Part shown: positions 1-64,000 of the stretch, piece after piece
How positions within the stretch are numbered: the first letter of the stretch is position 1
How the letters are laid out: each line of letters opens with the position of its first letter
NCBI GenBank assembly: GCA_019787685.1
Contig: JAHNUO010000004.1
Location: 62,001-126,000 of the forward strand
Direction: 5' to 3'
Source: Chiua virens
Taxonomy: Eukaryota; Basidiomycota; Agaricomycetes; Boletales; Boletaceae
DNA: 64,000 nt
Position numbers and translations under genes: made by a program
Notes under the pieces: model-generated
What the model saw: only the letters and a program-made list of their open reading frames with translations
The model's database searches: none
What the model was told of the DNA's origin: nothing

Positions 1-194
1 TTAAGTCAGCTATTCTGCTGTGTTTAAATTCGGAGGCAACCGCCTGCACCATCACTTTTGGTACGTCTGTAGGCGAATAACGACCCTTCTAGAAACGTGC
101 ATAGGCCCAACGTATTACACAGCCGAGATGCTTGTCGTATAAGTATCTGGGAAGTTGACGCGTCTCGTTCACTCAATTGCGAAGAACGAGCACC

Positions 195-961
195 ATGACT
201 ACCCCAAGGCAAGTAACAAAAGGCAACGCCGCGTCGACCTGCACTGCTGACCATCATGATCAACACATCATAGATCTCTCGATAAATGCGCCTTTTGCAA
301 GATCATCAAACGTAAATCGTCTTCCGAGTGACTCATCGTATCTTTATCTTGATGCGCCCATCGTTACAGGCGAGATACCCAGTTTCAAGATCGACGAAAC
401 AGAATTATCGTCCGTACCATGTCTTCATCCTTTGCTTGGTGACGCATCAATGTTCATCTACATTCTTTCTGCAGATATGCATTCCTGGCACTTCCACCGG
501 TGACGGATGGCCACTTGCATGCTCTCGTCGTTCCCAAAGGTACGCCACCTTGCATCCCATCACACTCCTTCGCTCAGCGAATGCCTGTCGACACGCACAG
601 ATCACGCCGTTAAGATGCACGAAGTCCCAGATGACTACCTCGCGGATGTCATCCGCCTCGCCAAGAAGGTCGCCATCGATCACGGTCTCGTCGACTACAA
701 CATCATCCAGGTGCGTTCCCCATCACATCCCCCTTGGCCGCTTTCTCATCACGTTGCTCCTTGTGCCCCGAACAGAACAACGGGAGGATAGCGTACCAGT
801 CTGTCGACCACGTTCATTTTCACGTTATCGATAAACCCGATGTGGACACTGGCCTCGTCGTCAAGTGGCCCCCGCAAAAGTCCCCAGAAGAACTCGAGGT
901 ATATCGTGCGGAACTATTCAAGAAGATGGGCGCAGAGGGTAAGACCCTGTACGATGACTGA
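195..961 (+). CDS. HNT1: HIT-family nucleotide hydrolase (HINT/Hnt1-like)
   Basis: Predicted 158-aa histidine-triad protein that hydrolyses adenosine phosphoramidates or related nucleotide conjugates. I assemble six exons: 195-232, 274-311, 370-409, 475-539, 601-710 and 776-961. All junctions are GT-AG and the frame closes on TGA at 959-961. The N-terminal part has the CxxCKII zinc/nucleotide-site signature (CAFCKII) and PSFKIDETE; the C-terminal part has NNGRIAYQSV followed by the histidine triad HVHFHVI. Length fits the family. The first intron (233-273) has a weak GTCGAC donor but a good CTGAC branch point, so the first 13 residues are less certain. It converges with RPAP1, with 434 bp between the stop codons. 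Family assignment is firm; the paralogue name is inferred. Confidence 0.9.
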
Positions 962-1395
962 TACGCTGGTGGAAATCGAGAATACATCTTGATGGAAGGA
1001 AGTACATGTAGATTTATCGCTTATGGGGAATGTGGAAAGGATGGTAATATGAGCGAGTTTGTTATGATAAGGAGCACCGTCGTCCGATCTACTTATAGTA
1101 GACATCCTAGTAGGCAGGTTTCACAATGTCTCACTGTCTCGAAGACCTTTTGTGACCTGTCTTTCGTGGTCCCCAGGCCCCGACCTCTACCTCTGATGAC
1201 AATGGCTTGGTCGGAACTCAGTACTCATCACTCGTTGACACATCTCACAATTCGCTCGAGCTATTACGCCCATTCACCGCGCCCAAAGATTGTTCCAGGT
1301 AAATAAGTGATTCTCCACTTTCGAGCACATGTTCGTACACCGATTAGATCACATCCCGTCTAAGATACTAGCCCCCTGATCCAGTACAAGCTTCA
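962..1395. other. Convergent intergenic region
   Basis: Shared 3' region of the HIT gene and RPAP1. I see no convincing gene or RNA; short open frames here lack codon structure and splice context. Confidence 0.5.
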
Positions 1396-4300
1396 TCAAC
1401 GCTTGAGCAACGTCCCCACTCGCTCCGCCACACTCTCCCCCATCGACCGTTGCACGAACGCCACGCGTTCCTCCCGCCATCCACCGTCCCCCATGCCATC
1501 CTCCCCGCCCTGATAACACGTCGGCAGCAACACGAATGCACCCCACGCGCGCTGCCGGTACAATACCACGTCCTTCACCACATCCGCCCCGCCGTGTACG
1601 AGGACCACCCTCAACAGCCTCGCTCGCGTCGCCGCCATCTGTCCCTCCTCGATCCCCTCGCCGAGATCTGCCCACATCGTACATGCAACGTGATGTACCG
1701 CCACGAGCCTCAGAAACCCATCCACCTGACCCCGATCGGTGGTCACCAGCGCCGCGACGTACGCACCCAACACCCCTGCGTCCCGCTCGACTGGGTAGAG
1801 GTACTCCCGCACATCGCCTGTGACCGTACATACGACCTCGTCGATCGAGATCCGCACACTCCGTACGACGTCTGCCAACGCGCCCCCGCCCTCGCTAGTG
1901 TCAGCGTTGCCCGGGCCGGCCTCGGATACGGCACCCGCGCCGTCCCCGCCGCACCACAACGCCCGTCGGTAGTCCACTGGGTAGCGCATCGCCAGCGGGG
2001 TCACGACCAATGTCGCAAAAATCCGGTGTCCAAACGACACTGCGCCGTACAATGCCACCAGGTCCGTGTAAAACTGGTAAAATGGGGTCCCGTCCAGGTA
2101 GGGTTTCGACGCGTCTTCGAGCGTGCGCGCGTCCGTCGAGGGTGGGTCACCCCCGCGCATAGTCAACGGCGCGAGCAGCAGAGACATGAGTCGCTCCACC
2201 CCGTCGTCCCGGTAAACCTCCATCGCCGTCCCGCCGAAACCGACCCCGTGCTCGAGCATGCACACCCGCATGCACGCGAATACCACTTCGGCCGCGTCAG
2301 GCATGCACCCCTCTAGTCCATGTGCTGCCAACACCCTGCGCGCCGCCAGCGCCAACATCAGTGTCGCACGCACCACATCCACTTCGCTCGCGGTCCACTT
2401 GGCTGGGAGGGCACGGAAGACCGGCGAGGCACCAGAACGCAAGAGGTGTGTCAGTGGGGCGAACAAAAAGTCGCGTGTGAGGGGCAGGCCGGCCGAGAAC
2501 GTGCGCACTGTGTGCATGTCGGGATCGTCACCCTTGACAGATCCGGACGAAGAGGAAGGCGAGGGAAGACGAAGCGTCGAGGACCGCGAGATGCTCTCGG
2601 TACTCGGCCGAAGTGGCGCCACGTATACGTCCCCCTCGGGCCTCACCGTGTACTCGAGAAATGGTCGCAGGACGTCGACGTCGACATCCTGAGGTAGCTC
2701 TGCGGGATTAGCTCCGACGAATTGTGGCGTGACGTGCGAAAAAGAGTCGAGCATGGCGAACGCGTGAGATTCGTCCCCTGGAAGAAGGCGAGGAAGGAAT
2801 ACGAGTGCCTGGGCGAACCATAGCTGAGGGTTCGTGCCAGGGATATACCGCGAGACGCGGTGAAAGTGGATGATGAAGCGCGTCAGAGGGCGTAGGTAGG
2901 TACGCAGATATGCTGCGCCAGGCGAGTCAGGAAGAGACCAGATCGAATGCTTGACAAGGGTCGCCGAGAGCGCCGAGAGCTCACTCAACGGGAGCGCGAA
3001 AGGGGGGGTGGACAGCAATGTACTGTCGTTGAGCGGGGGGAGGCAGGCTATGAATAGACGAAGTGAAGAGGCAAGAACAGCAGCGCCACTCGCCAGTGAC
3101 TTGAGAACACGCTCCCCAGTCGGACCCACTTGCCCAAGATCATGCTGGACTGCCTCCAACGCACGCCGTACGACCCCTAATTCAGTCCCATCTCGTGAAT
3201 TGAAGGACACCCTGAGCATCTGGAGTACCTCATCTCTTTCTCCTTCGCCGCCCTTGACGCTATTTATCCGTGCCCCCTCGAGCCACGCAGCCTCAGCGTC
3301 CCATATTGCTGCGTAGGCTGACCAATGTGGTCTGTCAGTCCCCAGTCCCTCCTTGAGTTTCTGTATGTCTGTTGCCCAACCCCACGCAGACACCTGACTC
3401 CAAAGTATCTCGTGGGGGGGTCTCGTCGCGTGCGGATTTGTGGCGCATATAGTCCATGCTTCCAAAAGGGACGCCCAGGATGCACGAAGCCGCGTAGATA
3501 CAGAATCTGAGGCAGACTCGGACGCGCTCGTAGAGTCGACGAAGGCTGGGCTCAGGATATACAGTGCAAGCGCACTAAACACTGGCGACGCTGTAGTGGC
3601 AATATGAGCATAGAGACCGTACGAAGCGAGGGTGGCGTAGAACCGAAGAGTGTACGTCAGGAGTGTCGCGGCGAGAGCCTGTGAATAGGGCGAAGAGGAG
3701 GGAAGGATGGCAATAAATCGAAGAAGTGCATCTGCAGGGTCGAGCAGCGCCGATGCGTTCGAACGTGATGCAGAAGCCAGAGCGATCAGCAACTGAAGTG
3801 CAACCGGATTAGGCGGCAACGAATCTTGCTTGGGTGGAATGGGTGTCAGTAGAAACGTGTTGAGGATGGCAGCGACGAGACGAGGTGTAGTGGTGATCAT
3901 ATCTGCAACTTTGTTGGATTGTTGAGAAAGCCAGTGGATGACGGCCAATAGTTGCTCGAGTGATTCAGCAGGGAGGGCAGCATGTGAAAGGATAACTGTA
4001 ACTTGGGGCAGAAAATAATCGAGCTGTAGCGAAGAGACGACATCGGGAGCGAGAGAGAGCTCTATATCGTCCAAATCCTTCGCTGTTCTATCCCACTCGA
4101 CAAGACACGCCCAAACAATCTCGACGGCACGGGCGCCGAGGCTACCGATCTGGCCAATGGCAGTCAAGCCTGCTGCCAGGATACGCTTTCGAAGTTCACC
4201 TTCTTGACCAGCGAACGCGAAAAATTTATCCGGGTTGTCAGGTTCTCGTACTTGCCGTCCCAAACGATGGGCAATTCTGGCTAGAATGCCGAGCATCGAG

Positions 4301-5549
4301 GCGCGTTGCGCTGGAACGGTGGAACGGGACAAAAGAAATATGTCGTCTATGGTGTACCCTGCATGACTACCTTCAGCATGATGATGTAGTCCAAGATGCG
4401 AGGGTAATGAGGAAGAAATAGATGCTGGAATCGGGGCACCGTGAAGGTCAAATCGAGGGCTAGATGGATTCGTCTCTCGGGAAGACATCTCTATCCAAGC
4501 GAGGCTCGGATCGTTTGCAGGCACATTTGGAAAGTACCGCCGACGTATGTATTCAGGAGTACCTTCCTCCAGCTCACCATCGTCTTTGGAAGCAGGCGGG
4601 AACTGATCTTCAGTGGGCCCCTCGATCGGGTGAGGTCGCTTGGATGGAACAGTGTGGTTGTGAAATGTGCCCAGAGATACGATTGAGTCGTCCTTCGTGT
4701 CGGGTGGGGGCGGGAGTGCCAGAACGGTTCGTTTGGGCGACACAGGCGCTGATTCGTATATGTGCACGTCATCCGGGGTGACCTCCGCAAAGCGCAATTT
4801 GCGACTTGTCCTGCTCGATGGACGCGTGCTGCTCGTCGCAGGTAACGGGGATGGTGCTGAAGGTCTGAGTTTTCAGTAGACAGAACATAGGAGTAGATCT
4901 TACCTGGTCGGGTTATATTGTCTAGACTTTTGACTCTTAGTACGCTCGGTCTGACAGCCAGCCCCTGTGACACACGACGAGGTGAAGGGGAAGCCATGAT
5001 GGGTATGGAGTCGGAGTCGGGTCCGGCCGTCTGGTGAGCTTCATTGTTTCTGTCGCTCGACACATCCTCAGTTTCCCGTTGTACTGCTCGTATAGGCTGC
5101 TCTTTTACGACCGCCTCTTTTTCTTGCTGTTCCTTCCGCCACCGTGCCGCTTGGACACGCTTCAATAGCTCCACAGTTCCATCACCCATCTGATCCAAGA
5201 TCGACCGCCTTTCTTCTTCGATTTCTTTGTCGCTCATACGCTCGATCTTTCGCGCGTTCTCTTCCTGTATCTGGCGACGGAGGGCATCAGCATCGGTTGG
5301 GACTGGTTTCGGGTCATCAATGGATTGTGTGGATACGATAGAAGAGGCGCAATTCTGTCTTCCAACACCACCGTTGCCCTTCGAGATGGCTCCATCCCGT
5401 GCGCGAGCAAAAGCGCTCTTGAATCGATGCTGTGCTGTCGGAAAGCCTGTCCCTGGTATCGGTGTGAACCTGGAGGACGGCACGGAGGGTGGATGAAGCG
5501 TCGTGCGCTCGAACACGGAGCCTAACAGAGAACGATCATCGGTAGACAT
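1396..5549 (-). CDS. RPAP1: RNA polymerase II-associated protein 1 (RPAP1/Rba50-like)
   Basis: Predicted 1,368-aa homologue of RPAP1/Rba50, which helps assemble RNA polymerase II subunits before nuclear import. Two exons, 5549-4904 and 4856-1396, are joined by a 47-nt intron (GTAAGA...TTCAG). The frame is exact across the junction, and the ATG at 5549 follows a pyrimidine-rich leader. About residues 80-115 carry the N-terminal RPAP1 signature (ENARKIERMSDKEIEEER...ILDQM). After the intron, LRFAEVTPDDVHIYESAP and RFDLHGAPIP begin the C-terminal RPAP1 domain, followed by YTIDDIFLLSRSTVPAQR. The remaining roughly 800 residues are helical and repeat-like, as in the family. Many antisense open frames over exon 2 are shadows caused by high GC. 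Identification is confident. Confidence 0.92.
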
Positions 5550-5646
5550 TCCCTGCGCCGACGAGGTCCAAGTGAGCGGTTGATTAGGGTCAAGATGCTA
5601 CCGTTACGTAAGGTAATTCAAGTACCACATCTTGATCATTTCATTA

Positions 5647-6317
5647 CACCACAGATTTTTTGTGATTGAAGATAGGTTCGTACTATGGTCGAAATGTGAA
5701 TCCTGTACTTCGAATACAGCTTGTCATTCAGAACATGTTTGAATTTTATGTCTGAACGTATCACTAAATTTTGGCCTAAACTTTGTGTATCCATGTACGT
5801 ATCAACTCGGTCAATATGTAGTGTAATATTTGAAATTTACTATTAGTCAGAATGTAACTGTAAATGCCAAATTTGGGCTTGTCATATAAACCCTAATGAT
5901 ACTTCAAGTCTTGCTATGGTCTGTGTGGTGGACAAAATATGAAGTACAGTCATTAACCACCATTTGAATGCAACATCATTGCTTGAGCCAAAACTAAGAG
6001 AACTGAATGATTGCAAATATTTCATGTTTTGTCCACCATACAGACCATAGCAAGACTTGAAGTATCACTAGGGTTTATATGACAAGCCCAAATTTGGCAT
6101 TTGCAGTTACATTCTGACTAATAGTAAATTTCAAATATTACACTACATATTGACCGAGTTGATACGTACATGGATACACAAAGTTTAGGCCAAAATTTAG
6201 TGATACGTTCAGACATAAAATTCAAACATGTTCTGAATGACAAGTTGTATTCGAAGTACAGGATTCACATTTCGACCATAGTACGAACCTATCTTAAATC
6301 ACAAAAAATCTGTGGTG
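5647..6317. mobile_element. Foldback/MITE-like element with 297-bp inverted arms
   Basis: Left arm 5647-5943 and right arm 6021-6317 are reverse complements with about six mismatches by eye, around a 77-bp spacer. The ends read CACCACAG...CTGTGGTG and are flanked by TTA on both sides (5644-5646 and 6318-6320), fitting a 3-bp target duplication. No transposase frame is present, so it would be non-autonomous. A TTA/TWA duplication is typical of PIF/Harbinger-type elements, but arms this long are not; the superfamily is unassigned. Confidence 0.8.
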
Positions 6318-6320
6318 TTA

Positions 6321-6801
6321 GTACAAGTTGCTACTTGAGACTCGTCAATCGTGACCCATAAGCATTCGTTCATGCCAACATCGTATATCTGGTGCACACG
6401 TATCGAGATTCGACATGCAATGAGGCTTTGGGGAACGACAATCTGCTCTCTTCGAGCGGCTGTGACACGTACGGAAGCCAACGAATGACTCCAGATGCCT
6501 CGAAATCCCAGCCAGAATGTTCTTTGCAATGCCGATCGGCACCACATTGTTGACAGCGTTATTCGTCTGGGTTGTGCGTCTCTGCGCCTAACAAATGCGC
6601 CAGAATTTTGTCCATCGCTAGAGGATTCCGCACGGCCCTTACCCTTGTCTGAGCTGGTCTGCTATGAACGCCTGAGAATCACATGTCAATCCCTCGTGAG
6701 GGGAGTTGCATCTTCATCTCGTCCTCGTCCTCGTCCAACCTAACCTCTGGCAAAATCGGTTTATATTCCACCATCATCTCGGATTAAGCGCGAGACAACA
6801 A
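6321..6801. other. Unassigned sequence beside the foldback element
   Basis: No recognisable gene. It lies between the foldback element and the decayed Kelch gene and could hold the eroded 3' end of the latter, but I cannot align it to the family. Confidence 0.4.
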
Positions 6802-8312
6802 CTAGGATCCTAGCGTGATCGACTCATCATATCGTGCTTCAGCAAATCCAAATCCGTCCCGTGATTGCTTACTCCGAATCATCATCGCTGGCGTGCAACT
6901 GGTTACATAACATACCTTGTCGACGGGCTTTCCAATCTCTAATGCTTCGCTTGGCATCCCCGGTTTTGCATCGGTTTCAGTGACCCCTTCTAGCACTTCT
7001 TCGCTGTCCTCCACATTTCTTCTCCTTGCCTTTTTATCCTTGCCTTTCGCCTCTCCTTCGCTTCTCATCCTGAGTCTCACACTCCTTCGTTGTCTTCATC
7101 TTCACTTCATCCTCGTCACTTCCTTCACCTTCCTCTTCATCATCGCTGCTCTCTGCCTCGATCGGGATAACGATCCCACTGGACTCGAGACACACGAACC
7201 GGTCAAATTCGTCCAATTGCAAGGTATGAAAATCGTCCAGCGTATGCGCGCGCGCCCAACTCAAAGATGCCCCCATAGCTGTATAACACCAAAGAGTGAG
7301 GTTGCATATGAGTTGCGTGGTGAGGATCGACGGTCATATTCCGGAGCACTGCGAGCATGGCGTTGTAGCGCGGCATCGATTTCGTCAAGTTTGGGTCGTC
7401 GGGATCAGCGTCGTCATCATGTTTAGGTTCCGGATTGGGTTGCATCGCCAGCGCAGAAGTAACTTAGAAAGCAGCATGCACGTTCTGAATGCAAGCGTGA
7501 TATCGGACTTGCCTGCGTTTCATCATCATCTTCCAGTTCCTCGCCATGGTCAAGCGCCGATTGCATCGCTCCCACCCTTGGCCTGTTACTTTTACCCCCA
7601 CCTTTCTTTCCGGTCTTTTGACATGCATTGCAATACATCGACCGTTACTCCCAACTGGTATCCATACTTTTCATCCGTAAAAATACACATTGATCGTCAT
7701 CGTCTCTGTCAATGAAATCGCAAACTCACAGATCGTTCCAAAACACGTTTCTAACGCTTTCTCTCCCCGCTCCTCGTCCGTCACCCCTCCAAACATGACC
7801 CCGGTGCTCTTCGCCAACCAGAGTACCGTCGTACACCCCGCACGCGCAGTCGGCGTGTGGGTTGGAGGGGGGGGGATCGAGGGTCATTCTGTGCGTCATC
7901 AGCACACGTGCGTACAGGACAGAAATGGAATCCATTGTACTTGAGGAGCCAGGTGTCATCAAGAATGACGCCAACGGGTCGTTTTCCTTTAATATATTCC
8001 TTGAAGTAGCTGCCTGAAGATAGAATGTGAATCATTCCAATTACGCACACTTGCCAGAGGATGTTACGACGAACCGTAAAGCACGATGCTGTCTGGTCTC
8101 GGGGTCCGGATCAGAATATGCCTCCTCGAGGATGTCTTCAAGATTTTCATCGTTATGTCATCTTTGTCCCGTTGCCATTTTGTGGCTTTCTGCTTTTCTT
8201 TGCGTGTGGTCTTCTGAACAGCCTTGGCTTTCCTTTGCGCTTTCGTGGCCGCTTTTGTCTCATGCTGCGACGGATTTATCTTTCGGCATGAATCAAAAGT
8301 AGTCCGTGGCAA
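6802..8312 (-). pseudogene. Decayed Kelch-repeat gene (KEL3/KLHDC4-like)
   Basis: Degenerate minus-strand remnant of the KEL3/KLHDC4 family. Recognisable pieces in family order: a Lys-rich start (KEKQKATKWQRDKDD, about 8.15-8.25 kb); KEYIKGKRPVGVILDDTWLL (about 7.95-8.01 kb); a Kelch blade with GVMFGGVTDEE and FWNDL (about 7.73-7.85 kb); MPRYNAMLAVLRN (about 7.33-7.37 kb); and a last blade with HTLDDFHTLQLDEFDRFVC followed by an acidic tract (about 7.1-7.25 kb). The first Kelch blades are missing between the first two pieces, and the rest lie in different frames with stops. Homology is strong to the eye. It is broken and unlikely to make a full protein. Its neighbours on the left arm are also decayed housekeeping genes. 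Confidence 0.82.
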
Positions 8313-8752
8313 TGATAAAATGGCAAGCTGGTCGTTCCAACGGCAAGACCACTTTTTGGATTAGATATATGAAAGTATTGGAGGGTTGAATCGTACGTTG
8401 GCGATCTCCTTGAAGAGCCAGAATCAATCAATCCAAAGGTATTGTAAATAGAGATAAACACCCTACATCAGCCTCGTCAGGAATTTCCTGCTGCCATTCG
8501 CCAACGATCCATGTACATTGCTTTTCTCAGTCCGGGAACCAGCACAAAACGTTTTCCGCTGAACCGGTAAAGTAGAAGGCGACAGGTCTTGAAGAAGTAA
8601 CCGGTTTCGGGGTTTCGAATGCCTGACCTCCAGCGGAGAGGCAATGATGTTTCAACTTGATGTTCGACCAAAGCTACTTGGAGGAAAAGATCAAGCTTGC
8701 GCTGGTTCAGGGCACGGTAGGGTCGTTGAGGTACGAGTCCAACGATTCAAGT
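8313..8752 (-). other. Degenerate sequence between Kelch and ISWI relics
   Basis: Short minus-strand frames here may be the eroded C-terminal half of the ISWI relic, but I find no motif I can defend. Confidence 0.3.
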
Positions 8753-9480
8753 CTACAGCTTCATGTGCCCAAGAATGTCACTGATAGACCAGCCAACCGG
8801 TCGGCTGACCTGTCTGTCGCAGAGTAAGTTTCCGGTTAGTACTGTTGAATTCCGGCACGAGGTCTTCCCGGATCTCCGGATTTCGCGCTGTATCTGTATC
8901 TCCTTTGGCGGAATAATTAATCCTTCCCTCGCTTCGATAACGAGAGCATATTGAGGTTGACAGTCTTCCGTGCGCCACCCGGGAAGTCTTCGCCTTCCCA
9001 CTTATAATGCCATTTATGACCGTCAAAAGGTAAGTAGAGATACGGTGGAGAAGATGATGGGACTGACAGCTTGGTGATTCTTCGAAGACGTAGGGCTGGT
9101 CATCACCTTCGGCGGCGAGTTCGCCACCTTCGAGGATTTCCTCGTCCTCTTTTTTCTCCGACTTCCTATGGCGAGCGCTTTAGTCCCTGCGGAGAGATGA
9201 ATGAACATAGCACGGGATCGGCGACGGGAAATACGTACACAGATTTCTTGCGACCTCTTCCACGCCGTTTTGCTCGGGCGTCCAAGAGCGCGGCATATCG
9301 AGGTCACGGGCTTTCTACAGATATACGGGGATCAGGGGACACAGGACACAGGAACGTAACTGACCTTGATGTCGGCAAGATATTTGAAGAGATCTGTTTG
9401 ACCCAACAGATAAGCGTAGCGCTTGACTGCATTGGCGACCTTCCAGAGTGAGAAAGAACAAGAATTCACAGTCAACGGAC
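8753..9480 (-). pseudogene. Decayed ISWI chromatin-remodelling ATPase fragment
   Basis: Minus-strand remnant of an ISWI (Isw1/SNF2H-type) remodeller. Readable in family order: KRYAYLLGQTDLFKYLADIK (about 9.37-9.44 kb), RYAALLDARAKRRGRGRKK (about 9.24-9.30 kb), [10 protein letters not shown] followed by [12 protein letters not shown] (about 9.08-9.18 kb), then [12 protein letters not shown] and LNMLSLSKR (about 8.92-9.0 kb). In intact proteins the first three pieces precede the SNF2 helicase and the last two follow it, so the whole ATPase core is deleted here. The pieces are in different frames with stops. A homologue elsewhere in the genome must supply the function. Confidence 0.82.
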
Positions 9481-10029
9481 ATACCTTTGCTTTGTTCGTT
9501 TCCTACTTCTTTGCGTGAAGCTGACCTTCGTCCGCTTTCCGTTTCTGCTTCTTCTGCTGTCTTTCTACAGACCGTCGCTTTGTAGGAGGAAGAACCGCTT
9601 GCGACGGGTACCTGAAGAGAGATGAGTCTAGCTGACAAGGATGGAAATACAAACTCGCTTTCACCGCCATCGACACCCTCACTGTGCTGTAGGGTGGGAG
9701 TTGACACGCGATGAACACATGCACATGGGAGGATTAAATTTAAAGTACTTGTCTGCCCTGGACACAATGTTGCTTGGGATGAAGTCGTACAAGACGCCTT
9801 CGTCCATTGGCGCTAAAATGTCCTGGAATTCGTTGTTAGCGTTTGAAAAAGGGTTGATCGAGAAACGCACGGTTAAGGCCATGTCGTGGTCAAAGAGCAA
9901 GTCTCACCCTTTCAAAAGCCTGAGGACTCGTCCCATGGTTGCCTACCTGTAAACTCTGTCTCAATTCATCTACGTCTACCGTATTGTGTCGAGAACAGCC
10001 CTCATCAAAGAGTCATCATACTTGGCAAA
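9481..10029. other. Unassigned sequence between opposed relics
   Basis: A minus-strand frame at 9679-9900 (DHDMALTVRFS..., NEFQDILAPMDEG) reads like a former exon, and PPTKRRSVERQQKKQKRK lies at about 9.5-9.6 kb. They may be N-terminal parts of the ISWI relic, but I do not recognise them with confidence. Confidence 0.3.
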
Positions 10030-12840
10030 GAAAGTCAAGCAACCGGCGTGCTCTCGAAAGTTTGTGAATCTTCGACGTTGAAGCGGAGGCGCATCCCACC
10101 ATCGACGTCCCTCAGCCATGATCCCGCCGCGTTTGTGCCCTTGTCCACTTGGCGTCTTTATTTCTCTAACGACACTAACTTCAACAGGAAGTCCGTCGTG
10201 CCGCTCTTTTCAATATCCCACTCGCGAGCCATTCTCTTCCTGCTCTCCAGCCTCTCCTTGCCCGTTCACGCGACACCGACACTGCCATGCATCGCCTCGT
10301 CCACTGCCATTTTTGAGAAAAACCCAGGACGGTTCAGCTATAGGACCCTTCCAGCCACGCGTGCTTACCGTCGCCCAAAGGGAGTTCATAGTCCGCAATG
10401 GACTCGAAGCTCATGAGCCTGAGAGGATCAACCAAGGCAGAGCGTGGTAGTGTGATGGATGACATACTAGTGTTGCTCGAGTCATTCGACCTGAGCGAGA
10501 ACACAGTCGCCGAAGACGCACTTCTCATCGTATTGGCCACTCACGTCGATACATTCGACCACTCGAGTTCAAAGGTGTGCACTTGTCTACTTGAAATCAT
10601 AACACAAACTCATCTGACTCCAAAACGCAGCTGATTTTTAGACCACATTGACCCCTAAAAGGGCACTTTTGGCGTGTGTATGTGTGGAGCTCGGTATCGC
10701 AACCAACGACTGAGTGAAGCTGGAGGTATCCCTCCTTATCTCGCATATCAATTCAAAACATATACTACAATTCCAAGATTTCGATGTGGTAGCCCAAGAA
10801 CGAACTGTGAGGGTCTTGGCACTAATAAACGCTCCGATCGTGATGCGGAAAAACGCCTGGACGATCTGCTCCTGGATATCGTGTTCGTCATTGTGGAGGT
10901 GCTCAAACTCGCAGTGAACCTCGACTACGCGGACGGGATCGGTCGGCGAAAGGTGTTTCAGCTTGTGCGAGACATGATTGGCCAAATGAAGTTGCCTGAA
11001 GGGTTGGTCTCACGTTGCCTGGACATGTTAAGGGTGTTGTCGTCGAGCGAGATAGACCTGATTCGTGTCGTCGTCGAAGTCGTACATGCACTGAGAGATG
11101 AGGGAGAGGGAGAGGATGGAGAGAAGCACGGACGAAGGAGATGGGGATAGAGAAGACGGTAACGAAGACGATGCCAGTCCAAGTACCAGTGCCCTCAGGG
11201 CACGCCCTGAAGAACTGGCACGAGCAGGCACTTGATGTTCGGTGCTTGTCTCTTTACATCGGGGTGTTGGAGGGCGTGAATAGGGTAAGTCGAATTTTCC
11301 GCTCTGAGAGGATCAGTCATAGATGATGTTTTCAGACTTTCGAAGAGAACTCAGCGCTGCAAGGTATCTTGGGTGAACTGATCATTCCGGCCGTCAGTCG
11401 CAAGGCGCTCGCATTCTGAAAAAGGCGTCGTGTGCCTTGGGTTGTGTCGTCTCATCCCACGCGTACGATCACACTTGCACTTATCGAACGCCGCTGACGT
11501 GTACGTTGCTAGCGAATGGCCCTTACCTCCTTCCAGCTCTTCATCACGCAAGTCCAATCTTCCCCCGAAGTGCGTGCTTCAAGTTGTTTTCGACATCTTG
11601 ATGGTACACGAAGTTCCTAGGCAGGGATGCAGTTGCGGTACGCTCTGTTTGATGCGTTTTACCCTTGTCGTCAGTGTACCGACACCTTTGTTGATGACTA
11701 GGATAACGGATCATCGAGTTCCTGCTACACATACTCAATGGGGAAGAATCTGAGGAGGTTCAGGCCTTGTTGTGCATTGGGCTCTCCAGCCTCGTCTTGG
11801 CGGGCATGGTTTCCGACCCCGGGTACGTGTCACCATTTGTTCTGGGATGTCCAGAACCCTGACAGTGACATGTGTGTGACTGATGTTGAAGAGCCTGGTC
11901 GTAGCTTAACTCTTGCCCGATACTACTGAAAATCAGGAGTTGAGATAGTGTCTGGCATATTTCTTCCCTATGTATCATTATTTGTCAAGTGCCAACCAGC
12001 AATGGATGCACCAGGTAAGAGCAATGGTGTCTTTAATTGCTGAATTTTGGACACTGATACTTTTGATTTCTGGTTCCATGACTGTGGTCCCTCCACATAG
12101 ATTGTGCTTACAATTTTCCAACATCTTGCAGCAGCAATGTGTGAGTTGGATGATGATCAGGACATGGCATCACCTGCACAGATCTGCAAAAAGCATTGTG
12201 AGTTCTTGTTTCCTGTGCTCTGCAGAGGATAGGTTGAATGGACAGCTGCAATGAGGTATCCAGTTGGGCCATCAATGATGGGGTCTATCTTGATTTCACA
12301 GAGGATATTCCCAGGGCAATGTTCAAGGATGATTTGAAGAGTGTCTTACATCTCATTGACATGTTGTTTAGTGTATGTTGAATTAACTAATATTAATGTG
12401 ATGCAGAGAAAAAAGGTCTTGTGTCACTGGCAGGTCTTGGGCTGCTATTGCACATTCATGAGAGGTAAACAATGACAACATTCAAATGGCAACATTGCTT
12501 GTCCATAATGGCTTTGTAGTAAGTTCTGGTCTGCACTGGTCTCTGAATTCCTTCTTGATACTTTATTGCCCCAGCACTAACCAATCCACAATGTTTGTGC
12601 ATGCAATGCACTCAGCAAATTTGATGCAATGATCAACAAGAAATACACAGAAACTGCCTGACTTTAGCAAGGAAGATTACAGACAGCTCAAGCAGCTCAA
12701 GGGCCCAGGGTAGGTGATCAGAGTGTTATGATCAAGACAACAATCACCAGTGTGGCAAAGGATATGACATAAGATCTGGGATGTCAGAGACCAGAAGGAA
12801 TGCCAAGGTAAAAAAAATGGCAGGGCCAAGGAAAACAAGC
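10030..12840 (+). pseudogene. Decayed condensin subunit 3 gene (CAP-G/Ycg1-like)
   Basis: Plus-strand relic of condensin HEAT-repeat subunit CAP-G/Ycg1, readable across about 2.8 kb in correct order. From 5' to 3': LSKVCESSTLK (10.05 kb), LTVAQREFIVRNGLEAHE (10.36-10.41), ENTVAEDALLIVLATHVD (10.5), NLDYADGIGRRKVFQLVRD (10.92-10.97), LVSRCLDMLRVLSS and RVVVEVVHALRD (11.0-11.1), NWHEQALDVRCLSLYIGVLE (11.2), LQVVFDILMVHE (11.58), FDAMINKKYTET and FSKEDYRQLKQLK (12.6-12.7 kb). Frameshifts and stops separate the blocks. The part after about 11,915 contains no CpG, while the upstream part does. It is cut near its end by the LTR element at 12,892. Confidence 0.85.
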
Positions 12841-12891
12841 ATGTGCCTCCTTTTCATTTACTTTGAGAACTGGGTGACTGGTGTGGACTGT
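11915..12891. other. CpG-free segment, left part
   Basis: From just after the CG at about 11,912 to the LTR insertion point I find no CG dinucleotide in about 980 bp, while TG and CA are abundant. The right part resumes at 20,581. This fits long-term cytosine methylation and deamination. Confidence 0.8.
12887..12891. repeat. Target-site duplication, left copy (ACTGT)
   Basis: ACTGT immediately precedes the left LTR and recurs at 20576-20580 directly after the right LTR, as expected for integrase-mediated insertion. Confidence 0.95.
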
Positions 12892-13580
12892 TGTTACGGT
12901 AGTTCCGGGTAGGACCTAACGTAGCCGCAAAAGCGCCAAGTATCAAGTGGCTGCGATAACTCAAACAACCACCACTTGATACGTGGTGCGCTGAAGAGTC
13001 GAACAAGGGTTTCTGGTCAGCGGAGTGCTACCAGAGAGACGAGTGAGAACTCAGGTGGTTGCGAGAGCTGTCCGGTTGGGAATCTATACCCGAGGGACGG
13101 TCGAGGATCGAGGGTTGATTGCCCTAGTCGAGTGGTCAAGGGACGACGAAAGAAGTCCCTGGTCGAGTGGTCACAGGCGCTGTGGCGAGTGGAGCAGAGA
13201 TACTCAGCTAGTATTGCGGAGATCAAGACTAGGGTACAGGAGTATCGCTGCGGGGTATTTATACTACGAGAACTGCGCACGGACCAAGTAACTAAAAGGG
13301 GGTGGCCAGAAGAGCGGAAGGGCGAAGGGGCCAAAAGGAGTGCGCAGTAATCAAATGAGGAAATCGTACGATGCGAAGGCAACGGACGATGACGAAGATG
13401 AAATGACAAATGCGAAGCCATCGGGTGATGACGAGAAAAGAAGAACGTAAGCATCCGGGTAAAGCCGGTGCTGAGTTACAAAGCGAGAAAGGAGAACGTG
13501 TACGGATGAACGTACGAGGATACCTAGGTATCGAGTAAAGTGAAGATGTACAAGTGAAACAAAAGAAAGAAATCGTAACA
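12892..13580 (-). repeat. 3' LTR (689 bp)
   Basis: Left-hand LTR, downstream end of the element. It matches the right LTR throughout except for one substitution seen by eye (T at 13056, C at 20011) and the absence of a 40-bp internal duplication. Open frames such as 12976-13350 recur in both LTRs and are not genes. Confidence 0.95.
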
Positions 13581-13588
13581 TTACCCCC
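13581..13588 (-). promoter_or_regulatory. Polypurine tract
   Basis: On the coding strand GGGGGTAA directly abuts the TGTTAC start of the 3' LTR, the position where plus-strand DNA synthesis is primed. Confidence 0.6.
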
Positions 13589-13622
13589 GGAGTACGATCA
13601 AAGCACCAAGTGAAGATCATCT

Positions 13623-15020
13623 CTAGAAATTGAACGCATCACGGACAGGACTGCCTGTGATATTGGCGTACCCCTCGTCGTCGATGGGGTCATCACATGG
13701 GGAGACCGAGCGTCGGTCAGGAGACGCGGAACGTTGTCGTGCATGGCGGCGGGCTCGTTGAGGTGGGGGTATAGGGAGTACGGAGCGGCCATTGCGGCGT
13801 GACAAAGAAGACGAGTTCGTCGAAGAGGACGACGTGGAGGGGATAGCGGGGCGCGGCGAGCGTCTGGTCCAGGTGTTTCCGGCGGCCACGGGAGTAAGCC
13901 GGTTGGCAAGGGGGATGTGAGTGCGTACCCGAGGAGGTCGTCCAGGGCAGCGGGATTGGATATGTCCGGGGGCCCAGGTGAGACAGATGGGGCACTGGTA
14001 CATGGGGCATTCGACCTGAACGTGGCCGAGTTTCCTATATTCGAAGCAAGCCTCGTGGTATCGAGGGTGATCGTCGGGGAGGGATACCTGACCGGTCCGA
14101 AACATCAGTTCGGCTTCGGCACGGTTGCAGGCGAGCATCTCTTCCTCGGTAAAGGGGGTCGAGGATGCCGAGGGGGTAGACGAGGGGCGAGAGGGGGGAA
14201 CCATGTGACGGGCGAGATCTGCTTGGTAGCGGTGGAGATCTTCCAAAAATTCCCCCATCTGCATCTGGTGGAGGGTGTGTTCGATGTAGGCGCGGATGCG
14301 GTCGTGGATTTGTCCGGTAACCGCGGAAAGGAGGTGGGAATGGCGATCACGACCTAGCAGGTCGGACTGGACGAAGGTCAGGTGCTCGCACTGGAGATAG
14401 GCGAGATAGAGGGCGTTGAGCGGGGAGTTCAAGTCAAGGTGATGCTCGATGGGGAAGGCCATCGCGGGGTCTAGGATGAGTTCATGCATGCGACGAAAGT
14501 ACTCTGGGGAGGAGGGGGAGGAACGGATGGTATGAGAATGATAAGGCAGGTCTACTGCCTGGAGAGGAGAACGAACGCGACTAGGGCGCTCAGAAGGAAC
14601 AGGCCATTGAGGAGGAGCTCCCCATCCTGCGGAGGCAACTGCTGAAACAGCTGGAGAAGGGGGTCGGGTGGATCCGGTGAGGGAGGATTCGGTTGAGAGG
14701 GTAGAGACATTGGACGCGGGGGTGGCCGGCGGTGGGAGCGGCAGGTATGGGATAGACGCAGTTGGAGTGAAGACAGGTACGGGGTGGATGATTTCGTTTT
14801 CGAAGTCGGGGGTTGAGCAAGAACGGTAGGTCATTATCGCTTTGACGGAGACTGGGGGTGGTCGAAGTGGGGAGCGAGGTGGTCTTGGTGGAGGCGAAAG
14901 GGAGCTGATGGCAGGGAAGTCCTTGGGATGGGTCCGCTTATATGCGTCGACCGTTTCCTTGGCGTTTCCTAAGTTAGACTCTGGTTCCCATGAGTCATCG
15001 GCGGCGGAGTATCCTTTCCA
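13623..15020 (-). CDS. C-terminal extension of Pol with zinc-knuckle-like motifs
   Basis: In-frame continuation of pol beyond the chromodomain stop, about 465 residues; an internal ATG at 14,834 gives a 403-aa frame. After the chromodomain tail comes a Pro/Ser-rich linker, then a helical, His-rich middle (EHHLDLNSPLNALYLAYLQ). Two Cys/His clusters follow: CFEYRKLGHVQVEC, which has the spacing of a CCHC knuckle with Tyr in place of the second Cys, and CPICLTWAPGHIQSRC. The end is Arg/Ser-rich. It could be translated as a pol extension or a separate third frame. I do not recognise a named domain; nucleic-acid binding is an inference from the Cys/His spacing. Confidence 0.7.
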   Translation of the reverse strand, partial: WKGYSAADDSWEPESNLGNAKETVDAYKRTHPKDFPAISSLSPPPRPPRSPLRPPPVSVKAIMTYRSCSTPDFENEIIHPVPVFTPTASIPYLPLPPPATPASNVSTLSTESSLTGSTRPPSPAVSAVASAGWGAPPQWPVPSERPSRVRSPLQAVDLPYHSHTIRSSPSSPEYFRRMHELILDPAMAFPIEHHLDLNSPLNALYLAYLQCEHLTFVQSDLLGRDRHSHLLSAVTGQIHDRIRAYIEHTLHQMQMGEFLEDLHRYQADLARHMVPPSRPSSTPSASSTPFTEEEMLACNRAEAELMFRTGQVSLPDDHPRYHEACFEYRKLGHVQVECPMYQCPICLTWAPGHIQSRCPGRPPRVRTHIPLANRLTPVAAGNTWTRRSPRPAIPSTSSSSTNSSSLSRRNGRSVLPIPPPQRARRHARQRSASPDRRSVSPCDDPIDDEGYANITGSPVRDAFNF

Positions 15021-18000
15021 TCAGATCAGGAACTTGCGGTGGTGCGGGTTCCGTGTGTGGCGCAAAATCCGCTCGATTTCGTATTCCTCTTCTCCAGCGA
15101 TAAGGTCAGGTGGAGGTTTCGGGAAGTTCGGGCCGTAGGTTTCTGTTTCACGATAGGGCGATAACAGAGAAGCATGGAAGACCGGATGTATTTTCCAGGT
15201 CTTAGGGAGGCGGAGTCGGTAGGTGAGCGGCGAGAGGACTTCCGTGATGGAGAAAGGTCCTTCTCGGCGAGACGCGAGTTTCGGGGAAATGAGTTCCCGC
15301 TTTAGATTGCGGGCTTCCAGCCAAACTTGTTCTCCTTTGGTAAACGGTTTGAATTTACGGAAGGAGCGGGCCTTCATGGCTTGGCGGGCGAGTTCATGGG
15401 CAGCGAGGGCTTCGTCGCGGGCGGCGGAGAGGACGTCGAGTCGTTCCTTGACAGCGGGGAGATTGGTGTCGGCGATGATCGTGGGTAATGGACGGGGTTC
15501 GTATCCCATCATCAAGAAGAACGGCGACTTGCCAGTGACGGAGTGAGGGCGGTGATTGTGAGTGAATTCGGCCATGGGAAGTAGGTCGGCCCATTTCTCC
15601 GGATTGTTTTGGCAATACATGCGGAGATAGGTCTCAACCTCTTGGTTGACTCGTTCCGTTTCACCATCGGATTGGGGGTGATAGGCGGTCGACAAGGAGA
15701 GGCGGTATCCGATAAGCCGGGAGAGTTCTTTTGCAAAAGCAGAAGCAAACTGCGGGCCGCGGTCTGAGATGATCTTGTCGTAGAGGCCGAATCGGGTGTA
15801 GACTTTGTGGAAAAAGAGACAGGCTATGCCTGCGGAGTCGGCAGTTTTCACTGTGGGGCAAAGAATTACCCCCTTCGTAAGGCCGTGGTCGACCACGACC
15901 ATGAGAGAATCGTATCCCTCCGCCGAGGTGGGAAGATCCGTGATGAGATCCACCGACACGTTCTGGAAAGGGCGAGAGCAGGTGGAAGGAATTGGAGCCA
16001 GAGGAGGGGTGGTCGGGTGGGTGTTGACCTTGTGCTGCTGGCACGCGGCGCAACCAGAGACGTAGGAGCGGACAAAGGAGGCAAGGCCCGGCCACCAAAA
16101 TTCGGCGGCAACGAGCTGGCGAGTTTTTAAGTAGCCGGGATGTCCGGCGGAGTGGGAGTCATGGTGCCTGGCGACGATTTGTTGTCGGAGTTCAAGATTT
16201 GGAGGGACGTAGACGCGGCCCTGGTAGGTCAGGACGCCTGCGTCGTATTTCCAATCCGAGAGGCGGGCGCGGAAGGAAGACGGGAGACCACCGTCAAGGG
16301 CATTGAGGGTGTCCAAGACCAGTGGGTCGTCGGCGGAAGACTTGGCTATCAAGGATTGTAGGTCGAGGGTAACCAGATTAACGAAGACGTCGTCAGGGAG
16401 GAGGGTGACGTTTTCGTTATCCGAATCGGAGGTGACGTGGTCGGGGCGGCGGGAGAGCGCATCAGGGCCGTCGAGGAGTTTGCCGGGGACGTGGGAGAAG
16501 GTGAGGTCAAAGTCGGCGAGATCAAGGAGCCAACGAGCTTGTCGGCGGTTCAAGTTTTGGGGTTGACGGAAGTACGTCAAGTTCTTGTGGTCGGAGAAGA
16601 CCGTGACGGGGTGTGCGCTTCCTCGGAGGTGGTGGCGCCAGGCTTTGAGGGATCGGATTACCGCTAGGAGTTCGCGGTTGTAGATGTCATAGTTCCTCTC
16701 CGCAGCGTTGAACGACTGGGAGAGGTAAGAGCAGGGTTTCCAGTCACCGTTGGTATCGGTCTGGAGAAGAACACCGCCAGTGGCATATTTAGATGCGTCG
16801 GTGGCGATGGCGAAGGGTCGGGAGGAGTCGGGAAACCGGAGTACCGGATCCGTGGTGAAGGCCTTTTTAAGGCGTTCGAAGGCTGAGACCTGAGAGGGTC
16901 CCCAAGTCCAAGGTGCGTCTTTCTTGGTAAGATCGACGAGAGGGCGGGCGATGGTCGAGTAGTCGGGGATGAACCGACGGTAGAAGTTGGCGAAACCCAT
17001 GAACGATCGGACGTCCTTGAGCTTGGTGGGGGTTGGCCAGTCGGCAATACCGGCCACTTTGACGGGGTCCATGGCTAGTTCGCCTGGTCGGGCGATCATG
17101 CCAAGGTATTCTACTTCGGTGGTAGCGAAGTGGCATTTTTCGAGTTTTAGGTGAAGGTCGAGTTCCTTCATGCGGGCGAGAACGCGTTTGGTGCGCTCAG
17201 TGTGAGTGGTCTCGTCTTCTGAAAAGATGAGGAGATCGTCCATGTAGATGACGAGCCATCCTTCGGTGATCATATCGCGGAAAGAGTCGTTCATGAAACG
17301 TTGGAATGTCGCGGGAGAATTGGTCAGTCCGAAGAACATGACTGTGGGTTCGAAGAGGCCGCGGTGGGTGATGAAGGCGGCTTTCCATTGGTGTCCGTCC
17401 TTGATACGAACGTTGTTGTAACCCCATCGGACATCGAACTTGGTGAACAGCTTGGCGTCCTTTAGTTTATCGACGAGGTCGGAGATAAGAGGAAGGGGAT
17501 AGGCGTCGCGAACGGTGTGTTCGTTGACGTAGCGGTAGTCTTGGCAAGGACGGAGTTTGCCATCCTTCTTTTTGACGAAGAAGAAGGGGGAGGCCTAAGG
17601 GGAGTTCGAGGGACGGATCTTGCCGTTGGCGAGGTGTTTGTCGATGAAATCGTCGGTGGCTTTGCGCTCGTCTGGAGACAAGGGGTAAACCTTCCCGACC
17701 TTTGGTACGAAGGTGTCTTTCAGATGGATTTCGTGGTCACAAGACCTAGAGGGAGGCATCTGATTGAAGGGTTCCTTTGCGAATACGGATTCGAATTCCG
17801 AGTATTCCGAAGGAAGGGTGATCTTGGGTTTCTTTGCTGTGGCGGCGAGGGCGGTAGCATTGGTAAGCTTCTCGGGTTGAGTGGTCCGAACGAAGCGTTG
17901 TCCAGCGCGCATGATGCGGTTGACGGAGTGTTGCACGGATTGGGTCGTGAAACGATGCCCAGTTTCAGTGCCGAGGTAGTCGTAGAGTTTGCCGTCCCAG

Positions 18001-18541
18001 ATAGGGTCGACATCGAGGTGGCGAACGGGACGGACGGGAGGTGGGTGAGCGAGTCTGGCGGAGTGTTTGGGTTCGTCTGTGGTAATGGGGGGTAGGTCGG
18101 GTTCAGGGGCGGAAACGGTGATGGTTTTGGCAACCCAATCGATGATCGGATTGGTCGCTTTCAACCAAGGGAGACCGAGGATGACGTTTTCCGAACCACA
18201 GTGGATGACGTGGAATTTGATTCATTGGAGTACTCCGCCAAGAGTGATCCGGAGGGTGGTGGTGAATTTGATGTCACCGTTCTTGTTCTTGGTAGAATCT
18301 ACGTTCCTAACCAGGATGGGTTTCGGAAGGCGATCCTTTGGGAACTTGTGTTTCTGGACGAAGTTCCAGTCAATGCAATTGATCCCGGCCCCCGAGTCAA
18401 TGAGGGCGCGGGTGTCGACGTCTTGAGAAGTAGCCGTAACGTTCAATCTAACAGGGATTTGCATAGATTGGGACGAAAGCTCAGCTACAAGTACATGGGT
18501 ACGAGAATGGGAAGATACCGGCATCGAATCGGTCTTCCTCC

Positions 18542-19633
18542 TTAAAAACCCGTGACCGGAGTGGTCACCTTGTTGACGCTCATAGCGTCCTCGTCATCCT
18601 CCTCGACTTCTACTAGTGTGGGAATAGGTTCTGGTTTAGGGGCGGTCTTCCGTACTTTCTTGGAGGAGGAGGATGGTGGGTTCTTGTTTGAGAATGCCGT
18701 GCATGCGGACGTTTGATGCCCTGGTTTGCGACAGCGGAAACAGAGTTTTTGCTCGAAGCATCGCTTGCGCTCAGCCTCGGTCATCTTTGGAACATAGATG
18801 GCGTCTACGTCCATAGCGTCAGGGTCTCGCTCCTTCTTGCGAGGGGTTTGGTCGTGGTAAACGACGGCGGCGGTGGGTTTCTTGTTTCGGCGGGCGATCT
18901 CGTCGGCGCGTTCCCATTGGGTTTTGAAATGGATGGCTTGGGTATACCACTTATCGATCGTGGTAGGGACCATATCCATCCCTTGGATGCGCCTCATGAG
19001 AGAGGGCGGGAGCCCGGCCGCGAAGAAGTTGATAAGGATGGAGTCAGAGCCCGTGAGCCCTGCGGTGACGACCTTGTTGCGGGAGGAGATATACGAGGGG
19101 ACATCCTCGTTCTTGGTGGAGCGGGTGGTGGATAACCAGGCGATAGCGTCGCCTTTGGTGTCGTGGTGTTCGAAGTCCTTTCGGAACTCCGTCTGCCAGT
19201 CGGTCCAGGTTCCGAAGGATCTTGCGATGATGGACCTGGCGCGGAACGTGTCGGCCCAAGTCAGAGCAGACCCTTCGGTCATGAAGGAGAGGGCGAAAGC
19301 CACTCGTTTGTTTTCGGTGTTATACACATCTTCGTTAACGAAGAGGTAGGTGGCCACATCGTTGAGCCAGGGTATGGCGCGATCATAGGAGCCGTTGAAA
19401 GCGGCGGGTTTTCCGAGACGAAGTTCAACTGCCTTGTTAGACATGTTGGTCGAGGTAGTCGTGGTGGAGGTCCGTAAGGGTTGTCCTGACGGAGTGACGA
19501 GGATGGGGTTCCGGATAGATGATGGTCCGGGGTTTGGCCTTCGTGGGGTCGTTGGGGACACGAAGGTGGCAAGTGCTGGGAGGTCGAGTGTTTGGTGAAG
19601 ACGTTCAGCTAGTCGCTGGGTGTCGTCCTCCAA
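18542..19633 (-). CDS. gag: Retrotransposon Gag
   Basis: 363-aa structural protein of the LTR element. The middle resembles a Ty3-type capsid (PAAFNGSYDRAIPWLNDV, WADTFRAR, WTDWQTEFRKDF). A CCHC zinc knuckle CFRCRKPGHQTSAC lies at about residues 298-311 for RNA binding, followed by an acidic tail. The frame is intact from ATG to TAA. The stop is preceded immediately by a -1 slippery heptamer that joins it to pol. Confidence 0.93.
   Translation of the reverse strand: MEDDTQRLAERLHQTLDLPALATFVSPTTPRRPNPGPSSIRNPILVTPSGQPLRTSTTTTSTNMSNKAVELRLGKPAAFNGSYDRAIPWLNDVATYLFVNEDVYNTENKRVAFALSFMTEGSALTWADTFRARSIIARSFGTWTDWQTEFRKDFEHHDTKGDAIAWLSTTRSTKNEDVPSYISSRNKVVTAGLTGSDSILINFFAAGLPPSLMRRIQGMDMVPTTIDKWYTQAIHFKTQWERADEIARRNKKPTAAVVYHDQTPRKKERDPDAMDVDAIYVPKMTEAERKRCFEQKLCFRCRKPGHQTSACTAFSNKNPPSSSSKKVRKTAPKPEPIPTLVEVEEDDEDAMSVNKVTTPVTGF
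18545..18551 (-). promoter_or_regulatory. Predicted -1 ribosomal frameshift site (GGGTTTT)
   Basis: In gag frame the last codons read G GGT TTT TAA, a canonical X XXY YYZ heptamer directly before the stop. Slipping back one base opens the pol frame with no stop before the protease. Position and frame relation are seen directly; activity is inferred. Confidence 0.7.
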
Positions 19634-19846
19634 GTCAGAGTTTTCGACGTTGATGTCGAGGTCTACTTCCTGGGGTTCAGAAAGTGGGGTCGAGGGTTCA
19701 GGGTTTTCGTCAGATAGGTCCGACGTCGGGGTGTGAGATGCCTGGAGGTTCCAAGCAGGGTTCAGGGTTGGACGAGTGGGAGGTCGTCCGGCAATGGTGG
19801 GCAGCTGACTGCGCGAAGGCAGGCTGTATAGGTAGTCTTGATCTTA

Positions 19847-20575
19847 TGTTACGGTAGTTCCGGGTAGGACCTAACGTAGCCGCAAAAGCGCCAAGTATCA
19901 AGTGGCTGCGATAACTCAAACAACCACCACTTGATACGTGGTGCGCTGAAGAGTCGAACAAGGGTTTCTGGTCAGCGGAGTGCTACCAGAGAGACGAGTG
20001 AGAACTCAGGCGGTTGCGAGAGCTGTCCGGTTGGGAATCTATACCCGAGGGACGGTCGAGGATCGAGGGTTGATTGCCCTAGTCGAGTGGTCAAGGGACG
20101 ACGAAAGAAGTCCCTGGTCGAGTGGTCACAGGCGCTGTGGCGAGTGGAGCAGAGATACTCAGCTAGTATTGCGGAGATCAAGACTAGGGTACAGGAGTAT
20201 CGCTGCGGGGTATTTATACTACGAGAACTGCGCACGGACCAAGTAACTAAAAGGGGGTGGCCAGAAGAGCGGAAGGGCGAAGGGGCCAAAAGGAGTGCGC
20301 AGTAATCAAATGAGGAAATCGTACGATGCGAAGGCAACGGACGATGACGAAGATGAAATGACAAATGCGAAGCCATCGGGTGATGACGAGAAAAGAATGA
20401 GTAAGTGCGATGCCATCGGATGATGACGAGAAAAGAAGAACGTAAGCATCCGGGTAAAGCCGGTGCTGAGTTACAAAGCGAGAAAGGAGAACGTGTACGG
20501 ATGAACGTACGAGGATACCTAGGTATCGAGTAAAGTGAAGATGTACAAGTGAAACAAAAGAAAGAAATCGTAACA
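19847..20575 (-). repeat. 5' LTR (729 bp)
   Basis: Right-hand LTR and presumed promoter of the element. It is 40 bp longer than its partner because a segment around 20,398-20,437 ending in GATGACGAGAAAAG is duplicated in tandem. The adjoining internal sequence (minus strand TAAGATCAAGACTACC) does not start with TGG, so I cannot name a tRNA primer site. Confidence 0.95.
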
Positions 20576-20580
20576 ACTGT
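20576..20580. repeat. Target-site duplication, right copy (ACTGT)
   Basis: Exact match to 12887-12891, on the outer side of the right LTR. Confidence 0.95.
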
Positions 20581-20985
20581 TAGACAATGGAGGGCAAATG
20601 GGTTAGATGAGGATGATGAGTTGCCTAAGGGCCACATGATGCCTGCATTATCAAGGACACTTCTGAAGAGGGCTGTGCAAGTGTCTTTAGCTATGCATTT
20701 TTTTGTTGTGAGATGGATCAATGACAAAGATTCCTGTACAACACATTCCTGAAGAGGATGAGGACAAGAATGAAGAAGTGATACTTATGTCAGAATGGTG
20801 GGGCATGTGTGCATGGTATGTCTCCATTCATTCAATGTATTTTTTATTGTTTCAACACTTGGGATGAATGACCAGGGCACCTGAGCTGGACCCATTGTCA
20901 TCAGGGGTAAACACTATGTTTGATTCAACCATCATGATGGAAAAGGAGGTACTTTGCTCATGGTTTTTTTAATTGTATATCTGGC
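20581..20985 (+). pseudogene. Unidentified coding relic in the CpG-free block
   Basis: Plus-strand sequence directly after the LTR element reads as coding: VRQWRANGLDEDDELPKGHM, then ALSRTLLKRAVQVSLAMHFF and VVRWINDKD, then IPEEDEDKNEEVILMSEWWG in another frame, and APELDPLSSG after a possible intron. I do not recognise the family. Frame changes, stops and total lack of CpG indicate a relic. It may continue sequence interrupted by the retrotransposon. Confidence 0.45.
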
Positions 20986-21268
20986 TTTCATTTAGGTTGT
21001 TCCATCATTCTGGTGTTGTGTAGCAGCAATGAAGGATATCTTTGTTGTCAAAAGTGTGTACTTCAGGAAATAGAAATTGGCAGAAACAGAGAAGATATAA
21101 AAGTCAAGTGCATGGAAAACAGTGAGATGAGGTGATTCAACAAGGATTGTGTAAGCAGGACTCTACAGCAAACACAAATAAGCAAAACAAAAGGAAGGTC
21201 ACATGGTAAAAGAAATCCTAACACATACACATTCTAGACCTTGTAGCATTATGAAAATGGTTCATTTT

Positions 21269-23950
21269 CTAATGTTTTTTGCTATAATTTTTTGGAAACA
21301 TGATTGGAATGGTGATCAAGAAGACTGATAACTTACAGATCAGAGTCTGAGATATGATATGCATGATACACTGCTTCATTTTCTTCTGATCATTAAAGTC
21401 ATATTCAGGACTGAGCTCAGAGATTGCTTTCTTGACAGCATTGATTGTGCCAGATGATTTGTAAAGTTTGTCAGCCATTTTGACTGGATCCTTAACACCT
21501 TGTTGGTGTAGAAAGAAGGAATGTTCTAAAACAATAGCAAAACCTATAGATACCAATCATTGAGTGTAATCACTGAAGTTATTAAAAGCTGACCAATGCC
21601 TGAATGAAGTACTTTGGCCAATGGAATGCTTTGCATTGAAAACTGGATATATCATACAATGTAAGGTATGAATAACAATGCAATCAATGTACTTACAATA
21701 GATGAGGATGATGTTGAGTGTGGTGTTATAGCTGAGAAATCTACAAGCTGATATAATTTGAACAAAATGACAGGACAATTGAAAGAAAACATACTCTTGG
21801 AGATGCCAATATCTATAAATTTGACATCATCATTTTTATGGTGAAATATACAAATATCACAAACCTCCTATTAAAGAAAAAGATCAATAAGATCAAAATA
21901 AAAAATTGATTCATACCTCCTAAATGATTAAAATGGACAGAAAAGAAAATGTTAAAAATTTTCAGGTCCTTAAGGATGAATATGAAAGCTCACATCCTAA
22001 AAAGTGCAGAAATATCAGTATCCATAGGAATTAAAGTTGATCACATACAAGCTATAAATGAGAGGACAAGGGCAAGACAGAGGGGCATGGATCAGCATCC
22101 TTCTCAAAGCCCCTTCACAGTCAGAGCACTTACAAACTATGAATGGCAGGACAAGAGCAAGACAGAGGGGCATGGATCAGCATCCTCCTCAAAGCCACTT
22201 CACAATCAGAGCACTCACTCCCTATGAATGACAGGACAAGGGCAAGACAAAGGGGCACAGATCAGCATCCTTCTCAAACCCCCTTCACAATTAGAGCACT
22301 TACTCCCTATGAATGACAGGGCAAGGGCAAGACAGAGGGGCATGGATCAACATTCTTCTCAAACTCCTTTCACAATCAGAGCACTTACTTCCTATGAATG
22401 AGAGGACAAGGACAAGACAGAGGGGCATGGATCAGCATCCTGCTCAAACCCCCTTCACAATCAGAGTACTTACATACTATGAATGACAGGACAAGGGCAA
22501 GACAGAGGAGAATGGATCAACATCCTTCTCAAACCCCCTTCACAATCAGAGCACTTACAAACTATAAATAACAAGAGCAAGACAGAGGGGCATGGATCAG
22601 CATCCTTCTCAAAGCCCCTTCACAATCAGAGCACTTACATTCTATGAATGAGAGGACAAGGGCAACACAGAGGGGCATGGATCAGCACCCTTTTCAAACC
22701 CCCTTCACAATCAGAGCACTTACATTCTATGAATGAGGGGACAAGGGCAACACAGAGAGGCATGGATCAGCATCCTTCTCAAACCCCCTTCACAATCAGC
22801 ACTTACAAACTATGAATGACAGGACAAGGGAAAGACAGAGGGGCATGGATCAGCACCCTTCTCAAATCCCCTTCACAATCAGAGCACTTACATCCTATGA
22901 ATGACAGGACAAGAACAACACAGAGGGGCATGGATCAGCATTCTTCTCAAAGCCACTTCACAATTAGAGCACTTACAAACTATGAATGACAGGACAAGGA
23001 CAAGACAGAGGGGTATAGATCAGCATCCTTCTCAAAGCCCCTTCACAATCAGCACTTACAAACTATGAATGACAGGACAAGGGCAAGACAGAGGGGCATG
23101 GATCAGCATCCTTCTCAAACTCCCTTCACAATCAGCACTTACAACCTATGAATAAGAGGACAAGAACAACACAGAGGGGCATGGATCAGCACCCTTCTCA
23201 AATCCCCTTCACAATCAGAGCACTTACAACCTATGAATGAGAGGACAAGGGCAACACAGAGGGGCATGGATCAGCATCCTTCTCAAAACCTCTTCACAAT
23301 TAGAGCACTTACTTCCTATAAATGAGAGGACAAGGGCAAGACAGAGGGGCATGAATCAGCATATTTCTCAAAGCCCCTTGACAATCAAAGCACTTACTTC
23401 CTATGAATGGCAGGACAAGGGCAACACAGAGGGGCATAGATCAGCATCCTTCTCAAACCCACTTCACAATCAGAGCACTTACACTCTATGAATGAGAGGA
23501 CAAGGGCAACACAGAGGGAATAGATCAGTATCCTTCTCAAAACCCCATTCACAATCAAATGGCTTACTCTCTGTAAATCAGAAGCCATGATTTAGATCTT
23601 GTTACCATGACTATGGATTTATACCATATACAAGCTTGCTTACCTCAATATGTGGAAACCATGATGCAATTGCTACCCTCATGGACTGCTGTTGAGCACT
23701 AGTAAGTGGCTTATTCACCCTGTGTTTATGGTCTATGAGAGGTATCAGAATCCTATAAGATATTTAATAGGTATACTCAAAGATTTTACACTTCAACCAA
23801 TTACCTTTCCATGGCAGACTCAATGCAGAGCATAATATTTGTGTGTTGTGTAGTCACAAGGAGCATTTGTAACACTCCTTCATCTAAGGCCTTCACAGTC
23901 CTTTCAATGAGAAGTTTACACCCCTCATCAGACTTGTCCAAGTCTTTATG
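21269..23950 (-). CDS. Unidentified split gene enclosing the intron-like array
   Basis: Minus-strand exon-like blocks flank the array. Upstream exon 23732-23644 reads HKHRVNKPLTSAQQQ, then RVAIASWFPHIE, and ends in phase 0 at a GTAAGC donor. A preceding block near 23.8 kb reads LCSALSLPWK. Downstream, EVCDICIFHHKNDDVKFIDI starts at about 21,867, then FNAKHSIGQS near 21.63 kb and FAIVLEHSFFLHQQGVKD, KMADKLYKSSG, ISELSPEYDFND at 21.55-21.35 kb, each beside plausible splice sites. I do not recognise the protein family. There is no CpG in the whole gene, and at least one upstream frame contains a stop, so it may be a relic. Exon boundaries are tentative. Confidence 0.4.
22049..23570 (-). repeat. 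Tandem array of 18 intron-like units with 3-nt variable junctions
   Basis: Eighteen units, period about 79-85 bp. On the minus strand each begins GTAAGTGCTCTGATTG (one GTGAG variant), has a CTGAT branch-point-like site about 40 nt in, a CT-rich tract, and ends CATTCATAG. AG and the next GT are always separated by exactly three bases. In minus-strand order these are AGA, AGT, GAA, GAA, GTT, GTT, TTT, TTT, GAT, TTT, AAT, AAT, TTT, TAT, GAA, GGA, GGA, TTT, CTT. Five neighbouring pairs are identical. Outside the triplet, unit differences are mostly transitions and small indels. The array carries no CpG. It may be a chain of introns with 3-nt exons or a minisatellite inside one long intron. Confidence 0.9.
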
Positions 23951-24076
23951 CATGATATCAGTTTAAATATCATGTAAAAAGAAACTTATGAACACATACC
24001 CTTTAACTCCACCTTTGCTGTTGGTTTATACCTCATACTCTCCACCCTTCCCCATACAGGATTATTCTTTACACCC

Positions 24077-25522
24077 GAGACACAGCCGGAAAAGTCTAGC
24101 TAGCAAAGTCTATACTTATTGTTCAACACATTGCACCTGGGAATTTGGGTTAACTCGTCAAACATATCCTTATGAGATCTAAAAAAAGACAGCGGACTTT
24201 GATTATGCAACATATTATGTTAAATAAAGGCAGAATAGTTAGCTTGACAATAGCTAAACTTTGCCTAGCAATATGTATCCATGAGATATTTCCAGTTGTT
24301 GCTGAAGACGTTATTAAATATGAATTTGTTAAATATTTGAAAAATGTGATACAATGTCTTTGTTCTACATATTCTATATCAGACTCCGACTAGCAACCAG
24401 CAACTTAGATTGGCCCTGATATGCCTACATAGGGAATACATGTTCGTAAAGTTTGACTACATAACAAATTTATATACAGATTTTGGATATGCTTCGAGAT
24501 ATGGTCAAGTGGCCCACTCACGGGACCCCTTGGTGGGTCCCTAGGGTCCCTAATAGGGGAATGAGCAGAGATAGTAATTGCCTGAGTACCAGTTGGATAT
24601 CAGCACAGCGTCAATCATGATAAGACTCATAGCAAGCGCAAATCCCAATGCGATCAAAACGATAGCGAACAAATAGGCACTTATTTCCCCTAGTATTGTT
24701 AACAACCATGAACGACTTGGCGACTATGCAGATGAGCACGACGACTGGACTCAGATCGATAACACACATACATTTGTTATTACACCATTGTAGAACCACG
24801 AGCGACTTTGTGACTATGCAGGTCATGATGAGCACGGCGACTGACTACCAAAAATGATACCACACATACATTTGTCATTGGGTAGTGCGTACTTTGGAGC
24901 GGACAGTAATGAAGCGCTTCTGACAGAGGTGGGAAGTGGTCAATAAGAAAACACAACGCAGTAACACAACATACCACCGTGTTTTTGTCAGGGAATAACA
25001 GCAACAACAGCGATATGTCCGGGTTTTTAAAGGGACGTAGTGCCTAAGATGGGATAATAAGGGGTTGTCAGGGGTACCATCTTATTGTGTAGGGCCTCTG
25101 GAAACCAATACAAACGTCTCCCGAAGAATATGTACTAAAAGGGAGCCGCCTTATTGTGCCCCTTGCATCCCGTGAGTACTTCTGGAGACCGTGACTAATA
25201 CTTTGTTTCCTAAGAAGCTAACACCGCGCGAGAGCTCCAAGAACAAGGAATACAAGGAATTGAAGTACAAGGAATATGAAGTACAATGACAAAGTAAGGA
25301 TTAGTGTACGTGTACGTAGAGAGCATACATATAGCAGAGATAAGACCGGGGTAAACCATCTTCGTACCGCACCGCTGATGGTGCTCTGTTTCTGCTCGAC
25401 TTGCGGCCCTAGCGGGAGGGACATTTCCAAGAATGAAAAACGGATGCATGAAAGAAACGATCGAACTGACCAAGTTAAGGTGGGTTATTTCACGGCTTTC
25501 TCGCAACCATAGCCATACTAAA
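24077..25522. other. Intergenic region before the transposase gene
   Basis: AT-rich, with no gene I can support. It holds two imperfect tandem copies of about 100 bp (about 24,685-24,880: TTGTTA..., ACGACT..GACTATGCAG, CACACATACATTTGT) and a small hairpin-like stretch GGGACC...GGTCCC near 24,520. No clear CACTA-type transposon end was found. Confidence 0.45.
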
Positions 25523-28500
25523 ATGGCGCAGATTCCTACTTTGGTCCAACAAATGTCCGACGTATCGCTGGAGCCTGCGCCAGACAACAATGTAAGTCTT
25601 TAAAGTTAAATTGGATTCGTATCGTGACGTTACCTTTCACAGAGAGGGGAAGTGACTCGAGAGATGTTGTCGAATGACTTGCTGGAGCCTGCACCGGATA
25701 AGAGTGTAAGTATTCAAAGTTAAATCGGATTCGCATCATGACATTACCTTTCACAGAGAGGGGAAGTGGCTCGAGAGATGTTGTCGAATGACTTGCTGGA
25801 GCCTGCACCGGATAAGAGTGTAAGTATTCAAAGTTAAATCGGATTCGAATCGTGACGTTACCTTGCACAGATAGGGGAAGCGGCTCGAGGGATGCTGTCG
25901 AATGACTCGCTGGAGCCTGCACCAGATAGGAGCGTAAGTCTTCAAGCTAAATCGAATTCCGATCAATGTGACATCACCTTTCACAGATAGAGGAAGTGGT
26001 TCAAGGGATCTTCAAAATGACTCTTGAAGACGATACTTCGTGGAACCGGTATGCGGGACAGTCGCTAGCACCTCCAAGGCCTTCTCCACAGTCAGAGACC
26101 CAATTAGAAGTGTCCCTCGAAGAAACCGACGAGGTTTTTGCGCAACTCCTCACGGTTGACCATGAGATGCACCGCCGTGCACAATATATACACAGCAAGG
26201 TGGAGGGATTGAGCGCGGCGGGTACACAAAGCCAGATCTTAGAAGCCACGGAGGAACAACTGAAGTGGTTCCAAGAGAACCTCGATGTCGTTACTCACTT
26301 AGCCAGAGGGGATGAGAGCGACGAACTACTGCGTGCAGAGTTAGAAGGGAATATGAAAGAGCTCCTGGCAGCCGTGAGCAGTATCGCAAAAGCTCTTGCA
26401 GCCAGGACGCCTGAGGATATGTCACCCAAAGAAAGTGCTTCCGAAGTCGTAGATACTGGTAAGTTTCTGCGATGATGTCATTTAAGGAACTAACATGTTC
26501 CACAGAACCGAAATTTCACCTTAGCTTCCGTCATGCCAATCCACTCGTCTTGCTGACCATGCTGATCGCGGTTATCTTGAACATTTTCGGACACCTCACT
26601 CGTCCTTGGAGTAACACTTCCTTGGGACTCCTAAACCTTCTGCTGAAGACCGCCCTCCACTCTCCTACCCAGCCTCATGCCGCGTTAAACACGCTAGAAC
26701 CCGTCGCAGGAGACTACGTTCCACACGATATTCGATCAGTGCGCAAGAAATTCGACTTGGAACCCTCCACTCAGACATACGCTACATGTGTCAAGTGTTG
26801 CTCCACATATGCGCCGATCACGAAGAAGAAGACGAGTACGTATCCCGAACGGTGCAACTTCGTGAAGTACCGTGGCGGTAAACTGTGCGGACAGCTCCTA
26901 GTCAAGACGACGAAGTCGGGCGGCGTCAAAGTCTCTGCGCCGCTAAGACCATTTGTCGTACAAGATTACAACGATTTTCTGGCTGGCCTACTGAGCCGCC
27001 CGGGAATAGAGGCCGCGATGGAGCGTGGAACTAGGCTAAACAACAAGCATCAGCTGTGGGACATAAAGGACGGGACAGGGATTACCGAAATCACGGGTCC
27101 TGATGGTAAACCATTCATGGATGGGCTGCAAAGGAGTGACCTCAGGTTAGCCTGGAGTCTCTCAGTCGACTGGTTTAATCCTCACGGAAATAAGACTGCG
27201 GGTAGAAAGAAATCAGTCGGGTCCATCGCGCTGGCTTTGCTCAACCTACCCCCCAGTCTTCGTTACAAAGCGGAAAATCTTTACGTCGTCGGCGTCATCC
27301 CTGGTCCCAAAGAACCCTCGCTGGAGGAAATGAACCACTTCCTTCGCCCCCTCATCGACTTCTTTTTGCCCGCATGGCAAAGAGGGACATGGTTCACACG
27401 GACTGTTGAGCACCCAGAGGGGCGATTATCACGATCTGTCATCGCGCTGGCTATCAACGACTTACCCGCTGCTCGGAAGGTTGGCAGCTTCGCAGGGGCC
27501 AACGCTGAACACCTCTGTAACCTTTGCTGGTTGAAGAAATCGGAAAAAGGCAACTTTGAATGCGAGACGTGGAAACGCCGGACTTGTGAAGAATATCGGG
27601 AAGCTGCAATTAGATGGCGAGATGCCGACTCGAAAAAAGAACGTGATAAAATCTTCAAGACGACCGGGGTACGATGGTCCGAACTTCTTAGGCTGCCATA
27701 CTGGGATCCTACGCGTTTCCTCGTGGTCGATGGCATGCATAATCTCTTCCTCGGCTTGGTCCAATATCACTTCAGAGACCTCATCGTCATCGACAAGCTT
27801 GCGAACCAAGAGCTCCGCAGGTCCCATCAGACACCAAAGAGACCGATTGATAAACACGAACTGCAACAGGCTAGACGGCTTGTTGGATCGGGAGCGTCAT
27901 CCACGGCACTCGGTCGCATTCGCTTACCAGTCTTGTTAAAGCTAGCGGAGGAACAAGGAAGGTTATCCGAATTGCCAACTTCGAAGGCAAAACCAACGAA
28001 AAAAGATCTGGTCGAAGTGCTACTGGTGAGCATCACATTCATAGAGGCGTTTGAACAAACCTGACATCTTGGCTCAAGTTGGGGCCGGCTTCACCACCAG
28101 ACGTTGTCCCAATGATGGTCGATAAATCAGAGGTCGGGCCAATAACTGATGTGCTCCTCAGAGACGAATTCATTGACGACTGTATCCCAAGCGGAAATGT
28201 AAGGAAGCCCGCATCCAACGAGCCGCTCACGAACCGCGAGATCGATGAAATTCAAACTCACCTCCACACAATCATGCGACCAACATGGCATCGTGGTGCC
28301 CCGAAAAACCTCGGTGATCCTGAACATGGAAAGCTCAAGGCGGAGCAATGGAGAACCTCGATTGAGTTTGACTTGCCCGTAATCCTTCTAAAACTATGGG
28401 CTAATGGTCCATATCCCGACGGCGAGAATGAGAAACGCGCGCGAAGGGAAAAGTTGGCGCACAGTACAATGCTGCTGGCAATGGCAATCGGATGGGCCAC

Positions 28501-29452
28501 ATCCTACGCCACCTCAGAACGGCATGCGGGTCACTACACATATTATCTGAGGGCGTACCTTGACTCAATCAAGTCAGTCTATCCCGAACACAGCTGGCGG
28601 CCAAACCATCATGCGGCGTTGCATCTGGAAACCTTCCTACGCAGATACGACCTCTTCATGGATGGTGGATGTTTCCCTTTGAGAGGCTAATAGGGTGTCT
28701 TCAAAAAACGAATACGAATCACAAAATCGGTGAGTATACAAATAATTGAGTTGAGAATTCTTACTTATAAAGTAGGCGAGCTTGAAGCAACAATGTTGAC
28801 AACCTTCTGTGCAGCTGCAAGATTCAAAGCGATCTTGCAGCATCCCGATGCACCAACTGTTGTGAAGAATGCGGACAGCATTATAAAACAATGCACTGGA
28901 GCCTCCGATCATGAAGCACTCTTACCCAATATGAATGCCTTTCAAACACCCGTTCTCGAGGACAAGGATAGGTACGACATCCGCGGCGTAGGGAAAGTCA
29001 TCAAGGTTAATAGTGAAATGAAATTGGCACTGGCCAAGGTCGACGTGAAGGTGGAAGAAGAGACAGAAATGGAGACCTTCTCGCGCTTCACCGCGTCAGG
29101 GCTGATGTACGCAACTCGCGCAGCCTCGAATGGCGACTGTCATATCTTTTGGGAGACCTTGCCTGGGCAGCTCGTTCCAGGTATTATTGAACATGTCTTC
29201 AAGGTGAAATCAATCAAGAACGAACAGAGACCCTTTATCGCAATGCGGCAGAACTTACCGGTTCCCATAAATTTCAAGGATCCCTTTAACGAGTACAAAG
29301 ACTTCGGAGCGGCTTTGTGGAGGGATGAGTACCAAGCTGAGCTGAAGGTCTTCCCTCTGTCAGGAAGTACCTACTGCCACGCAATCAGCATGCCTTGGGA
29401 GGCAGGAATACTGGTTATGAAACCATTGAATCGGGTGAGCGTAACAAAATAA
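25523..29452 (+). pseudogene. Tnp2/Plavaka-like (CACTA-group) transposase gene, one frameshift
   Basis: Multi-exon transposase-family gene. The start MAQIPTLVQQMSDVS lies at 25,523, followed by duplicated small exons, then a large exon (26,507-28,025). That exon has a Cys cluster (CVKCCSTYAP, CNFVKYRGGKLCG), LQRSDLRLAWSLSVDWFNP, LNLPPSLRYKAENLYVVGVI and the catalytic-region signature YWDPTRFLVVDGMHNLFLGL. After an intron come HHAALHLETFLRRY and then HGWWMFPFERLIG, but the latter is in another frame: one base is missing near 28,648. Downstream exons (28,788-29,452) continue to FGAALWRDEYQ and the stop. Apart from this frameshift it is intact, so it died recently or this is a local variant. No terminal inverted repeats were identified. 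Confidence 0.82.
25560..25990 (+). repeat. Tandem exon-intron modules in the transposase gene
   Basis: Units of about 115 bp: a 63-nt exon (for example GEVAREMLSNDLLEPAPDKS) followed by an intron of about 51-53 nt with GTAAGT...TTTCACAG. Three full 63-nt exons lie between related first and last exons. All junctions are phase 0, so each copy adds 21 residues in frame. Confidence 0.88.
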
Positions 29453-29664
29453 AGGATTTACTCCACTAACCCTGGCCTATAGATTATTCTTTGAACAGGG
29501 TGTATACCAATAGCGATCTTCATCAAGCATTCAGTGACCAGTAGTACAGCTAAAAATTGTAGACATACCGATCGCAGATCATCGCGAAGTGATGCCATTG
29601 ACAATAACGAATATTGGTACCGGGACGGCTCTCGTGACACTTGAGTAGTAAACACAATAAACAG
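29453..29664. other. 3' flank of the transposase gene
   Basis: Short gap leading into repeat copy A; no feature seen. Confidence 0.4.
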
Positions 29665-30410
29665 ATCATTGCGGGGAGTCACTACCACCGACAACAACGT
29701 ATGGGACATACCGGCAGAGCTATCATGAGGCACGATGACCGCGACGGTGACGACGACGACGAACAATTGCAATAGTCACTACCACCGACAACAACAAATC
29801 TTAATATCTTAATGGCAATTGGACAACGTAAGGGACATACCGGCAGGTGCTATCACGAGGCACGACGACCGCAACGGTGACGACGACGACGAACAATGGT
29901 AATTCTTCGTGACGTCAACTCTACATTTTTTGTTGGTTTTATTTTCTGAATCTATCCCTACATGAATTCTACTAATAGTAACTAGTAGGGCGGCCTAGTG
30001 GCATAATACCACCAAGGCCGCTGCGTCAAAGTGACTTAGATGATAGTGGAAAGTGGGAAAGTTGTGCGTGTGAAGGTTCGCTCCGTAAATAGTGTTCAGC
30101 GATTGTCGCACGTGACAATTTGGGATTACTGGCACGTGATGACCATCGCCAAACACTATTTACGGGGCGAATGCGCACGTGCACAACTCTTCCACTTTCC
30201 CCATCTATGCCACTACCTTGCGTGGCAACTACACTCCCCTTAATATGCCACTAATCTAAGTTACAGTAGTATACCCGTTGTACGCAACTGTAGGAAAGAC
30301 AAAAGTAAAGAGAGAGAAACAAAAAAAAAAGCAAAAACAGAATGTATTTCGCGATTATATCGCCGGATCCACGAATAATAAGATTTAGGTCTAGATTTAG
30401 GTGTAGGTCA
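29665..30410 (+). repeat. Dispersed repeat, copy A
   Basis: About 745 bp, nearly identical in inverted orientation to copy C and related to copy B. It contains CGACGACGACGAACAA tracts, a palindromic core (30033-30261) and an end ATTCGTGGATCC-type segment (on this strand GGATCCACGAATAATAAGAT). It lies upstream of the gene at 30,630. Confidence 0.85.
30033..30261 (+). repeat. Palindromic CACGTG-rich core of repeat A
   Basis: Ends read ACTTAGAT...ATCTAAGT. Two internal arms of about 70 nt (both containing CCGTAAATAGTGTT or its complement) can pair at roughly 80 percent identity. Three CACGTG E-boxes sit in the arms. MITE-like or regulatory; copies recur at 38.4 and 42.6 kb. Confidence 0.75.
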
Positions 30411-30583
30411 TTCAAATCGACGTTATCCTCCTAATACAGTGTTCATGTCGCCGTACGTCCCCCGCATTATCTATTGTAATCTGTTGCTAATCGAGGTTTA
30501 ACAGCGCGCTCGGCAGTTCATTGCTCCCGGCAGTTATTGTGTATCACCCATCCACTCTGGTCGAACCATTTCTCCCAAGCAGG

Positions 30584-30590
30584 TATAAAA
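30584..30590 (+). promoter_or_regulatory. TATA box of the 30.6-kb gene
   Basis: TATAAAA lies 40 nt upstream of the ATG at 30,630, with a short leader between. Confidence 0.5.
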
Positions 30591-30629
30591 GTCTGAACCA
30601 CCCCAGAAGTTTTGGGTTTTTATCGCATC

Positions 30630-31215
30630 ATGAAGCTGGACAAGTCGCATCACGAGTTCCAACCTGCTCGCTATTTGCCGTATCGTCGGTACCCTCGTAG
30701 CCATTCCTCCGTCCCATATGCCTCTCGAAGTTGTTATGGGTTGGAGTCTTCCCGTGGTAACCTTTTCTCGTTGCCACCCCCTGCTCTATCTTCCCCCATC
30801 ACTTTGCGGTCCATGACTCCCATCGGTCGGATGATTCCGATGAACACTGAGAATGTAAACTTTGACCCTCCTACAGTGCATGCGCCGACATCACCCGTAG
30901 GTTTATCTTATTTTGACCTTCGTTTTATTACCGCCGCGTTGCCAGATTGCGACTCATCTCTGTTATCCGCAGGGTAACTTTAGGAAAGCAATTCAACGCA
31001 CAATCCGTGCCCAACGTTCTCTGGAACATGAGGTTGATATGCTTGATGCCGCACTGCGTGAAGAGATTGAAGTACGAGTAGAGCGGGCAATCAGAACGGT
31101 GCTGATGGAGATGAGGGATGCCGAGGAGATGCCAATGTCCCCAGATGAAGAAATGGCAGATTGCTCTGTCAGCGAGAAGGCGAGTCGATTGAACATTAGA
31201 TCCCAAGTGGTCTAA
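30630..31215 (+). CDS. Lineage-specific hypothetical protein with C-terminal coiled coil
   Basis: Two exons (30630-30896, 30973-31215) joined by a phase-0 intron with GTAGGT...CCGCAG give 169 aa. The N-terminal half is basic and Pro/Ser-rich (MKLDKSHHEF...). The second exon is a charged helix with heptad-like spacing (RKAIQRTIRAQRSLEHEVDM, LREEIEVRVERAI), likely a coiled coil. I do not recognise a domain. It follows repeat copy A, which may supply its promoter. Confidence 0.6.
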
Positions 31216-31734
31216 ACGAAAATCCAGGTCAACAGCACGATCGGATCAGCTGCTCGGAACACCTTGGATACTGTCCTCTATTCCGTCACTAATTCACTCC
31301 TTCATGTTTCAGTGGGTGCTCTTAGCTTTGGTGGCGACCTCCTTAATATGCTAGACCTGGGCCGGCCTTCCTCCTTGCTCGGTCTGTTCGTTCTGGCTTA
31401 TTTCGATACCCTACTCATCTCTGTTTAGGCAGTGGACAGAAATGCATGCCAGGGGAATGGAAGGAGTCCGGCCGATCTTTGGAAAATGCCCTCTAGGTCC
31501 ATATGCAATTGTGATGGCCTCTTCCTCTAAAGGCATCATGGCGTCAAAATTGTAATATTAGTTTCTATGGTTGTACTGTTTGTACTGTGCGCCACTTGTA
31601 CCACTTATTTACACTGCCAAATCGCCACCTACTATCTCACTTTACACTTTCTCGCTCAAATGGTGGATTCGGAACCACGTATGTGCTAGTTATCTTGGCT
31701 TACTCTATTCTGGCGCTCATGGTCACCACTGAAC
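31216..31734. other. Gap between the coiled-coil gene and the HSP70 relic
   Basis: No supported gene; short frames only. Confidence 0.4.
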
Positions 31735-32361
<627 letters not shown>

Positions 32362-35300
32362 TTACGTGGGCGTTTCGACACAGATCACCCTGCTGAATGG
32401 GAGAGTCTTTTCACTGGGAGATGTGCCATCAAGACGCTTGATGTAGACCCTCTGCTCCTTCAAGGAAACTTTGATCACTGATAAAACTGTCCCCACCCTT
32501 TCAGCGACGCCGACTTCTCCAGGCTTGATAACCATGCACAACGTGCCCTTTGCTTTGGGGGGGAAGGGCTTCAGAGCTTTTTCAGGGATCGTCTCCCTCA
32601 ACAACCTTGCACCCTCCGTTCGAGAAGTAAGACGAACGGCGAGGTGTTTCCGCGGAACTGGTCCAGATGGACCTTCGAAAGGGCTGGGAGTCTCCGTTTT
32701 AACGCAACGGTCGACGTAGGTGTCACGCCAACCGGGCGTAATTTGAAAAATGGCACGAAAGTGCTCCAGACTCTTCAGCGCACCTGGATGTAGTAGAAAG
32801 TCGAAAGCTAAAGAGATTGATCAACCTCTGATAGATACAGCAGAAACCTAACACACATGATCTCGGAGAGCTGCTTTCCGCCCAATCGCGATCGGCATCG
32901 TCAACCACCCAAGGGTTTGGATCAGTGGGATCCGAACTGGCGTTGTCTTGTTCACCTGGGGGATCTGGAGGGGGGGTTAACTGCCTACGCACACCTTCTG
33001 GAAGGTATCCCGCTGAAAACGCGCCAGAGACTATAATAGCCTGCAGTGGCGTTAATTGTCTCCCCCCAAGTGTCACATCCATACCCCTACTCGTACAATC
33101 AGATGTGAAAAATAAATCCTACTTGAGACATACCTGACAACTACAATATCTCTCTCGTACGTGCCCAGTGAAAAAGCCCCTCGCTCGATGACACATGTAC
33201 GCGGGCCCAGATTGACGAGAGTGCCCCGCCACCCTTTATGCGGGCCTGCAATGATGATAACATCTTTCCCGCGGTAAGCCTTGCTCGTGTCACAGTCACT
33301 CCCATCAGAACTGCGTGCAAAGAGAGTGATGGGAAGCGTGAATATGACCTTATAAAATTTCGGTAAGTGGTGATGAACCATGTACCTCGCACATACCGAT
33401 GAGTCAAGATGCGAGACGACCTCCAGTGTCTTCTGATCAAGGTCGACCCGAACGACAAACCCAGATTTACCCCTATACTCCCCCCTTACAACTACTACAT
33501 AATCTCCCTTCCTCACATCATAGCCGCGATCAGGAGTATACCGCAACGCGCAATGGTCTGGCGTAGCTCTGCAGTGTACAATAGGAACTTCGAGTTGTTG
33601 CCCACAAAAGTTGCTGTGTTGAGAGACGAATTTGAGGGTTCCAGCAAGCCGTTTCACTTCGGTAACGTAACCGAAGAGTCCTTGGAGAGGGCCTGCAATT
33701 ACACTAACGATGTCACCAATCTCAGCGCTCTCGGTGAAATCAACAGTGGGCGGCGCGACAACACTGAACGGCGCGCAGACAGCTTGTTCTGGTACGTGGG
33801 ACTCCAATAAAAAAGGTGATACTTGAAACTGCATGGACGATGAGGAACGAACGACATGGCGACGAGACAACTCACTTCGTTCCCGTCAAGTTCTGACACC
33901 GTTACTTCCTCTGTAGTGGCATCGATGTGAGAAACCATACCGGTGCGCCCAATAAGATGGTGGTGTACGTTCTGGGTATCACTGAAAGAATCCTCAATTA
34001 CTCGGACTGCATCTCCAAGGACATACTCGCGACGAAGATTAGATAGGGGAGAGCTGAGCTCCTCTCCCTCAAGCAAGCGCACTCTGGCTGAGTGGTTTGC
34101 ATGCTCGACCTCGAGTAGAACACCACGTTTCCCGAAATAGGCGGAGTCAGATACAACAACGGTATCTTTCTCCTTCCAGAACTGTCGGTTATATGACTGA
34201 TGTGTTGTGGTCATGAAAGGGGGATCCACCATGGAGATGACATGAAGCGCGATCTGGTGAGGAGTCGGGGTAGGGAGTGCAGCTACTTGATTGAGTTTTA
34301 AACTCATCAAAAGCAAGCCTGATATGTATGTCATCTTATCGTACTCGTAAGAAGGCCTTCCATGAGACGGAACTAGTTGTTTCCCTCCGAATTGCTTGGG
34401 GCAAAATAGTCGTCGGGCGTGAGGATTTTGACCGATATCGTCGCCGGGCCGACGATTTGGAGGCTTCAGTGATCGCGAAGCTACGAGAACACGGAGTTCT
34501 CCTGACTCCCCTTCAAAGGATAGGCCGTATGCAACATCGCCCTTGTACAATCCACGTTTCGATATTGTGTACCATCCTGGCAGAGGAGGTTCGGAGTGTC
34601 GATGAGCGGGGAACAGAGAGACCCAGTCCTCGAACGGCACCAGCGACCAACCACGCACGCAAGAAGTGTGCGAGACAGGGACAGCAAGAAGGAATGCGTT
34701 GGGGTCTACCGCACACACAGTGGGTCGGTGAGGTAGTTGTTTGTACAGCGTGGCGGCGAGACCGGCCTGATTCCATGCTTCGACGATAAACTTTGCCGAG
34801 GAATCTAAGGCAATATCAGCAGATTTGATAGAGTATATGCACCGGAACTTACTGGGGACTATGTTGACAGCCCACATCGGTGTCTGTTCCATATCATCGA
34901 GGAGGAGCGATCGGCGAGGTGGGGATACGTGTGCACGATGAAGATCTTGACATGGTGCAACGGGGGGATGAGCAGCAGAAATTCTACGAAGGTGCTCTGC
35001 AAATGGGATCGATAGGAACTGCTCTTCTCGCTCTTCCAGATCCGACAAGAACGTAAGGGTCGAGAGGAAGTCTTCCCAGTACTGGATGTTCGGGTTATTG
35101 TCACACTGAGAGTCTAGAATATCCATCAGTTTTTCGTAGTTTAAAGAGCCAAACATCCAGTCTCGGATAGACTCCCAAATGCTTGTTGCGTCCAAGATAG
35201 CGGGCGAAGCGCTTGGAGGGACTTCTTCCGACTCGTCATTATCACTATCGCCGTCGGACTGGTGGTTGGTGTGGGCGTCGACGTAGCGGCCAGCTATCTT

Positions 35301-36018
35301 GTTGACGATTTGCTCGAACCTCGAAGATACGAATGACGTGTGGCCAGACGCGACAGAATGGCGCTGCGACGATGTCCCTAGGTCGGCGCCGTCATCCGGA
35401 ACGATAAACCCTTCTGTGCGAGGTTAGAGCAGATACATTTGAGTAGCGTATATGACGTACCACTATTTTCTTCCTCTTCTTCCTCTTCTTCCTCGTCTAC
35501 CTGCGCCTCCACATCAAGGAATCGATCCACCTGCCCTTGAATCAGTCATACCGTAGTAAATCATAACAGAAGAAAACGAACCGTTCCGCAGACTCGTTTT
35601 CTGGGTCTCCGGGACGTCGTCCGGCCACCGTCATGATGCCGCTTAAGTTTATTTGGAAGGGACGTCTGAGTGTGGCTCTGGGACGTTGAGGGTTCAGCAC
35701 ACGAGCTGTTACTTGGGAGTGCTACGCCGCGGGCCTCCATGGCGGCGATCACAGCAGCGCTCGCCGATTCATCATCTTCCCAACACGAGAATACGCGAGT
35801 CATGATGTCTCTCCATTCCGCTTCGACATACCGGGAGCCGAATTTCTGAGACATCGAGGATGTGAACGTCTCGATATCGATTGTTTCGTCCGCCCACTTC
35901 AAGACCAGTGACCAAGCGTCTGGACTGGCCAGTAGGCTTGCACGGTTTGAAGGACCTTCGAAATAATGTGTTAGCTTCGATGTTCGATTCTGTATGGTAA
36001 AGTCTCACCAGCTTGCAT
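32362..36018 (-). CDS. Spt5-like NGN/KOW-domain protein (divergent paralogue)
   Basis: Multi-exon gene starting MQAG|PSNRASLL (ATG at 36,018; first intron 36,008-35,956). Next comes an acidic segment, VDRFLDVEAQVDEEEEE, as in Spt5, then an NGN-like region (MWAVNIVP, FIVEAWNQAG, GWSLVPFEDWVSLFP). KOW modules follow: GWYTISKRGLYKGDVAYGL, EIGDIVSVIAGPLQGLFGYV, DVRKGDYVVVVRGEYRGKSG and YRGKDVIIIAGPHKGWRGTL. Another KOW-like stretch near the end (GEVGVAERVGTVLSVI) precedes the stop at 32,362. Exons join in frame wherever I checked. True Spt5 is a single essential elongation factor; this copy is shorter and divergent, like the Spt5-like families expanded in Agaricomycetes, so a role in general elongation is not assured. 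Confidence 0.82.
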
Positions 36019-36276
36019 TTCGTTCGATGATGGTTGTTGCAGAAAGAGGGAAATAAAATGCGGAGACGCGTCTCTTATAGTGAACGACGATTGGTGGGTG
36101 GACGGTCACGTGGAAAATTGTGGACTAGTCCACTCCCCACAATTGTAATGAACGCCGATTGGTGGACGGTCACGTGTGGTGGTTGGAGGACGTGATTGGT
36201 GGACAATAAGTCCACTCTACAAGGCGCAATTAGAGATCTATTACTACAAAATCATGTAGTTTCAAAGACACTACAT

Positions 36277-37975
36277 TTAAACAGCCGCCTCTCCCAGCAT
36301 AATAATACCATTCTCAGACTGAAGTTCTAAGCTTTGTGTAATACTCCGCTTGGCTGATTTTCCTGTAGGTACGGGTGCGGGTGCGGGATCATGAGACATT
36401 TGGAAAGGTGACTGGTAAAAATTAGGCTTGTTACTCCACGGTGGTGCGTAAAGGAATAGAGAGCTGTGAGGGAGGGAAGATGGGAGATAAGTCATCAACA
36501 TATTTACGAGCACGCAAACTACTGCGAACAACAGTAGTTGCTTCACGGACAATCCAAGTTGCGACCGTGACTCGTTTTGTACCACGAGGGGCTGGCTGGC
36601 GGCCTTCAACCATGCTCAATAAACATGATCATCGTAAGCAATAAAAAACCTACTTGTTGCTCTTGCTTCCAAACTTTGATGTTACTATGACCCTCCAGCG
36701 CGCTGCCCGTCACAACGATGCATCCTTGTACACCTTCGAAAGTCTGGGAAGATATTAGTTGGAAATATAGTAAAGGAATCTATGGCATACAGCTACCGTA
36801 ACTACCAAATCGCCAGCTGAGAGTATAGGGTCAACGTGAAAATCCGTGAATGAGAATTAGGGGCCTACCATTCCCGTGGTCAAGCTTGTCACGAAATGCT
36901 CCGGTTTGGTAGTCGAAGATCCGAGCGAATCCGTCGTCACCTCCGACAATGAGAAGGCCAGCTGCTCGAGCGACTGCAAGCTGCCGCGGCACATTGACCA
37001 AGATGGCGTGGTGATAACTTTGAGTGAGATGCAAAGCGGGCAGGGAATACCTATCGACACCGTCTCGAAGGTTGGAAACCAGGAGGTGCTGACCATCCAA
37101 GAACGTATCACCACTGGCAAGAGCTAAGAACGATGGGAATATATATCGGAGAAGGGTACTTACATACGGCCATTGGCTTTCTTTTTCCACTTGAGATCCC
37201 ATGGATCAATGGAGTAACAGAAACTGATATTAGATTAGCAGATGTGACGGGTAAGTAAAGCTTTTGCTACGAGCCAACACATACACATAGCCACTCTCAA
37301 GATATGAGACCACAACACTGGAGCCATCATCTAAAAAATGGACCGACCGTGCGACATACGGTTGCTTCTCGGGGACGCTGGGGACAGGCGTAAATGATTC
37401 TACATGGACGGCAACCCCAGTTAGAACAGGCAGGATATAAGAAACATATAGTACTTACTCTGATCAGCAACGAACTTCCAAACATAGACCTGGCCATCGC
37501 CAGCGCTAGCCAGTCGGCAGTGTTGTGGATCCCAGGCCAACGATTCTATGGCCCCTGCATGCGCAAGACTGATCGATAAGAAACGGAAGAGAGGGTTCTC
37601 GCTCGCTCGCTGATAGAGATGGATGTTACCGTCTGACGCGCCGAAAACAAAGGTATCTTCATCGCGATCTGCCAGCTTAAGCCAAGCAGAGCAACTGATA
37701 AAGCCGGCTGATGGAACACATATTTCTTGCAACATTTCACCGGAGGTGAGACTCCAGACGACCACGCGGCTGTCATTCCCTGCGATGTGTCAAATCGGCT
37801 GATGCAGGAAAAAGTGACAATGCTAACCTCCACTAAGCAATAAAGAACCGCGAGGGCTGATCGCGAACGTATTGATTGCCTTCGTGTGGCGAGTCAAAGT
37901 GAACTTGTGGGCTATCTACAAAGATTTCAGTAACAGACCGAAACGAAAAGCTAATCTTACATTAGACAGAGACAT
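36277..37975 (-). CDS. WD40-repeat protein with C-terminal membrane anchor
   Basis: Start MSLSN at 37,975. Exons 37975-37961, 37915-37828 and from 37,779 onward are joined by short GT-AG introns. WD40 blades are visible: HTKAINTFAISPRGSLLLSG, VVVWSLTSGEML, VFGASDGNIHLYQR, AGAIESLAWDPQHCRLAS, GQVYVWKF, then LLVSNLRDGVDRYSL, LLIVGGDDGFARIFDYQTG and a last strand ending VWKQEQQ. The final exon encodes a hydrophobic segment (LLLFAVVCVLVNMLMTY) and a short tail, so the protein is probably tail-anchored. This arrangement is common among lineage-specific WD40 genes of Agaricomycetes. Function unknown. Divergent from the 38,994 gene, with repeat copy B in the shared promoter. Confidence 0.78.
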
Positions 37976-38159
37976 CGTTGAGATACGTAGTAGCCTACGT
38001 CTTATTTATAAGAGTGACGGACAATTGATACCGGGAAACATGACAACCGACGAGAGACCAGTAATTGAGAACGAGAGAAACGACGCAGGAACACACCATT
38101 GCCGTAGTCGTCAAGTACAGGACGGCGGACAACAATAACGAATACTAGATGTAGTGATC

Positions 38160-38775
38160 GAATCAGTCAGACAATTGATGACGCAAAATACGTAAGGGAC
38201 ACATACCAGAGCGCACGACGACGGGCACAACGATGGAGAGTTCCAATTCTTGGTAACCTCAACCGTAGTTAGGTCGTTCGCGTTTTTGTTGGTTTTTTCT
38301 CCGATTGAAATACTGCATGCTAGTACTCATTGATTAATTTTCTACTAATGGGTACACAATAGCATTATAGGCCGTTACGAAGCTTGCGTCAAGTGGTATA
38401 TTATAGATGATAGTGGAAAACGAGAAAGTTGTGTGTGTGAAGATTCGCTTCATAAATAGTGTTCAGCGATTGTCACACGTGACAATTTGGGATTACCGGC
38501 ACGTGATGACCATCGCCAAACACTATTTACGGGGCGAATGCGCACGTGCACAACTCTTCCACTTTCCCCATCTATGCCACTACCTTGCGTGGCAACTACA
38601 CTCCCCTTAATATGCCACTCATCTAAGTTACAGTAGTATACCCGTTGTACGCAACTGTAGGAAAGACAAAAGTAAAGAGAGAGAAACAAACAAAAAAAAA
38701 GCAAAAACAGAATGTATTTCGCGATTATATCGCCGGATCCACGAATAATAAGATTTAGGTCTAGATTCGGTATAG
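38160..38775 (+). repeat. Dispersed repeat, copy B
   Basis: Same orientation as copy A. The palindromic core (about 38,404-38,632) and the downstream segment through GGTCTAGATTCGGTATAGG are well conserved; the upstream part is diverged. It occupies the divergent promoter between the WD40 gene and the 38,994 gene. Confidence 0.8.
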
Positions 38776-38993
38776 GCTGTCGTACACGGTAATCGTCGAC
38801 GAAAGAAGATTGACAATGAGTCAGTCGTCGGGATAGCAGTATGTCGCCCGGCTATCTATTGTAGTCTGTCGCTAATCGCAGTAACAACCGGTGCTTTTTC
38901 ATATTATTGTTTTGACTTCGTGATGCCCAATCAAGGGGTGCGTCTATACTTTATATCATTCGCACTGGCTCAGAAACGCGTCCACCAGAAAGC

Positions 38994-39586
38994 ATGCCCA
39001 AAGCTGTATCAACCTTGATGTTCCACCGATACTTTTCTCCCCTCACGCGCCATTCAGTTTTCCCTCCAGAACGTGCGATTTCCCCCCCTCCGCTGACGCG
39101 ACATAAAATATTCCCCCACGAGGTCGAGACAGTACTGATGCGCACTGAACAGTCGGAGCCTGTCGCAATACTTGGCACGCCTCCGTCCAAGGTTCTGATA
39201 CGCAAACCTCGAGGGGAGGTATCAAGGATTAACAGGGGCGGTTACAACCTACAAGAGAAACTTGGATGGCCAGCTACTGAATACGATGAGATTCGGGTAA
39301 GTGGGTCATACTGTCATTAGGGGCGCGCTCTAACACTCAGCAGTCTTTTGTCATTCATCTGGCACGAGAGCACCTCGCTACTCAGAAGCCATGGAGTAGG
39401 CAGTCGAGGGAACAACTTAAGATTGTGTTCGCTAAGGTTGTGTGATACATCCAATCATAGTCTCGTGTCTCATTGGTCTTCCAGGCGAAGGAGAGATATC
39501 CACAGCTCCTGGAGTATGACGGTGACTGGGTCGTAGCTGATTTTCTCAAAATGTACCTTAAAAATAGTTCTGGGCGAGGAATGTAA
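38994..39586 (+). CDS. Small lineage-specific protein
   Basis: Three exons (38994-39296, 39344-39436, 39485-39586), all phase 0, give 165 aa ending SSGRGM. The N-terminal third is basic and Pro-rich (PERAISPPPLTRH). The C-terminal part is helical: SFVIHLAREHLATQKPW, REQLKIVFAKAKERYPQLLE and WVVADFLKMYLKNSS. It resembles the C-terminal helical domain of a protein family abundant in Agaricomycetes whose role I do not know. It is preceded by repeat copy B. Confidence 0.65.
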
Positions 39587-39954
39587 ATTTCAGATGGTTG
39601 ACTACCTAGTACAGAAGTTGGTCATGCATGCCAGCCGCCGGGTGACCCCACATCAGCCCTTTGAGAAGGGGGGTTGGCACTAATAAATGAGCAAGAGAAA
39701 TGGTATTGTTATAGTCTCGCTAATCAACGATCAACGACCTAGGTATTTTACAGTTACAAGTGATTCATTATCAGTACAAACTCAGAAGGTTGATATTACA
39801 ATTTTGACGTCAGAATCGATCAATCGCTCCTTGAAGGAGCGCTGTACTTCTCCGATCTCGCCATTCGAGGGGACAACACGCCCTAAGACCAGCGTCACTA
39901 TTTTACATCAGGGAAAAACCCCATCCATGGGGCGCAATGTTTCTGCGGAGTGGA
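39587..39954. other. Intergenic gap
   Basis: Between the small plus-strand gene and the 3' end of the F-box gene; no feature supported. Confidence 0.4.
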
Positions 39955-42226
39955 TTAGTCGATGGTTGTGTGTATGAGGATAATACTTGCCATAATTTCT
40001 TCCCCTCCATCAGTGGAGGTATCAAATGCCGCCGCTATCCTGAGCCGGGTAACTCCGCACGTGCGTGCTTCATGCTTCGGAACATGCAATCCAGTGAGCG
40101 GGATGACCATGGTGGTCCCAGTGTTATTCGGACAGAAAGCTACATTCATGTTGCGCAAACCAGGAAGGTACTGAGCGCAATCCAGCACCTTCGAAATGTG
40201 GGGAGCACTAGTGTTGCCGAGCATGACCGAAAGTGTAGTTACTGAGTTGGGATGTTCGAGCTGTTGCAACAGCGATGACAGGTACTCCGGTGGTCCACCA
40301 AGAGCCTGCAATGAGGGGAGACGAACGACGAGGGTTTTTGATCGTCGAGTATCACTTGAATTACCGTACGCGGAAATGCGGAGAGATCGAATGCGGGAGT
40401 GTCGCTGCAAGAACCTCAAAAGTGTATTAACCGAGCATTGGCGATCAACTTCAAGGAGCTGTAGAAGGGGTAAATCCAGAACCTGAAAGAACTTCCGCCA
40501 CATAGCGGCAGAGAGTCCCGTGTCTTTTAGGACAAGCTCCCTGAGGGGAGAGTTGCGGAGAGTGGACATGGTAAAAGAAATAATGGGTACCGAGAAGATA
40601 TTATTGCAGTCTGATGAGAAAGACTCGAGTCGGCTAGGCGCCGCACGGGAAGGCTTTGGAAATGACGAGATGTAGTGGGGGAAGGGATCTGAGCGAGCAG
40701 AGTAAGAGAGCTCTTTGCAATCAGATGCTCTGATGTCTTCGAGGAGGGCTGCAGTGCTGGATGCCGATAATGGATTACCGAAGCAGGATATATAAACGGC
40801 TGGAATATTGGTGCACTGAGGTGACTGAAAAAAAATCTGTAGGAGGTGCAAATGGGAATCCTTCGCGTTGAAGAGGCGGCAATACAGGTTCTTGGGGCAG
40901 ATGAAGTCAGCCATGCGTCTCCACACTACGAGAGCTTCGTAGTTGTCTTGATCAACACTTGTCCAGAGACCGTCGCCCGGTGCGAAACCGAGAGCAGCAA
41001 AAAAACGTGGGGCGGCAATATTTTTCAAAATGATGCATACTCTTGTGCACACCCCAAGTTCCTTAGCATCGAAGAGATCCACGATTTCGTGCAGCAGCTC
41101 GTTTGGAAGTATCAGGAGAGAGACGGCACGCGTGGCTACATTGGGATTGGTGAATTCTGCGGAGGACTGGCGTTTTGCAGACGGTAGAATTGAGAATTCT
41201 AACGAAAGGAAATAGTAAAGAAACTTACTGGATTGATATCTTGTGCGTGAGCGATTGCGCGCTTCGTGGGTGGTAAATCGCATGAGTCTTCATTCCTCTT
41301 CCGCTTCAAAGACTGATATTTGAGTCAGAAACTTCGATGCGCATGAGAATGGGTGAGCATACTGGGTTAATTTCCTGCAAGGAGGTGACAAGCGTTTGTG
41401 TCGGGTCATCCTGCCTCTGTTTCACAAATACAGTTAGAAATTGTGATGAAAAGAAATAGTAACAAACTTACTAGATTGGTACCTTGCACATCAGTGTCTG
41501 CACGCTTTGCGGGTGGTAAATCATATGAATCTTCATCTCTCTTCCGCTTCAGAGGCTGGCGTTGGAGACAGAAGTTCAAATGCGAAGAGCTGACCGTAGA
41601 ATGCTGGGTAAACCTACCGGGTTAGCCTGTAAGGCGGTGACAGCTAACCATGTGGGAGGTAGGATCCCGTCCTCCCCCCGCTTCACACGCGTTAGAAAAT
41701 CTGACGAGAGGCCACAGTAAAGAAACTTACTGGAGTGGTATCTTGTACACGAGTGACTGGACGCTTTGCAAGTGGTAAGTCGGATGGATCTTCGTCCCTC
41801 TTCCGTTTCGAAGGCTGGCGTTGGAGTCAGAAACTCTGACTAATGAGAGTTGGTAAGCCTACCGGGTTAGTCTCCTGTAAGGCAGTGACGGGTGCCCTTG
41901 TGGGTGGTAAGTCATCATCCTCCCCCTGCTTCAAGTGTGCGGTCAGAAAGTTTGACGGCAGAAAATACTGAATAAGCTTACAGGATTGATATTTTGTACA
42001 AGGGTGGGTACAAGTGATAGGTCAGGTGGGTCTCCTTCGTCCCTCTTTCGCTTTAAATGCTAAATTCCATAGTTAGGAGCAGGGCGAGGAAAGTAGATCG
42101 TGAAATGAACTCACCTGGATACTTTGGCGGGACCTCGGGCGCGTAACCCACCATTGGAATAGCGGATACAACATCTTTACAATATATGTTAGGTAGATCA
42201 ACTTGAGTGCCTAGATGAACGATCAT
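39955..42226 (-). CDS. F-box protein with duplicated N-terminal exons
   Basis: ATG at 42,226 (MIVHLGTQVDLPNIYCKD). Seven small exons follow in phase 0, then a 1.2-kb exon (41166-39955). The large exon opens with an F-box: LLILPNELLHEIVDLFDAKE followed by CTRVCIILKNI, the motif that binds Skp1 in SCF ubiquitin ligases. The rest is leucine-rich, with spaced SPLRELVLKDTG and SRIRSLRISAYG elements that suggest an LRR-like substrate domain. The small exons alternate between two types; the first type carries KRKRDED and an AKR or TKR motif, resembling a bipartite nuclear localisation signal. Substrate unknown. It diverges from the 43.3-kb gene, with repeat copy C between. Confidence 0.75.
41167..42070 (-). 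repeat. Alternating exon-intron modules in the F-box gene
   Basis: Seven exons alternate as a-b-a-b-a-b-a. Type a exons (for example KRKRDEDPSDLPLAKR, ending VQDTTP) are followed by introns starting GTAAG; type b exons (for example DDDLPPTRAPVTALQETNP) by introns starting GTAGG or GTATG. Every junction is GT-AG and phase 0. Module length is about 225-240 bp. Confidence 0.85.
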
Positions 42227-42349
42227 GGTCAACGATGTCAACGTTAAATACGATTAGCATGTAACATACCCCCAATCGAGCCGGACAATACATCACTAGG
42301 CATGCTGTCCCAATTCCGTCGACGATGACCGCGCACAACAGCCTATACC

Positions 42350-43085
42350 GAATCTAGACCTAAATCTTATTATTCGTGGATCCGGCGATATAATCGCGAA
42401 ATACATTCTGTTTTTGCTTTTTTTTTTGTTTCTCTCTCTTTACTTTTGTCTTTCCTACAGTTGCGTACAACGGGTATACTACTGTAACTTAGATTAGTGG
42501 CATATTAAGGGGAGTGTAGTTGCCACGCAAGGTAGTGGCATAGATGGGGAAAGTGGAAGAGTTGTGCACGTGCGCATTCGCCCCGTAAATAGTGTTTGGC
42601 GATGGTCATCACGTGCCGGTAATCCCAAATTGTCACGTGCGACAATCGCTGAACACTATTTACGGAGCGAACCTTCACACGCACAACTTTCCCACTTTCC
42701 ACTATCATCTAAGTCACTTTGACGCAGCGGCCTTGGTGGTATTATGCCACTAGGCCGCCCTACTAGTTACTATTAGTAGAATTCATGTAGGGATAGATTC
42801 AGAAAATAAAACCAACAAAAAATGTAGAGTTGACGTCACGAAGAATTACCATTGTTCGTCGTCGTCACCGTTGCGGTCGTCGTGCCTCGTGATAGCACCT
42901 GCCGGTATGTCCCTTACGTTGTCCAATTGCCATTAAGATATTAAGATTTGTTGTTGTCGGTGGTAGTGACTATTGCAATTGTTCGTCGTCGTCGTCACCG
43001 TCGCGGTCATCGTGCCTCGTGATAGCTCTGCCGGTATGTCCCATACGTTGTTGTCGGTGGTAGTGACTCCCCGCAATGATCTGTG
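42350..43085 (-). repeat. Dispersed repeat, copy C
   Basis: Inverted, near-identical counterpart of copy A (29,665-30,410), including the palindromic CACGTG core at about 42,486-42,714 and the CGACGACGACGAACAA tracts. It lies between the divergent F-box gene and the 43.3-kb gene. Confidence 0.85.
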
Positions 43086-43302
43086 ATCGGTGTCCTGCGT
43101 TCTCTCGTGCTTTGGTATGTCCCTTACGTTAACGTTAATTGTCTAACATCGCTCATCATCATTAAGATATCAAGATATTGAATCGTTATTGTCCATGGTA
43201 CCCCGGATCGGATGCCCAATTGTCTGTCTAGCATCGCTCATCTCACTAAATAAGTTGTACGGTTGGTGCTTCGTGAGTCCAACCTTCCCGTCCATTAGTG
43301 TC

Positions 43303-45973
43303 ATGTCCATTCACATCGAAGAACCAGAGTCACCGCCTTCAGCCACCTTCTCAATGCAAGCCATGGAGAAGATAGCCCGTACGGTAAGCATACTATATAC
43401 ACTTTCAGGAGGTTAATTCAACTCCTCCGCAGGCAGAGGAATATACGAGACGCTTTAGCCAGCGCCTTGGGCGCACGCCCTTAGTCCCAGACCATCGAAC
43501 TGGTGTTCAGGCGCATGTGATGGCTTCTTCCGACGCTATCCATCCTGTCTATGCACCTTATACCCGGTTTAAACCTCGCGCACGTACCCCTGCTTCGTCC
43601 ACCGTCGAAGATGAAACACCACCAGGTGGGGCCTCCCACAGCAGTCATACCCCTGACCAGTCTCCCCGTTGGCGATCACCTTCCCCGAACCGATCACCTT
43701 CTCCGAACCGATCACCTTCTCCGAACACCCTCACTTCTCGTCACAGTGCAACTCTCGGCTCCGGGATTGCACGTTCACAGACCAGCCCCATCCCAATGGA
43801 CGAAATGTCATACCCACTACACCATTCAATTCCAGAATGTCCTCAGACAGGTTCAAACCTGACCCCAGGAAGTCAGATGCCATCGGTAGGTTCACTCTTC
43901 TGCCATGTTTTGTATCCCTGATGTCCTGCAGCAAATTATTGTTCCATTCCAAACGAGCACTGGCAGTGATCGTATGGATCAAGACCCTCCGCCGGATATA
44001 GGCCTTACGCCACAAAGCCAGATGCAATCGGTAGATATCTTGTATTGCGATGTTTCATTTCTCTGATGTCCTACAACAGGCTATTGTTCCATCCCAAACG
44101 AACAGTGATTACATGGATCAAGACCCCCCTCCGCCGGATACAAACCTTGCTCCCAAATCGGTATTCATCTTGTGCTATAATGTCTCCCTTCTCTGACGTT
44201 CCGTACCAGGCAATTGTTACTTCCCAAACGAGCGGTGATTACATGGATCAAGACCTCCCTCCACCGGATATACACTTTACTCCCAAAAGTCAGACACGAT
44301 CGGTAATTACCTTGTGCTGCAATGTCTCCTTTCTCTGATGTTCTGTACCAGGCAATTGTTCCTTCCCAAACGAGCGGTGATCGCATGGATCAAGACCCCC
44401 CTCCACCAGATATAACCCTACAAAATCAAACGCGATTGGTAATTATCTTGTGCTGCTATGTTTCTTGTCTCTGATTTCCTGTGCTAGGGAATTGTTCCAT
44501 CCCAAATGAGTAGTGGTCATAGGGATCAAGTCCCCCCGCTGTCTGCGCCTACGCCTACCTCTCATCTTTCAGGTGACCGTCTGCCTGTCAGACCTTCAAT
44601 GTTTTCCACAAGACTTCAAACTGCTATAGACCAGGCAGTAGCCGAGCGCCTAGAGGCAGCAACTGCAGGGATCGTTGAACCCACAGTTCGCGGAATTATC
44701 GATGCCTGTGTCCCCCGACTGACCGAACTTATGGAGTCTCACTTCGTGACATTGACGCCCTCACGGCCTATCCCGCAGTGCAAGGGACATCGGTGTGATT
44801 CTGGGACTTCTGAGGGAGACCGTGACAGCGACGATGATCGCGGTGCTGAAGACGCCGCAGTACGAAAGCGGAAGAAGCCTGGACCACGGGGGAAAACGAA
44901 CCGTCTGCATGTAAGCCGATATTTCCAGTAAGCCGCGCAACCTTTCTGATTTATGTAGATGGCTTTCCGTGTGTACCTTCGGCAAAAGGCAATCATTCCA
45001 TCCGGCCCCAAAGGCCAGCTCCCTGTTTCAGCCCCAGCGGACGTTGTGCGCGCATTTAATCAAGATGGCGTCCCACCCCCATTACTGGAAAACATCGTAT
45101 TAGATTGGCGCTGCAGCCCATTGACCTCGTCACGGTGGAACTGTGAAGCTATCTCTATCCTGTCAATCGACTTTTATAACAACCTCAAAAGTGGTGTATA
45201 TCAAGACGTTGTCTTCGATGAGCAAACCATGAGCCTCCAGGCTATTCGAAAATTGTGCGAACAAAAACTAGTTCGAACGCATCAAGCTCACCGAACGCAG
45301 GCTAGAATCAACGTCGCCGCCACTGCCGATGAGCGAGACCAGGTGGTGGCCCATATAGTTGCAAAGGAGGACAAACGTAGGAAGGACGACAGAATGATTG
45401 CCCGTCGCCATGGGGTACGTCATATTATTGATTGCCTTTCATTTTTGCTCATCATTGTTTTTGAAGACTATCGCGAGGCGCAAAAAAATTGCATCGCAGA
45501 ATCGCTCTCGAGATCCTGAGAAGTGGGATGCCATTCACAAGGTCATCGACCGCCTTGGCGTCGAGGGTATGAGCGGCGACGAGACTGACTGTGTTGTCAC
45601 TTCGAAGCCAAAGGTCCTGCGGCGTCTCGAGCTTCCTTGGATAAACCCTTCCATTTCTCATTTATTCCGGTCTGTGGAGACTTACGAACCAGCTCTTAGA
45701 ATGGAAAATATGCTGGAACGAGTTGGTAATTCATCGTTGAAGCGTCATTGGGAAGCAGGGAGGAAAGAAGTAAAGTCGGCCGCTATCCCGGGCCTTCCGC
45801 GTAACTGGTACAATGATAGCTGGTTCCAAGGGCTGACTACCGGGGCCCGCTCAATGCTCTCTGTCGGAAAGGACATCACTATTCCCAATCTGGTGAGTCT
45901 AATACACATAGCGTTTATACCTTTAGTCACGCAGTATGCAGGAACCCTTCTAGGTGTAATAGTCACCTGCTAG
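43303..45973 (+). CDS. Lineage-specific protein with repeated central exons
   Basis: Start MSIHIEEPESPPS (exon 43303-43383, phase-0 intron), then AEEYTRRFSQRLGRTPLVP, a Ser/Pro-rich stretch with three tandem SPSPNR motifs, and five to six related exons beginning AIVPSQTNS. A helical segment follows (FSTRLQTAIDQAVAERLE), then a basic nuclear-type segment (RKRKKPGPRGKTNR). The C-terminal half (exons near 44.96-45.90 kb) includes AFRVYLRQKA, IDRLGVEGMSGDETD and LPRNWYNDSWFQGL, a conserved pattern in a family abundant in Agaricomycetes and often found near transposases. No enzymatic motif recognised. The last exon may end at the GTGAGT at 45,894 or be extended by a small terminal exon. Confidence 0.65.
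43877..44490 (+). repeat. Tandem exon-intron modules in the 43.3-kb gene
   Basis: Period about 125-140 bp. Each exon starts with a GCAATTGTTCCATCCC-like sequence and contains MDQDPPPPD; each intron is about 48 nt (GTAATTA...TGTACCAG). All junctions are phase 0, so copies add about 27-31 residues in frame. Confidence 0.88.
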
Positions 45974-47382
45974 TGGCACCCTCGGTGGACCGTCGAGCGG
46001 CCCACTGAGTGGACCCCCAATATGCCCTTTGCGCATATTGTGAATCAATCCACAAATTTGCATGTAATTCATATTGGTAGTCATTTTCTAAATATGTGTA
46101 TCTTATGATTTGTCTTCCGAGCCAAGGTTGTATACCCCCGCAGATGCAAACTCTGTATTGAATATGTTATGAGTATGTAGTGTCACATTATCCTGAATAA
46201 CTTTTCCAGTTTGTACTCGTATCATATTTTGTGCATATTATGGCTATTGTTTCAAATCTGATAACGCTTCATTGCCGAACATACAATGTTAGCTTATTTT
46301 GGGTAAATATGTGCTTGATATGTTGTGAGATAGCAAATGCATGCATATCCATGAAATTTTTCAAAATCTGCATATCAATCGGTGAGGTGGACACCATCAT
46401 AAACTCAGGTGCAATGTGTTGACAAATAAGTATTCGGTTTGTTGAATAAACATTTTCGGCTGTGTCTCAGGTGTGAGTCACCCCGCATATCGATGACGAG
46501 ATATTTTGTAATGTCGCATTGACACGAGGAGCAGCATTTCCTCGCCGATCGGGCCCACCGACTGGGTTCTGTTAGCTTCTGTACATATTCCGACTTAGAA
46601 CTGGAAAAAAAATCGCTCAGGATTAGCTGACTTACGTTGGCCAATAAGTAGTCCAATGAATGCACACATGATCTCCAACTTGATTCTTGGCTCATTGACA
46701 TCCTTGATCCAATACTGTAGTCTGCTCTCAGAGCGTGGTCTCAAACCAAGCTTACCCGGCCATATGGTGCGGAGTCCCGGCTTGCCGCGAAGAAGGGAAG
46801 GCAGAATCGGAAAGGTAGCATGCAGGACTAAAGTTGAAGTTTTGGTACATATGAAACCCTAACCCTGCTGCCCACTTTGCTGGGGTCTGAGTTCGAAATA
46901 TGGTAACTATCCGAATTGATGTTCGACTTCCGATTGGAAAGTAACGTTTCTCAAAGTTGTTATATATTTCTCTGTATCCCATCGAATGGCCAATGTTTCA
47001 ACGCTAGTAATCTTGTACGTCGAACTACGTCTCTCTTCGTACATTCAAGTTTCCCTCGTCGCTTATGCCAGCGACCGTATAGCATTACCCCACACACCGA
47101 TCTTCGGGACAACATGGGGGCAATTCGGACCCGGATGCATGTTGAAGAGTGTTTCATTTGAACGTGAACGTCCCTCCAATATTATAAAGTTGCCGGGTTT
47201 ATAACCTATCACATGCAGCGGGACATTTGAGATCATCTATAAGTTGGTAGGGCTGAACAGAAATGGTTTCTCCACCCTTTCCGCCTTTTCCCTACTTGAT
47301 CTTCTTCCCTACCTGATCTTCCCTCCCGTGACTCAGGCTCGCGCGTTCATTCGAGTGTCTTACCAGCACTGCAAGTCAAAGT
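45974..47382. other. Intergenic region
   Basis: AT-rich 46.0-46.4 kb, then short frames with no recognisable protein. A GC-rich imperfect inverted stretch lies at about 45,975-46,015 (GTGGACC...). Possible TATA-like TCTATAAG near 47,236. No gene supported. Confidence 0.4.
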
Positions 47383-48710
47383 ATGGGTACCGTTAATATC
47401 CCACTGGACAAAGCGGAGCTTCTGTCAACTTTCCTGGAAGCGGTCTTGTACGGTAAGATCCGTTGATGTGGAATAGTGACATGCGTACTAGTCATTCCTT
47501 TCATAAGGCTTTTCCTTGTTGATGTTTGGCGGAACGATCTGGGCATTGTTGGCTCGACGATCCACTGTCCCAGTGAACCCAAGGATGCTGGCAGTGGCAT
47601 GCATGCTGCTATTTCTGAGCACGGTGGTGCGTACTTTTCTTTAGCTTTTCCTTATGATCATCAGACAGATCCCATTATACAGCATCTCGTCATCGATATC
47701 ATAAGGATCATGGAAGGTTTCGCATTGTCCCGAGATCCTGCCGGATATTTTTTCAATGTGTCGCACTGGACTTTCGTGACCAAGAACTACGTGTATGCTG
47801 GACAGACGGTAATAGGGGATGCTGTCATTGTGCGTTTTCGTTGTGTCCAGATGAAGATAATGCGCAAATTGTGTATCAGCTCTACCGCTGTCATGCAGTG
47901 TGGCAGTCTATGTTTGTCATGGTTTTACCAGTGTTGCTCTGGTGCGGTGCTGCTGGTGCGCGTGCCGCATTTTTTGGGAGGAAATGACTGACGACATTCT
48001 TAAAGTTGCTGCATTCGTGTGTCCGTATGTCGAATCAATTGCGACACAAGAGGGGGTCTTTGGTGGGACCCTCTCAAATTGGATCATATCCTTTTTCACT
48101 TTGACATTGGCCACCAATTTCTTGACAACATGTATGTGCTCGTTTTGAGTGGTTAAAGAACATTTTTAAATGTTTTGATTCGTACTAGGCCTCTTGGCTT
48201 ACCGAATCTGGTATGTCGACCGGAAGACTGCGATTATGCGTGGTCAACAGCCATCTCAGCTGATGCCCATGTTGCACATCATTGTCGACGCCGGTGTGAT
48301 TTACTCTCTCACTCTCTTCGCGGCATTGATATGCTTTGTCAATGAATCCAACGGCCAATACGTGATTCTTAACGTGGTCAGTCAATTATACGTCATGCTT
48401 TGCGCGCTATCGAGAACACTCATGTTGAGACGTGATCACACACCGCCAGATTACGCCTATCATATCTATCACGTTTTACATGGTCATTATCCGCGTCGGC
48501 TTGTCTCATTGGGTAAATCAGTCCATCAATAGCATCCATCAACATAGATATCATTCGTCCATCAGTGGTAGCTATGAAACCAATCGAAGGAGCAGATTGA
48601 CACAGCACCACGTCTCCATACTGAACGAGACCAAGCTAGACATCGTTCCACATTCACCCACAAGTCTAACTACCGCTATCGGTTGTGGAGGCAATCGGAA
48701 CGCAGTATGA
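47383..48710 (+). CDS. Multi-pass membrane protein, Agaricomycete-expanded family
   Basis: Start MGTVNIPLDKAELLSTFLEA at 47,383. I read about six exons. The visible conserved order is FIRLFLVDVW, GYFFNVSHWTFVTKNYVYAG, TVIGDAVI, LYRCHAVWQSMFVMVLPVL, NWIISFFTLTLATNFLTT, CLLAYRIWYVDRK, LMPMLHIIVDAGVIYSLTLF and ITPIISITFYMVIIRVGLSH. This is the pattern of serpentine (about seven-helix) membrane proteins expanded in mushroom genomes. A 50-nt intron near 47,955-48,004 (branch CTGAC) is needed to keep the frame; other introns were checked at 47,830, 48,131 and 48,375. Ligand and function unknown. The C-terminal exon structure after GLSH is uncertain. Confidence 0.7.
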
Positions 48711-49259
48711 CCTCCTTTGCATGGGGTACGTCTCGTATGAGGTACGTCATGTCTGGTGAGTGGCACATGTCATGCTTATCGATTGCTTTCTAAAAATTGA
48801 ACTATCAAACATTTCTCCCGTACGTCGCCGAAGATTACCACTTTTCTTGCTACTGTCAGATCCATTTAACGTATTCACCGTATTGTAACACCATGTCGTC
48901 CTTGGATGGTTTTCTATGTTACCCTGTACAATAAAACTGGCAAGTCCGGAGACTTGCGCTAATTTTGGTACTTCCGATTTGCCTTTTTTTTTGGAATCCT
49001 CGTTTATTGTCCGGTAAGGCGCGCGCCTTATGCTGGACATTTAGGCCCTGTCTCTTGATGGGATCTTGCGGGATCCGGGTGTGGCGCGGTGACCAGGTTC
49101 TGGTGCCATGCCTGCTCCGGTTTGCCTGAGAGTGACATTCCATGTTTATCGCTGTATTCTCATCTTCATTTACATGACGACCACGAAGGTTATAAAGTGT
49201 TTTGGGGGATGATTCGGGTCCCTTAGTAGCATGTATATGCAGTTGAGAATCGGACGTAC
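48711..49259. other. Gap before the tandem unit
   Basis: No supported gene. Confidence 0.4.
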
Positions 49260-49507
49260 AAGATCTATGAGAGACTCAGAGACTCTGAGCACATCCGGCG
49301 ACTTCCGAGCCGCCCCACTATGGGCGGCCGCTTAGTTTGCCTTTGAGTCAGAGTAGCTTTCACAAACTTATTGCAATCACGATGATTGCGAGTCGAAAGT
49401 ACTGCTTTGAAGCACTCGCACCGACAGGACACCTTTCTGCCTCTTCTTCTCTTATTATATAAAGACAAACGTGTTCAATGCATCAATTCACTTGACCCGC
49501 CGCAAGT

Positions 49508-50826
49508 ATGATGGCTAAACTGTTCGAGTCTCTGGGTGAACTTCAAGAAGGTGAGTGAGTCATATCTTGATCACCACGAGCCAGTCAGTGGGTGCAACAT
49601 GTGCTTTCGGGCATTTTTTCATTTCCACTTCCATTGGATGTGGTCATTTTCCATACACGAGGCGTGCGATAAGCAACACCGTGACCATAGATATAGCACC
49701 TCGAGGAGGGTGATTCCACTCACTGGCACACCCAGAAGTCTTCTTGCCGCCTCCTTCTGAACCCCCACAACCCCGACTCCCACCCCCTCGCTATTCATTA
49801 AAATGACCTCCATTAGTGAACAGGTGAGCACAACGGTGACCTCTTAGGATCGTTCAATGAGTCGCCACTTGACGAATACTCCAAGTACTACTGCGAGTTT
49901 GAACCCGATCCTGTAGAATATGCGGAGGATGAGTACGACCCCACAGAACATGCTGAAGACGGGTGCGATCCTATAGAATCTGCGGAGGAGGACGAGATCG
50001 ACCCTTCAGAATATGCGGAGGACGGAGGGGATCCTGTTGAACCCACGGAGCCCGGATTTCACCATCCATGCGACGACGTTGGCGCCCCCGCCCAACTGGA
50101 AAATTCTAGAGGATCGGACGCCACTGGCACGAAACGGACAAAGGTCAGTCCTATTACTATTTATACGAGTTTCATTCTGAACAACGGACACATCCTAGAA
50201 AAATAAAAAAGGCCCGAAATTGCCGATTCAGGCTTTTTTCGCTAGCTATGCTCCTCTGTTTCAATACAATCCCACCGCGTCCTCGTCATTGGAGTTTTAC
50301 CGTCTCTGTGACCAGTTTGGTTGGCACAGAAGACATCCAGAAAGGCAAAGTGTCCGCCAGAAGTTCGACGACGCTCTCGTGCTACAGTTCAACAAGATCT
50401 ATGGAACGAAGATCCAAAGTTACAAAAGTTGGAAAAAATTGTGTCGCGTCACGCGCATAAAGCCCTTTCCAGGGAACATACAAGCCTGTCGTGAGGTAAG
50501 TAAATTGTCGTTATTCCCAATTTCTCTTCCTGACGACTCGCGCTCAACGACTGGAAACCTTGGGTCATGACCAGGCGATGCAGGGGAAATTTGTGAACCT
50601 CGTTGACCTCGTCGATGCGAACAACAGCCCCATGAAAGTTGGCTTGTTCGAGACCGAGCGTCAGCTCAGTGAATACACGCTCTCAACAGGAAAGTTCTTC
50701 CCTGGGGAGAATGCGCAAGCAGGAAAGTTGTTACGACTTCTACACCTCCGGCGGCAAATCGTCCACCCTCGGAATGACGGTCCCTCTTATTCCCACCCTC
50801 GCAAGGGCACAAAGGGACGCCGCTAA
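49508..50826 (+). CDS. Tandem paralogue 1, lineage-specific nuclear-type protein
   Basis: First exon MMAKLFESLGELQE, then small exons including MTSISEQ, an acidic exon with imperfect DPxEYAED hexapeptide-style repeats (about 49,865-50,150), then the conserved domain: PIQAFFASYAPLFQYNPTAS, FYRLCDQFGWHRRHPERQS, ALVLQFNKIYGTK, WKKLCRV. After a phase-0 intron come KFVNLVDLVDANNSPMKVGL and YTLSTGKFFPGENAQAGKLL. The FYRLC..FGW, QFN..YGT, VNLVDLVD and TGKFFP pattern belongs to a large Agaricomycete family of unknown function. Exact small exons near the 5' end are uncertain. Confidence 0.7.
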
Positions 50827-51309
50827 AAGAGGATTCCCACCTCCATGCTGTTTTGTCATCATGAGATGGAGCTCCGCCTTTAGCTACTAGTGCAACTTAT
50901 GTTTTGGTGTGCTGTGTTTCTTCTATTTGTTTCCTTAGTATGTGTTCTTGTACGATTACGCTGGCCGACTTTCGTGTATTTAAGATATTGGAGAACTCAG
51001 TATTGCCATTGTATTGAATCCTCATCACGCGTTCCAGCCGTGGGGATGCGCAGACCAAGAAACTCACTGGTCCATGATTCAGCACAGTTGGCATGATTTC
51101 TCCCATTTGAACCGGCGAAATAATCGTGTCACCAGTTCGCGAGGGATTCCAGGGGTCGCAGTTCATGCATCATGTATCAATGTTGGCCAAACCAACGGTC
51201 TGGTGACCAGCCCGAGACTCTAAAAGAGGCAAAGACGTCCAGCCGTCGATATGGAGAATCGGACGTACACGATAGGCTACGGGGTGAAACTCAGGGGTTA
51301 CCGGTTATT

Positions 51310-51335
51310 AACGAGCAGTTAATAACGCCATATCA
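51310..51335. promoter_or_regulatory. Paired GTTATTAAC / GTTAATAAC sites
   Basis: GGTTATTAACGAG and CAGTTAATAACGCC lie 15 nt apart here; related sites recur at 52,683-52,745, about 55,012-55,080 and 56,447-56,505. They bracket the convergent partner gene in both units. Could be protein-binding palindromes; function unknown. Confidence 0.4.
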
Positions 51336-51369
51336 CACGACCTAAAAAGCACGTGATTCTGTTTTTCAC

Positions 51370-52610
51370 CGACACATGATACAGCGTCTCCACATCGTCA
51401 CAATCGGACTCATCTGTTTCACCCACATCCCCTCTGGAGTCACCAATTCACTCTTCCCGGGCCTCAAGGACTTGCGTGATGACAGGTGCTCGGAAATCAA
51501 TGTCATACTCCATGTCAAAGCTTGCTTTGTCACGGTGTTTCTGATCTGGAGCACAGTTCTTTTCATCCAACCGCGTCTCAACGTCCTCTTCTATGAGCTC
51601 CTCAGTCTCACATATATCCTCAGCAATCAAGCAACTGCCATGGGTATTGTGACGGGTTGCAGCCGGTTCTGACTTGGACCCAGTGGGGAGGCTCCCCTTC
51701 GTCATTGGGTCCAGACCTGAATCAAGGTTATAGAGTGACACGGTTGGACATTCTCGTGTGTTAGGGTGACGCTATCGTGGGCATTAGCTGACAGTACTAG
51801 TAATGTAGTCAGATATTGTAATGCACTTCTGAGTCGTACGTGTGCCACTGCTGGATCTGTGTCATATTGACCAGCGTTTGCACTAGCTGTTGACTGTGGG
51901 CTGTAGAATTCATCCTTGTAAAGACCGACATGGTCCGCTCCTTGGGCACGGAATTGGGTTTGATTGAGAACAGTTTTTCGCCAATGCACTAAGGACCATC
52001 GCGGTCGGTGAACGGGCCATTTCAAGTTCGACCACACAAAATAGGTATTACCGTGAGAACTGCGCTATCGCTGTTCGATGTGAGACTCTGCCAGTGAGCA
52101 TCCTCAGTGTGCGCGTATATGAGAGAGCAACTCTCGTTGGTCCACGTCTTTTGTTTGACTCGAAAGTAAATGAAGGACGTGTGGCAATGAAAGCGGGAGA
52201 GTCTGAAGTGCAACGACGAGGTCAGATGTCTCAATGGTATCAGGTGGTTGTGGAGAAATGTATTCATCTGTGATTGGTGGGGAGAGGTTGTTGTCTGGCT
52301 CAGAGCCGTATGACGGCAGGGGGAAGGCGATGGATTTTGCAAGCAAAAGCTGATCGGAGGGGAAAACCTGGTCCCGGATTGCCCATGGGGATTAAGGGTG
52401 GAACATCATTGCATGTTATGTCCATCGATTGGTCCGGAAGCTTGGTTCGGGGACGCAAGATGTCAGGCTCGCATAATGACTGACTCGGAGGGAGACCACG
52501 GGCCGGGCGGCCCCTAAAGCTGAAAATTTCCATGTTTTGAACTTCGAGTGTGGCCGGCAACCATTGTATTCTGTACAGGATTTGTAGTGAAAGGAAAGTG
52601 TAATACATTC
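51370..52610 (-). CDS. Convergent partner gene in unit 1, unknown family
   Basis: Minus-strand exon-like frames are conserved between units 1 and 2: PDQSMDITCNDVPPLIPMGN, LAKSIAFPLPSYGSEPDNN, DEYISPQPPDTIETSDLVVA, then DHVGLYKDEFYSPQS, SLYNLDSGLDPMTKGSLPTG and KHRDKASFDMEYDIDFRA. Frames shift between exons as expected for introns. I recognise no domain; the protein is acidic and probably disordered. Conservation of frame between units supports coding. Confidence 0.45.
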
Positions 52611-53210
52611 GAAGAGTCCTGCTTAACGATAACTTGGAACGAAGGCGGGCACGTCGGCGCTCTCACCCGTCCCATCACGTGGTGTTAATAACGCGGCATC
52701 CGCAGATTCCGCACACTCGATCCTAACCCCCCCGTTATTAACGGAATACTTTCACCCCGTACCCTACTACACGATGTCACCTTCATCACAGCGGTGCGAG
52801 ACAGATTCATAACACACTGAGGTTGATTGCTATATGTACATGATATTGTACGCGGGGTTACAAGCAAAACTAGGAACCACAAAGCTGTAGGTTGGCGCGA
52901 TTTTTACGGATCGACTGATCAAAGTTATGCATGCAGCTGTGGCTCAGGCTATCCGAGTCACAGATCTATGCTAATGAGAAGACTCAGAGAGAGCATATTC
53001 GGCGACTTCCGAACTGCCCCCACTATGGGCAGCCAGTTTGCCTTCAAGTTGGAGTCAGACAACTTTCACAAAGTTATTGCAATCACGATATTCGTGAGTT
53101 GAAATTGCCTGCTTTGAAGCACTCGGAACGACAGAACGCCTTTCTGCCTCTTCTTCTCTTATTATAGACAAATGTGTTCAATGCATCAATTCACCTGACC
53201 TGCCGCAAGT

Positions 53211-54541
53211 ATGATGGCTAAACTGTTCGAGTCACTGGGCGAACTTCAAGAAGGTGAGTGAGTCATATCTTCAAGGATCACCATCATGATGAACCAGTCA
53301 CCAGGCCGAATGGGCGCAACATGTGCTTTTGGGCATTTTTTCATTTCCACACAGCACCACTTCCATTGGATGTGGTCATTTTCTATACACGAGGCGTGGG
53401 GTAAGCAACGCCGTGACCATAGATATAGCACCTCGAGGAAGGTAATCCCACTCACTGGCACACCCAGAAGTCTTCTTGCCGTCTCCTTCTGAACCCCCAC
53501 AACCCCGACTCCCACCCCCTCGCTATTCATTAAGATGACCTCCACTAGTGAACAGGTGAGCACAACGGTGACCTCTTAGGATCGTTCAATGAGTCGCCAC
53601 TTGACGAATACTCCAAGTACTACTGCGAGTTTGAACCCAATCCTGCAGAATATGCGGAGGATGAGTACGACCCCACAGAAGATGCTGAGGACGGGTGCGA
53701 TCCTGTAGAATATGCGGAGGAGGACGAGATCGATCCTTCAGAATATGCGGAGGACGGAGGGGATCCTGTTGAACCCGCGGAGCCCGCATTTCACCATCTA
53801 TGCGACGACGTTGGTGCCCAACTGGAAAATTCTGGAGGACCAGACGCCACGAAAGGAAGAAAGGTCAGCCATTACTATTTATACGAGTTTCATTCTGAAC
53901 AACGGACACATCCTAGAAAAATAAAAAAGGCCCGAAATTGCCGATTCAGGTTTTTTTCGCTAGCTATGCTCCTCTGTTTCAATATGATCCTGCTGCGTCC
54001 TCGTCATTGGAGTTTTACCGTCTTTGCGACCAGTTCGGTTGGCACAGGAAACATCCGGAAAGGCAAAGTGTCCGCCAGAGGTTTGAAGACGCTCTCGTGT
54101 TACAATTCAACGCGATCTATGGGAAGAAGACCAAAAGTCTCGAAAACTGGAAAAAATTATGTCGCGTCATGCATATAGAGCCTGTTCCAGAAAATATGAA
54201 AGCCTGTCGTAAGGTAAGTTGTCGTTATTCCCAATTTCTCTTTCTGATGACTCGTGCTCAACGACTGGAAAACCTTGGGTCGTGACCAGGCAGTGCGCGC
54301 GAAATTTGTGAACCTCGTTGACCTCGTCGATGCGAACAACAGCCCCATGAAAGTTGGCTTATTCGAGACTGAGCGTCAGCTCGGTGCATACACGCTCTCA
54401 ACAGGAAAGTTCTTCCCTGGGGAGAACGCCCACGCAGGAAAGTTGTTACGACACCTACACCTCCGGCGGCACATCGTCCACCCTCGGGGTAACGGTCCCC
54501 CTAATTCCCGCCCTCGCAAGGACACAAAGGGACGCCGCTAA
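53211..54541 (+). CDS. Tandem paralogue 2
   Basis: Same architecture as paralogue 1: MMAKLFESLGELQE start, acidic DPxEYAED-repeat exon (about 53,590-53,860), FYRLCDQFGWHRKHPERQS, ALVLQFNAIYGKK, then VNLVDLVDANNSPMKVGLFE and TGKFFPGENAHAGKLL. Differences from copy 1 are scattered substitutions and small in-frame indels in the acidic repeat. In place of PIQAFF the translation has PIQVFF. Confidence 0.7.
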
Positions 54542-55129
54542 AAGAGGATTCCCACCTCCATGCTGTTTTGTCATCATGAGATGGAGCTCCGCCTTTAGCT
54601 ATTGCAACTTATGTTTTGGTGTGCTATGTTTCTTCTATTTGTTTCCTTAGTATGTGTTCCTGTACGATTACGCTGGCCGACTTTCATGTATTTAAGATAT
54701 TGGAGAATTTAGGATTGCCATTGTATTGACATCCTCATCACGCGTTCCAGCCGTGGGGATGCGCAGACCAAGAAACTCACTTGTCCATGATTCAGCACAG
54801 TTGGCATGATTTCTCCCATTTGAACCGGCGAAATAATCGTGTCACCAGTTCGTGAGGGATTCCAGGGGTCGCAGTTCATGCATCATGTATCAATTTTGGC
54901 CAAACCAACAGTCTGGTGACCAGTCCGAGACTCTAAAAGAGGCAAAGACGTCCAGCCGTCGATATGAAGAATCGGACGTACACGATAGGCTACGGGGTGA
55001 AACTCAATGCCGTGTTAATAACTAATTAAAAAACACAACTGATCTGGAGGGTTACCGGTTATTAACGAGCAATTAATAACACCATATCACATGACCTGAA
55101 AAGCACGTAATTCTGTTTTTCACCGACAC

Positions 55130-56480
55130 ATGATACAGTGTCTACTCATCCACTACCACATCGTCACAATCGGACTCATCCGTTTCACCCACATCCCCTC
55201 TGGAGTCACCAATTCACCCTTCCCGGGCCTCAAGGACTTGAATGACGATATGTGCTCGGAAATCAATGTCATACTCCATGTCAAAGCTTGCTTTGTCGCG
55301 GTGTTCCTGATCTGGAGCACAGTTCTTTTCATCCAACCACGTCTCAACGTCCTCTTCTCTGAGCTCCTCAGTCCCATCTATATCCTCAGCAATCAAGCAA
55401 CTGCCATGGGTATTGTGACGGGTTGCGGCCGGTTCTGACTTGGACCCAATGGGGAGGCTCCCCTTTGTCATTGGGTCCAGAACTGAATCAAGGTTGTAGA
55501 ATGACATGGTTGGATATTCCCGTGTGTTAGGGTGACGCTACTGTGGGCATTAGCTGACAGTACTAGTAATGTAGTCAGATATTGTAACGCACTTCCGAGT
55601 CGTATGTGTTCTACTGCTGGATCTGTGTCATATTGACCAGCGTTTACACTAGCTGTTGACTGTGAGCTGTAGAATTCATCCTTGTAAAGACCGACATGGT
55701 CCGCTCCTTGGGCATGGAATTGGGTTTGATCAAGAACAATTTTTTGTCAATGCACTAAGGACCATCGCGGTTGGTGAGTGGGCCATTTCAACCACAAAAT
55801 AGAGTATTACCGCGAGAACTGCGCTATCGTTGTTCAATGTGAGACTCTGCCAGTGAGTGCAGAGCCCAGAATGGGAACTGGTGAGCATCCTCAGTGTGCG
55901 CGTATATGAGGGAGCAACTCCCGTTGGTCCACATATCTTTTGTTTGACTCAAAAGCAAATGGATGACGTGAAACGGGAGAGTCTGAAGTGCAACGATGAG
56001 GTCAGTTGTCTCAATGGCATCAGGTGGTTGTGGAGAAATGTATTCATCTGTGATTGGTGGGGAGAGGTTGTTGTCTGGCTCAGAGCCGTATGACGGCAGG
56101 GGGAAGGCGATGGATTTTGCAAGCAAAAGCTGATCAGAGGGGAAAACCTGGTCCCGGATTGCCAATGGGGATTAAGGGTGGAACATCATTGCATGTTATG
56201 CTCATTGATTGGTCCGGAAGCTTGGTTCGGGGACGCAAGATGTCAGGCTTGCATAATGACTGACTCGGAGGGAGAGGACGGGCCGGGCGGCCCCTAAAGC
56301 TGAAATTTTCCATGTTTTGAAGAGTGTGGCCGGCAACCATTGTATTCTGTACAGGATTTGTAGTGAAAGGAAAGTGTAATACATTCGAAGAGTCCTGCTT
56401 AACGACAACTTCGAACGAAGGCGGGCACATCGGCACATCACGTGGTGTTAATAACACCATCCGCAGATTCCGCACACTCG
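55130..56480 (-). CDS. Convergent partner gene in unit 2, unknown family
   Basis: Counterpart of 51,370-52,610 with the same exon frames: KLPDQSMSITCNDVPPLIP, LAKSIAFPLPSYGSEPDNN, DEYISPQPPDAIETTDLIVA, SFYNLDSVLDPMTKGSLPIG. Substitutions are mostly conservative. Unit 3 ends before this gene would begin, so only two copies are present. Confidence 0.45.
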
Positions 56481-56966
56481 ACCTTAACCCCCCCTGTTAT
56501 TAACGGAATACTTTCACCCCGTACCCTAGTACACGATGTCACCTTCATCACAGCGGTGCGAGACAGATTCATAACACACTGAGGTTGATTGCTATATGTA
56601 CATGATATTGTACGCGGGGTTACAAGCAAAACTAGGAACCACAAAGCTGTAGGTTGGCGCGATTTTTGCGGATCGACTGATCAAAGTTATGCATGCAGCT
56701 GTGGCTCAGGCTATCCGAGTCACAGATCTATGCTAATGAGAAGACTCAGAGAGAGCATATTCGGCGACTTCCGAACTGCCCCCACTATGGGCAGCTAGTT
56801 TGCCTTGGAGTCAGACAACTTTCACAAAGTTATTGCAATCACGATATTCGTGAGTTGAAATTGCCTGCTTTGAAGCACTCGGAACGACAGAACGCCTTTC
56901 TGCCTCTTCTTCTCTTATTATAGACAAATGTGTTCAATGCACCAATTCACTTGACCTGCCGCAAGT

Positions 56967-58265
56967 ATGATGGCTAAACTGTTCGAGTCACTGGGCGAAC
57001 TTCAAGAAGGTGAGTGAGTCATATCTTCAAGGATCACCATCATGATGAACCAGTCACCAGGTCAAATGGGCGCAACATGTGCTTTCGGGCATTTTTTCAT
57101 TTCCACACAGCACCACTTCCATTGGATGTGGTCATTTTCTATACACGAGGCGTGGGGTAAGCAACGCCGTGACCATAGATATAGCACCTCGAGGAGGGTG
57201 ATCCCACTCACTGGCACACCCAGAAGTCTTCTTGCCGCCTCCTTCTGAACCCCCACAACCCCGACTCCCACCCCCTCGTTATTCATTAAAATGACCTCCA
57301 CTAGTGAACAGGTGAGCACAACGGTGACCTCTTAGGATCGTTCAATGAGTCGCCACTTGACGAATACTCCAAGTACTACTGCGAGTTTGAACCCAATCCT
57401 GCAGAATATGCGGAGGATGAGTACGACCCCACAGAAGATGCTGAGGACGGGTGCGATCCTATAGAATATGCGGAGGACGGAGGGGATCCTGTTGAACCCG
57501 CGGAGCCCGGATTTCACCATCCATGCGACGACGTTGGTGCCCAACTGGAAAATTCTGGAGGACCGGACGCCATGAAAGGAAAAAAGGTCAGCCATTACTA
57601 TTTATGCGAGTTTCATTCTGAACAACGGACACACATCCTAGAATAATAAAGAAGGCTCGAAATTGCCGATTCAGGCTTTTTTCGCTAGCTACGCTCCTCT
57701 GTTTCAATACAATCCCACCGCGTCCTCGTCATTGGAGTTTTACCGTCTCTGCGACCAGTTTGGTTGGCACAGAAAACATCCGGAAAGGCAAAGTGTCCGC
57801 CAGAGGTTCGACGACGCTCTCGTGTTACAATTCAACACGATCTATGGGACGAAGACCAAAAATCTCAAAAGCTGGAAAAAATTATGTCGCGTCATGCATA
57901 TAGAGCCTGTTCCAGGAAATATGAGAGCCTGTCGTAAGGTAAGTTGTCGTTATTCCCAATTTCTCTTCCTGATGACTCGTGCTCAACGACTGGAAACCTT
58001 GGGTCATTACCAGGCAGTGCGCGCGAAATTTGTGAACCTCGTTGACCTCGTCGATGCGAACAACAGCCCCATGAAAGTTGGCTTGTTCGAGACCGAGCGT
58101 CAGCTCGGTGCATACACGCTCTCAACAGGAAAGTTCTTCCCTGGGGAGAACGCCCACGCGGGAAAGTTGTTACAACACCTACACCTCCGGCGGCAAATCG
58201 TCCACCCTCGGGGTAACGGTCCCCCTAATTCCCGCCCTCGCAAGGACACAAAGGGACGCCGCTAA
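56967..58265 (+). CDS. Tandem paralogue 3
   Basis: Third copy, with a shorter acidic exon (one repeat fewer, about 57,345-57,560), FYRLCDQFGWHRKHPERQS, ALVLQFNTIYGTK, VNLVDLVDANNSPMKVGLFE and TGKFFPGENAHAGKLL, ending RKDTKGRR. The downstream sequence diverges from the other units after about 58,560. Confidence 0.7.
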
Positions 58266-58560
58266 AAGAGGATTCCCACCTCCATGCTGTTTTGTCATCA
58301 TGAGATGGAGCTCCGCCTTTAGCTATTGCAACTTATGTTTTGGTGTGCTATGTTTCTTCTATTTGTTTTCTTAGTATGTGTTCCTGTACGATCACGCTGG
58401 CCGACTTTCATGTATTTAAGATATTGGAAAACTCAGAATTGCCATTGCATTGACGTCCTCATCACGCGTCCCAGCCGTGGGGATGCGCAGACCAACATTT
58501 CTCTGATCAGAAACTCACTGGTCCATGATCCAGCACAGTTGGCATGATTTAACCGGCGAA

Positions 58561-58822
58561 AGTCCATGTCATATTCACCAACAAGTTTATTAGCCTTTCA
58601 AGTTGTGAAATGTTGTATGCACCTACGATATAATCGTGTCTCTTGTTCGAGAGGAATTCAACCAGCGGTCGCAGTTCATGCACATGTATTGGCCAAACAC
58701 ACAACCGCAGACTTCTGTTAGATTATCGGATACATTGAACAGTGTCACATACATAGTGTCTCAGACTGATTCGGAATTGCGTTCGCAGAACAAGTACTTA
58801 TAACGCGCAGCAAGCGTGAGCA
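58561..58822. other. Gap between tandem array and TRP4
   Basis: No feature recognised; marks the end of the segmental repeats. Confidence 0.4.
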
Positions 58823-59967
58823 TCACTTTCCTTGATTCGCGACGCTCGCCATCGCTGTCTGCCCAGCTTCCCGGAACGTCTCCAACGCCTTCCAAGCCGC
58901 CCCCGACACAATACTCTCCCTCGCCAACCGTACCCCATCCTTGAAATCCACCGCTACCCCAGCAACCACCAACAACGCCGACGCGTTCATCAACACAAAC
59001 TCGAGAATCGGCGTCATCGCCTCCGACACCGCCTCCCCCTCAGTCAACAACCCTCTGAACGTCGCCGCATTCGCCCGCGCATCCCCGCCGACCACCGCCG
59101 CGAGCGGGTGCGTGCCCAGTCCAAATTGCGCCGGGTGCAACACGCCCTCGACAATCTCGCCCGCGGTGAGCGTCCACACGTACGTCTCCCCCGCACAGCT
59201 GATCTCGTCGAGGCCTTCGGCGCCACACACGACCATGGCGCGTATCACCCCGGCTGCTTTGAGCGATTGGATAAACGGCCGTCCGAGCTCGCGTTCGGCG
59301 ACGCCGAGGACCATGCCACGAGGACGGGCGGGATTGACGAGGGGGCCGATGACGTTGAAGAGGGTGCGGAAGGGGAGAGATTTGCGGTGGGGCGCGATGA
59401 GGGCGAGGGAGGTGTGGTAGTGTGGGGCGAGGAGGAAGGTGAACGGGATGCGCGGGATGGGAGTAGGGGGGGATGTTGGGGGGACGAAGACGCAGTCGAG
59501 CGCTTGGAGGAGGTCAGCGGAGCCTGAGGAGGACGTTGATGCGCGACTACCGTGCTGGGGTGGGTGGTGAGGCGGTTCAGGAGGGATGTTGGACGGCTTA
59601 CCTTGACGACTCGGGCGCCCGCGCCGGCCGCGACGATGGCGGCAGTCGTGCTGACGTTGAATGTATTGTGTCCGTCGCCACCGGTGCCGACGATGTCGAC
59701 CACAAAGTCCTTGTCCTCAGCTTCGATGGCTGTTTTGAGTGCACGTGAATGGAGTAGATCGGCAGCCGCTGCCAGGTTTTCCGGACGCCTCTCTAGCCTG
59801 TGGATATGCATCGCAGCCAGGAAGGCACCAATTTGTGTGGGGGGGACAGCATCGGGTGTAAAGAGGTGTTGGAGGGAGAGTTGGAGGTCGTCTGGGGTAA
59901 AGAGCTCGGGTGTCTTGACGAGCTTTTCGAGCAGGAATTTGAACTTGTCGGACGTGTACTCTGTCAT
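58823..59967 (-). CDS. TRP4: Anthranilate phosphoribosyltransferase
   Basis: Predicted 365-aa enzyme of tryptophan synthesis: anthranilate + PRPP gives phosphoribosyl-anthranilate. Two exons, 59967-59602 and 59554-58823, with a 47-nt phase-0 intron. The glycine-rich PRPP/Mg loop GTGGDGHNTFNVSTT (about residues 93-107) and the post-intron HGSRASTSSSGSADLL are diagnostic; NVIGPLVNPARP and GAEGLDEI follow. Length matches the fungal enzymes. HIS1 lies 175 bp upstream in the same orientation, another PRPP-using enzyme. Start choice: the first ATG upstream of the conserved N-terminal helix, MTEYTSDKFKF. Confidence 0.95.
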
Positions 59968-60142
59968 AGCCGTCGGTGGTGGAATCTATATCTGACCCTC
60001 TCTCCGCTGTTTGAGTGTAGCGTCAACATGAAAGCATGCCGGCCTTACCTGATTCTGGATAATCAGTATAATATGGATGCCGAGTGGTAATCGATGTTAC
60101 AGCCTTTTGATTGTGGCTCGTAAACAAGCCATGGTGAATAGA

Positions 60143-61346
60143 TCACACACGGCAGTTATTCAAACTATAGATCAATATATCTTTTGCCCCGATCTCAACC
60201 AACTCGTCCATCACTCTCGCGCTTTCCTTCTTTTCCACCATCGCACTCACATCTACCCAATCAGTCTCATCCAATGGACTAATCGTCGGTCCCCTTCGTC
60301 CAGGTGTGATCTGAACGGCACCTGGCAACGCATCTCGAGAAATATTGTACGAACACAAGACGTATTTCTCAGCGGCTACCACACCTGCGATGCGGCTTGC
60401 GATGCGATTGATCAGAGGTGTATGATCAGCGCGCGAGGGCGTGTTGGACTTGATCAGAACCGCTTCCGTCTCGAGAACCGTCGCGACGGCATGCAGTCCC
60501 GCCGCACGCATGGTATCGCCCGACTCTGTGTTCGCGTGTAGGTCATCCAAATCCAGATCGGGAATTCTTTGAGGCGTTGACACGTACCCACGAGATCCAC
60601 TGAGAGGTAAAACAATCATCCATCAGTCATTGGTACCCCCTTTTCCGCCGGTTCTGACTCACCGATCCCATCTGCCAGTCCCAACGCACACGCCGCCTCC
60701 ACGCTCCCCCCAATGTACTGAATCTTGGTCCGCTGCTCGCCGACGAGCGCCAACTGGTCGTCCAAGTTTGAGAAATACTCGCCCGCGAGCACTTCGAAGC
60801 TCGTGACGACGCGTTTCCCGGCGAGATTTTGTACGGAATGGATCGGCCCGCGTTCTGGCACTTGGACTTTCAATGCACATTTGCCAAAGGCAAGGCGCTG
60901 GACTTCGGTGACCTTGTCTTGCATTTTGGCTTCGAGGATGACGTCGTGACCGGTGATGCCGAGATCGACATTGCCATTGCCGACGAAGGAGGGGATGTCT
61001 CCAGCTGGAAGGAACACGCTTCGGAAATGAGACATGTAGCTTAGCAGCCTGAGCGGGGTAGCGAACACAGGGTGTGCTTACAGTGCAATCGGGTGGTTTA
61101 TCACGAGGCACACATCGAGACGATTGGATCGGCGAAACTGGATGTCCGCACCTGATGTGTTTTATCAGCGATCGCGTTCCTGTATGATGAGCATCGCGTA
61201 CCGGAAAGTAATTGCAAGCAGCGTTCGTGCAGTCTACCTGTTCACGGTGATCAACATGTATCAAGTCATGCGATCAAAAAGTTGCCTTTTTTCGGAATTG
61301 CAAAAAGCAATCGACCGTTGAGTGCTTCGACGTCTGGGAGTGGCAT
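60143..61346 (-). CDS. HIS1: ATP phosphoribosyltransferase (first step of histidine synthesis)
   Basis: Predicted 305-aa enzyme: ATP + PRPP gives N1-phosphoribosyl-ATP, feedback-inhibited by histidine. Six exons: 61346-61286, 61237-61202, 61151-61082, 61018-60663, 60599-60588, 60525-60143; total 918 nt in frame. Motifs: GRLLFAIPKKGRLHERC, GADIQFRRSNRLDV, VDLGITGHDVILEA, FGKCALKVQVPE, YIGGSVEAACALGLADGIVD, ESGDTMRAAGLH; the C-terminal regulatory domain ends KDILIYSLNNCRV. Two oddities: intron 1 (61285-61238) has a GC donor (GCAACT...ACAG), and exon 5 is only 12 nt, supplying residues of the GIVDLVESG phosphate-binding loop. Exon assignment rests on exact frame closure and on family motifs at each junction. 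Confidence 0.93.
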
Positions 61347-61380
61347 TGTTAACTCGACTCTGAGGGCATTGAGAATTTAA

Positions 61381-61470
61381 AGACTCACTCATATTATGGA
61401 CCAAGACTCCACAGATTCGAAGCCTGGCCGGCGTTATGAACTGAGAGTCACGATGGTCGAGTCAGATCGT
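61381..61470. promoter_or_regulatory. Possible Gcn4/Cpc1-type sites upstream of HIS1
   Basis: Minus strand TGAGTCT at 61381-61387 and TGACTC at 61459-61464 resemble the core TGASTCA bound by Gcn4/Cpc1 regulators of amino-acid genes. Short motifs; weak evidence on their own. Confidence 0.3.
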
Positions 61471-62923
61471 CACGTTGCGGCAAGACCACAGCCACAGCGT
61501 TAGATCTTTGGACGAACGTGTCTCACAACGATACTTAGCAGAAACTTGAAGTTTTTCATTGGACTATATGTGATCCATTTATTATTTCAAGTCAAGTCTC
61601 ACATTTAAGTCTGTGCTATTAGTAAATATGAATGCAGCCGTTGACTCTCATACGCTTTACTGCCCGTCCAAAGAGCGGCAGCAGATTGTAGCGACAAGGC
61701 TACTCTACATGAAGCTATATCTCTGCAGTTACACCGTCGGATCACAGCACGTTCGGCCCGAACTACTCAAGCTGGGCGTGCCCAATGCGTATTACTTAGT
61801 GTATGCTACCATATGTATGTATGTATACATCCATCCTGCGTTCTTGGTTGAATAACACACTCGGATCTCGTGGGGAGCGGAGCGGGAAGATAGAGACATG
61901 TCCGCAAACCACTACCTTGTGACGCACAAGAACTCTCTGAGTTGAATCGATGTGATGGACCGATGTTTTATTGTTCCTAGCGCATCTCGTCCATTACGCG
62001 TTATACCGAGGTCAACGTGAGACAATGCGAGGTATTATAGCGTGCTTCGATCTGTTTCTGGGCATCATTGTTTCCGGAGGTACCTCACACGCGCCAACTT
62101 GATGTTCGCCTCTGCCGACAGAGGAAACAGTTCGGTACGAGCATTCCTGCGTAAGGATTAAAATACCCTTGCGCAACGTATCGACGTTGTATCCTTCAAT
62201 CAGGAGTGCTGTCGACGAGTGTTAGTCACATTTTTTCGGCTGTGGAGGTGTTGTTCACGCCGGACTGGTGGGTTGCAGCACAGGTCTATGATACGGACAA
62301 GCGATTGAGCTAGGAGTGACATTTCGGGGTGGGTAATATCAGGGAGCTACTCACACCTCTCGTCAGCTCTCGCCTCGTCTCGCTTCGAATCGGCACCGGG
62401 TTATTTCAGTTTGGCAGGATAAAGAGAATAACACGTGTACGGTCCAAAACTTGGGATACGAAGATTGTCTGTTTGTGCGAACGTACTGATTGATGGGCCC
62501 GTGGCTATGATGGCAATGGCCTTTCAGAACTAGATCTTGACAGAGGATTGCGGACTAGCACAGGAGAAACTCCGGAGCTCTCACGTCAGAGGAGAGAAAC
62601 CTTGGCAGGAAGATGACGACGGTTACAAGACGAGAAAGGTCACGTCAGAGGGGGAACCTGACCTGTGGCACAATCGCCTGATGCGAGACGAGACACTACG
62701 CTCGAAGACCTAATTAAGCACGGTAGAATATTTATTACACTGGGTGAAATGGGGATGATCTCACTAGCTAGGTGTGATTATTTATTTTCCGAGGAAAGAC
62801 CAGCGGAGAGTCATCGGCGATGAAGATACCGAAAAAGGCAACATGCTCGGAGTAACTGTGAGATTGAAACTCCGACGTGTGTTAGAGATATGACGCGGCC
62901 CATTAGGAATTGAAGTGATCACG
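61471..62923. other. Long intergenic region
   Basis: About 1.45 kb with no gene I can support. It holds a short ATGTATGTATGTATAC microsatellite near 61,815 and scattered short frames. No tRNA or snRNA was recognised by eye. Confidence 0.45.
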
Positions 62924-63946
62924 ATGGACCCCACCCAACGACAATTCAATCCCTACACTGAAAATGGCGGTACCATTCTCGCCATTGCTGGCGCTGACTT
63001 TGCCGTCATTGCAGGCGACACGAGGCAGAGCGAGGGTTTTAGCATCCAGACGCGATATGCACCAAAGGTCTTTCGATTGTACGCGTCACTTTACTGTCTA
63101 TCGTCTATCGCGATTCACTCCCCCGACAGGACTGATCGTGCTGTCCTCGCCGTGAATGGCTTTTCAGCAGACGGAAACATGTTTGTCAAGAAAGTAAAGC
63201 AGCGTCTCGAGGTCCGTACACGTCCCTGATCCGCCAGCGTGTCCTCACCTTATGTTCTCTAGTGGTATCGCCATGCCCACTCAAAAGATATGCCTCTCCG
63301 TGCGATTGCACGGCTGATTCAGACGATGCTCTATGGTCGACGATTCTTTCCCTATTACGTGTACAACATCCTAGGTGGCATCGAAGAAGACGGTTCGTCA
63401 ACAAATGTTCTCTTGAATATACTCTTATCGCATGAAACATAGGTACTGGCGCGGTCTACTCCTTCGATCCGGTTGGTTCATACGAGCGTGAGGCATGCCG
63501 TGCGGCTGGCTCTGCACAATCGCTACTGCAACCGTTCTTGGACAATCAGGCATGTACAACCCCATGCACATCTCCGATTCTTCACCGATATGCATATTAC
63601 CCTGATTTTTGACGCCAAAACGATACAGATTTACTTCAAGAACCAGCAACCCGCACCGGGCACGTCGCATCCAGCACACTTGCCTCTCCCGACGGTTTTA
63701 GCGATTGTCATTGACTCATTCACGAGCGCCACGGAGCGCCACATCGAGGTCATTGCCCCTGATTTTTGGCCTACCCCAGTGCTAATTTTATCATGATAGG
63801 TCGGTGATGGTCTCGAAATGTATATCGTGCTTGCCAAGGGCCGAGGTGTGCAAGGATTGGAGAGCATCCGAGGTTTGCAAGAGCTCACAGTGACGGAGGA
63901 TGGGGAACGCGTGTTTGTCGTGCAGAGAGATCTGAAGAAGGATTGA
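62924..63946 (+). CDS. PRE7: 20S proteasome subunit beta-6 (Pre7/PSMB1)
   Basis: Predicted 246-aa non-catalytic beta subunit of the 20S core. Six exons: 62924-63078, 63130-63211, 63263-63392, 63443-63549, 63629-63748 and 63800-63946, exact frame to TGA. Motifs: [103 protein letters not shown]-terminal VQRDLKKD. Intron 4 (63550-63628) has a GC donor (CAG|GCATGT) and a normal AG acceptor; family alignment (LDNQ|IYFKN) requires it. The ATG at 62,924 gives [15 protein letters not shown], with no long propeptide, as in this subunit. Confidence 0.95.
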
Positions 63947-64000
63947 CCATGTAATTCAATGCACCGAATAGACTCCGCTTTTCATTACGCTGGCTGCAGC

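Follow-up and report, generated by a model that had tools for sequence, protein, structure and literature searches.

The DNA analysed here (the window) is a stretch of 64,000 nt from Chiua virens, a forest mushroom of the family Boletaceae. On its minus strand, from 23,570 down to 22,049, lie 19 triplets with 18 homologous intron-like bodies between them, a predicted array of 19 single-codon exons and 18 near-identical introns of 77-82 nt (82 nt in 14 bodies, 80 nt in three and 77 nt in one). The bodies mostly begin with a GTAAGT-like donor and contain a CTGA branch-like site and an ATAG acceptor. Independently, Tandem Repeats Finder places the array at 22,042-23,557, with a period of 85 and 18 copies. 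An earlier note on this DNA had described tandem intron-like units with 3-nt junctions, invariant AG and GT around each junction and junction triplets whose differences include transversions, and the present analysis bears this out. The triplet measures 3 nt and is preceded by AG and followed by GT at 19 of 19 junctions; it takes ten forms (AGA, AGT, GAA, GTT, TTT, GAT, AAT, TAT, GGA and CTT), which in order read R S E E V V F F D F N N F Y E G G F L; and the transition/transversion ratio is 0.35 in the triplets versus 1.51 in the bodies (0.39 versus 2.36 over all 19 arrays described below). The additional claim that variation is concentrated at the triplet is clearly borne out when the 15 arrays that contain 12 or more units of 82 nt are averaged (1.61, 1.27 and 1.02 bits for the three triplet columns versus a mean of 0.22 and a maximum of 0.60 bits for the body), with the qualification that in the window array taken alone (14 units of 85 nt), where the triplet columns reach 1.49, 1.56 and 0.99 bits, one body column is equally variable (1.69 bits).

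The arrays belong to a single multicopy GTPase gene family, in which they follow a phase-0 exon ending ...SWFPHVE and precede conserved downstream exons; the protein order is the GTPase part (a G domain with a helical part), the variable peptide and a conserved tail with LEHSFFLHQQ. In the window, where all exons are on the minus strand, exon e6 (LDKSDEGCKLLIERTVKALDEGVLQMLLVTTQHTNIMLCIESAMER; 23,805-23,943) is followed by exon e7 (ILIPLIDHKHRVNKPLTSAQQQSMRVAIASWFPHIE; 23,644-23,752), which is 89% identical to the corresponding exon of locus L035 and ends in phase 0 at 23,644. Downstream of the array there are two further predicted single-codon exons, GAT (Asp) at 21,994-21,996, which is GAT in 17 of 17 loci examined, and GAG at 21,917-21,919, the counterpart of which is CAG, CAT or GAG in 16 of 17 loci and was not found in L046. 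The tail consists of t1 (EVCDICIFHHKNDDVKFIDIGIS...; 21,795-21,867), which starts in phase 0, t2 (44 nt; 21,697-21,740), t3 (21,594-21,642), t4 (21,337-21,543), which encodes the C-terminal domain (...LEHSFFLHQQ...) conserved in relatives, and t5 with the stop codon (21,262-21,281). Read by hand, t1-t5 form a single open frame, and their borders carry AG and GT; the phase-0 exon end at 23,644 and the exon start at 21,867 are as the earlier note had them.

In silico splicing of the conserved exons yields frames that are open from start to stop in L033, L034 (480 residues) and L036, and tail exons t1-t5 that are open to a stop in L032-L037, L040 and L046 in addition to the window. The predicted L035 protein is open as well; it has lost, in frame, five P-loop residues in exon e1 (on contig C8), so that this copy may not bind GTP. 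The P-loop GRANAGKTT is intact in eight of the nine full-length predicted Chiua proteins, L035 being the exception. The arrays of L032 and L038 contain a TGA and that of L044 a TAA, L037 has lost one base in e7, and the automatic tail reading is broken in the window, L031, L038, L039 and L041-L045 (by hand, which covered the window and L031, the window tail is open and one extra base was found in t4 of L031). The GTPase part is predicted to be a P-loop GTPase of the Pfam family MMR_HSR1 by both score and P-loop: a composite Chiua query scores 25.2 bits, above the gathering score of 21.9, as do three of four related proteins from other sources (P0027, 25.2; P0084, 24.7; P0106, 22.1; the fourth, P0011, scores 21.8).

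A rearrangement, probably an inversion of about 50 kb, has split the window copy of the gene. At 24,071-24,072, inside exon e5, the homology to the allelic gene L031 on contig C34 stops; the missing 5' part is found in inverted orientation beyond the window, at C4:134,900-136,436, where it is 94% identical to L031 and ends at the same L031 place within three bases. Given this split, the window allele may no longer make the full protein.

The window differs from C34 also by some 7.7 kb (12,893-20,575) that are absent from the allelic contig and that, given this absence and the Gag/Pol-like frames seen by eye at 17.4-20 kb, look like a polymorphic LTR retrotransposon insertion. An open frame of 533 codons at 26,463-28,064 resembles, by eye, fungal transposon proteins. 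Other repeats in the window include a 114-nt unit (25,567-25,999; 3.8 copies according to Tandem Repeats Finder), which on the plus strand has by eye the look of an exon plus an intron (donor GTAAGT, acceptor CACAG), an exon-intron repeat on a larger scale; a 142-nt unit (44,027-44,537; 3.8 copies), which by eye may also comprise an exon and an intron; and related 30-63-nt repeats at three places (49,906-50,050, 53,640-53,773 and 57,396-57,490).

Arrays across the Chiua genome

A search of the Chiua virens genome (48.3 Mb in 136 contigs) with the 85-nt unit produced 1114 matches, and among about the best 150 of these, all lie in arrays, head to tail, in the one gene family. Thirty places in the genome carry the exon that immediately precedes the array, and 20 of them (the window, L031-L046, L047, L048 and L049) were examined. 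Arrays with a total of 523 triplets are present in 19 of these loci; at L049 (C10:1132300-1135800), two triplets are followed by unrelated sequence. The arrays range from 7 to at least 44 codons, with 44 in L038; those of L047 and L048 comprise at least 39 and at least 38 triplets, respectively, and run past the sequence examined.

The predicted exon is 3 nt long at 523 of 523 junctions in the 19 arrays. The junction search patterns required 3 nt, and therefore the 12 double-length gaps that the strict pattern left in the first 17 arrays serve as the control: all 12 contain an intact triplet beside a variant splice site (for example, GTCAGT, GCAAGT or an AAAG acceptor). The bodies, in contrast, vary in size, with 93 of 429 in the first 17 arrays differing from 82 nt (range 58-89) and 13 of 38 steps in L047 differing from 86 nt. 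By itself, constant exon length is weak evidence, the chance being about 0.035 for 93 indels scattered randomly over 85 nt. Of the 446 donors in the first 17 arrays, 444 begin with GT and the remaining two with GC, and body columns 1, 2, 5, 40, 42, 81 and 82, which belong to the donor, to the acceptor and, with two bases, to the CTGA (columns 39-42, some 40 nt upstream of the acceptor), are all within the 13 least variable of the 82 columns (336 units). With splice signals read from the sequence, the predicted array exons fall within the size definition of microexons, that is, no more than 15 nt between canonical splice signals.

The bodies evolve in concert by locus. Of 337 units, 281 have their nearest body within their own locus, compared to 32 expected, and no identical body is common to different loci. 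Some of the loci are present as two haplotypes. In particular, one 1.2-kb stretch each of C26, C34 and C59 matches C8, C4 and C11 at 96, 100 and 100% identity, respectively, and the matching stretches keep the order of the array loci. Accordingly, C26, C34 and C59 are taken as alternative haplotypes, and paralogy instead of allelism is rejected for the near-identical arrays; two other flank queries matched several paralogous loci.

Coding properties of the triplets and the proteins of relatives

The most common of the 523 triplets are TAT (100), GGA (87), GAA (68), TTT (45), CAA (38), CTT (36), CGA (27), GAT (24) and AGA (17), and there are 21 rarer forms across the 19 arrays. Stop triplets are avoided: there are three among the 523, compared to 64.4 expected from the base composition by position, and T is the first base in three of 248 NAA, NGA and NAG triplets versus 153 of 275 others (the units share ancestry, so the p-value of this avoidance is not literal and only large effects are to be read). 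When the triplets are joined, stops number 3/523 in frame 0, 1/504 in frame 1 and 56/504 in frame 2; that frame 1 is as open as frame 0 counts against the coding reading. A or T occupies the third position of 513 of the 523 triplets, possibly because splicing constrains the base that ends the exon; of 1530 pairs that encode the same residue within an array, only 34 differ at this position. Certain residues are rare or missing: TCN (Ser) and Met codons are absent from the 523 triplets, Ile codons occur twice, and Ser, Ile, Met and Cys together account for eight.

A variable peptide of similar composition is found at this place in related proteins. The relatives, known here from proteins alone, are fifteen proteins from JGI or Logan contigs and P0121. 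Six of them (P0011, P0121, P0027, P0039, P0084 and P0106), chosen because they reach the tail, run uninterrupted from the GTPase part, past WFP[HN] and a variable stretch, to the conserved tail; their contigs measure 1094-1703 nt, and P0121 is without a start. The same region in Chiua contains six introns among e1-e7 and four among t1-t5, in addition to the array. Since these introns are missing, the contigs look like spliced RNA, and we infer that they are transcripts, an intronless retrocopy being conceivable. The tail is not reached in P0014, P0016, P0017, P0020, P0029, P0035, P0047, P0060, P0083 and P0086, of which P0016 and P0029 end in VR directly after WFPHFW, which looks like retention of the next intron. 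A search with the C-terminal part of P0011 retrieved only itself and P0121, and one with a seven-protein alignment retrieved no further short-contig protein reaching the tail among 120 listed of 907 matches. In the six variable stretches, which we selected and delimited ourselves and which comprise 146 residues, Ser, Ile, Met and Cys together occur once, compared to 454 of 2436 residues in the rest of these proteins (p = 7e-12). The amino acid ranks of the Chiua codons correlate with those of the variable stretches (rho = 0.66, p = 0.0015) and not with those of the sequence outside these stretches (rho = 0.19, p = 0.42).

It is mainly because the triplet alphabet matches this translated peptide of the relatives that splicing of the Chiua array is inferred, and the relatives strongly suggest that the array codons are spliced and translated. 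The earlier note had offered three options, namely a gene with single-codon exons that form a variable peptide, an introner-like burst with 3-bp duplications, and a decoy array removed as one long intron. The first is strongly supported by the family-wide pattern and stop avoidance, and further by the in-frame conserved exons on both sides of the array and by the homologous proteins on spliced-looking contigs. Under the third option, the triplets would never be present in mRNA, and the splice signals would be decoys or a tolerated tandem repeat. Skipping the array is indeed phase-neutral, with the flanking exons joining in frame, and three Chiua gene models in the NCBI database (P0001, P0002 and P0003) end before the array. 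Removal as a single intron nevertheless appears distinctly improbable to us, as it leaves unexplained stop avoidance and the exact 3-nt spacing over 523 junctions, the diverse triplets between identical bodies, and the presence of a same-alphabet variable peptide at this place in relatives.

We therefore consider it very likely that single-codon exons encode a hypervariable peptide in the multicopy GTPase family, which is much the best account of the array. Each codon of the variable segment would be its own 3-nt exon, and the near-identical introns between these exons, each around 82 nt long and with normal splice signals, would be removed one by one. The mature protein would then contain a peptide of 7 to at least 44 residues with no trace of the repeat, and gain or loss of a unit would add or remove exactly one codon, so that the frame could not shift.

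Divergence of codons and introns

Codons and bodies are decoupled within arrays. For example, 39 units with one identical 82-nt body carry seven different codons, and diversity is 0.0027 in the bodies versus 0.62 in the triplets of L034 and 0.017 versus 0.59 in L048; the ratio of triplet to body diversity is 77 in L035, 44 in L037, 4.8 in the window and 3.6, the lowest value, in L041. Of 328 comparisons between a unit and its nearest body in the array, 76 show the same preceding triplet, with 62 expected, and 90 the same following codon, with 64 expected. These counts bear on an ordinary minisatellite without a coding role, in which triplet variation would be drift at the unit boundary. The clear concerted evolution by locus and the copy number differences between alleles are what a minisatellite would display, but duplication of a unit would copy the codon together with the body, and the near-chance sharing of the preceding triplet, the uniform A/T third bases and the avoidance of stops speak against this account, to the extent that we regard it as extremely unlikely. 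Homogenised introns around kept codons suggest either that gene conversion is confined to the introns or that the codons are strongly selected. Block duplication of codon runs was rejected, given that L036 alone has more repeated 4-codon words than its shuffled versions (7 versus 1.78, p = 0.003; p > 0.17 in the other 18 arrays).

Four allelic pairs allow the triplets and bodies to be compared directly. In the pair of the window and L031, which differ by a three-unit indel, 0 of 54 triplet bases have changed, with a body rate of 0.14% (p = 1). In L032/L033 and L041/L043, four of 72 triplet bases have changed in each pair, with body rates of 2.8% (p = 0.15) and 5.6% (p = 1), respectively; in both pairs this amounts to two of 24 codons, one of them changed at all three bases. 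The fourth pair, L034/L035, has flanks that are 98-99% identical and nearly identical introns, and yet 19 versus 35 codons in a different order; with 16 unit indels, 16 of 54 aligned triplet bases have changed versus three of 1476 body bases (p = 5e-22), although the near-identity of the bodies allows other alignments of the units. The earlier note had named allelic variation spread evenly over the unit as the observation contrary to its reading; this applies in part, since three of the four pairs show no significant excess of change at the triplet, while L034/L035 concentrates change at the codon.

The codon is not a general mutation hotspot, since three of the four pairs lack a significant excess of triplet changes. 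Codons can be stable words, and whole arrays are sometimes rewritten. A targeted mutator that acts on nothing but the triplet, like that of a diversity-generating retroelement, could account for the excess in L034/L035, but given the other three pairs and the ambiguous alignment of this one, we find such a mutator highly improbable, and triplet hypermutation as a general mechanism is ruled out by those three pairs.

The burst with 3-bp duplications proposed in the earlier note is not supported as a general account. The five adjacent identical triplet pairs that the note had counted in the window are indeed present and exceed the expectation of 1.69 (p = 0.011); among the 17 arrays tested, however, excess at p < 0.05 is otherwise seen only in L031 (p = 0.024), the allele of the window, followed by L032 (p = 0.089), and the remaining 14 arrays have no excess at p < 0.1. 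Insertion with 3-bp duplications is thus not general, adjacent identity being in excess in two of 17 arrays. An introner-type origin, in which a mobile intron was inserted between the codons of a prior exon with a 3-bp duplication each time, would explain near-identical introns at every codon boundary as well as the excess in these two arrays. Nevertheless, as the other 15 arrays show none at p < 0.05 and all matches among about the best 150 of 1114 are located in arrays, we hold this origin to be unlikely; as an account of origin, it could be true together with the single-codon-exon reading. Overall, of the three options in the earlier note, the single-codon exons are strongly supported, the duplication burst is unsupported in general, and the decoy intron is disfavoured.

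Implications and comparison with known systems

If the predicted splicing is real, this gene family has an unfamiliar design, a protein segment with one exon per codon, up to 44 consecutive in the counted arrays, and would put to the test the smallest exon that the spliceosome can handle and the order of intron removal. The part of the DNA open to recombination (the intron) would be distinct from the part that is translated (the codon), which would be a neat route to a hypervariable peptide. Recombination between identical introns may reshuffle the codons, and the variable peptide might be a recognition surface under diversifying selection. More tentatively, the units could be codon cassettes, each a codon with a removable intron that serves as a recombination handle, which would let the fungus rewrite a recognition peptide codon by codon, without frameshifts or protein repeats; with about a thousand cassettes and dozens of GTPase loci, the system would perhaps be involved in self/non-self or immune recognition between nuclei or strains, a possibility that we consider speculative. 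Annotation misses the arrays, and given that the three database models stop before the array, similar systems may be overlooked in other boletes.

Among open-access articles in PMC, preprints excluded, nothing of the kind was found for tandem single-codon exons or for this GTPase family. In comparison with IRG-type and dynamin-like GTPases, the rmsd is about 8 A and the identity 7-9%, and numerous single-domain GTPases reach almost the same scores through their G domain, so that the Chiua family is at most a putative member of this group. A PDB sequence search with the family protein returned short G-domain matches only, and the whole-length matches in Foldseek are weak (TM about 0.3).

Introners, or introner-like elements, are many near-identical introns in one genome. 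The Chiua units differ in that, among about the best 150 of 1114 matches, they are confined to one gene family, head to tail, and have no consistent target-site duplication (the two of 17 arrays concerned being mutual alleles). The micro-exon genes of schistosomes and the bicycle genes of aphids contain many tiny symmetrical exons that code for variable proteins; these exons are several to tens of bases long and are not known to be set between copies of one intron, whereas in Chiua each predicted exon is a single codon flanked by copies of the repeated intron.

Microexons of plants and animals are 3-15 nt long, and 1-nt exons have been described in plant APC11 and VPS55, with a conserved GTRAGT donor in the case of VPS55 (PMC8831610, PMC13149111). 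The predicted array exons of Chiua are similarly very short and lie between canonical introns; however, microexons as described in these sources are short exons conserved across species, whereas the Chiua arrays have 7 to at least 44 predicted exons in succession, with near-identical introns and a variable codon. The WD40 repeats of Podospora het-d and het-e evolve in concert, with 'high internal conservation' (PMC1805685), and the tandem units of Chiua are likewise homogenised within a gene family in which a few codons vary. In het-d and het-e, the unit that is homogenised codes for protein and forms a propeller, whereas the Chiua unit is an intron-like GT...AG sequence, of which, in the gene model, not the whole repeat but only 3 nt per unit, that is, one codon, is predicted to be translated.
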